From a virus, in the IMG/VR virus record IMGVR_UViG_3300028388_002946, positions 1-33,620 of that record: a stretch of 33,620 nucleotides of DNA; one strand, 5' to 3'. Below the pieces are notes generated by a model. That model was not told the DNA's origin. It made no database searches and worked only from the letters and a program-made list of their open reading frames with translations. Below are positions 1 to 33,620 of this stretch, in pieces. Each line of letters opens with the position of its first letter. Within the stretch, counting starts at the first letter, position 1. A program made the translations under genes and the position numbers.

Positions 1-193
1 TACCCAGGTAGGAGATCAGCATCAGGTCACACTGTCCGGACTCTACCGCCACGGCCGCAGGTATTTGCCCATCGGTCAGAAACTCATTGCCGTAGGGGAT
101 GTCGTATTCCGTTTGCACGCCCAGCGCCTTATGTACCAGGCGAATACTACCGCCGGTATTGGACAGGCGCACCTGCGAAAGCTGGTAAATCGC
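1..193 (-). pseudogene. Fragment of a host gene interrupted by the prophage
   Basis: One minus-strand frame stays open from the prophage edge to the window start. It reads AIYQLSQVRLSNTGG and later FLTDGQIPAAVAVESGQCD, which looks like genuine protein. I do not recognise the family. The 34 nt right of the prophage also have one open minus-strand frame (LYGAEPDELRG), which may be the upstream part of the same gene, so insertion probably split it. Any plus-strand frame here runs across the junction and is not a gene. Confidence 0.6.
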
Positions 194-234
194 CAAAAAC
201 GAAAAGTACACTTTTCAAAATTCAAAAAGTACAC
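194..234 (+). repeat. attL: Left transposon end: transposase-site-like repeats L1 and L2
   Basis: L1 (194-211) is the 18-bp sequence found inverted at the right end; its core is CGAAAAGTACAC. A second, slightly diverged copy, CAAAAAGTACAC, lies at 223-234 in the same orientation, 23 bp away centre to centre. Paired MuA-type binding sites at each end are the rule for Mu-like elements. That these are the transposase sites is inferred from position and repetition. Confidence 0.8.
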
Positions 235-261
235 ACTTTTGTTTCAGCGAAAATCAATTAA

Positions 262-1044
262 TCAAACAAAGAATTGCACCGTATAATACACAGTGATTGA
301 CCCTGGAGTTGTGCCGTCAACCGTCTTGATTGCGACCGTGCCATCCGTCTTAATGATACCCCGATAAATCTGTCCGTTATCATCGGCGCACAGCCAATAT
401 TTACGGCTACTGCCAGTAGGCCGATAGCCGACAGGAAGCTGGCCAATACGGCAATAACCTTCTAATTCGATCACAGCGTCCTCAGTGTAAGTTCCGGTTG
501 CATAACCCCTTAAAATCACCATATCACCCCATTCATCCATCTCCTCGAGGTTACTGAAGCCGTTAAGGTCCGTTAATGATCCTCCGGTTTTTCTTAACGT
601 TTTCATAACATCGTAAACCGACACTTCGAGCTTGTCCGGATCGTCCAAAACGATCTCATTCCCGCCGCTCAGACCATCGCTTGCGACGGCTCTGCGGACC
701 TCGTAAGTGTCCCTCACAACGGCATCCGCAAAGGTGTCCTGGCCATCGCTGTCGTAGCTCGTATCGAGCTTTATCGAGCTGCCGGATAAGCCGCTAGCGG
801 AAACAAAACTATGAGCCGGCACATAGCAAATTTCATAGTTCAACACCACGAAACCCTCGGCTACGTCGTAGTTGCCACCGCCGTTGTCCGTGACGCCGCA
901 ACCACTCAAAATCATGTTGCCGCTGGCGCTGTTCGTAAACCGATGTAAAGCGCCTTTTAAACCCTCGTTGATTGCATCTTGAATAAATTGGAGATCATCT
1001 CCGTGCAACGGCATACCGCCGTCTGGCGTCAGTAATCTGTTCAT
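262..1044 (-). CDS. Putative tail fibre / distal tail protein
   Basis: Protein of 260 aa encoded last in the tail operon, directly after the gpI-like gene, where Mu-like phages place fibre genes. It starts MNRLLTPDGGMPLHGDDLQFIQDA, a hydrophilic N-terminus often seen in baseplate-attached fibres, followed by Gly/Ser/Asp-rich beta-type sequence. I see no enzyme motif. The stop codon lies only about 30 bp from the inner left-end repeat, so nothing else fits between the gene and the prophage end. The fibre role is inferred from position and composition, and no chaperone gene follows. Confidence 0.55.
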   Translation of the reverse strand: MNRLLTPDGGMPLHGDDLQFIQDAINEGLKGALHRFTNSASGNMILSGCGVTDNGGGNYDVAEGFVVLNYEICYVPAHSFVSASGLSGSSIKLDTSYDSDGQDTFADAVVRDTYEVRRAVASDGLSGGNEIVLDDPDKLEVSVYDVMKTLRKTGGSLTDLNGFSNLEEMDEWGDMVILRGYATGTYTEDAVIELEGYCRIGQLPVGYRPTGSSRKYWLCADDNGQIYRGIIKTDGTVAIKTVDGTTPGSITVYYTVQFFV

Positions 1045-1046
1045 TG

Positions 1047-1550
1047 TTATGGTGTATAAGTTTCAAAAGAATAACGCTTACCAGCGTGCCGGTAGCGGTC
1101 GATGATGGCGCTCATTTGCACCTGCATAGCGGCATCAAAGCTGATGTTGTCGGGCACGAAAACAATAAAATCATCATTGTCCGCGACCTCCGCCAGAGTG
1201 TATAAAAAGACGTCAGGACCGCCTTCAGACTTGTTCCGTATGGTCAGGCTATCCTGGTCTTCGTCCTTATTGTAAAGGTAATTATCATCAATATACTGAG
1301 CCGGATCATCAATGTAAATATTCCGGCTGCCAGGGTCAAACTGATCGTTCAAAATGTGTTCAAGATAGATTACCTGGCTGTTAAATTGGAGTTCATACCG
1401 GATATCCGCAACCACGCCGGCAAAGGTGTCATTGATCGTTTGGATCGGCTCTACCAGGGCGCCGATCCACTCAGTAAAGATGTCGCCGCGAATCTTCAAC
1501 GGGATCAGGCCCGTCACCAACTCCTTTATCTTAACGCCAAAGTTTGTCAT
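1047..1550 (-). CDS. gpI-like baseplate/tail protein (Mu gp48 position)
   Basis: Protein of 167 aa whose start overlaps the end of the gpJ-like gene by 4 nt, which suggests translational coupling. In contractile phages the J-I pair builds the outer baseplate and links it to fibres. Sequence similarity to P2 gpI or Mu gp48 is not obvious by eye, so the call rests on gene order between baseplate J and the fibre gene, on size and on the acidic, mixed alpha/beta composition. It could alternatively be a lineage-specific baseplate adaptor. Confidence 0.5.
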   Translation of the reverse strand: MTNFGVKIKELVTGLIPLKIRGDIFTEWIGALVEPIQTINDTFAGVVADIRYELQFNSQVIYLEHILNDQFDPGSRNIYIDDPAQYIDDNYLYNKDEDQDSLTIRNKSEGGPDVFLYTLAEVADNDDFIVFVPDNISFDAAMQVQMSAIIDRYRHAGKRYSFETYTP

Positions 1551-2407
1551 TGTGCAACGTAAGTTATGGTGTCGTCTAATGTGCTACCAGGCGTGCCATC
1601 AAACCGGAAATACCCATATTCAGGCACATAGGCCCGACTGATGGTAAAATAGCTGTCAACAGCCTCCTTTTTCGTCTCGACCAGGCTGATCACTACGTCA
1701 TTGACGCCGGTCACAGCCTGAATGGCATCCTCCAGCTTACTGATCAAAAACTCGCCGTTGAAAGGCAATCCTTCCACATAGGCTTTAATGGCCGCCTCCA
1801 CGTTCGTTTTGACAGTAGCCTCAGTGATCACCGCGTCGAAATAAACGCTGGCCGTGATGCGGATATAATCGCCGTCGCCGGTGATCAGTACGAAGCGAGT
1901 ACCAGCAAACCGGATCTTTCTGATATAGCTTTCCAGGCTGTCTTCCTCCATACTAATGAGCCCGGCCAGGCTGCCGGTATTTTCTTTGGCCGCCTTAAAT
2001 ACTACTACCCCATTGTTCCCCTCGATAACGGCCGCCTGCTTGACGATCTGATTGGCCGGCGTAATCGTCGCGTAGCCATATTTGCCGGTATCGGTATCGT
2101 ACACCAATGCGTCGCCGTATTGGAACGCGAGGAGCTGATCACGGTACCAGCGAGCCGTGCCAGTATGCGCGGCGGCGGCCGTGTCTTCTACCTCCTGCCG
2201 GAAGAGATCCCAGATCACTTCATGAGTGTAGATCGCCGCGGCGGTGATGTAGGCCCACAACCTCCAGATCGCCACTTTGCTGTCGCTATTCAGATCCGTC
2301 ATGAGCTGCGTCTCCGTGTCGGCAGCGGGCTGGAGGTCGGTCAGTGGCGCCTGGCTATCCTTGTAGCCGACGATCTCTTCGTATATTTCCGCAAGTGTCC
2401 GTGCCAT
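1547..2407 (-). CDS. Baseplate wedge protein, gpJ-like (Mu gp47 family)
   Basis: Protein of 286 aa with the architecture of baseplate J proteins: a helical N-terminus (MARTLAEIYEEIVGYKDSQ), a central region ending IRKIRFAGTRFVLITGDGDYIRI, then the alpha/beta section with AIKAYVEGLPFNGEFLISKL, which matches the family pattern of a helix followed by G..... I..s.l. gpJ forms the wedge ring around the spike/hub complex. The gene lies between the spike and the gpI-like gene, as in P2 and Mu. It is shorter than typical gpJ of 300-370 aa. Confidence 0.78.
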   Translation of the reverse strand: MARTLAEIYEEIVGYKDSQAPLTDLQPAADTETQLMTDLNSDSKVAIWRLWAYITAAAIYTHEVIWDLFRQEVEDTAAAAHTGTARWYRDQLLAFQYGDALVYDTDTGKYGYATITPANQIVKQAAVIEGNNGVVVFKAAKENTGSLAGLISMEEDSLESYIRKIRFAGTRFVLITGDGDYIRITASVYFDAVITEATVKTNVEAAIKAYVEGLPFNGEFLISKLEDAIQAVTGVNDVVISLVETKKEAVDSYFTISRAYVPEYGYFRFDGTPGSTLDDTITYVAQ

Positions 2408-2408
2408 G

Positions 2409-2960
2409 TTACTCCGTGTAAGATTTCATTGAAATATGGTTCGTGTAGTTCGCTTTAAGGGCCGTGGCAGCGCTGGCCAGGGCCGTGGCCGCCGCCGCCA
2501 GCGTGGCGTAACCTGGTGCAAGTGGGGCCAACGCCCCGGCCGCCGCCGCCGCCTGAGTGTTGCCGAAGGTAACCAGGTCATTGGCCAGGTCGATTACCTT
2601 GTCGGTCAGATCATCCAGGTTATCATTCAGGGCTTCGCCTTTTACAAGCGGCTCCATGTCGTCGTCGTTGCCGGCCAGATCGATCCTTTCTATCTCGCTG
2701 AACATCGACACATAGCCGGCGTGCTCGCTGATCATGCTCACAATAACATAAGACCCTACTTTAGGAATGACCAGATGGGCCACCTGGCTGGCGCCGATCT
2801 GAGCCTGCAGGCGCACCTCATCAATGGGCGCATCGCCGTTGACCGGGCTGACGGAACACGTTCTTTGTGCTTCGTCGACCGAATCGACCACGCAGATCAG
2901 CGAGTAAACCGGCCCGGCGTACTGCTTAGTAATATCGTGTATTGCGTCTCTGATGTTCAT
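2409..2960 (-). CDS. Baseplate spike / gpV-like OB-fold protein (Mu gp45 position)
   Basis: Protein of 183 aa. Residues of about 15-95 form a beta-rich OB-like domain (CVVDSVDEAQRTCSVSPVNG, then VAHLVIPKVGSYVIVSMIS), the usual core of gpV/gp45 spikes that plug the tail tube and puncture the envelope. The C-terminal third is very Ala-rich and predicted helical rather than the metal-binding beta-helix tip of classical spikes, so the tip may be supplied by another protein. It sits between hub and gpJ, and its start overlaps the stop of the small gene upstream (ATGA). Confidence 0.7.
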   Translation of the reverse strand: MNIRDAIHDITKQYAGPVYSLICVVDSVDEAQRTCSVSPVNGDAPIDEVRLQAQIGASQVAHLVIPKVGSYVIVSMISEHAGYVSMFSEIERIDLAGNDDDMEPLVKGEALNDNLDDLTDKVIDLANDLVTFGNTQAAAAAGALAPLAPGYATLAAAATALASAATALKANYTNHISMKSYTE

Positions 2961-3121
2961 TCTTCCTCGTCGTACATTTTTATTTCAAAATCCAGTAAAC
3001 TCATGGTGTATTCTTTCAACGCTTTGTAGTAAGCTTCTTCTCCTCCTTCTAAACACCAGCCGCCATCTTCATAAAGGCTGGGCTCAACATAACCATAATC
3101 TTCTTTTTTGGGCTTTTCCAT
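2957..3121 (-). CDS. Small acidic protein in the baseplate operon (54 aa)
   Basis: A 54-aa frame fits exactly between the hub gene and the spike gene: its ATG is 2 nt after the hub stop and its TGA overlaps the spike ATG. The protein (starts MEKPKKEDYGYVEPSLYED, ends KMYDEEE) is acidic and tyrosine-rich, with no membrane segment. Exact fit and stop/start overlap support a real gene. I do not recognise it; a baseplate assembly factor is possible. Confidence 0.65.
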   Translation of the reverse strand: MEKPKKEDYGYVEPSLYEDGGWCLEGGEEAYYKALKEYTMSLLDFEIKMYDEEE

Positions 3122-3122
3122 A

Positions 3123-4073
3123 TTATACCTTTGTTTCTACTTCAACAATCTGCCGATACCCACCCAGCCCAAAATTCTTCTCCACCCGCTTGACCAGGTA
3201 CGCGCCATCCCGTTCCGGGTAGACATCGCTGCTCAGCTCCACCACGTCGCCGTGCTCAATATTGGGCTGCCCAAAGGTGGTAAAGGTGCCCCGATATCCG
3301 TCATACTTCAGCCGGTCTATCTCGCCGGCTAGTTGGCCCTCAACGCTCTCCTTCGACACATTATAATAATAGAGGGTCCGCTTTTCGCCCTCCGGATCTC
3401 CGTACTCGATCGTTTCCCGGGTGTTATCCGGCTGGACGATCACCGCAGTCAGATTAATCTTTACGTCCTCCGATCGGCGATACTCCAGGTTGTTCTCGAT
3501 CACCTGCAGCTCGAATTTGATGTCGTGCCGGCTTTGCAGCTCGGGCACGTATGCGAGGCCGGCGTATAAGGTGCCGGCCCGAAAGAACATTTTTACGTAG
3601 TACTTCGAGCGAAGTTCCTCGATCACTTTCGCCGGCGTCGCCCGGCTTATGCGAAGCTGCCCGATATCCCGATCAGCGACCACCTCGAAAGGCACGGCGC
3701 CGGCCAGCACATCGGTCAGTATTTCGGTCAGCGTTACGGCCTTATAGCTCTTCGTAAATTCTCCCCGCTTCAAAAGATACATCGGATCTTCACACATAAC
3801 CTCAACGGGGATCTGCGCGCCAACTTCGCGCACATAGCCCCGAAATACTTCGGCCAGCTCGCCATCATATCCGAGCTGAACACTGACCGGCATATCACGC
3901 TGCAACACCGGATCGATACCGCTGGCCAGGTCGCGCCCCTGCCAGCTGATCCGCCTCGGAAAGACGATGCGGCAAGTATCAGTCAGTTGCTCCCACGAGC
4001 TGACGGTTTGCACCTCCGTCACCCCGGCGAAGTTGTAAGGACCGATCTCTATGTTACTGCTGAGGTTAAACAT
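3123..4073 (-). CDS. Baseplate hub protein, gpD-like (Mu gp44 / gp27 family)
   Basis: Protein of 316 aa resembling phage late-control D/hub proteins: an N-terminal beta domain (residues 1-85: NIEIGPYNFAGVTEVQTVSS, then VSVQLGYDGELAEVFRGYV), a middle region with CEDPMYLLKRGEFTKSY and LTEILTDVLAG, and a C-terminal barrel with HGDVVELSSDVYPERDGAYL. The hub is the trimeric platform joining tube and spike. It precedes the spike and follows the DUF6046-like gene, with an 8-nt overlap. Length is typical. Confidence 0.8.
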   Translation of the reverse strand: MFNLSSNIEIGPYNFAGVTEVQTVSSWEQLTDTCRIVFPRRISWQGRDLASGIDPVLQRDMPVSVQLGYDGELAEVFRGYVREVGAQIPVEVMCEDPMYLLKRGEFTKSYKAVTLTEILTDVLAGAVPFEVVADRDIGQLRISRATPAKVIEELRSKYYVKMFFRAGTLYAGLAYVPELQSRHDIKFELQVIENNLEYRRSEDVKINLTAVIVQPDNTRETIEYGDPEGEKRTLYYYNVSKESVEGQLAGEIDRLKYDGYRGTFTTFGQPNIEHGDVVELSSDVYPERDGAYLVKRVEKNFGLGGYRQIVEVETKV

Positions 4074-4671
4074 CGTCTTCGCTGATTAATTCAACCGGCG
4101 CATCACTCAGCGCCTGTATCTCGAACAGTTGCATATTCTGAAAGCCCTCCTGTTGAAAGAAGCGATAGGAGGTTACCACAATGCTGTATATTTCGAAGAT
4201 GCGGAGATAGTCGCTCACCACATCAATGATGTCGCTTTGGAGTAGCACCTGGTGCAGATCCCGCACCTGGTCGATAGGGTAATTCTCATCGAGCGGATTG
4301 ACCAGGGCGCCGCGGATCGTGATCTCATAATCCCCGTCGGCAATGTATTCTTTGATGGTGCCGTTCCGACCTTGTACGGCAGTGGTCACGATATTCTTGC
4401 TTTGGCTCACGTCAATCAGCACCGTCTCGAGTTTCAGCGGGGTCTGCCCGTCTCGCTGGATGGCAATATCAGAAAACACCGGGGTGCCCAGGTAGCTGCG
4501 CACATCGGCGTCGGCGCCATCGCTCACCAAACGGGTACCGGCTTCGGCTGTTTGCGTGGGAAAATCCGAAGCCGCGCCGGCGGGAAGTTCTTCGCCGATA
4601 CGCCCCTGGTAGCGGACCACCTTTAGTTGGTTCAGGCCCAGGGCTCTTAATATAATTCTGAAATTGCTCAT
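4066..4671 (-). CDS. Tail protein of the DUF6046 type
   Basis: Protein of 201 aa. The central segment AVQGRNGTIKEYIADGDYEI, followed by IRGALVN and YPIDQVRDLHQ, matches my recollection of DUF6046, a family found next to hub and LysM genes in Bacteroidota phages. It lies between the membrane-anchored 182-aa gene and the hub, overlapping both neighbours by a few nt. The fold and position suggest a baseplate adaptor equivalent to gp53-type proteins. The family name is from memory and not searched. Confidence 0.6.
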   Translation of the reverse strand: MSNFRIILRALGLNQLKVVRYQGRIGEELPAGAASDFPTQTAEAGTRLVSDGADADVRSYLGTPVFSDIAIQRDGQTPLKLETVLIDVSQSKNIVTTAVQGRNGTIKEYIADGDYEITIRGALVNPLDENYPIDQVRDLHQVLLQSDIIDVVSDYLRIFEIYSIVVTSYRFFQQEGFQNMQLFEIQALSDAPVELISEDDV

Positions 4672-5216
4672 CTCGTTCTAAACACGTTCTTGATGTTCGA
4701 TGCGAATAGTTGCAGTTCGCCGACATTGATCCCCGTCAGCCGATCGGCCGACTGCACGCTGCCGTAATAGTATTTCTTAGGCGTCTCCCTGATTTTGAAA
4801 ATGTAGGAACATTCGACGCCGTACTCCTGATAAATGTCGCGCAACATACTGGGCGGCATTTCGTCCGTATAGATCAGAATGCCGCCGTCTTTATTTCGTT
4901 CGAGATTCCTCAGCATATCGGCATACTCCAGATCTACCTGCACCCGTTGAAATATGCGTTTGATAGGCCGGATACGTTGGTTGGTGTATTCATATAGAAC
5001 GGAAGAATACAGCGGCGTACCCACATGCGGCAGGCCGCCGTTATTCTCGGTGTACAGGATCAATACGCGATCGTGCGGGCTATCGTTCACCAGGGCGCCC
5101 ATCAGCTCATAGATACGGCTGATGCCGGAAAAAACTGCATTATACTTTGCTTGCAAAGAACGTAGGAACACAGCTCCTATCACTACGATCGTTATGGCAA
5201 GAATAACCCATTCCAT
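4668..5216 (-). CDS. Membrane-anchored protein of unknown function in the tail operon
   Basis: Protein of 182 aa with one N-terminal transmembrane segment (residues 2-20, EWVILAITIVVIGAVFL), then about 160 soluble residues containing RVLILYTENNGGLPHVG and DGGILIYTDEMPPSMLRDIY, an alpha/beta pattern reminiscent of GAF/sensor-like folds but without diagnostic residues. It sits between tape measure and DUF6046-like genes, overlapping both. A membrane protein here is unusual for virion genes; membrane anchoring of tail assembly or superinfection exclusion are possible. Function unknown. Confidence 0.6.
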   Translation of the reverse strand: MEWVILAITIVVIGAVFLRSLQAKYNAVFSGISRIYELMGALVNDSPHDRVLILYTENNGGLPHVGTPLYSSVLYEYTNQRIRPIKRIFQRVQVDLEYADMLRNLERNKDGGILIYTDEMPPSMLRDIYQEYGVECSYIFKIRETPKKYYYGSVQSADRLTGINVGELQLFASNIKNVFRTR

Positions 5217-6814
5217 CAGTTCGCATAATTTACGTCGTTGACCGCATCGATCAGTGCGCGGGTAACTTCTTGTTTGATCCGCTGCCGGCTCTCCTGCAGG
5301 TTGCTGGTCTGGATCACCAGCTGCTCGATCAACTTCGTGATATTGATCGTGATATTCTTCCCTGCCCCTCCAGCTCCTCCGGAGATCGTACCGGCCGCCG
5401 CTCCGGTGCTCTTACTCCGGCCAGTGCGCAAGCCCCCGGTTTTCGACTTGGCGCCCATGCCGCCGGCCGCCGCCTGGAGGCGGTCGTACATCCCAGCATT
5501 GGCGTCATTGTCATCGCCAGAGCTGGTATCTTCCAAGTTAACGCCAGGCGCGCTAAAGTTCAAATTCTTGAAGATACGGCCAAACCACCCGGCCACCGGC
5601 TTGATAAACTTCTCATACAGCCAGTTGATGGCCTGTTTAAATGTCTCTTTAATGCCGTTCCACAGGTCTTTAAGCTTCGCCTTAAAGCCAGGGAACACCC
5701 GGTCGATCAGGTCGATCATCCATTTAAACGGGTGATGTTCCCACATCCATTGTGCGAATCCGGTAAGCCACGTTTTGATCTCGTCCCAGTACTTGACTAT
5801 CAACACCACCGCGCCGGCCACGGCTGCTACCAGTAACCCAATGGGAGAGAACAGCGCAGCTATCGCGGCGCCGATTGCACCCAGGGCCGTAGACACCAAC
5901 GATAGAGTAATGCCAACGCCCACCAGGGCGCCGAACGCGCCCACTACCATCAATATTCTCGGCACCCACTTTTGTATCATTTCCTGATTCCGCTGCACCC
6001 AGTCAGTAAGCTGGCCGACGAAAGCGATAGCCCGCGGTAAAAACTGCTTCAACAGCGGCTCAAACGCCTGCCCGATCGCCAGCTTAAACTGCGTCCAGGT
6101 ATCAATTAAATTAGAGATCATGCCGCCCGTGGTCTGGCTGATGGCGGCCATGGCGCCGGTCACGCCGGGCGCTTCCTGGGAAAGGGCAAGGATGGCCTCG
6201 CGAATCTTCTCCGGGCTGTTCTCCACCTGCTTTTGTATGCCCTTGAAAGAAAGCATCACCTGGTTACCCTGCTTACTGGCACGGATACCGAATTCTTTCA
6301 ATCGCTCAAACTCGGCAGTCTCAGCGTCTAAAATCGCTTCGGAAAGCTGATCAAAGTCTTTGCCCTGGCTGGCGGCCAGGTCGCCCAGCATGGTCATCTG
6401 TTCCATATTGGGCACAAATCCCCGGTTAGCCAGCTTCACAAAGCTGTTGGTCAGTTCATCAACCTGGAAAGGGGTTTTGCTGGCGAAGTCAGTAATATCG
6501 GAAAGCACCTGTTTGGCGGCTGAGTTGTCGCCGAACGTGTTGGTCAGAACGGCTTCATATTTCTCAAACTCGCTGAGCGTGCTCACCACGCTGCTGCCAA
6601 ACTCCGCCAGTCGATCGACCGCAAAAGCGCCGGCAAGCGCTCCGCCGACACCGCCCAGGGCCCCCTTCACCTTCCGGAGCGGGTTGGGCACCTTGTCCAC
6701 CAGGTCGCGGAAGCGGCGCGCCGATCCGTTCATGCGGTCAAAGCTTTTCTGGATGTTACGGCTCACGCTGGTAACATTCTCGACAACATTAAAACGGAAA
6801 GTATAGATCGACAT
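5216..6814 (-). CDS. Tail tape measure protein
   Basis: Protein of 532 aa. It has an N-terminal helical region with GALGGVGGALAGAFAVDRL, a conserved tape-measure-type block (about 95-240: DITDFASKTPFQVDELTNSF, AETAEFERLKEFGIRAS), two to three hydrophobic segments (about 290-345), amphipathic Trp-rich helices (about 350-420) and a Gly/Ala-rich C-terminus. Tape measures set tail length and are ejected to open the host membrane. At 532 aa a short tail of very roughly 80 nm is expected from the usual length relation. It lies downstream of the tube and chaperone genes, as expected. Confidence 0.88.
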   Translation of the reverse strand: MSIYTFRFNVVENVTSVSRNIQKSFDRMNGSARRFRDLVDKVPNPLRKVKGALGGVGGALAGAFAVDRLAEFGSSVVSTLSEFEKYEAVLTNTFGDNSAAKQVLSDITDFASKTPFQVDELTNSFVKLANRGFVPNMEQMTMLGDLAASQGKDFDQLSEAILDAETAEFERLKEFGIRASKQGNQVMLSFKGIQKQVENSPEKIREAILALSQEAPGVTGAMAAISQTTGGMISNLIDTWTQFKLAIGQAFEPLLKQFLPRAIAFVGQLTDWVQRNQEMIQKWVPRILMVVGAFGALVGVGITLSLVSTALGAIGAAIAALFSPIGLLVAAVAGAVVLIVKYWDEIKTWLTGFAQWMWEHHPFKWMIDLIDRVFPGFKAKLKDLWNGIKETFKQAINWLYEKFIKPVAGWFGRIFKNLNFSAPGVNLEDTSSGDDNDANAGMYDRLQAAAGGMGAKSKTGGLRTGRSKSTGAAAGTISGGAGGAGKNITINITKLIEQLVIQTSNLQESRQRIKQEVTRALIDAVNDVNYAN

Positions 6815-6832
6815 AGCTCAGTTTTACAATGA

Positions 6833-6865
6833 ATGCCCGGAGGTTGGGGGCAACCTACCGGGCAT
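6833..6865 (-). promoter_or_regulatory. Long hairpin just upstream of the tape measure gene
   Basis: ATGCCCGG (6833-6840) pairs with CCGGGCAT (6858-6865), and AGGTTG (6841-6846) pairs with CAACCT (6851-6856). This gives 14 base pairs interrupted by one bulged A and closed by a GGGG loop (CCCC in the RNA). It lies in the gap between the 146-aa gene and the tape measure start. No U-run follows on the minus strand, so it is not a classical terminator. A processing or expression-ratio element is possible. Confidence 0.5.
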
Positions 6866-6889
6866 AATGGAACAAAAGTAACCGGGATA

Positions 6890-7330
6890 TCAAACAGCAG
6901 GTTCTGCTTTCATTACTTTCTTGATCCGCCCCACCAGGTTGGCCCCGTCATTGAGCCAGCGCAGCATGTCCTCGAGGAGGATCTCCGCCTCGAGCTTGCG
7001 CAGTTTGAAGTCGGCGGCGAAGGTTTCGATCAGACTGTCGCGCTCGGCGGCATCCAGGTCCTTGAGCTCTTTTTGGAACAAACTCCAGTCCCATTCGCGG
7101 AACAGTGCGAAGGCATCCTGGCTTCGCTTCCAGCCGAAGGATAGAATCTCGTTCCCCTCAACGCGGCCGTCCTGATCTTCATCGATGAAGGCGATATCGG
7201 TTACGGTCCGTGCGGCGAAGGCAATGACCGGGCTAGCCTGCTCAATGCCATATTTTTCTTTCTGATCGGTTGCGGGCTGTTCGGCCGCTACCGCTTTAGT
7301 CTTTACTCCGACTACTTTTTTCTTTGCCAT
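6890..7330 (-). CDS. Unknown tail-operon protein with an EF-hand-like loop
   Basis: Protein of 146 aa, started at the ATG at 7330 (MAKKKVVGVKTKAV) because the upstream in-frame region belongs to the chaperone frameshift extension. After a basic, Ala-rich tail comes DEDQDGRVEGNE (about 55-66), a good match to a calcium-binding EF-hand loop pattern D-x-D-x-D-G. The rest is helical and charged. The gene sits between tail chaperone and tape measure. Its start lies inside the 3' end of the -1 frame of the chaperone. It could be a second chaperone subunit; family not recognised. Confidence 0.6.
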   Translation of the reverse strand: MAKKKVVGVKTKAVAAEQPATDQKEKYGIEQASPVIAFAARTVTDIAFIDEDQDGRVEGNEILSFGWKRSQDAFALFREWDWSLFQKELKDLDAAERDSLIETFAADFKLRKLEAEILLEDMLRWLNDGANLVGRIKKVMKAEPAV

Positions 7331-7819
7331 GATTAGAAGGATTGAGTTGAGAAATAATGATTTTTGCCGTTGCCTCGATGACCCATAATGATTCATTCAC
7401 CCGCGCCGCCCAGTCTTCATCTTCGAGCTGATCCGGATCAGCCCGGTGTAATATCCTGATGAGCGCATTGCCCTGGCCGATCTCGTCCCACTCCGCGATC
7501 TCCGACTGGGCTAAAGCTTTTTTAGCCTCGCCTGCCGGGCTTTCGTGATCTCCTCAAATTGCTGGCTCACCGCCTGGAAGATGCTCATATCTTTCAGTAC
7601 TTCCTTCGGGCCATGTACCAGGCAGTTTTCCAGTACGATCTCTCCGCTCTTGATCGGGTCCGTCTGGGCGAACCTGGCGGCGGCGCTCAGGGTCGGGCGG
7701 TCTGGTTTCCTAAATACTAGCTGGATCACTTCCCCGCCCTCTTCTTCTGGATCAACCTCAATGAGGTAAACCTGGCCGTGCTTCTTTTTGAGCTTCTTGA
7801 TAATGTCCTCGGTTATCAT
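7296..7819 (-). CDS. Tail assembly chaperone, -1 frameshift form (GT-like)
   Basis: If ribosomes slip -1 on the heptamer at 7517-7523, translation continues AAA AAA GCT TTA GCC and stays open for 73 further codons (ALAQSEIAEWDEIGQGNALI, then ILHRADPDQLEDEDWAARV, ending SSRSKD) to a TAA at 7296. The total is 174 aa. The extension has no start codon of its own, fills the otherwise empty 180 nt before the next gene, and is protein-like. By analogy with lambda G/GT, the extension would recruit the tube protein. Frameshifting itself is inferred. Confidence 0.72.
7511..7819 (-). CDS. Tail assembly chaperone, short form (G-like)
   Basis: Protein of 102 aa, charged and helical, with VYLIEVDPEEEGGEVIQLVFRKP at the N-terminus and FAQTDPIKSGEIVLENC in the middle, the pattern of small tail chaperones encoded between tube and tape measure. 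It ends RLKKL at a TAG directly after an A AAA AAG slippery heptamer, which is the classic arrangement for a -1 frameshift in this gene class. The short form is the expected major product and would coat the tape measure during tail assembly. Confidence 0.75.
   Translation of the reverse strand: MITEDIIKKLKKKHGQVYLIEVDPEEEGGEVIQLVFRKPDRPTLSAAARFAQTDPIKSGEIVLENCLVHGPKEVLKDMSIFQAVSQQFEEITKARQARLKKL
7517..7523 (-). promoter_or_regulatory. Programmed -1 ribosomal frameshift site A AAA AAG
   Basis: On the minus strand the codons CTA AAA AAG CTT TAG contain A AAA AAG in exactly the X XXY YYZ phase, two codons before the zero-frame stop. This is among the most efficient bacterial slippery sequences. 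It is placed at the end of a tail-chaperone gene and leads into a long open -1 frame. Confidence 0.75.
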
Positions 7820-7834
7820 TTGCTTTGGTTTTGA

Positions 7835-8260
7835 TTACGTGGTCCAGTCGATGTGGGATATCATGAGCTCCAGCTCGACCTCGACGTTCATATCGCCGCT
7901 GGAGATCTCTCGTTTGTTGCCGCGAAAACGGCAGTTGTTGAGCCGGTGTGTGACGATCGTGCCGCCCTCGGGGAGGTAGCTCACCGTGATCGTGAATTCC
8001 GGGATAGCGCTCAGCCGGCCACTCGGGGCCGCCGCTTGGAGGGCTTCTACCTCTGCCATTTCGAGGGTGATCGATCCGGTGGTTTCAATGCGGCCATAAC
8101 CACGGCTTACCGGCCGGTTGCCGGCGCCGAAATTATCCTGCATCTCTTGCGTCTCCTCGTAGGAGATCGAGGTCACGCCGGCCACCGGCGTGTCAAACAG
8201 CCGCAATTCAATCTGGCTCCAGGCGTAAGCCGCTCCGTTGATTAATGGTTGGTTTGCCAT
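7835..8260 (-). CDS. Tail tube protein
   Basis: Protein of 141 aa. Features of contractile-phage tube proteins are visible: an N-terminal GAAYAWSQIELRLFDTPVAG, then ISYEETQEMQDNFGAGNRPV followed by SRGYGRIETTGSITLEMAE, the family's characteristic loop and beta-strand, and a C-terminal beta region ending MISHIDWTT. Tube hexamers stack inside the sheath. It directly precedes the chaperone gene, as in Mu and P2. Unusually, the sheath gene is not adjacent but about 4.4 kb upstream, separated by secreted-protein genes. Confidence 0.8.
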   Translation of the reverse strand: MANQPLINGAAYAWSQIELRLFDTPVAGVTSISYEETQEMQDNFGAGNRPVSRGYGRIETTGSITLEMAEVEALQAAAPSGRLSAIPEFTITVSYLPEGGTIVTHRLNNCRFRGNKREISSGDMNVEVELELMISHIDWTT

Positions 8261-8262
8261 GA

Positions 8263-8961
8263 TTATCGTTTCTCAATTAATAGATCAAATTCAAATTTCC
8301 GTGCCGGCCCTGGGTATCCGGCGCCGATCCCGTCGCCATTATCATCTTTGCCGCCGTAGGTCGGCGACACCAGGCGGACAAACTTGGGCGTAAATCCGAA
8401 GTTCATTGCGGCCGGTCCATTATAATCGTACCAGCCTTCATTCACCCGGCGCTTTTGGAATTGGACCGTCCAGCCGCCTTGATACAACCTTTGCCGTCTG
8501 ATGATTGCACGGCCTACTTCATAAGGCCGATAGTATGCCAGTATCTGCTCCGGCCCTTCCGGCCATCCGATTTCCCGGCCATTCGGGCTATCGGGATGAT
8601 TAAAGTAACTGGTCACCGCCCACTGGCCGGTTAGATGATCGGCGCGGAAGGCGATGAGCACGCTGTAAATGTTACTTGGCAGCCAGGCTTTGAGATTGAG
8701 CCCGGTCAGTTTTTTCCAGTCCAAGCTATCGACCTGATCACGGTGGCTATCATCCAGTCCCGGCAGTTCAAATTCCACCACCAGCTCATCCGGCGGTTGC
8801 ATGACGCTGGCCAGGAAGCCCAGCCGCGTCAGTATGGACGGGTACAACTTGCCCAGGCGGATCTTGATGGTCATCTGCCGCCCAATGGTCCGCAGCCGCA
8901 ACACGGCGGCCGCGGCCATTGCTAGACAGATTGCAAGGGGCGTTGTGTACTTCTTCATCAT
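8263..8961 (-). CDS. Unknown protein with N-terminal hydrophobic segment
   Basis: Protein of 232 aa from the ATG at 8961 (a GTG lies just before it). Residues 6-22 (TTPLAICLAMAAAAVLRL) form a hydrophobic segment that could be a signal peptide or an anchor. The remainder is beta-rich with ARKFEFDLLIEKR at the end and YGGKDDNGDGIGAG, an Asp/Gly loop that could bind calcium. The 2-nt gap to the tube gene and tight spacing to the CBM-like gene show it belongs to the operon. Function unknown; surface or tail-associated. Confidence 0.5.
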   Translation of the reverse strand: MMKKYTTPLAICLAMAAAAVLRLRTIGRQMTIKIRLGKLYPSILTRLGFLASVMQPPDELVVEFELPGLDDSHRDQVDSLDWKKLTGLNLKAWLPSNIYSVLIAFRADHLTGQWAVTSYFNHPDSPNGREIGWPEGPEQILAYYRPYEVGRAIIRRQRLYQGGWTVQFQKRRVNEGWYDYNGPAAMNFGFTPKFVRLVSPTYGGKDDNGDGIGAGYPGPARKFEFDLLIEKR

Positions 8962-8963
8962 CA

Positions 8964-9644
8964 CTAATTATTTACCCAACCATGCGCACCAGGCTCCCAC
9001 ACATTCGCGGGTGTTGTGCTGATCCACTCTTGTCCTTCATGCGTCACACAAGCATCAACGGGATAGGCATCCTGTGCCCCTGTCGGCTGCACCCATATCG
9101 GGCACTCTTCCTCTGATACTGTTTTCCAGATGGCCGGAATCAAATCAGGTGTTTGGCCTTCGATGGTCAGATGTTCTTGTATTACTTCATATAGTTGGCT
9201 GTTGTAAGTTCTTCGCTGCCCTACGTATAGGTATTCTCCTGCGATCCATTGAAGATACTGATCGCCCTGTTCTCGATAGATTACAAACAAGGCCGGAGTT
9301 TCATTTGGCGGGAAAATAGTTCTGGCGTGTGTTTGCCTTGCTAGAACTAGCGTATCCCCCCACTGGTAGATTTCTCCCTGTTCTACCTGTTCACCGATGG
9401 ATGGTAACGTGTCCCACTGTATCGGATAATCTTTCACAATGCCCAGGTAAGTGGTTTCTTCCGTAGCAGCCTGTAAGGAAGGCTGTCCTGATGTCGTCAC
9501 TTGATTTGGCAATGTGTTGCCTGTATGATACACATTGTTAATGCTATCATAGGCCACCCACATAGTGGTTCGCGCGGGCTTGCTGATCTCATTCTGCGAG
9601 AAGAGAAAAGCCGGGAATAATAGTATTAGATATAGATATTTCAT
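8964..9644 (-). CDS. Secreted protein with C-terminal CBM5/12-like module
   Basis: Protein of 226 aa started at 9644 because this ATG opens a clear Sec signal peptide (MKYLYLILLFPAFLFSQNE); the longer frame overlaps the previous gene. The C-terminal 45 residues (PIWVQPTGAQDAYPVDACVT, then HEGQEWISTTPANVWEPG) match the pattern of chitin-binding ChtBD3/CBM5-12 modules: W..P.g...aY..g..V.h.G..W.s...aN.w.PG. These bind polysaccharide or act as adhesive modules in tail proteins. It follows the BspA-like gene pieces, and both may form a surface or tail adhesin set. Confidence 0.6.
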   Translation of the reverse strand: MKYLYLILLFPAFLFSQNEISKPARTTMWVAYDSINNVYHTGNTLPNQVTTSGQPSLQAATEETTYLGIVKDYPIQWDTLPSIGEQVEQGEIYQWGDTLVLARQTHARTIFPPNETPALFVIYREQGDQYLQWIAGEYLYVGQRRTYNSQLYEVIQEHLTIEGQTPDLIPAIWKTVSEEECPIWVQPTGAQDAYPVDACVTHEGQEWISTTPANVWEPGAHGWVNN

Positions 9645-9654
9645 AGTCGTTGTT

Positions 9655-9969
9655 TTATGTGCCCCCGCCGTCGGTGATGGTCCATGTGTGATCTGAAATA
9701 AGTGCTGCCCTTGCTGTGTCTGCCGCTGATCCGGTTGTGTAGACTGAGCTACCAAATCCTGCATTTACGTTGTTTTGCACTGCCTGTGCTTCCCAGCTTG
9801 TGAGAATCTGATCATAATTAGATGTTTGCAACGTGACCCCGGTGAACATGTCTACGGCACTTGTCAAGCTTGTTACATCCCAGGATGTTACCCCTAAAGA
9901 ATCCAGCTCAAAACAATCTCTAAACGCTTTATTCATTGTTGTAACAGAAGAAACATCCCAGCTATTCAA
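9655..9969 (-). pseudogene. C-terminal piece of the BspA-repeat protein (frame restored)
   Basis: This segment continues the BspA-type repeats (NSWDVSSVTTMNKAFRDC, VTSWDVTSLTSAVDMF) and ends in DHTWTITDGGGT, a typical C-terminus of such proteins. It is in the same frame as the N-terminal piece but in a different frame from the middle piece. The only possible initiator is a TTG, and the repeat begins within its first residues. I read it as the natural C-terminus of one gene spanning 9655-11817 rather than as a separate gene. Confidence 0.6.
9934..9962 (+). repeat. 29-bp direct repeat, copy 1
   Basis: Identical to 10379-10407, 445 bp away. On the minus strand it encodes the WDVSSVTTM core of a BspA unit. 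The frameshift before the C-terminal piece lies immediately beside this copy (TTTGAATAGC, then the repeat). Confidence 0.85.
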
Positions 9970-10381
9970 ATAACATTGAATTAAGGCTACCTAATGTCCA
10001 ATTTTCTATTCCTGGAATACTTTCTAACAAAAAGCAATTTCTAAACATTTCAACGCCGCCTCCCATTTGGCCAGGGTTCGATGTACCAGAAAAATCAATA
10101 AGCTTTACCTGATAGCAATTGTAAAATGATTGATACTGGTCAACAAGTGCGGACAAATCCCATCCAGATAAGTTAATTGTGTCTATTGACGAACATGCGT
10201 AAAACATTCTTTGCATATCCGTTACCCCTGAAACGTCCCATCCAGATAAATTAAGTGTTCCGTCCAACGATGAGCAGTTAAAAAAGATGTCAAACATATT
10301 AACTAAACTAGCTGACGTATTCCATGATTCAATTCCCGTTATTTCTGAGATCGCGGAACAATTTGAAAAAGTATTCTGCAT
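9962..10381 (-). pseudogene. Middle piece of the BspA-repeat protein (shifted frame)
   Basis: The frame encodes about five BspA/DUF285-type leucine-rich units of the form MF..CSS...LNLSGWDVSGVTDM. On the minus strand it is in the -1 frame relative to the piece upstream and stops at TAG 9962, just where the next piece begins. The repeat pattern runs continuously through both joints if the frame is changed, so these are frameshifts, not separate genes. No slippery heptamer is visible at either joint. Confidence 0.6.
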
Positions 10382-11817
10382 TGTTGTAACAGAAGAAACA
10401 TCCCAGCATAAACCAATGCGGATGCTCCATCAAAAAATTGCTCCAATGAAGTCACACCGGAAAGGTCCCATCCAGGCATTATCAATGTGTCAATTGATAA
10501 ACATGATGCAAAAGTTTGGTATAGGCTAGTAGTTGAAACTGTTGGTGTGTCTATTGCTGTTATTTTCAATGCCGAGCAGCCATAGAAAGTAGAATTTGTC
10601 TTAAAATCAAAACCACCCCACTGTTGAATCTCTATTATTTTATCATCGTCGCCTGACTGACTGAATCGCCACCATCCAGGGTCACCAAAAATCTGCACAG
10701 TATATATGCCAACTGTATCATAAGTGTGCCTCATGAAAGTTGAATCGAACCCACTGGCGGTCTGTCGCGTTCCATCGCCCCAATCCACTATGAAGTTGTA
10801 AGTTTGTGACGCTGATAGTGGTAGTATGATTTCATTAGTATCTGTAATCCCGGTTAGTTCGGTGTTCCAGACCGTAATGAAGGTATCGGGATTGACCAGG
10901 TCATCAAAACAGTAGTTAGTACCATCGTAATACCCCTCAATGATTGGATCACTCGTGGTATCATATCCGTCCGGAAAATCAAGAGGATACCCAACACGAT
11001 CCAGGAAAGAGCTAGGGAAGTCCACCTTAATTCCACCATTTCTAAGGTGGAACTTGTACTCTCCGTATGTACTAGGGTTGGCCACACCTATACTGGTTCC
11101 TTCATTAGCTCCGGTCAGGTCTATCTGATAGCGCCCCCTTCTATGATTCTCGAAATCAATGTAGAATGAATCCGTACCAATCAAGATTGGAAATATTGTC
11201 CCTGCATCGAGTAGCATGTCTTGCAGGTATTGAGTGCCGCCTTCGTAGACACTTAGAGTGTCGTTGTTGAACGTGATTGAATCAAGTTTGGCGGTTGATA
11301 GATCCACGGTAGCCAGACTATCGCTAATCTGCTGCCGAACCTGGTCAGCATTGAGATATCCGGAGATCAACACCAGGTTAGCAGCAAGCTCCAGCGTATC
11401 CAGATTGGTGATGCGCAGATCGTGCGCGCCGGCGTAGATGGAGACATTACCGGCCGGCAGCGAATCGATCAGGCCATTGCCATCAACTTGCTCGGGAAGG
11501 ACGATGCAATAACCGGAAGCCGTACACAATGTATCCGGCGGGCCAGGCAATATATAAAGCGAATCCTGACCAACAGCATACTGAATGCTATCAGAGAGCT
11601 GCTCCTCCGTCACCTGGCCGCCTGCGATCAGGTGCGTGCGCAGGCCACCGACGGTGATCTTCTTCCACTCGCCCACAATGGTGAACAGGATCGTACTGTC
11701 GCTGATTGATACGCCTGTAATCTCATCTTTCGTTACGACCGTCACGCTGTCCACTTTGGTCTGCGCCGCGGCAAGCAGTGGCAGGAGAGAAAATAATATA
11801 ATTGCAAGACGCTTCAT
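10339..11817 (-). CDS. Secreted PKD/BspA-like adhesin, N-terminal part (frameshifted)
   Basis: Frame of 492 codons. It begins with a Sec signal peptide (MKRLAIILFSLLPLLAAAQ), then Ser/Thr/Asp-rich stretches, a PKD-like motif (YNFIVDWGDGTRQTASGFDS, about 340-375) and the first BspA-type repeats (FYGCSALKITAI, MPGWDLSGVTSLEQFF). True repeat sequence ends at about codon 469, near 10410; the remaining codons (MFLLLQQCRILFQ) are the conserved WDVSSVTTM repeat read out of frame. Such repeats mediate surface adhesion. AT content is higher than in neighbouring virion genes, which suggests separate acquisition. It could serve as a tail fibre or as a lysogen surface protein. Confidence 0.65.
   Translation of the reverse strand: MKRLAIILFSLLPLLAAAQTKVDSVTVVTKDEITGVSISDSTILFTIVGEWKKITVGGLRTHLIAGGQVTEEQLSDSIQYAVGQDSLYILPGPPDTLCTASGYCIVLPEQVDGNGLIDSLPAGNVSIYAGAHDLRITNLDTLELAANLVLISGYLNADQVRQQISDSLATVDLSTAKLDSITFNNDTLSVYEGGTQYLQDMLLDAGTIFPILIGTDSFYIDFENHRRGRYQIDLTGANEGTSIGVANPSTYGEYKFHLRNGGIKVDFPSSFLDRVGYPLDFPDGYDTTSDPIIEGYYDGTNYCFDDLVNPDTFITVWNTELTGITDTNEIILPLSASQTYNFIVDWGDGTRQTASGFDSTFMRHTYDTVGIYTVQIFGDPGWWRFSQSGDDDKIIEIQQWGGFDFKTNSTFYGCSALKITAIDTPTVSTTSLYQTFASCLSIDTLIMPGWDLSGVTSLEQFFDGASALVYAGMFLLLQQCRILFQIVPRSQK
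10379..10407 (+). repeat. 29-bp direct repeat, copy 2
   Basis: Exact copy of 9934-9962. The frameshift between the N-terminal and middle pieces lies at its upstream edge on the minus strand (TTTATGC, then TGGGATGTTTC). The copy-to-copy distance of 445 bp is not a multiple of three. Confidence 0.85.
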
Positions 11818-12353
11818 TAATCAAATGATATGGTTACTAATACGTTGCCTTCGTCATCTACAAGGACATTGCCTTCGTCGTCAGTCAGGGCGGTGATAGT
11901 GCGGTTGTCAGGTATGAGGCCGGTACTGGGTACGTAGTCGATCATGCGCGCCCAGATCGGCCGGTTGATGATATTCTGATTGAGGTTGTGCACCACCAGT
12001 CCCTGGTTAATGCTTCCGTCCGCATTAACCAGGCTGGGGTTCTCGGCCAGGATCTCGGCCAGGCCGGCCGCGTCGCCGTAGTGCTGCAGGGCGACATCCC
12101 ACACCGTCTGCTGTGAGTTGCTCCGGTATTGCGGGGGATTGGTCCTGCGCTGTGACCCCGTTGAGAACTTTTCCTCAAAGGCCGTTCGCTGTCCGTCTCT
12201 TACTTTGTACGTCACCCGGCCGGTGGGCAGATCGCCGGAGCCATCCACCAGGTCGGGGTTATCTTGCAGTATCCAGGCGATGCCTTCGGCGCCGCCGTAT
12301 TCCTGCAGCGCAACATCCCAGACCGTTTGCGATATGTTCCCCACTACTGTCAT
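11817..12353 (-). CDS. Tail protein with two LysM-like modules (gpX-like)
   Basis: Protein of 178 aa with two copies of a LysM-type motif, QTVWDVALQEYGGAEGIAWI (residues 9-28) and QTVWDVALQHYGDAAGLAEI (82-101), each followed by NP-L-V. Short LysM proteins such as P2 gpX attach near the baseplate and may touch peptidoglycan. The C-terminus contains a tandem duplication of DDEGNVLV (about 158-174), also visible as a DNA repeat. It lies between the gp25-like and adhesin genes and overlaps the former by 4 nt. Confidence 0.7.
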   Translation of the reverse strand: MTVVGNISQTVWDVALQEYGGAEGIAWILQDNPDLVDGSGDLPTGRVTYKVRDGQRTAFEEKFSTGSQRRTNPPQYRSNSQQTVWDVALQHYGDAAGLAEILAENPSLVNADGSINQGLVVHNLNQNIINRPIWARMIDYVPSTGLIPDNRTITALTDDEGNVLVDDEGNVLVTISFD

Positions 12354-12631
12354 AACTCAATGTTGATCGTCTCGTGGCTTACCTCGAAACGCTTGGGCCG
12401 GTACCCATCACTTTGCAGTTGTAGTTGTATCTGCCGCCTGGCCGCGCCGTTCACCGGGCTGTTGATCAGCCGCTCTTCGCCGTAGCCGATCAGCGGGTAT
12501 TGCTTGATATTCCCCTGATGAAGCCGGATGATCAACATCACATTTTGCAGATCGCTTTGTCCGACTACAAAATCTCCGTTCTTGATCTCCAGATCATCGC
12601 CGGCGTCATTCAGGAGAATATCGGTACGCAT
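12350..12631 (-). CDS. Baseplate wedge protein, gp25-like
   Basis: Protein of 93 aa. It matches the pattern of short gp25/DUF2634-like baseplate proteins in Bacteroidota phages: an N-terminal TDILLNDAGDDLEIKNGDF, a helix VGQSDLQNVMLIIRLHQGN, and then YPLIGYGEERLINSPVN. gp25-like proteins connect sheath and baseplate and trigger contraction. The start overlaps the sheath stop (TGATG). Assignment is from pattern and context. Confidence 0.6.
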   Translation of the reverse strand: MRTDILLNDAGDDLEIKNGDFVVGQSDLQNVMLIIRLHQGNIKQYPLIGYGEERLINSPVNGAARRQIQLQLQSDGYRPKRFEVSHETINIEL

Positions 12632-13767
12632 CAGAAGGTGGTGTTTACAGAGAATCCAATGTTAACCACAATATCACGGGCAACTGCTCGGGGAACCAGC
12701 TTCACCTGAATGGTGAGCGTGTCCGTTGAGAGCACATCCTGATCCGGGTTGATATACACCCCGAAGTCGCTCAGCTCGGCATCGCCCAGCATGGTGTTGA
12801 GCGGCTTGGCGGTCAGCGCCTCGAAGTACTTGATCGTTCCCTGTGCCAGCTTGCCGTCGCTGTCGACGGTGAGCGGGCTGTTCAGTTGCGGTAGCAAGAC
12901 GGTGCGGATCTCCCGCTTTGCTTTCTGTATCGTTCGGTTGTTCTCGATGTAGGCAAAATCGGAGGTGCCGACGATGGCCGTGTGGCTATCGTTCAGGTAC
13001 GTGCCGGAGATCCCCACATGCTTGCGGAACACCAGGAACCGTTTCGTATCGAGCGCGGCCAGGGTCGCCTCGGTAGGGCCGGTATTGCCGTCGGCCATGG
13101 CGATCACATCGTGTTCCGTGCCGTCGCTCAGGTTAAAGGGCTCCACCCATGCGATGCTTTCGTGTACGGCGGCGGCCGCCATGGCGCCCAGCACCGTACC
13201 CACTGCCGGCGTATATACTTTACCCAGGCTGGTGGCCAGGGCCGCGCCTTTACCGGCGCCATCGCCGGCGATCAGCACACTCACGTTTTCGGCTTCGTTG
13301 TCGGCCAGCGTTTCAATGGTTCCCAGGTCGACAGCTAGGGCCGGATCAAGGCCCAGCAGGATCTGGCAGGGCGCGTGCAGTCCGCTCAGCGTATCGGCGG
13401 CCGCCTGCCAAGTCGAATCCACGCCCGTCAGGTCCGCCACGAAGGCGCCCACCTGGCGAACCTTCCCCTCCGTCTCCGCAAAGAGGTCCGCGGGAAAGGT
13501 GATCGAGAAGCAGACGTACAAGGACGCGCCCGGCGCCATCCGGAAAAACTCACGGATGTGATACCAGGCCCAGCCGTAGGTGGCATCGTCTTCGGTGATG
13601 CCATCATCTTCGGCGCTCTGCAGGTCCAGATACTTTTTGATGCCGCTACTCGGGAAGCCACCAGGGGCCGCGTCAGAAAATACCAAAGCGCTGATATGAT
13701 CTTCCCCGGCGGATTGACGGCCGAGCCCGCCCTGCAGTACTTGAAATTTTACGTCATTCAGTGCCAT
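12631..13767 (-). CDS. Contractile tail sheath protein (DUF2586 type)
   Basis: Protein of 378 aa. The N-terminus (ALNDVKFQVLQGGLGRQSAG) and body match my memory of DUF2586 sheath-like proteins of Bacteroidota phages. The C-terminal domain has the conserved sheath layout: a loop GTSDFAYIENNRTIQKAKRE, then LLPQLNSPLTVDSDGKL, FGVYINPDQDVLS and a final beta strand. It shows that the virion has a contractile tail. It lies between the 88-aa head/tail gene and the gp25-like gene. Confidence 0.8.
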   Translation of the reverse strand: MALNDVKFQVLQGGLGRQSAGEDHISALVFSDAAPGGFPSSGIKKYLDLQSAEDDGITEDDATYGWAWYHIREFFRMAPGASLYVCFSITFPADLFAETEGKVRQVGAFVADLTGVDSTWQAAADTLSGLHAPCQILLGLDPALAVDLGTIETLADNEAENVSVLIAGDGAGKGAALATSLGKVYTPAVGTVLGAMAAAAVHESIAWVEPFNLSDGTEHDVIAMADGNTGPTEATLAALDTKRFLVFRKHVGISGTYLNDSHTAIVGTSDFAYIENNRTIQKAKREIRTVLLPQLNSPLTVDSDGKLAQGTIKYFEALTAKPLNTMLGDAELSDFGVYINPDQDVLSTDTLTIQVKLVPRAVARDIVVNIGFSVNTTF

Positions 13768-13770
13768 GGC

Positions 13771-14037
13771 TTACTTTTTGGTGCTCTTCTTGGCGGCCTC
13801 GGCGGAAGATTTCGCCTCCGAGGCTTTGGGCGTCTCGGCGCTTTTCTTTTCCTCCACTGCCGTCGGCTCTTCGGTCGCCTCGGCGAAAGCGGGGTTTTCG
13901 TGTACTTCCACTTCCAGACCATGCCGGCGGGCATGATCGCGGGCGGCGCCGATGCGGTGCGCGAGGTACAGATCCGTACCTACCTTGACCACCTTCGGAG
14001 CATTCGGGTATTGTTTGAAAAATGATTTAACAGTCAT
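13771..14037 (-). CDS. Small protein with Ala/Lys/Glu-rich tail, between capsid and sheath
   Basis: Protein of 88 aa, started at the ATG at 14037. The first 45 residues (SFFKQYPNAPKVVKVGTDLY, AHRIGAARDHARRHG) look folded, and the rest is a low-complexity Ala/Glu/Lys/Ser tail ending KKSTKK. Position between major capsid and sheath suggests a head-decoration or head-tail joining role. I do not recognise the family. Confidence 0.55.
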   Translation of the reverse strand: MTVKSFFKQYPNAPKVVKVGTDLYLAHRIGAARDHARRHGLEVEVHENPAFAEATEEPTAVEEKKSAETPKASEAKSSAEAAKKSTKK

Positions 14038-14094
14038 CACATTGTACTTTTTCGCCGTTTAAACGGCCGTCAATAATCTAGCTTACCGGATGTC

Positions 14095-14997
14095 TTATAC
14101 AGCTTCCCGGATGGCTACCACGCCGCGGTGGTTCGTGTAGCTCTTCGAGCCGCCGCAGCGAACCATGGCGGAGAAGATAGAGCCGTAGTATTCCGGCTTG
14201 TCCTCATCGGCATACACCTTGATGCCGCCCAGGGCGGTGCGCACGAAACGCGGGTGCCAGGCCAGAGAGAAAGCCAGGTCGCTGACCGCATTGGCCGCGG
14301 TCGGGTCTTTCGGCGTATCGCTGGCGGTGGGATAGCGCCCCACCAGGCTGCGGATATACACATTGAAGCCGAGCACATTGGCGATGGCGCCCGTCGGCAG
14401 GTTGCCGCGATTCATGTAATCGGCGCTCAGCAGCTTGTCGTCGCGCAGCAGGTCGTTGTATGCCTGGCTGTTCAGCAGCAGCACGCGGCCTTCCTGCGGG
14501 ACATCCTGACCATCCAGGATCGCCTTGGCGTTCATGATATCCTCCTTGGTCAGGCGTTTGACGGTTGCCGTGCCTCCGGGGGCGGCGCTGGTGCGGGTGC
14601 CGGTTGCGGAATGATCCACGATCAGACCAGCACTGGCCGGCGCCCAGACGTATGCCAGGTAGGTGCCACACTCATCATTGATCTGGTCGACATGCTCCAT
14701 CAACACATTGCTGCGCTTGTCGTAGCTTACCTCGATCGCGTCGATGTCGCGAATCAGCGTCGGGTCAGAGGTGAATTCCACCAGGCTGTAGTCAACCACT
14801 GCGTCGGTGCGCTCGGTGATCGAGGCCGGGAGACTGGAGCGGTTGCGCTCCACGGTGGGCACGCTGCCACTTTGGGGCAGGTGCACGGTTTTGTTTTCGA
14901 CGAAGGAATCATCATTGCGGCTCTGGCGAATCCACTGATTGTTCTTGAAGATGTTCGCCGCAATGTCCCTTGCCCAAATTTCGGTTTGAATTGCCAT
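14095..14997 (-). CDS. Major capsid protein (HK97-like)
   Basis: Protein of 300 aa from the ATG at 14997 (MAIQTEIWARDIAANIF); earlier initiators would be TTG. It follows the protease/scaffold gene, as HK97-fold capsid genes do, and contains the N-arm-like FVENKTVHLPQSGSVPTV, a helical spine region RSNVLMEHVDQINDECGTY, and the C-terminal FSLAWHPRFVRTALGGIKVY followed by YYGSIFSAMVR, typical of A-domain and P-domain strands in these capsids. Abundance and context fit a capsid; no other candidate exists in the window. Confidence 0.8.
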   Translation of the reverse strand: MAIQTEIWARDIAANIFKNNQWIRQSRNDDSFVENKTVHLPQSGSVPTVERNRSSLPASITERTDAVVDYSLVEFTSDPTLIRDIDAIEVSYDKRSNVLMEHVDQINDECGTYLAYVWAPASAGLIVDHSATGTRTSAAPGGTATVKRLTKEDIMNAKAILDGQDVPQEGRVLLLNSQAYNDLLRDDKLLSADYMNRGNLPTGAIANVLGFNVYIRSLVGRYPTASDTPKDPTAANAVSDLAFSLAWHPRFVRTALGGIKVYADEDKPEYYGSIFSAMVRCGGSKSYTNHRGVVAIREAV

Positions 14998-15137
14998 TTC
15001 GGTCAAATTTTATAACGAGGCATTTTAAGGCGATCTAAGCAACGATTTGTTTTCACCTTGCTACACACCCGTTTTTCAACAAACAAAAGAATTTAAACAG
15101 TACTTAACGGCAGCTAGCCGTATTGAAACGATTTGGT

Positions 15138-16049
15138 TTAGGCGAATGCGCGACCCTTGTAGCCGGCAGCCAGTTCGGCATAGCGTTTCGGGTCTTCGTG
15201 CTTCATGTGAAGCAGCTCCGCGTCGCTGAAGTCCTCAAAGGATTTTCCGGCCGGCTCATCGCCTTCCTTTTTTTGGCCGGGCTTGATGGCTGCGCTGAGC
15301 GTCGCCGGCGTTTCTTCCTTCTTCTTTTCGGCCGGCGCAGCTTCCACCATGGCGGCGAAGGCGTCCAGGTTTGCGTCGGCCAGCGCGGCCACCTGATCGC
15401 GGTTGTCTTCATTGATCATACCTTTTGCCTCGGCGGCGCTGAGCAATTCCTCCTTACGCTTTTCGCGGTAGGTGTTCAGCTCGCCCTCGGCTTTCTGGCA
15501 GCGATCATTGAGGTTGCGGGCGGCGGTAAGAATGGCCGTTTCGTCGGCGGCGCTATCCAGTCCGAGCGCCTTGGCGATGTTTTCCAAATTCATCTCTTCA
15601 GATTTTTCTTCAATGACTGGCACCACGTCTTCCATTTCCTGATCAGCGGAAAGCTTGACCGCGCTCCGATTAGCTGGTACGACCACCATGCTCACCTCTC
15701 TGAGTTCGCACCGGGTGACCGTGCCCCGCGTCTGGCCTGGTATGAGATAGGCCGGGTCGGTGCTGGTTTCGGTTACCGAGATCCCCATGCTGCACGCATT
15801 GAGCATCCCCTTGTCGAACTTGCGCTTAGCGGCCGCCGCGAAGTCGTCGTCTTCGTCGAAGACGGGATCGCCCAGCAGCTGGTTGTTGTCTATGCGCAAG
15901 TTCTCCACCTTGCCGATCGGAAGCCGGCCGTAGGTGTAATGATCCCAGCAAAGCACAGGGTTCTTTTTGTAAGCCTGCAGGTCAATGCCCGAGGTCAGTA
16001 TGCGGAACCCGTAGCGGTTCAATTCTTCCGTGCTGATTACAAGTGCCAT
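15138..16049 (-). CDS. Prohead protease fused to scaffold (Mu gpI/Z-like)
   Basis: Protein of 303 aa from the ATG at 16049. Residues 1-130 resemble HK97/S78-type prohead proteases: the catalytic His in NPVLCWDHYTYGRLPIGK (H37) and Ser in KGMLNACSMGISV (S87), followed by the strand CELREVSMVVVPANRSA. Residues 153-303 are helical, Ala/Glu/Lys-rich scaffold (NLENIAKALGLDSAADE). An internal Met153 codon at 15593 could start a separate 151-aa scaffold, as Mu gpZ starts within gpI. About 130 bp of AT-rich non-coding DNA with a small hairpin (15108-15122) separates it from the capsid gene. Confidence 0.78.
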   Translation of the reverse strand: MALVISTEELNRYGFRILTSGIDLQAYKKNPVLCWDHYTYGRLPIGKVENLRIDNNQLLGDPVFDEDDDFAAAAKRKFDKGMLNACSMGISVTETSTDPAYLIPGQTRGTVTRCELREVSMVVVPANRSAVKLSADQEMEDVVPVIEEKSEEMNLENIAKALGLDSAADETAILTAARNLNDRCQKAEGELNTYREKRKEELLSAAEAKGMINEDNRDQVAALADANLDAFAAMVEAAPAEKKKEETPATLSAAIKPGQKKEGDEPAGKSFEDFSDAELLHMKHEDPKRYAELAAGYKGRAFA

Positions 16050-16074
16050 TCGGTTGTGAATTAATTTCTGATCA

Positions 16075-16106
16075 CAAAGTAAAGTGACAATCCACAACGC
16101 TGCAAG
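16075..16106 (-). promoter_or_regulatory. Candidate promoter of the structural (late) operon
   Basis: Reading leftward, CTTG (16103-16106), a 20-nt spacer and TTACTTTG (16075-16082) resemble the Bacteroidota -33 TTTG and -7 TAnnTTTG boxes with one mismatch each. It lies about 25 bp upstream of the protease start, in the intergenic region shared with the divergent terminase operon. No other good match is present there. Confidence 0.4.
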
Positions 16107-16176
16107 CGCCTAATATTCAAAGGCTTGTGTTTTCAAGTGTATGTATATATATATAAGGCGTAGCCACATGGCGCAC

Positions 16177-16207
16177 GTGCATGGCTTCGGTGCAGTGCCT
16201 ATTTTTG
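16177..16207 (+). promoter_or_regulatory. Candidate promoter of the packaging operon, with a palindrome at -33
   Basis: TATTTTTG (16200-16207) is a perfect TAnnTTTG -7 box. At the correct -33 distance there is no TTTG but the tail of a perfect 8-bp palindrome, GCACGTGC (16173-16180). A poor -33 replaced by a palindrome is typical of an activator-dependent promoter. The expected start would be about 16214, just before the ATG at 16222, which favours that start for the small terminase. Confidence 0.35.
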
Positions 16208-16221
16208 TCAAAAAATACCGC

Positions 16222-16680
16222 ATGGAGAAGCAAGATGCGGCGCGCCTCATGTACATGGAGGGCGCTCAACAGAAAGAAATTGCCCGCCTCCTGCGTCTCA
16301 GTGAGAACACCGTCAGCCGGTGGAAACAGACTGGAGACTGGGAAGGGCGGCGTGTGCACTTTCATGTGCTGAAGGATAACAGCGCCCAGCGCGTCATGAA
16401 ACTGATCGACTATCAGATCCGCGCACTGGAGCAACGCACCGAAGCCTGGAAGGAAGAGGCAAAGGAAACCGGAGAGACGCCCCGCCTCATTGAGCGCGGC
16501 GATATCGACGCCCTGCAAAAACTCTACACGACCATCAAGAGCGAACAGAAGACGTGGAGCAACTACGTCGGCGTAATGAAGCAGTTCCTGGACTGGCTCA
16601 GTAATCACGACATTGAGCTGGCGCAGAAGGTCACCGACCAGGCCGATGTATTTCTCAATGAAAAAAGGAAGATGCTGTGA
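16222..16680 (+). CDS. Terminase small subunit
   Basis: Protein of 152 aa from the ATG at 16222 (MEKQDAARLMYMEGAQQKEI). Residues about 14-38 form a helix-turn-helix (QQKEIARLLRLSENTVSRWK), the DNA-recognition domain of small terminases, followed by TGDW and a long helical region suited to oligomerisation. In-frame ATGs at 16141 and 16168 would add a less plausible leader. It overlaps the large subunit start by 4 nt (ATGA-type coupling), the normal pairing. It resembles gpP/Mu gp27-type proteins in role; family assignment by context. Confidence 0.75.
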   Translation: MEKQDAARLMYMEGAQQKEIARLLRLSENTVSRWKQTGDWEGRRVHFHVLKDNSAQRVMKLIDYQIRALEQRTEAWKEEAKETGETPRLIERGDIDALQKLYTTIKSEQKTWSNYVGVMKQFLDWLSNHDIELAQKVTDQADVFLNEKRKML

Positions 16681-18230
16681 AACTAACCCGGCAGGAACAA
16701 CGAGAGTGGAAGGACTGGCAGGATCTGTGCGAACGGATTCGCAATCAGACCGGCGTACCCATCCAGGAAACGGAAGCACAGAAGCGTACCCGAATGGCCG
16801 ATCTGCGCACCGACCTGGTGAAGTTTGCCCAGTACTACTTCCCGCACTATCTCGATAGCCCCTTCGGCTGGTTTCACAAGCGGGCCGCCAAGAAGATGAT
16901 GTCGGACCCCAACATCTTCATGGTTGCCGAGTGGCCGCGGGAACATGCCAAGTCTGTATTCTTCGATATCATGCTGCCTTTGTTCTTCTACGCTCGCGGA
17001 GAGATCACCGGCATGATGCTGGCCAGCCAGACGGAAACCAAGGCTAAGATCCTACTTGGAGATCTACAGGCGGAGCTGGAGGCTAATCAGCGATTCATTC
17101 ACGATTACGGCTATCTAGTACCGATCGGCGACTGGAGGGATGGACATTTTACGACGACCGACGGCATTGGATTTTGGGCCTTCGGCCGGGGGCAGAGCCC
17201 GCGGGGAACCAGGAAGGGCGCCAACCGGCCCAACTACGGCGTGATCGATGATATTGATGATAAGGTGATCGTGCGCAACCTCATGCGGGTGCGCGACGCG
17301 GTGGACTGGGTGCTGGAAGATTTCTATGGCGCCCTGGCCCTGGGCAAAAGCCGACTGGTCATTGCCGGCAACCGCATCCATAAGCACAGCATACTGGCGC
17401 ACCTGGTGGGAGACGTAGAACCGGAAGATCCGAAGCGAAAAGGTATCTATCACCTGAAGGTCTTCGCCATCGAGCGCGGACGCGGCCACAAGAAAGGTGA
17501 TATCTCCGATCCGGACAGCCGGCCGGCCTGGCCACGGTATAGCAAAGGAACCCTGCAGGAGCGCTTTGCCAAGGCGGGCTGGCGGAGCGCACGCCGGGAG
17601 TACTTCCATGAGCACCACGAAGAGGGGATCGTCTTCCAGAACGAATGGATACACTATACCAAGCCGATGAAGTACACGAAGTACGACGACCTGGTGGTGT
17701 ACTGCGATCCCAGCTTCAAAGGGGCAAAGAGCAACGACTACAAAGCGATCGTGGTGCTCGGACTGGCCCACAACGATATCCACATTTTAGAAGCCTGGGT
17801 GCGGCAGGCCAGCGTGTCGGCCATGGTCGGCGTGTTCTATGATCTGTATGAGAAGTACAAGAACCACGCCCGCTACTACATGGAGGCCAACTTTGTCCAG
17901 GATCTCCTGCTCGATGACTTCACCCTGGAAGGAGAGAAACGCGGTTATCAGATGCCGATACGAGGCGACAAGCGGAATAAGCCCGATAAGTACACCAGGA
18001 TCGAGAACCTCAGCCCACTCTTTGAGCGCGGCCTGGTCAAGTTCAACGAGCGGGAACGCAGCTCGCCCGACATGCAAACCCTCGTTTCACAAATTCTTTC
18101 GTTCCCCTTCGGCCACGATGACGGGCCGGACGCTCTCGAGGGCGGCGCCCACTACCTGAAGCGCCGGGCGCGCAGCTCCAACTGGGAACCCAGAACCGGC
18201 AAGTATCGCCGTAAAAGCAAACGTATATGA
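16677..18230 (+). CDS. Terminase large subunit
   Basis: Protein of 517 aa, the packaging motor ATPase and headful nuclease. Visible motifs: a deviant Walker A WPREHAKS (86-93), Walker B YGVIDDID with D191/D192, and coupling motif-like VIAGNRI (about 208-214). The RNase H-like nuclease has acidic residues D344 (VVYCDPSF), E403 (YMEANFV) and D485 (HDDGPDALEG). Length and spacing fit the Mu gp28-type group. It lies between the small terminase and gp36-like genes, overlapping both by 4 nt. Confidence 0.92.
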   Translation: MKLTRQEQREWKDWQDLCERIRNQTGVPIQETEAQKRTRMADLRTDLVKFAQYYFPHYLDSPFGWFHKRAAKKMMSDPNIFMVAEWPREHAKSVFFDIMLPLFFYARGEITGMMLASQTETKAKILLGDLQAELEANQRFIHDYGYLVPIGDWRDGHFTTTDGIGFWAFGRGQSPRGTRKGANRPNYGVIDDIDDKVIVRNLMRVRDAVDWVLEDFYGALALGKSRLVIAGNRIHKHSILAHLVGDVEPEDPKRKGIYHLKVFAIERGRGHKKGDISDPDSRPAWPRYSKGTLQERFAKAGWRSARREYFHEHHEEGIVFQNEWIHYTKPMKYTKYDDLVVYCDPSFKGAKSNDYKAIVVLGLAHNDIHILEAWVRQASVSAMVGVFYDLYEKYKNHARYYMEANFVQDLLLDDFTLEGEKRGYQMPIRGDKRNKPDKYTRIENLSPLFERGLVKFNERERSSPDMQTLVSQILSFPFGHDDGPDALEGGAHYLKRRARSSNWEPRTGKYRRKSKRI

Positions 18231-18679
18231 GCACGTACATCACGCAAGACGATTACAGCCCCTATATCCGGGATACCCGGCTCACGCAATTGATCGATTC
18301 CACGCCCGGCCTGCTCGATGAGGTGGAGGGCACGGCCATCGCGGTGGTCACTGATGCGCTGTACAGCAGATACGATACCGACACCATCTTCGCCCAGACC
18401 GGCGGAGATCGCCACCCGCAGGTGGTGCGCTGGGTGCTGGTCATTGCCCTGTACTATCTGCACGAACGCCTACCCGACCGGCTCATTCCGGAACGGGTAG
18501 TGAAGAACTACGACGACGTGATAGCCTACCTCACGGACATCGAGGACGGCAAGAAGAGTACCAACCTTCCGTTACTTGATCCGCCAGAAGGCTATTCAAA
18601 CACCAGTAAATTCCGATGGGGCAGCAGCCTGAAACGCTCCCATGATTTCTTTAGCGACCAAACCAACACCGACGTATGA
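18227..18679 (+). CDS. Mu gp36-like (DUF1320) head-tail protein
   Basis: Protein of 150 aa with the DUF1320 layout: YITQDDYSPYIRDTRLTQLI at the N-terminus, then a helical core AIAVVTDALYSRYDTDTIF and VVRWVLVIALYYLHERLPDR. Mu gp36 relatives resemble head-tail connector proteins. The ATG and stop overlap the flanking terminase and portal genes (ATGA on both sides), so the three are translationally coupled. The C-terminal 30 residues are polar. Confidence 0.75.
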   Translation: MSTYITQDDYSPYIRDTRLTQLIDSTPGLLDEVEGTAIAVVTDALYSRYDTDTIFAQTGGDRHPQVVRWVLVIALYYLHERLPDRLIPERVVKNYDDVIAYLTDIEDGKKSTNLPLLDPPEGYSNTSKFRWGSSLKRSHDFFSDQTNTDV

Positions 18680-21081
18680 ATCTGATACAGCGAGTTATCA
18701 ACCAGGTTAAACTATACCTCACTCCACAGATCAACCAACTGCCGGCCGGCAAAGCGGAGGATGAAGACCAGCGGCTATTGCACCGCCTACGGCGGCAATA
18801 CGTGTACCGCATAAAGGCAGAGATGAAAGCCTGGCGCGACGCCATTGCCAGCGCAGAGAACCCACTCCGGCCCGATCGGCTTTCACTCTATGCTCTCTAC
18901 CGGGAGATCGAACTGGATGACCAGGTAACCACACAAATACGGATTGCCAAGGCCACGGTGACCAATGCCCCCTTTGAGATCACCCGCGAGGGGCAGGCTA
19001 ATGAAGACCTGGACGATCTGTTTGCCCGGCCCTGGTTTCTCAACTATCTGCGCTGGTCGGTCGATACTGAGTTTTGGGGGCACACGCTGCTGGAGTTTGA
19101 ACCGGAGCAGCAGAACGGTGAGTTCACCAACATCAACCTGATCCCGCGCGATCACGTCAAGCCGGAGTATGGAACAACCACGATCTACGTCAACGAACAG
19201 GGCGAACGAGGCATTCCCTTCCGGAATAATAAGGAGTTGAAGCACCTGGTCGAGATCGGCAACCCGTGGGATCTTGGCCTTTTCCGGATCGTAGCCGTGC
19301 CAGTAATACGAAAGCGGTACAGCGATACCGACTGGAGCCTATTCAGTGAAAAGTTCGGTATGCCTTTTCTCGTGGTCAAAACCGCCAGCCGGCAGAAGAA
19401 CGAGCTGGACGCCAAGGAGGAGATGGCCCGCAACTTTGGCGCAAACTCTTACGCCATCTTCGACGACCAGGACGAACTCGAGGCCGTCAACTCCAACTTT
19501 ACGGGCACCGGCCACTACATCTACCGCGATCGCCTGCAGGACAGCGATGATCGCATTGCCAAGATCATCAACGGCCAGACCGGGGCGAGCGACGAAAAAG
19601 CCTGGGTCGGATCGGCTGAGGTGCATGAGCGCATTCTCAACGACTTTGTGAAGGATCGACTGACCAACATTCAGTATCACATCAACTTCAAGCTCATCCC
19701 AAAGCTCATCGAACACGGCTATCCGCTTGCCGGCGCCAAGTTCGAGTTTGTTGAGCTGCGCAAGGAGAACCGCGAGAGCCGGCCCGGCGCGGGCGAGCAG
19801 GACGAAGAAATGAGCGCTGAAAAAAAAAGCCTGGTCGTAAGCCTCAGCGATCTGTACAGCGGCATCACCTTTCCGGAAGACGTTGAGCGCCTCGCCTTCC
19901 AGCAAATACCGGATGGCATAGGGTATAACGTAGCGCTTCAAGTATTTCAGGGAAGCCTCCAGGACGGCATGATGCACCCCGAGCTATTCGAGGCTTACAG
20001 TAATACCCTGCTACAGAGCATTGCCGACGGTGCGGATAATGACGACCTGGCCGGCGGCCTCTCCTATCAGGATCGAGATTTTGATCTTCTGAAGCGATTG
20101 CGCAGATCTGCCTGGGAGTTCGCGGCCGCCAAGGGTATGCGGATGATCAGCGAGCTGGCCGCCAACGGCGCCACGGATCTCGACGCTTTCAATGACTTTG
20201 CGCTTCCCCTCATCAACCGATACAATCGCACCTGGCTGGAAACTGAATACCGCCTGGGCGTAGCCAATACCCAACAGGCGATCAAGTGGCAAGACATCCA
20301 GGAGCGCAAAGAAGCACTGCCCATGTTGCGCTATGTCACGGCCAAAGATGAGCGCGTGCGCGACAGCCACGCCCAACTGCACGGCGCCACCTATCCTATC
20401 GACGATCCATTCTGGGATAAGTACTACCCGCCCAACGGCTACAACTGCCGCTGCACGGTGCAGCAGGTAGCCGGCCCACAGCGAGACGCAGACGGCATAC
20501 CCGACGATATACCCACCGCTCTGCGTGACAACCCCGGGAAGAGCGGACGGCTATACGCCAAGACGCACCCATACTTCCTGGAAGTAGCCGACGACCGGCT
20601 GCGCACGGTAGTCGACCAGCTGGCCGCGGGCCTCAATGTGTACGACCTGATCTATGAGGCGGAGAAGGCCATGGTACTGGCACACCCAATCCGATACGAG
20701 GACGACCTGGCAGAGAATGAACTGATCGCCCGTAAGCTGGCGGACGATGGCATCGACGTGGTGCTGTTACCCAATACCAACGAGCGCGACGTCAAAAGCC
20801 CCGACGCCACGGTGGGCGATAGCAATACAACCGCCACCTTCCGCGCCCCCGGCAATAGCCGCTCGGCCATACAGTCGGCCATCCGGCGCGGGGTAACGCA
20901 GGGCGTCGCGCTGGTGGCGCTGCATTTCCCGAATGGATACGACGCCAACACCCTGCGCCGGGCCTTGCTGGCCGGCCGGGACCACGGATACTACGACCAG
21001 GTGGGCGTGTGGATCGTGGCCGGCGCCCAGGTCATCACGCTGGAGAAGAAAGATCTGCAAAACGGAGATATAAATCTGTAG
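18676..21081 (+). CDS. Portal - MuF head protein - CdiA-toxin-like fusion (801 aa)
   Basis: Three parts are visible. Residues 1-375 are a DUF935/Mu gp29-type portal (ELDDQVTTQIRIAKATVTNA, FGMPFLVVKTA, YPLAGAKFEFVELRKENRES). Residues 400-605 are a Phage_Mu_F/SPP1 gp7-type minor head domain (TAKDERVRDSHAQLHGATYP, NGYNCRCTV with paired cysteines). Residues 665-801 resemble CdiA C-terminal tRNase-type toxin domains (AENELIARKLADDGIDVVLL, SPDATVGDSN, GNSRSAIQSAIRRGVTQG). In that family a nuclease D..ExK motif is expected; here D710 is kept but the E-x-K positions read T721-F-R723, so activity is doubtful. MuF-toxin fusions are known; portal fusion is a further step. Confidence 0.82.
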   Translation: MNLIQRVINQVKLYLTPQINQLPAGKAEDEDQRLLHRLRRQYVYRIKAEMKAWRDAIASAENPLRPDRLSLYALYREIELDDQVTTQIRIAKATVTNAPFEITREGQANEDLDDLFARPWFLNYLRWSVDTEFWGHTLLEFEPEQQNGEFTNINLIPRDHVKPEYGTTTIYVNEQGERGIPFRNNKELKHLVEIGNPWDLGLFRIVAVPVIRKRYSDTDWSLFSEKFGMPFLVVKTASRQKNELDAKEEMARNFGANSYAIFDDQDELEAVNSNFTGTGHYIYRDRLQDSDDRIAKIINGQTGASDEKAWVGSAEVHERILNDFVKDRLTNIQYHINFKLIPKLIEHGYPLAGAKFEFVELRKENRESRPGAGEQDEEMSAEKKSLVVSLSDLYSGITFPEDVERLAFQQIPDGIGYNVALQVFQGSLQDGMMHPELFEAYSNTLLQSIADGADNDDLAGGLSYQDRDFDLLKRLRRSAWEFAAAKGMRMISELAANGATDLDAFNDFALPLINRYNRTWLETEYRLGVANTQQAIKWQDIQERKEALPMLRYVTAKDERVRDSHAQLHGATYPIDDPFWDKYYPPNGYNCRCTVQQVAGPQRDADGIPDDIPTALRDNPGKSGRLYAKTHPYFLEVADDRLRTVVDQLAAGLNVYDLIYEAEKAMVLAHPIRYEDDLAENELIARKLADDGIDVVLLPNTNERDVKSPDATVGDSNTTATFRAPGNSRSAIQSAIRRGVTQGVALVALHFPNGYDANTLRRALLAGRDHGYYDQVGVWIVAGAQVITLEKKDLQNGDINL

Positions 21082-21083
21082 AT

Positions 21084-21260
21084 ATGAGAATGCACGTAAC
21101 GGTCTATCTGAAGTACCCGGACAAACCGGGCCTGTTCAAAACCCTTTACAGCCCGCTGACCTGCCCGGCGCCGGGCGCGATCATCGGCTTCTATGTTGTA
21201 GATCGAATTCAGCACGATGTCGACAATGATCGCATCATCGTACACCTAAAGAAGGGCTAA
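21084..21260 (+). CDS. Small unknown protein (58 aa) after the portal fusion
   Basis: Started at the ATG at 21084, 2 nt after the portal stop. The protein (MRMHVTVYLKYPDKPGLFKT, ending VDNDRIIVHLKKG) is beta-rich with no membrane segment. Its position just after a toxin-like domain makes an immunity-type role conceivable, but nothing in the sequence shows it. The alternative ATG at 21090 is possible. Confidence 0.55.
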   Translation: MRMHVTVYLKYPDKPGLFKTLYSPLTCPAPGAIIGFYVVDRIQHDVDNDRIIVHLKKG

Positions 21261-21267
21261 AACACCA

Positions 21268-21360
21268 ATGGCCCGCAAAGCGAGCCATCAATGGAGGAAA
21301 GCGAAACGGAGCCGCCATCCATTCGCTAAGGTACACCTTATTATATATATAGGCAAATGA
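21268..21360 (+). CDS. Very small basic protein (30 aa), coupled to the gpG-like gene
   Basis: A 30-codon frame starts 7 nt after the previous stop (MARKASHQWRKAKRSRHPF) and ends in a TGA that overlaps the next ATG as ATGA. It is strongly basic, about one third Lys/Arg/His. The stop/start overlap suggests translational coupling; DNA- or RNA-binding is compatible with the charge. It could also be only a leader peptide that opens the next start. Confidence 0.45.
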   Translation: MARKASHQWRKAKRSRHPFAKVHLIIYIGK

Positions 21361-21908
21361 AAGTACGAAGATTTGATTTTCCAGATTTCAAAAAGGATCG
21401 ATACAAGATTGAGCACATATTCCGCCACCTGCCCACCTGGGCCGGCAATGCTTACCTCAACTTCTTCCTCGATAGCTGGGAACGCCAGGGATGGCTGGAC
21501 CGACGCCTGCAGCGCTGGCCCGAACGCAAGTACAAGGACAACAGCCGCCGGGGCCGCCGCGCCATCCTGATCGGTACGGGATCAGGGCGCCTTCGCCGAT
21601 CGCTGCGCCTGCGCACGGGCAGCGACTTCTTTGAGGTGTACACCAAGAACCCTTACGCACAGATACACAACGAGGGCGGCCGCATAAGGCAGAAAGTGAG
21701 CGGCCGCCAGCGAAGATACTTCTGGGCCATGTACTACCAGGCCAAGCGCGGCGGGCGCGGCGATGAGGCGGCAAGGTGGAAAGGTATGGCATTGAGCGAC
21801 ACCATTAACATAGAGATCCCCCAGCGCAAATACATGGGCGATAGCGCGACCATGCGGAAACGAATGGTACTGCACGTAGAACGCGCCCTGGCTAATGCCC
21901 TGAAATAA
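21357..21908 (+). CDS. Phage virion morphogenesis protein (Mu gpG-like)
   Basis: Protein of 183 aa with the signature of the gpG/virion morphogenesis family: GTGSGRLRRSLRLRTGSDFF, VYTKNPYAQIHNEGGRI, and near the end IEIPQRKYMGDS, which corresponds to the conserved IPaR.flG.s motif. The family acts in head completion and head-tail joining. The gene is last in the plus-strand operon and is followed directly by a terminator. Confidence 0.8.
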   Translation: MKVRRFDFPDFKKDRYKIEHIFRHLPTWAGNAYLNFFLDSWERQGWLDRRLQRWPERKYKDNSRRGRRAILIGTGSGRLRRSLRLRTGSDFFEVYTKNPYAQIHNEGGRIRQKVSGRQRRYFWAMYYQAKRGGRGDEAARWKGMALSDTINIEIPQRKYMGDSATMRKRMVLHVERALANALK

Positions 21909-21943
21909 AAAAGCGCCGGACCTGGTGGCGGGCCGGCGCTTTT
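21907..21943. terminator. Bidirectional rho-independent terminator
   Basis: A-run, GCGCCGG, 13-nt loop, CCGGCGC, T-run. The stem with flanking A and T runs terminates both the plus-strand packaging operon and the convergent minus-strand gene ending at 21971. Confidence 0.85.
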
Positions 21944-21970
21944 GAATGGTATTCAAAGGACGATAGATCG

Positions 21971-22858
21971 TCATTCTAACACTTCTATAATGTTCCCGTT
22001 AATATCAACTTTGGCGGTTACTTCATTTAGCACTTTACCACCAAAGGCGTTGGTCCCGCGAAACTGAGTTACAACCAAAATATAGTCTCCCATATCCTGA
22101 TGTGTGGTTTCCACATGCTCATAACTTTTTGGATCATTCATTGCCTTCTTGATCGCCTTAGTCAAATTGACATGACTGCCATCCCACGGAGAGAACTGAT
22201 CTTTTATCTTTTCAGCCCGCAGCAAATTGAGCCGCTCCTCATCGCTTAGCTTCTTCACCATTAGCCCCACTGAATTGATGGTAATGTTCAATCCGCCAAG
22301 ATTCTTCCACTGAAAGTTATCATTCATCGAGCTGGTAGGCGTCACTCTTTTGATCCCTAACCATTCAATCATTTGTGAGGAAGGCGGCATCAATGTTGTA
22401 TCGATGGAGAAGTAAAGGCATTCCCCATTTTGAAACCAGGCGGTTCTGGTTCCATTCATATAGGTAATCTTCGTGCAGGTTCCATCTTCACAAGGGTAGC
22501 TATCGGTCGTTTCTTCTGTTGCTTCCGGAGCGCCCCATAGCTCCTGGAAATAGGAGGGCGCGGCGCCAATCGCTTGCGGTGCATCAATCAGTACATTGGT
22601 ATCGGAGCTATCTTCACCTGTTGAAGGAATGACCAGGCCGATAACCAACAAGCCTGCAATAACATACAGCGCATATTTCCAGATTGGCGTTTTCTTTTTC
22701 GGTTTCAGACCGAGGTAATACTCCGCATCGTTGCGGTCCAGTTCGAGCGCGACGCGGCGCTTTTTCGTTACGAGTTCATAAGGTACGCCGGCCTCATCGA
22801 GGCGGCTTTGCCAGTCTTTTAGCTGGCGCTGATCGGTTGGAATAACGGTTACTTTCAT
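21971..22858 (-). CDS. Membrane-anchored protein of unknown function (cargo/moron)
   Basis: Protein of 295 aa from the ATG at 22858. Residues about 1-50 form a small domain (MKVTVIPTDQRQLKDWQSRL), residues 59-77 a transmembrane helix (YALYVIAGLLVIGLVIP), and the C-terminal about 75 residues match a widespread periplasmic-type module (AMNDPKSYEHVETTHQDMGD, YRG/FRGTNAFGGKVLNEV, DINGNIIEV). It has its own transcription unit, with terminators on both sides, and is more AT-rich than neighbouring phage genes, the profile of a lysogen-expressed moron. A weak TTTG-N19-TAGGATAT promoter overlaps the upstream terminator U-run. Confidence 0.65.
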   Translation of the reverse strand: MKVTVIPTDQRQLKDWQSRLDEAGVPYELVTKKRRVALELDRNDAEYYLGLKPKKKTPIWKYALYVIAGLLVIGLVIPSTGEDSSDTNVLIDAPQAIGAAPSYFQELWGAPEATEETTDSYPCEDGTCTKITYMNGTRTAWFQNGECLYFSIDTTLMPPSSQMIEWLGIKRVTPTSSMNDNFQWKNLGGLNITINSVGLMVKKLSDEERLNLLRAEKIKDQFSPWDGSHVNLTKAIKKAMNDPKSYEHVETTHQDMGDYILVVTQFRGTNAFGGKVLNEVTAKVDINGNIIEVLE

Positions 22859-22922
22859 TTCATTAACTGTTTGGTTATTAAATAGTACGAAAGAATATCC
22901 TACTGTGTTGCGCCAGAAGCAC

Positions 22923-22952
22923 AAAAAAAAGGGGCTCACCGTAGCGAGCCCC
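22923..22952 (-). terminator. Strong terminator at the end of the early/middle operon
   Basis: On the minus strand GGGGCTC pairs with GAGCCCC and is followed by eight T. It ends the long leftward operon about 30 bp after the 22983 stop and insulates the next gene. Confidence 0.85.
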
Positions 22953-22982
22953 CTCATCGTTATGCAATGCGAATATTATAGC

Positions 22983-23417
22983 CTAGTTTCGTCGGATGGC
23001 GTAGCTGTCGCCCTCCATGTCGGTATAGACTACCATACAATCTTCCCGGCGGATCTGGTCCCCGCTCACAAAAACGTGATCCGGCGCCGTGACCGTTACC
23101 TGGAAAGGGTTGCCCTCGATCACTTTGAGGCCGATATACAATTCTCCCGGACTATCCAGGCGCGCCCATGCGTACTGGGTGTAGACGCCTAGGTTCGGAT
23201 GGTTAATCGTGGTCTTTCCCAGATAGTGCAGGTCTTCGGCGTGCCCGCTCTGCCATTCTACCTGTGAGTGGCTGAGCTTGATCACGCCTTCGGAGAAGCT
23301 GTTCTGGTGGCTCTGGCCGTGTACTACGGACACGGCATCAAAATGGAATTCAAAGTTCTGGCTACTGAGAGCCGCCGCCATCAACATGATGATGGCGATC
23401 ACGGTCGTCTGTTTCAT
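22983..23417 (-). CDS. Small secreted protein of unknown function
   Basis: Protein of 144 aa with a Sec signal peptide (MKQTTVIAIIMLMAAALSSQ, probable cleavage near residue 19-20) and a beta-rich mature part (FEFHFDAVSVVHGQ, SPGELYIGLKVIEGNPFQVT). It has two cysteines at most, no lipobox and no enzyme motif. It is last before the operon terminator and just downstream of a TTCG hairpin. An exported phage protein at the end of an early operon could alter the lysogen envelope; that is inference. Confidence 0.55.
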   Translation of the reverse strand: MKQTTVIAIIMLMAAALSSQNFEFHFDAVSVVHGQSHQNSFSEGVIKLSHSQVEWQSGHAEDLHYLGKTTINHPNLGVYTQYAWARLDSPGELYIGLKVIEGNPFQVTVTAPDHVFVSGDQIRREDCMVVYTDMEGDSYAIRRN

Positions 23418-23449
23418 TTCAATGGAGATTTAGTTTGTTAGTAGAAAGG

Positions 23450-23467
23450 TCCGGGCCGAAGCCCGGA
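23450..23467 (-). terminator. TTCG-capped hairpin before the secreted-protein gene
   Basis: On the minus strand TCCGGGC-TTCG-GCCCGGA is followed by CCTTTCTAC. It shares the 16-nt core CCGGGCTTCGGCCCGG with the hairpin at 27434-27451. The T-rich tract is weak, so partial termination or RNA stabilisation is as likely as full termination. Confidence 0.5.
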
Positions 23468-23493
23468 CGGGAATCACTATGAACAATAAAAAA

Positions 23494-23697
23494 TCAGCGA
23501 ATGAGAGGGCTGGCAACGGTAATCATTCCCTTCCCATAATCGATCTGCCAGCCGTCTTTTATTTTCTTTGCTTTGTCGATCAGCCTGGTCGGCACTGCCT
23601 CCCGCCCCTGAGTAACCAATTGGCCATCAATGTAAGTGCGTTGCATTACCATCAGGTAAGTTTCAGTTTCTGCGCGTATTGGTTTGCTTTTGCCCAT
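23494..23697 (-). CDS. Small unknown protein (67 aa)
   Basis: Protein of 67 aa, MGKSKPIRAETETYLMVMQR at the start and WQIDYGKGMITVASP near the end, mixed alpha/beta and basic. The first 46 nt overlap the 45-aa gene upstream in another frame. Family not recognised. Position inside the middle operon supports a real gene, but the overlap leaves some doubt. Confidence 0.45.
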   Translation of the reverse strand: MGKSKPIRAETETYLMVMQRTYIDGQLVTQGREAVPTRLIDKAKKIKDGWQIDYGKGMITVASPLIR

Positions 23698-23789
23698 GAG
23701 ATAAATTTTTTCAGATAGTACGGCCCATTGGGCGGCACTTTAGGGTTAGAAGAATAGGCGATACAACCGCCAGGATACACGTACCACAT
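23652..23789 (-). CDS. Very small protein (45 aa)
   Basis: A 45-codon frame (MWYVYPGGCIAYSSNPKVPP, then NGPYYLKKFISWAKANQYAQ) fills the gap between the genes starting at 24044 and 23697. The aromatic start and the PNGPYYLKKF..W..AN.YA pattern look like a genuine small domain. It begins just after the 23796 stop and overlaps the next gene by 46 nt. Confidence 0.5.
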   Translation of the reverse strand: MWYVYPGGCIAYSSNPKVPPNGPYYLKKFISWAKANQYAQKLKLT

Positions 23790-23795
23790 AGTTTT

Positions 23796-24044
23796 TTATT
23801 TAGGATCAAACTTCTCGATCGTTACTTCGTCCAGTAAGCTCGTAATGCCGGCATCCGGCAATTGAAGCGCCAGAAGGATGGTGATGTGCTGTTTGATATC
23901 CATCAGCTCGGCGCTGATATCTTCCGGGTTGATCTCGATCTGAGCGCCGAACATATCTTTAGCATGATGGCCGTTGAGCTTTCGCACCAGGCTGTTGTAG
24001 CTTCTGGTTAGTTCCATACGGAGGTCGTCGAAATTCACGATCAT
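23796..24044 (-). CDS. Small unknown protein (82 aa)
   Basis: Helical, acidic 82-aa protein (VNFDDLRMELTRSYNSLVRK, ISAELMDIKQHITILLALQL). The start is preceded by GTAACC directly before the ATG, as in several early genes here. Family not recognised. Confidence 0.5.
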   Translation of the reverse strand: MIVNFDDLRMELTRSYNSLVRKLNGHHAKDMFGAQIEINPEDISAELMDIKQHITILLALQLPDAGITSLLDEVTIEKFDPK

Positions 24045-24055
24045 GGTTACATTTT

Positions 24056-24298
24056 TTATTCCTCCTCTTCGGAGAACATGGTTAATTGATTCGGATCAGT
24101 CGGCGGCATTTTCTCGGGCAGGTCTAGCCGCATGATCTCCGTCAGCCGGATCTCGCTGATGAAGAACTCCCGTGAAAGTCGTTCATAGACATCATCGATC
24201 CGAATGCGGTGCTCGTGGTACAGCTCCGTAAATCTCGCCTGGATGGCCCGGTACTTCTTGAGTGAATTGGGCCGTAGCTTATTCACATCTATCGCCAT
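24056..24298 (-). CDS. Small unknown protein (80 aa), possibly DNA-binding
   Basis: Protein of 80 aa, basic and helical up to about residue 60 (NSLKKYRAIQARFTELYHEH, RLTEIMRLDLPE) with an acidic end (TMFSEEEE). The helical pair around residues 35-58 could be a helix-turn-helix, but no clear signature is present. It begins GTAACC-ATG and lies between the tail-terminator-like and 82-aa genes. Confidence 0.5.
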   Translation of the reverse strand: MAIDVNKLRPNSLKKYRAIQARFTELYHEHRIRIDDVYERLSREFFISEIRLTEIMRLDLPEKMPPTDPNQLTMFSEEEE

Positions 24299-24300
24299 GG

Positions 24301-24864
24301 TTACTTGGTGTATGGTGATTCAATTACATCTGCTTTCTCCACCTGCAGATCGAGGGCTGCCACTACTTCCTGCCACTGGATCTGTGCGTCGTAGTCGTAG
24401 ATACGCATGGTGAACTCTTGCACGGCTACCAGCATACGGCTCATATTATGATCCGGATAGGTGCGCACGCGCACCATGCTTTCCAGCAGCACCCGATCAT
24501 TTTCCGTGCCCGCCAGGGCGGCGTACTCATCGACGTAGCTCAGCATACAGCGCCAGTTGTGGAGGGCCTTGTATATGTCTTGCGCCTGGCCGAGGTGGTT
24601 GATGGTAGCGTCGAGCATCCGCTTTTCGTCGTCGTAGTGGGTTTCGTTGACCAGGTGCACCTGGAGCATGACATTGCTGGCCTGCACGCCGCTGCCGAGG
24701 CTCTGCCAGTCGAGCGGCAGAAACTCAATGAAGGCGGCCGGCGTGGTCCACATGGCCTGTTCGCCCTCCTGATCGTACTGGGCGAGGTACCAGTCTATCC
24801 AGGTAATAGCGGGGATCTCCTCGGATATCCGTTTCTTCAGCGCCTGATATACATCTTTCAGCAT
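24301..24864 (-). CDS. Tail-terminator-like protein
   Basis: Protein of 187 aa. The pattern ALKKRISEEIPAITWIDWYL, then FIEFLPLDWQSLGSGVQASN and VMLQVHLVNETHYDD, with a helical segment INHLGQAQDIYKALHNW, follows the fold layout of phage tail terminators (gpU/gp17 type): N-terminal helix, p.wid, strand with ..W..lg..vq. These cap the tube and join tail to head. It is the only virion-type gene in the leftward early/middle operon. The call is by pattern only. Confidence 0.5.
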   Translation of the reverse strand: MLKDVYQALKKRISEEIPAITWIDWYLAQYDQEGEQAMWTTPAAFIEFLPLDWQSLGSGVQASNVMLQVHLVNETHYDDEKRMLDATINHLGQAQDIYKALHNWRCMLSYVDEYAALAGTENDRVLLESMVRVRTYPDHNMSRMLVAVQEFTMRIYDYDAQIQWQEVVAALDLQVEKADVIESPYTK

Positions 24865-25058
24865 GATGGTTCGTTGTTGTGGATGATCGCCCTGATTATT
24901 GCATGGACAGGGCCAAGATTATATTTTGATGCTACACACACCGCTACTTCAAAAGCCGTATCTACCTGTATAGTATCCAGGTACTGCCTGAGTTCTTTTA
25001 CATTTAGGCCATAGTGTTCGGCTATTTGCGCGGCGACCGCGTCATTTACTTTTCTCAT
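24858..25058 (-). CDS. Small unknown protein (66 aa)
   Basis: Protein of 66 aa (MRKVNDAVAAQIAEHYGLNV, ELRQYLDTIQVDTAFEVAVC) with a helical, HTH-like N-terminal pattern. It overlaps the next gene by 7 nt and the previous gene by 17 nt. No family recognised. Confidence 0.45.
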   Translation of the reverse strand: MRKVNDAVAAQIAEHYGLNVKELRQYLDTIQVDTAFEVAVCVASKYNLGPVHAIIRAIIHNNEPSC

Positions 25059-25725
25059 CCTGGTTATAAAAAAATGCTCTCAAACTCTTACTTACCCGTT
25101 CGGCCATTGGCTCTTTTGCGCTGGCGCGGCGGCTATCCTGTTCGGCCGCCCGGCTGGCCCGCAGATCCTCGCCGTACTGGCGCAGCCAATCGTGAAGAAT
25201 GGCCGCATCCAGCCGGTCGAGTATTGGGCCGTACATGCCCCGGAGGCCGTTTCTGAAGCACAGGGCAATATCCTCCAGCCTCAGCCAGCCGTAACCGTGT
25301 ACCACATCGGCGGCCAGGTTATCCACCTGGTCGTCGGTCATGCTGCGCTTCACGTTGACCTGCTCGATCAGCCAGGCGATGAGCAGGGCTACGGCGTCGG
25401 CCGCCTCCATTTCGTCTTCCGTTCTTAATACAGAGAGCGTCTTTTGCTCCGGGATGGCGGCGAGCTGGCCCTTGAGCTTTTCGGCCTTGGCCACGATCAC
25501 CGCCTGGTGTTTCTTTGCTCCTTTGGTTTTTTCTCGCTGGGTGAAAGCGTAGGAGCGGCGCAGCGCCTCCAGTTCTTCCTCGATCTCTTCCCGCTTGCGC
25601 CGCGCTCGCTCCAGGGCAACCACACTAAGTTTGCCGACGCTTCTGGCTATTTCTATGCTGCTGCCTTCTTGCAACGCGCTGCTTAACGCTATGCGCGGCG
25701 CCTTGGTTAGTCTTCTTTCCTGCAT
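25042..25725 (-). CDS. Unknown early protein, DUF6633-like
   Basis: Protein of 227 aa. A basic N-terminus precedes a coiled-coil (about 40-95: ERARRKREEIEEELEALRRS) and a helical C-terminal domain containing GYGWLRLEDIALCFRNGLRG, MYGPILDRLDAAILHDWLRQ. The last pattern (l.leDi..cF..g..G.yG....lD...i..Wl..Y...R) recalls DUF6633 proteins of Bacteroidota elements. That name is from memory. The first 101 nt overlap the 3' end of the upstream gene in another frame, and no later ATG removes the overlap without loss of the coiled coil. Confidence 0.5.
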   Translation of the reverse strand: MQERRLTKAPRIALSSALQEGSSIEIARSVGKLSVVALERARRKREEIEEELEALRRSYAFTQREKTKGAKKHQAVIVAKAEKLKGQLAAIPEQKTLSVLRTEDEMEAADAVALLIAWLIEQVNVKRSMTDDQVDNLAADVVHGYGWLRLEDIALCFRNGLRGMYGPILDRLDAAILHDWLRQYGEDLRASRAAEQDSRRASAKEPMAERVSKSLRAFFYNQDEKSK

Positions 25726-26137
25726 GACGGAGCTGCGTTAGTATTTCCTGTAGGTTCTTGTTGATCTGGGCGAGGCTGGTCTGGGTCTGTATGAAGTCGC
25801 TGAGTTTCGTCCAGTTCTTCAGGATGTATTCCCAGGCCGCCAGGGCGCCCTCTTCGCTGTGGTCCTTTGATTGCTGGATGAGGTATTTGATAATCATCTT
25901 CATGGCCCGTCCCTGCACGCCGTCTATCTTGGCGCCGACGCCGATGAAGCCCTTACAGAACTCATCGTACACGCGGATGAAGTCTTTGTACTTCTCGTAG
26001 CCGCCGCGCTGCTCCAGCTTCTGCAGGCGCTTCAGGCTTTTCTTGATCTCGCCCAGCATATCGGCTTCTTCCCGATCCTGAAACCAGTACTGTACTTTGC
26101 CGATCCATGCGATTTGTTCTTCTATGCTTCCAGCCAT
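25625..26137 (-). CDS. Unknown early protein (170 aa)
   Basis: Helical 170-aa protein (MAGSIEEQIAWIGKVQYWFQ, KSLKRLQKLEQRGGYEKYKD, LAAWEYILKNWTKLSDFIQ) with a very basic C-terminus (VKQRVARRQQHRNSQKRRQ) encoded where it overlaps the next gene. The basic tail suggests nucleic-acid contact. The family is not recognised. Confidence 0.5.
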   Translation of the reverse strand: MAGSIEEQIAWIGKVQYWFQDREEADMLGEIKKSLKRLQKLEQRGGYEKYKDFIRVYDEFCKGFIGVGAKIDGVQGRAMKMIIKYLIQQSKDHSEEGALAAWEYILKNWTKLSDFIQTQTSLAQINKNLQEILTQLRHAGKKTNQGAAHSVKQRVARRQQHRNSQKRRQT

Positions 26138-26328
26138 GACCTACGTTTTTTCTCGATTTCCAGTTGCAGCGTGCTTTCGTCGTAGCCCAATTCTCGCAAC
26201 GTGGCGATAAACTGAGCCAGCGATTTCACCAGCTTGATATATTCTTGCGCGGGCAGGCCGGCGCCGCCATCGAGGCCGACCAGGGGCAGGTTGTTGATCC
26301 TGCTGCTCTTTACGATCAATTTGTCCAT
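26122..26328 (-). CDS. Small unknown protein (68 aa)
   Basis: Protein of 68 aa with an amphipathic helix pair in the C-terminal half (YIKLVKSLAQFIATLRELGY, TLQLEIEKKRRSWLEA). It starts after ATAACC and overlaps the next gene by 16 nt. It may partner a neighbouring early protein; function unknown. Confidence 0.5.
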   Translation of the reverse strand: MDKLIVKSSRINNLPLVGLDGGAGLPAQEYIKLVKSLAQFIATLRELGYDESTLQLEIEKKRRSWLEA

Positions 26329-26330
26329 GG

Positions 26331-26732
26331 TTATCGTTTTACTTCGTTCTTATACATTGCTTCGACCTGGGTGACGACCGCATTGAGTTCCTGGATATTC
26401 AGGTAATGGAGCGTCTTGCGCTGTGGGTTGCGGCTGCCGATGTTCTGCACGAATTTGTTGATCCGGTTATAGTCCGGCGTGGCATCTTCGCGGACGTAGC
26501 CCATGAGGCAGAGCAAGTGTATAATCTTGCCGATCTGCTTACTGGTGCGCTCTTTTTTCTGTGCGCGCAGAATCCGGATCAGGTAGTCGGCCTCGGCCCA
26601 GGTCATGTCTTTACTGCTGCGGGTGCGGCCCTTGCTGGCCTGATCGACCAGGTCGGCCTTCTGATCCATGAGGCCCAGTTGGTGGAGCAGGGCGTGGAGG
26701 GCTCGGTTTTGTTCTCCCAGTATCTTTCTCAT
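26331..26732 (-). CDS. GemA-like (Mu gp16-like) regulatory protein
   Basis: Protein of 133 aa with the layout of the GemA family: an N-terminal helix HALLHQLGLMDQKADLVDQA, then RTRSSKDMTWAEADYLIRIL (family pattern s.kdLt.ae...ll..L), a central KIIHLLCLMGYV (family: kiwaLW...g..), IGSRNPQRKTLHYLNIQELN (family: ...d.lr.Lt..e...vI..Lk). Mu GemA modulates host gene expression and supercoiling in the semi-essential early region. The assignment is by pattern in an appropriate position. Confidence 0.6.
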   Translation of the reverse strand: MRKILGEQNRALHALLHQLGLMDQKADLVDQASKGRTRSSKDMTWAEADYLIRILRAQKKERTSKQIGKIIHLLCLMGYVREDATPDYNRINKFVQNIGSRNPQRKTLHYLNIQELNAVVTQVEAMYKNEVKR

Positions 26733-27058
26733 ATTGTCTGTACGTGTTTGAATTTGTTGGCAATGATGACAACCGCCTGGAACTCTTCCAGTGTAAGGCC
26801 AATGGCTTCCAGGAAATCATCTTTGTTCATGAGTTCCATCCGATGGCCCCAGAGCTGCCGGTTGTGATCAACGATCATCTTATTCCCTTCTCGGATAGAG
26901 ATATTCTTATGGCTGTGAGATCCCCAGTAGCGAATGGCGAAGGTGATCACCTTGGTTTCACTGATTCTGAATTCATACATCATGCCTTCCATCCCCCTCA
27001 GAGAGTAGTAGCAAGGATATCCGGGAAGCTGGTTAAACAGCGTTTGATCTGCCATCAA
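26729..27058 (-). CDS. Unknown early/middle protein (109 aa)
   Basis: Protein of 109 aa, beginning MMADQTLFNQLPGYPCYYSL. The middle is beta-rich (MMYEFRISETKVITFAIRYW, ISIREGNKMIVDHN) and the C-terminus helical. It is the first gene after the structured RNA cluster and the 27073 hairpin, so its expression may depend on read-through or on a local promoter (TACTATTTG at 27104-27112 is a near -7 box). Family not recognised. Confidence 0.5.
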   Translation of the reverse strand: MMADQTLFNQLPGYPCYYSLRGMEGMMYEFRISETKVITFAIRYWGSHSHKNISIREGNKMIVDHNRQLWGHRMELMNKDDFLEAIGLTLEEFQAVVIIANKFKHVQTI

Positions 27059-27072
27059 TCAAGGTTTAAAAG

Positions 27073-27094
27073 GCGGCCCCGCGGACGGGGCCGC
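27073..27094 (-). terminator. GC-rich hairpin followed by CTTTT
   Basis: On the minus strand GCGGCCCCG-TCCG-CGGGGCCGC (9 bp) is followed by CTTTT. It lies between the RNA cluster and the gene at 27058. It would end, wholly or partly, transcription coming from gam and the RNA cluster. Confidence 0.6.
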
Positions 27095-27135
27095 TTCATC
27101 ACTCTAAACAAATAGTACTCATGAAAAAAACTTCG

Positions 27136-27211
27136 CTGCATAAATCAGAATCGAACTGATACCTGGCTTACTATTAAGGCGCCACCCGTGCTACCGCTAC
27201 ACCATTATGCA
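27136..27211 (-). tRNA. tRNA-like gene, anticodon not assignable
   Basis: Minus strand. Perfect 7-bp acceptor stem TGCATAA/TTATGCA, then TG, a 4-bp D stem (GTGT/GCAC) with an AGCGGTA loop containing GG, and a perfect 5-bp T arm ATCAG-TTCGATT-CTGAT. Between D arm and T arm lie 27 nt instead of about 23. The best central stem is TGGC/GCCA around a 13-nt loop, so no normal 5-bp stem with 7-nt loop can be drawn. CCA is not encoded. Seven T follow shortly after. It is either a degenerate tRNA or a tRNA mimic. Confidence 0.6.
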
Positions 27212-27222
27212 GACCAGACTTT

Positions 27223-27295
27223 CAAAGGCTCCAGGATCGTCAATCCTGGCCACTTTAACCTAGGTTCGCTCCATCGCGTTCTAGTTGCCCCTTTG
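27223..27295 (-). ncRNA. Structured RNA segment of tRNA length between the two tRNA-like genes
   Basis: The ends CAAAGG (27295-27290) and CCTTTG (27228-27223) pair over 6 bp, 73 nt apart. Inside are AACTAG/CTAGGTT with one bulge closed by CGC/GCG, and a perfect 7-bp hairpin CCAGGAT/ATCCTGG (27231-27249). There is no canonical T loop, so I do not call a tRNA. Its 5' strand is also the 3' acceptor strand of the larger RNA to its right, so the two folds exclude each other. Confidence 0.35.
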
Positions 27296-27427
27296 CCCGG
27301 ATTTGAACCGGGAAGGAACTATCTTCGTGGCCATAGTTCCTATTGACCCCTAAAGTGTGATAGTTATCAGCCAAGCCAAAACCGAGTAGTAACACCTTTA
27401 GGTGCGGCAACCAACGCCGCCAAAGGG
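27289..27427 (-). ncRNA. 139-nt tRNA-like RNA with enlarged central arm
   Basis: Minus strand. The acceptor is CCCTTTG (27427-27421) paired perfectly with CAAAGGG (27295-27289). Next come a 5-bp D-arm-like hairpin GCGGC-GTTGGTT-GCCGC directly abutting it, a long arm CCTAAAG/CTTTAGG (27402-27396 with 27355-27349) extended by GTGTTA/TATCAC, an 8-bp hairpin GGAACTAT/ATAGTTCC (27340-27315) in the variable-arm position, and a perfect T arm CCCGG-TTCAAAT-CCGGG (27312-27296) directly against the acceptor. This is a cloverleaf with almost no unpaired joints but about 65 nt too long. It is not tmRNA-sized. Function unknown. Confidence 0.5.
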
Positions 27428-27433
27428 ATGAAG

Positions 27434-27451
27434 GCCGGGCCGAAGCCCGGC
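27434..27451 (-). terminator. TTCG-capped hairpin between gam and the RNA cluster
   Basis: On the minus strand GCCGGGC-TTCG-GCCCGGC is followed by CTTCATCC and ends 7 nt before the acceptor strand of the 139-nt RNA. It may terminate part of the gam transcript or mark the processed 5' side of the RNA. It shares its core with 23450-23467. Confidence 0.5.
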
Positions 27452-27493
27452 AAGTAGTCCCAAAAAACACTATGAAAACAAGTATGCTTACGC

Positions 27494-28075
27494 TTACAAC
27501 TTGATGTAAACCTGTTCTTCCTGCACAATCTGCAGGCCGCTTTCTTCGAGTAGCTGCAGCTCCCCTTCGGTGGCATCCTTGAAGACCTTTACGATCATGG
27601 TTTTATCGAGGTCTTCGCGCTGGCGCACATAGGCGGGGTTGCGTTTCTTCCAGTACTTCAGGGCGTCTTCCCAGTCGTGGCCGTCTACCAGCTCCAGCTT
27701 GGCGCGGTTGAGCTTGACGCCGACCTTCCCAGGGCCGAAAGCGATACTCTTCTTCTTGCCGTCGAAAAGCTTTTCGCGATTCTGCTCCGTGAAGGTCATC
27801 ACGATCTGGGCGTAGTCTTCGCTCTGGGTGGCGAGTTCCTCCAGCTTGCCGCTGTACTTCTTCTCCACTTTGAGCATGTCGAGTTTCTTCTGGCTTTCCA
27901 CCTTGTCGATCTGGGCCTGCAGCTCGGCGTATTTGTCCATGGCCGCCAGGGCTTCGTCGTAGGTGGGTTCTGTAATCACTTCGCTCATTCTTGGTTCGTT
28001 TTTATATGGATCAATGAAAAAATCTTTCCAGTGTAGTAGCAAGACCAGGGCGAGAATGCCGAGGATGATCATCAT
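27494..28075 (-). CDS. gam: Gam-like host-nuclease inhibitor with optional membrane anchor
   Basis: The Gam domain spans residues 40-193: a long coiled-coil (AAMDKYAELQAQIDKVESQK, KVEKKYSGKLEELATQ), then NREKLFDGKKKSIAFGPGKV and HDWEDALKYWKKRNPAYVRQ, the Mu Gam/Ku-like pattern that caps DNA ends. A start at 27988 (MSEVITEPTYDEALA) gives the usual 164 aa. An upstream in-frame ATG at 28075 overlaps the previous stop as ATGA and adds 29 residues with a transmembrane helix (MMIILGILALVLLLHWKDFF). Both starts are plausible and two forms may exist. Confidence 0.82.
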   Translation of the reverse strand: MMIILGILALVLLLHWKDFFIDPYKNEPRMSEVITEPTYDEALAAMDKYAELQAQIDKVESQKKLDMLKVEKKYSGKLEELATQSEDYAQIVMTFTEQNREKLFDGKKKSIAFGPGKVGVKLNRAKLELVDGHDWEDALKYWKKRNPAYVRQREDLDKTMIVKVFKDATEGELQLLEESGLQIVQEEQVYIKL

Positions 28076-28521
28076 ACCCGGATCTTCATCGGTACGAGGT
28101 TGTAAAAACTTCGGTGGCGGTTGAGTACTTCTTTGACTCGGCGCCATTGCTGTACTTTGAGGCGCTCGCCGTCGATGGCCTGATAGGTGGCCGTGAGGTC
28201 TTCCAGGTGCTCCCACTCTTCGGTGGTGAGCTGGAAGATGCCGCCGTTTTGAAGCCTGTGTCGAATGTCGCTGACGATTTTCTCCCGGCGTTCCGGGTAG
28301 AATTGGGTTACTACCTGCTGCGGGTAGAAGCGCCCGTCGATCGTCACGCCGGCGCCCCGCTGGCGCACCGGCTGTAGCGCCACCTGGCGGAGTGTCTTAC
28401 AGTCGCTTTGTCTGGCCAGGTATTGTATTTCATGGAATAGGTCTGCTTTCGCGTTCTTAACCGGGTAGTAGTGATACTGCTCCGGCGTGGGATTATTATT
28501 TGCTGTCATTTTTGCTTGCAT
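28072..28521 (-). CDS. Unknown early protein (149 aa)
   Basis: Protein of 149 aa from the ATG at 28521; 28509 is an alternative. It contains YYPVKNAKADLFHEIQYLAR, TIDGRFYPQQVVTQFYPERR and LTTEEWEHLEDLTATYQAID, a helical protein with a basic C-terminus. Its stop overlaps the long gam start. I do not recognise the family. It sits where Mu has small replication accessory genes. Confidence 0.5.
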   Translation of the reverse strand: MQAKMTANNNPTPEQYHYYPVKNAKADLFHEIQYLARQSDCKTLRQVALQPVRQRGAGVTIDGRFYPQQVVTQFYPERREKIVSDIRHRLQNGGIFQLTTEEWEHLEDLTATYQAIDGERLKVQQWRRVKEVLNRHRSFYNLVPMKIRV

Positions 28522-28885
28522 TGGCAACCGCTGGGGGGCGGGCGGATGCAAGGATTACACGATTAATTTTGTACTTCCTGAACATATCTTCCTGAATCTC
28601 TTCGTATTTCTCCCTGGTGATCTGCTCATTTTCGTAGAATATCTTGCAGATGCGCAGGTCGTTCATGTACCAGATGCTTTGCACCCAGTTCCAGTACTGC
28701 TTATCCCGGAGTAGCTCCTCGTAAGTCTCGTAAGGTATCGGCATACGCATGAGGTATCTTTCCCCCACCTCAAAGCGCATCCAGAAGAGATCCTGCTCGC
28801 TCATTTCCGGCTTCACCAGCCCCCTGATGCGTTCGGCCGTGCGTTCGATGGTTTCTTTATCTGCGTACTGCATTCCGGTTACCAT
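28496..28885 (-). CDS. Unknown early protein (129 aa)
   Basis: Protein of 129 aa from the ATG at 28885, which overlaps the end of the ATPase gene by 7 nt. The longer upstream frame lies inside the ATPase and is discarded. It is helical (TIERTAERIRGLVKPEMSEQ, ITREKYEEIQEDMFRKYKIN), aromatic and charged. Tight coupling to the ATPase suggests a transposition or replication accessory role, unproven. Confidence 0.5.
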   Translation of the reverse strand: MVTGMQYADKETIERTAERIRGLVKPEMSEQDLFWMRFEVGERYLMRMPIPYETYEELLRDKQYWNWVQSIWYMNDLRICKIFYENEQITREKYEEIQEDMFRKYKINRVILASARPPAVANASKNDSK

Positions 28886-29814
28886 TGTCCGTTGTACCAC
28901 ATGCGGCCGCCGTTCATTTCGGCGAGCAGCTCGCGGGTGATCTCCGCGCCGCTTTCCATGGCCACATCCTTGGCGTTCTGTATCATGTTTTTCAGTGTAC
29001 CGTAGTCGCTCACGTTGCTGTAGAGGTAGTGCCATGCCGTTTTATCGGTGACGCCGTTGGCCTCGCAGATGGCGCGCACGTCGGCGCGGGTGATGCTGTT
29101 CATTTCTTCCCAGTAGGCGACGCGGCGCTTCAGCTCGCGAAAGCCCATTTTGTTGCGGCGGGCCTTGCTATCGATGCTCTCTTTGAGGTACTCCGTGCCG
29201 CTCATGAAGATACCGCAGCGCCCTTCCGTGCGGTCGTAGATAATCTGGATGATGCGCAGGAGGCTGTCGCTGAGCTTGCCCGCATCGTCGACCATGAGCA
29301 GGGGCGTCTGCTCGCCGTTGAGCTTGCGGCAGATGGCGTCGAGCATATCGCCGGTGGTTACGCCCGCATCGTCGGGCCGCACGCCGGTAGCGCGCAGGAT
29401 GGCCGTGAGGAAGCGCTTTTTGTTCATTTCGCTGTCGGCCAGCACGTAGTAGGCGCGTGGCGTTTTGCGGGCGTAGAGCTTCATGGCGTGGGTCTTGCCG
29501 CTGCCGGTGAAGCCCACCAGGGCGAGCAGGCGGCTGTACTCCTGGGCCTGGCTCATGAGGCTCAGAGCAATGTTGAGGTTCGTCGTCCGGCTCTGCTGCC
29601 AGTTGCCGATGCCGGCCAGCGCCGCCACCTGGTGGAGCTGGCGGCTGGAGATCTTCTCCCAGTTGCCGTCTCGGAAGTTGATAATGTGGGCGCCGCTAAT
29701 GCCCAGTTGTCTGGCGGCCTCGTTCTGGCTGCCGGCGGTGTCGATGCGCTGCTGCACGTACTCTTGTACGGCATCGAGCATTTGTTTAGAAGCCTTCTTC
29801 GTCTTCATATTCAT
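28879..29814 (-). CDS. MuB-like AAA+ ATPase (target selection / transposition activator)
   Basis: Protein of 311 aa from the ATG at 29814, which follows GTAACC; 29838, 29808 and 29781 are alternatives. Numbered from 29838, residues 36-60 are a helix-turn-helix (SQNEAARQLGISGAHIINFR), Walker A is GFTGSGKT (109-116), and Walker B is LLMVDDAG (180-187). An arginine-rich segment SKARRNKMGFRELKRR follows, and the C-terminal part is helical. This is the MuB layout. MuB forms filaments on DNA, recruits the transposase to targets and prevents self-integration. The gene overlaps the transposase 3' end slightly, as expected for an A-B pair. Confidence 0.88.
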   Translation of the reverse strand: MNMKTKKASKQMLDAVQEYVQQRIDTAGSQNEAARQLGISGAHIINFRDGNWEKISSRQLHQVAALAGIGNWQQSRTTNLNIALSLMSQAQEYSRLLALVGFTGSGKTHAMKLYARKTPRAYYVLADSEMNKKRFLTAILRATGVRPDDAGVTTGDMLDAICRKLNGEQTPLLMVDDAGKLSDSLLRIIQIIYDRTEGRCGIFMSGTEYLKESIDSKARRNKMGFRELKRRVAYWEEMNSITRADVRAICEANGVTDKTAWHYLYSNVSDYGTLKNMIQNAKDVAMESGAEITRELLAEMNGGRMWYNGQW

Positions 29815-31840
29815 GGTTACTTTCGTTGTTTTCGTCATCAGATAGATATTTGTCTGCTATATTTTCGTCGTAGTAGAGCGGGCGCCGGCGGCCGGTCATT
29901 GGCCTGGGAGCGGGCTTTTCGACCGCCGACGCTTCGAGCATTCGCGTCACAAAATCGCCTTCCATCTTATTGAGCGCATCTTTATGCACACTCTCAAAGC
30001 TTACTTCCGCATGACCCATGCGCTCCATTTCCTCGCGTATCTGCTCGCGCTCTTCGAGCCCTTCGTCTATGTAGCGTTTACGCTGTTTGAGGGCTTCGTT
30101 CAACGTGCTGCCTTCATCTTCGACCCATTCGCCGGGCACGCTGCCAAACTCGTGTTTCTCTTTCGCGGTGGCGATCCACTTATCATCCCGGTCGTAGAGG
30201 TTGATCTCGGTGAGATCGTCAGGATCGTAGCGCACGATGAAGCTATCGCCGAGATATTCGCGGCGGAAGTCGTAGTCTTCCAGCCCCGGTTTGCTCTGTA
30301 CTTCGTAGAAGTAGCGCTGTTTGTCGACCTCCATGCGTATGCCTTCGGGCGTGTAGCGCACCGTGCGGCGGCGCTTCACCCAGAAGATTGACACCTGCGT
30401 GAGATAATCCACCTGCGCGCCCAGGCTTTCCTGTGCGTATAGCTCGGCCGGCGTAGCCTTCCGGGCCTTGATGGTGGTGTTGTTGTAGGTTTCGATGGCC
30501 AGCTCGAATTGCTTCGGGATCTGATCCGTGCCGGGTATATGGCCGGCCTTGCGTAGTTTCTGTAGATAGTCTGGGTTGGCCCTTGTGTCGAGGCTACGTG
30601 CGGTGATGTTACCGCCAACGAAGTTGGGCATATAGCGCTGGAAGTGCTGTTCTATCCAGCCCTGTACGCGCTCCACGTATTTCGATTTGCCGTTGTACGG
30701 CTGTGAGCGAATGCCCACGGTTTTCATCCTTTCAAACACCTGTTGTACTTCGGTACTCAGGTTGGCCTTTGATCCATCAAATTGCGCGAAGGCTGGACGT
30801 GTGCCCCTCCGCTGGATGGCGCTCCTCATTGCTCGCAGCACCAGTCGCGCCGTCTCCGTGGAGGCGGCACAAGCCCAGCCGATCACGCAATCACTATAGG
30901 CATCGATGATCGTTATCGCGTACCACTCTTTAACCAGCGTTTTACCATCGCTTGAAAAGAGCTGTACGGTTGTTCCGTCTATGCTCCAGAGTACATCCGG
31001 GCCGGCCGGCCGACGCCGCCGCAATACTGTCTCCGTTCTCGCTCTCGCAGCATTCACGCCGTGGCGGGCGGCCGTCCACTTTTGGACGTTCAGCGGCTTA
31101 TTCAATAGCTGCCGCACGCGCTCGGCGGTGTACTGCGGCCAGGCGTTGGCGGCCGCTTCCCGGTTGTAGATCTCCGCCACGGTTTCGGCCGTGGGTTTCA
31201 GCGGGCTGGCATACAAGTCGATGATACGCGCCTCGATGAGGCGACGAATATTCCCGGTTGCTTTTGCAGCGTTCTTGTTGCCTATCTTGCTACTGACCAG
31301 GCTATTCCTGCCGTCTTGCAGCCAGGCTTTTGCCCGTCGGTTCAATACCCGCCAGTTGCTTACTCTGAAGCCGTGTAAATTTTTCGTTGCGATGACGCCG
31401 GCGGCGGCTCTCATGGCGGCGGTCTTTGCGCTCCAGCGGCCTTCCCACCATCGGGGAGTGCTCACCAGGCGGAGCCATCCGCACGCCTCGGCCAGGTCGG
31501 CGGCCTGCTCTACGCTGTACACGTTGAGGGCAAGAAACCAGCCGGCGTCATCTGCCTGTATCTTTTCAATCGCTTCGCCCTCCAGGCTTTCCTGGTGGTA
31601 CACGGCGAGGAGATCCTCGCCGTAGTGGCGCCGTAGTTGCGGCATCGTTCGTTCCGGTATGCTGTCGACTAATATCCATACCCGGCGGGCGTCGTATTCG
31701 TCTTCGCGGTGGGTCCAGGAATCTCGCCCCAGCGCTCTATTTCGATACAACCCTTTCTTGATTGAATCTGATTCGACCTTAGCCGCTGCCAACCCTTCGA
31801 CGGATATATGTAACTCGTTTTCTATTAGCCGGAATTTCAT
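29786..31840 (-). CDS. Mu-like DDE transposase (MuA-like)
   Basis: Protein of 684 aa. The N-terminal part (1-270) holds DNA-binding domains with a DNA-binding-like IGNKNAAKATGNIRRLIEAR region and YTAERVRQLLNKPLNVQKW. The RNase H-like core has D288 (VLWSIDGTT), D355 (FAQFDGSKAN) and E390 (SKYVERVQGW), with 35-residue spacing between the last two. A beta-barrel domain follows (about 475-560: YTPEGIRMEVDKQRYFYEV, IVRYDPDDLTEINLYD), then a C-terminal helical region with basic PAPRPMTGRRR, the ATPase contact and activation region in Mu. Length is close to MuA (663 aa). It executes replicative transposition at the end repeats. Confidence 0.95.
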   Translation of the reverse strand: MKFRLIENELHISVEGLAAAKVESDSIKKGLYRNRALGRDSWTHREDEYDARRVWILVDSIPERTMPQLRRHYGEDLLAVYHQESLEGEAIEKIQADDAGWFLALNVYSVEQAADLAEACGWLRLVSTPRWWEGRWSAKTAAMRAAAGVIATKNLHGFRVSNWRVLNRRAKAWLQDGRNSLVSSKIGNKNAAKATGNIRRLIEARIIDLYASPLKPTAETVAEIYNREAAANAWPQYTAERVRQLLNKPLNVQKWTAARHGVNAARARTETVLRRRRPAGPDVLWSIDGTTVQLFSSDGKTLVKEWYAITIIDAYSDCVIGWACAASTETARLVLRAMRSAIQRRGTRPAFAQFDGSKANLSTEVQQVFERMKTVGIRSQPYNGKSKYVERVQGWIEQHFQRYMPNFVGGNITARSLDTRANPDYLQKLRKAGHIPGTDQIPKQFELAIETYNNTTIKARKATPAELYAQESLGAQVDYLTQVSIFWVKRRRTVRYTPEGIRMEVDKQRYFYEVQSKPGLEDYDFRREYLGDSFIVRYDPDDLTEINLYDRDDKWIATAKEKHEFGSVPGEWVEDEGSTLNEALKQRKRYIDEGLEEREQIREEMERMGHAEVSFESVHKDALNKMEGDFVTRMLEASAVEKPAPRPMTGRRRPLYYDENIADKYLSDDENNESNHEYEDEEGF

Positions 31841-31854
31841 CGATGCACTTTTAG

Positions 31855-32226
31855 TTAGTCACGCAATACCTTGTAAAAAACCGTTCCGCCTTCGCTCAAT
31901 GGATCAGGCGATATAAAGACGCGGCCGCCTTCCCCCTTTTTCAGGCCGGCATAAACTGCAAGTTTGCCAGGCAACACAAGATCCGACATCGTTCCGTTTT
32001 TGCCGACCTTGAAGACATTCGTCGCGCGGCCATCTTTTTGCGGCACGATGTAGTAGGCGTTACTCGCGCGATCCTTCGCTACCTGCAGCCAGCCGCCGCC
32101 GTCAATCCCGAGCAGCCGGCGGGCCGTCTTCGAGAAATGAATTCTGTTCGTCTTTTCGTCTACCCGGAAAAAAGGCTGGCTGATGCCGGCGGTCCCTGGT
32201 AAAGGTTTGATAAATTCCCAGTTCAT
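31855..32226 (-). CDS. Unknown early protein (123 aa)
   Basis: Protein of 123 aa encoded between the Ner-like gene and the transposase. It is beta-rich with basic loops (ISQPFFRVDEKTNRIHFSKT, YYIVPQKDGRATNVFKVGKN, KLAVYAGLKKGEGGRVFISP). The internal similarity of RLLGIDGGGWLQVAKDR to DNA-binding beta folds is only suggestive. Family not recognised; the position suggests a regulator or transposition factor. Confidence 0.5.
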   Translation of the reverse strand: MNWEFIKPLPGTAGISQPFFRVDEKTNRIHFSKTARRLLGIDGGGWLQVAKDRASNAYYIVPQKDGRATNVFKVGKNGTMSDLVLPGKLAVYAGLKKGEGGRVFISPDPLSEGGTVFYKVLRD

Positions 32227-32255
32227 GATGTATTAGATTCTATTAGAAAATGTGG

Positions 32256-32513
32256 TTACGATTGTGCGACCTGGCGGAGCTTCTTTTGCAGCTCGTTAAC
32301 GTGGTGGCGATGTTTCTGAGCGGCCTGCTCGTGCTCCAACAGCACCTCATAAGCCACTTCGATAATCTCCTGATTGTAGCGCTCACCGAGTAATACCATC
32401 CGCACATATTGGCGGTGAAACCCAGAGCGATTAGCCACTTCCTTCTTGGCCCCCCAAAAAGCGCCAAGACGCTCTCTTAAATTTTTCAACTCCGTACTTT
32501 CGCTGTTTGCCAT
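32256..32513 (-). CDS. Ner-like early DNA-binding regulator
   Basis: Protein of 85 aa from the ATG at 32513. An upstream frame start at 32585 is excluded because it would precede the transcription start of the early promoter. Residues 8-45 (ELKNLRERLGAFWGAKKEVA, RSGFHRQYVRMVLLG) form an HTH-like helical unit, followed by a helical C-terminus (AYEVLLEHEQAAQKHRHHVN). First gene of the early operon and divergent from the repressor: the position of Mu ner, which down-regulates early and repressor promoters. Confidence 0.65.
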   Translation of the reverse strand: MANSESTELKNLRERLGAFWGAKKEVANRSGFHRQYVRMVLLGERYNQEIIEVAYEVLLEHEQAAQKHRHHVNELQKKLRQVAQS

Positions 32514-32528
32514 TTTGTTATACCTTTG
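32498..32528 (+). promoter_or_regulatory. Candidate repressor promoter (Pc), facing the early promoter
   Basis: TTTC (32498-32501), a 19-nt spacer and TACCTTTG (32521-32528) fit the Bacteroidota consensus with one mismatch. Transcription would start near 32535 and run rightward through the early promoter and the operator into the repressor, with a leader of about 105 nt. It overlaps the Ner-like gene start. Confidence 0.5.
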
Positions 32529-32554
32529 CGTTACGTCTTTATCCTTTCTGTTAG

Positions 32555-32586
32555 CAAATATATAACTGTTAGGAATAAAAGACAAA
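32555..32586 (-). promoter_or_regulatory. Early promoter (Pe)
   Basis: Reading leftward: TTTG (32586-32583), a 20-nt spacer, TATATTTG (32562-32555). Both boxes are perfect Bacteroidota matches. The start would be near 32548, about 35 nt before the Ner-like ATG. It drives the long leftward operon. Confidence 0.75.
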
Positions 32587-32620
32587 CATTATTACTGAAA
32601 GTTATAGAATGACCCTAAAA

Positions 32621-32638
32621 ATACCCTAAATAGGGTAT
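32621..32638. promoter_or_regulatory. Palindromic operator next to the repressor start
   Basis: ATACCCTA-AA-TAGGGTAT is a perfect inverted repeat with 8-bp arms, ending one base before the repressor ATG (32640). A half-site ACCCTA recurs at 32612-32617. It would bind the repressor or the Ner-like protein and block repressor transcription or translation. Which protein binds is inference. Confidence 0.65.
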
Positions 32639-32639
32639 A

Positions 32640-33482
32640 ATGAGCACAGTAAACAGCAGGCTTAAAGAGTTTAGAAAGGCTATCAAATTAACACAGCAGC
32701 AGATCAGCAGTACGCTAGGGATCAGTCAGCCTGCTTATGCTAAAATTGAAAGAGGACAGAATAATTTGACAGTTGAAAACCTAGCAATTATAACTGATAG
32801 GTATGATCTCAATGCTTCATGGCTAATCAGTGGGAAAGGAAAAATGTTTATCAGCGAAAATGAACTAGAACAAATAGAGCAAAGTCCACCTAATAGTGTC
32901 CACCTAATCAAAAAAAAGGTCCACCTAATTGATACAGTTCAGGATAAATCCTACCATCTCCGTTACCGTCACAACAACTGCAACCTACTGTTACCAGCGG
33001 CCGGCCGGCCGGGTTATTTAAGCGGATGGACAGATAAATACATTAGCGATCATGTGCGGTGCGTGAAGATTCCTGGCATACTGGGCCGCGGCCTTACGGT
33101 AGAGATCTCCGCCGTCGACCAGGTGGCTGGCCTGGCGGCTGGCGAGTGGCTGTGCTGTGTTCCGGCCGAGGATGCGCGGGCGCTGCCGGCGGGGGCCGTG
33201 TGTGTCGTAACTACTACAACCCCAGCGTTTTGGGTGGCTTACACTCGTGTCGCCGGCGCTGGTCTGGAGCTGTACAAATCAGATACAGGTAAGGCAACGC
33301 CCGAGCTGGCGCCCTGGCCGGAGATCAAAGAAGTGTGGCTCGCCCACAGCTTGCTGACCACACGGCTGCCTTCTGCCGACATGGCCGCCGCTGGCTTACC
33401 GGAGCGTTTAGGTCGCGTTGAGCGGTTTTTGTCTATACGCTATCCAGATTGGAAAGATGATTTGGAGGAGAGTGGTGGTTAA
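32640..33482 (+). CDS. Phage repressor: XRE HTH plus decayed S24-like domain
   Basis: Protein of 280 aa. Residues 7-62 are a classical Cro/CI-type HTH (LKEFRKAIKLTQQQISSTLG, ISQPAYAKIERGQ). Residues about 116-205 follow the LexA/S24 layout: LLPAAGRPGYLSGWTDKYI, then VKIPGILGRGLTVEISAVDQ and GEWLCCV. At the catalytic serine motif (normally GDSM) it reads SAVDQ (157-161), and the strand that should carry the catalytic lysine reads FWVAYTRV, so self-cleavage seems lost. The first 330 nt are clearly AT-rich and the rest GC-rich, which suggests a domain swap. It silences the early promoter for lysogeny. Confidence 0.85.
   Translation: MSTVNSRLKEFRKAIKLTQQQISSTLGISQPAYAKIERGQNNLTVENLAIITDRYDLNASWLISGKGKMFISENELEQIEQSPPNSVHLIKKKVHLIDTVQDKSYHLRYRHNNCNLLLPAAGRPGYLSGWTDKYISDHVRCVKIPGILGRGLTVEISAVDQVAGLAAGEWLCCVPAEDARALPAGAVCVVTTTTPAFWVAYTRVAGAGLELYKSDTGKATPELAPWPEIKEVWLAHSLLTTRLPSADMAAAGLPERLGRVERFLSIRYPDWKDDLEESGG
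32884..32929 (+). repeat. Three 11-bp direct repeats inside the repressor linker
   Basis: GTCCACCTAAT occurs exactly at 32884-32894, 32898-32908 and 32919-32929. The first copy is read as part of SPPN, the second and third as VHLI, so it is conserved as DNA in two frames rather than as protein. It sits at the border of the AT-rich and GC-rich halves of the gene. Confidence 0.75.
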
Positions 33483-33503
33483 ATGGTCTTTGAATCGGGT
33501 GCA

Positions 33504-33586
33504 GTGTACTTTTCGTTTTTTGACAGCTTTTGTAAGTCGCTGATTATCAATACCCCTTTTGTCTCGTTGTGTACTTTTCGTTTTTG
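33504..33586 (-). repeat. attR: Right transposon end: transposase-site-like repeats R1 and R2
   Basis: R1 (33569-33586) is the perfect inverted partner of L1. R2 (33504-33515, GTGTACTTTTCG) repeats the core 65 bp inward and is followed by a T run like R1. Both point inward as expected for transposase-binding sites. The 23-bp left and 65-bp right spacing makes the two ends asymmetric, as in Mu. The repressor gene stops about 20 bp inside R2. Confidence 0.8.
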
Positions 33587-33620
33587 CCCCCTTAGTTCAT
33601 CCGGCTCGGCACCATAAAGT

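Follow-up and report, generated by a model that had tools for sequence, protein, structure and literature searches.

tRNA-like elements without a standard anticodon arm between phage genes, and their possible role in operon processing

Why would a phage keep two tRNA-shaped RNAs that have no normal anticodon arm between the genes of its early operon? The question is raised by the window analyzed here, i.e., the whole 33.6-kb stretch of record IMGVR_UViG_3300028388_002946 (IMG/VR), which is a Mu-like phage: its minus-strand genes include, by Pfam domain, a transposase (PF00665/PF09299), MuB (PF09077), Gam (PF07352), and a GemA-like gene. Both RNAs, referred to as RNA2 and RNA1, are encoded on the minus strand within the intergenic gap of the early operon that separates Gam from the gene before GemA. 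An earlier note on this locus had suggested that they could be tRNA mimics and had offered three functions: decoys for host nucleases, processing signals for the operon, or regulators that bind tRNA enzymes.

Two tRNA-like RNAs in the gam-gemA interval

The features of the locus are the following:

27494..27985, minus strand: gene for a Mu Gam-like protein, upstream neighbor of RNA2 (PF07352, E = 8.8e-21)
27434..27451, minus strand: strong hairpin GCCGGGCUUCGGCCCGGC in the interval from the gam stop to RNA2 (sequence and fold)
27288..27427, minus strand: RNA2, a 140-nt tRNA-like RNA without a normal anticodon arm, discriminator G (coordinates and minimum free energy, MFE)
27421..27427, minus strand: RNA2 acceptor 5' strand CCCUUUG, pairs with CAAAGGG at 27289-27295
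27404..27420, minus strand: RNA2 D arm GCGGC-GUUGGUU-GCCGC, with GG in the loop (fold)
27349..27402, minus strand: RNA2 long arm CCUAAAGGUG ... CACACUUUAGG at the place of the anticodon arm (fold)
27314..27341, minus strand: RNA2 long variable-type arm of 9 bp, AGGAACUAU/AUAGUUCCU (fold)
27296..27312, minus strand: RNA2 T arm CCCGG-UUCAAAU-CCGGG, perfect, loop TTCAAAT (scan)
27289..27295, minus strand: RNA2 acceptor 3' strand, followed by discriminator and flank G-C-A-A at 27288-27285
27222..27258, minus strand: long hairpin between RNA2 and RNA1 with a 5-bp/7-nt anticodon-like cap (fold, z -2.2)
27136..27211, minus strand: RNA1, a 76-nt tRNA-like RNA, flank G-C-G-A (RF00005 at 41.1 bits, and scan)
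27165..27186, minus strand: replacement of the RNA1 anticodon region, GGUGGCGCCUUAAUAGUAAGCC (comparison with L114)
27068..27096, minus strand: terminator-like hairpin followed by UUUU, in the interval from RNA1 to the next gene
26729..27055, minus strand: next gene downstream of RNA1
26331..26732, minus strand: GemA-like gene, after the gene at 26729-27055

The sequence confirms that, as had been claimed, the 7-bp acceptor stem and the T arm are perfect in both RNAs. In RNA1, all seven acceptor pairs are formed (UGCAUAA/UUAUGCA), the D arm reads GUGU-AGCGGUA-GCAC, and the T arm reads AUCAG-UUCGAUU-CUGAU (loop TTCGATT). The operon strand thus holds, in RNA1 as in RNA2, a 7-bp acceptor with a T arm of the loop type TTCRANY, and the two helices add up to a 12-bp stack of the RNase P type (7+5 bp) with an elbow loop. 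Neither RNA has the standard 5-bp/7-nt anticodon arm, by sequence or by fold; in RNA1, the anticodon region that lacks it is 22 nt long. The statement that such an arm is absent throughout was, however, not fully correct: the third structured segment, which contains neither a T arm nor an acceptor, is capped at 27232-27248 by CAGGA-UUGACGA-UCCUG, i.e., by a 5-bp stem and a 7-nt loop with GAC at the anticodon place. Likewise, newly paired arms in the anticodon region are found in RNA2, while RNA1 has a short replacement only. The anticodon region of RNA1 and its flanks are identical at 21 of 27 positions to those of an element in another locus, L114, a level that none of 20,000 shuffles reached; the two elements nevertheless have wholly different acceptors and T stems. 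L114 was the sole match in a pattern search with the RNA1 interior.

The two RNAs also differ in how they score. The tRNA model of Rfam (RF00005) accepts RNA1 with 41.1 bits, above its gathering score of 29, whereas RNA2 gave no match in the Rfam search; ARAGORN called no tRNA among the RNAs of the window. Conversely, folding better than shuffled sequence was confirmed for RNA2 but not for RNA1. The unconstrained MFE structure of the entire RNA2 is the tRNA-like cloverleaf (-56.7 kcal/mol), and a 139-nt version that is two acceptor bases short is better folded than its shuffles (z -3.5). RNA1 is no more stable than its shuffles (z +0.2), so fold stability on its own is insufficient support and was rejected as the only evidence for this RNA. 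A DNA similarity search of the RNA region against phage records gave no match.

Related elements in Mu-like phages

Single-protein searches for close relatives of the phage returned almost nothing, whereas profile queries built from small alignments were productive. The sample comprised 110 non-redundant Mu-like loci (1.27 Mb). The closest relatives found carry a tRNA or tRNA-like element at the position between Gam and GemA: L004, whose MuB is 58% identical, has a canonical tRNA-Met, L005 a minihelix, and L080 a 142-nt element. L004 (RFIO01000204.1) is filed as a Deltaproteobacteria MAG, while its Mu-like genes are closest to the Bacteroidota-type phage of the window; the contig is probably mis-binned.

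A strict scan for a perfect T arm with a 7-bp acceptor, applied to 36 loci (450 kb), detected 10 elements, compared to a mean of 0.2 in dinucleotide shuffles. Across all 110 loci, T arms with a G53-C61 pair lie almost exclusively on the operon strand (56, versus 3 on the other strand, one of them in an unoriented locus). A complete upstream acceptor partner accompanies 26 of 57 Mu-like T arms, as opposed to 2.2 when the 3' strands are swapped (maximum 7 in 500 trials). In crAss001, which served as a positive control, matches were confined to the annotated tRNA cluster, and a scan of phage Mu itself found no element. Elements are missing by the criteria used in 62 of the 110 loci, some of which are on cut contigs; they are hence not essential to the Mu-like life style. 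Where present, they are placed ahead of the transposase gene or in the interval from MuB to the GemA side, and an ORF starts 8-30 nt after the element end in 30 of 55 cases (5.3% of random positions); in a Porphyromonas phage (L009), the transposase start follows after 14 nt.

The anatomy of the class was compared in 39 Mu-like elements with at least 6 acceptor pairs. They have 10-150 nt of interior sequence separating the acceptor from the T arm, with uncertain 5' partners in some of the longest, and most members have no anticodon. The interior is reduced to 12-15 nt in L044, L118, and L097; in L083 and L151, the D arm is kept and the anticodon arm is absent; cloverleaves with an abnormal anticodon region are found in RNA1, hankyphage p00 (L008), the Porphyromonas phage, and L114; and large inserts characterize RNA2, L054, L080, L110, and L129. 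RF00005 accepts four relatives in addition to RNA1, and ARAGORN labels several relatives “tRNA-???” with anticodons of 2 or 4 nt. Beyond the stems, the T loop is constant, the discriminator is mostly a purine, C74 is present in 37 of 39, and positions 75-76 are A-rich; the 3' flank is thus R-C-N-A, rarely with an encoded CCA, and reads GCGA in RNA1 and GCAA in RNA2.

Compensatory changes, for which the earlier note had proposed to look in Mu-like relatives, are present in the stems: 140 cells are double-changed, with a covariation score of 1.01 versus 0.20 in shuffled and 0.17-0.25 in slid partners. The elements in this alignment, and in the one of compact forms described below, were picked by pairing, so the percentage of paired positions is inflated; the swap tests are free of this bias. 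Taken together, scan, swap tests, and covariation indicate that acceptor and T arm are under selection, which bears out the view of these RNAs as tRNA mimics, not decaying tRNAs.

Several further observations were made in this set. The annotated tRNA-Arg of hankyphage p00 (L008 1767-1850, OY725592.1) has an extended anticodon arm, in which a longer stem encloses CUCC-UAUAAU-GGAG; it probably belongs to the class and is not a decoding tRNA. The first acceptor pair is most commonly U1-A72 (U1 in 16 of 27 full-acceptor elements), which is unusual among bacterial tRNAs. Directly 5' of the acceptor 5' strand, a leader like GTTAATTCGGTT is conserved in L110, L118, L129, L139, L149, and L049; such a leader might contact RNase P or engage in further pairing.

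Compact forms within and outside Mu-like phages

A compact version of the element consists of the acceptor, a D-loop-like AACGGTT, and the T arm only, and was found in L084, L085 (twice), L088, L090, L091, and L151. A pattern of TGAACGGTT plus T loop, which demands pairing neither in the acceptor nor in the outer T stem, matched 29 contigs in IMG/VR. The three outer T-stem pairs are formed in all 29 distinct compact matches, where swapping predicts 4.6, and at least 5 acceptor pairs are formed in 25, where swapping predicts 4.3. Among the matches are the mycobacteriophages Predator, Cuke, and Fowlmouth. Six mycobacteriophages together have 31 intergenic gaps of 60-300 nt, of which at least 23 contain the element, with no compact element on the opposite strand; its 3' end precedes the next CDS by 27-51 nt, nearly always by 42-51 nt, and several other gaps of this size contain visibly degenerate versions. 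Similar elements occur in Javan271 and Javan393, two Streptococcus phages.

Compact acceptors differ from element to element. The stems of the compact form covary: double changes affect 10 of 11 pairs (124 cells), and the score is 1.04 versus 0.21 in shuffled alignments. In 83 compact-type elements, acceptor and T helix total 11, 12, or 13 bp, irrespective of a split into 5+6, 6+6, 6+5, or 5+7. The 3' flank is A-C-N-A, with C74 in 72 of 83; only 2 have C as the third base. This is the flank of host tRNA genes as well (C74 in 14 of 14 sampled genes, C75 in none). What links cloverleaf forms like those of the window to compact forms is a set of common features rather than homologous sequence. 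The compact form is not covered by any family of Rfam 15, in which mascRNA and tmRNA come nearest but score far below their thresholds. The pattern has 0 matches in 396 Bacteroidota genomes, where only about one would be expected at IMG/VR density, so this count is uninformative as to confinement to phages.

On the contigs L183 (IMGVR_UViG_3300020411_001873) and L171, there are nine (in 10.7 kb) and five (in 7.9 kb) compact elements, respectively, all on one strand and with Shine-Dalgarno-like GGAGG ahead of the starts; punctuation seems densest in these two. In the mycobacteriophages L190-L195, each compact element is followed by a second small hairpin ahead of the ribosome-binding region, which, after cleavage, might cap the new 5' end of the mRNA.

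Operon punctuation and its alternatives

RNase P measures a 12-bp helix and forms pairs with RCC (PMC10731613). RNase Z grips the elbow like a clamp, and CCA blocks it (PMC4919913). RNase P substrates include the M3 RNA of phage phi80, phage C4 RNA, and polycistronic mRNA (PMC11143913). A constant distance from elbow to end, the elbow itself, and R73-C74 without CCA are therefore cues for these two enzymes, and operon punctuation is the simplest reading of the class: RNA1 and RNA2 are of the cloverleaf type and belong to a recurrent class of tRNA-like elements with a defective anticodon region, which are probably processed by RNase P and RNase Z of the host. The element would have kept what pre-tRNA processing demands, i.e., an acceptor and T-arm stack of about 12 bp, the elbow of D loop and T loop, and a purine discriminator plus C with no encoded CCA, and would have dropped or replaced the parts needed for translation only. 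Upon transcription of the early operon, the element would fold, RNase P would generate its 5' end, RNase Z would cleave immediately past the discriminator, and the polycistronic message would be converted into gene-sized mRNAs with defined ends, the next gene gaining a short and clean leader. In the window, the transposase-MuB-Gam message would be parted from the genes on the GemA side, with release of a 76-nt and a 140-nt RNA. From the observed structure, covariation, strand, position, and flank we infer cleavage, the enzymes involved, and an effect on expression. The true tRNA-Met that occupies the same position in L004 also counts in favor of punctuation. Among the functions offered initially, the processing signal fits the wider data best, as it accounts for the strand, the location in gaps, the uniform spacing to the next start, and the repetition along operons, while the decoy and regulator options explain none of these regularities. 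There is an even chance that an elbow plus acceptor without anticodon is a general punctuation device, evolved independently or exchanged, in Bacteroidota Mu-like phages, mycobacteriophages, and apparently streptococcal phages, with RNA1 and RNA2 as elaborated members.

Some observations do not fit a bare processing site. A start codon within about 50 nt downstream is a typical, though not universal, feature of the class, but the next ORF starts 80 nt past RNA1 and 232 nt past RNA2 instead of the usual ~20 nt, and the terminator-like hairpin intervenes after RNA1. RNA2, L054, and L110/L129 have long interiors of a complexity that a bare cut site does not need, and the U1-A72 pair common in the Mu-like set is not the usual RNase P optimum. 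In view of spacing and hairpin, the window pair might also release stable RNAs, which keeps alive the alternative that the elements are released as stable small RNAs acting in trans, as nuclease decoys or ligands of tRNA enzymes. The preserved tRNA-like three-dimensional features, the long structured interiors, and the nonstandard anticodon region conserved between RNA1 and L114, which would be superfluous in a pure cut site, are in line with such a role. It is nonetheless unlikely, since it predicts neither insertion into nearly every gap with a fixed spacing to the following gene nor a reduction to the elbow alone; it would make many members redundant, and anticodon nucleases, the best known tRNA-attacking defense, could not be baited by RNAs that lack an anticodon. 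A similarly low probability is assigned to a cis-acting translation or attenuation element, in which a host factor or the ribosome binds the folded leader and tunes the gene 15-50 nt downstream without cleavage. The constant spacing to the next start codon and the second hairpin of the mycobacteriophages would suit this mechanism, but the downstream genes vary (transposase, GemA-like, and others) and hence form no shared regulon, and the rule of total helix length together with the R-C-not-C flank is unexplained unless a ruler-type tRNA enzyme is involved.

Readings in which the elements are, or were, ordinary tRNAs fare considerably worse. The early regions of L004 and L071 contain apparently intact tRNA-Met genes, so some members may have begun as captured tRNAs; that the class consists of captured genes in neutral decay, with acceptor and T arm kept by chance, is very improbable, however, and was rejected on account of the compensatory changes throughout both stems, to which the many members without any anticodon, the exact placement in gaps, and the recurrence in unrelated phages add. 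Still less credible are functional tRNAs with unusual or intron-bearing anticodon arms: despite the RF00005 scores and the few ARAGORN calls, RNA1 and RNA2 have no 7-nt anticodon loop, and in compact members and L044/L118 a mere 9-14 nt replace the whole D-anticodon-variable region. This reading was rejected for the class, even though the tRNA-Met genes of L004 and L071 are apparently real. An attP-type tRNA fragment, i.e., a single copy of a host tRNA 3' end beside an integrase, was rejected as well: the phage has Mu-type transposition, and the full acceptor including its 5' strand is present, in two copies.

The concept of punctuation by tRNAs is established: in mitochondrial genomes, tRNAs are interspersed with the protein genes on the coding strand, and their excision by RNase P and RNase Z frees the mRNAs. 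The phage elements resemble this arrangement in being tRNA structures between genes on the coding strand, but mitochondrial punctuation tRNAs are real, decoding tRNAs, whereas most phage elements have no usable anticodon and some retain elbow and acceptor only. From a long transcript, RNase P and RNase Z also release mascRNA/menRNA (RF01684), a small tRNA-like RNA with a reduced anticodon region as in the phage elements; it derives, however, from the 3' ends of animal nuclear lncRNAs, is not intercistronic, and has no phage members. Its model did not match the window, and the best compact element reached 22.8 bits, below the cut-off of 42.5. Similar to compact elements, the tRNA-like domain of tmRNA (RF00023) combines acceptor, D loop, and T arm without an anticodon arm, but the phage elements have neither a tag reading frame nor a single conserved acceptor sequence; this model did not match the window either and gave related elements at most 21 bits (cut-off 47). 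With tRNAs proper (RF00005), the elements share acceptor, D, and T arms, yet they differ in the missing anticodon arm, and RNA2 and the compact forms, unlike RNA1, stay below the threshold. Plant-virus tRNA-like structures are virus-encoded tRNA mimics, too, but are 3'-terminal and aminoacylated and belong to RNA genomes, in contrast to intercistronic elements of DNA phages. Bacterial RNase P also cuts, via a tRNA-like helix, the phi80 M3 RNA, the antisense RNA C4 of P1/P7, and the his mRNA of E. coli (PMC11143913, PMC10731613); these are single cases, as opposed to a repeated, covarying class with a tRNA T loop and RCNA flank. As a concept, the elements would be a variant of tRNA punctuation, and the RNA class appears to be undescribed in phages, a provisional statement that rests on the full text of 5.39 million open-access papers, in which no description of it was found.

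If the punctuation model is correct, phages have re-created the punctuation of mitochondria by means of stripped-down tRNA mimics; in bacterial viruses, operon processing of this kind is so far not known to be systematic. The model would account for those “tRNA” calls in Mu-like phages, the hankyphage among them, whose anticodons are impossible, and would imply that phage tRNA gene counts include RNAs unable to decode. Moreover, the elements would provide dozens of natural minimal substrates of RNase P and RNase Z.

Elsewhere in the window, three overlapping minus-strand ORFs at 9655-11817 (10339-11817, 9962-10381, and 9655-9969) are in different frames and encode the same type of repeat, LSGWDVSGVTDM, as if one repeat-rich protein had been split by frameshifts, be they natural, due to phase variation, or an assembly error.
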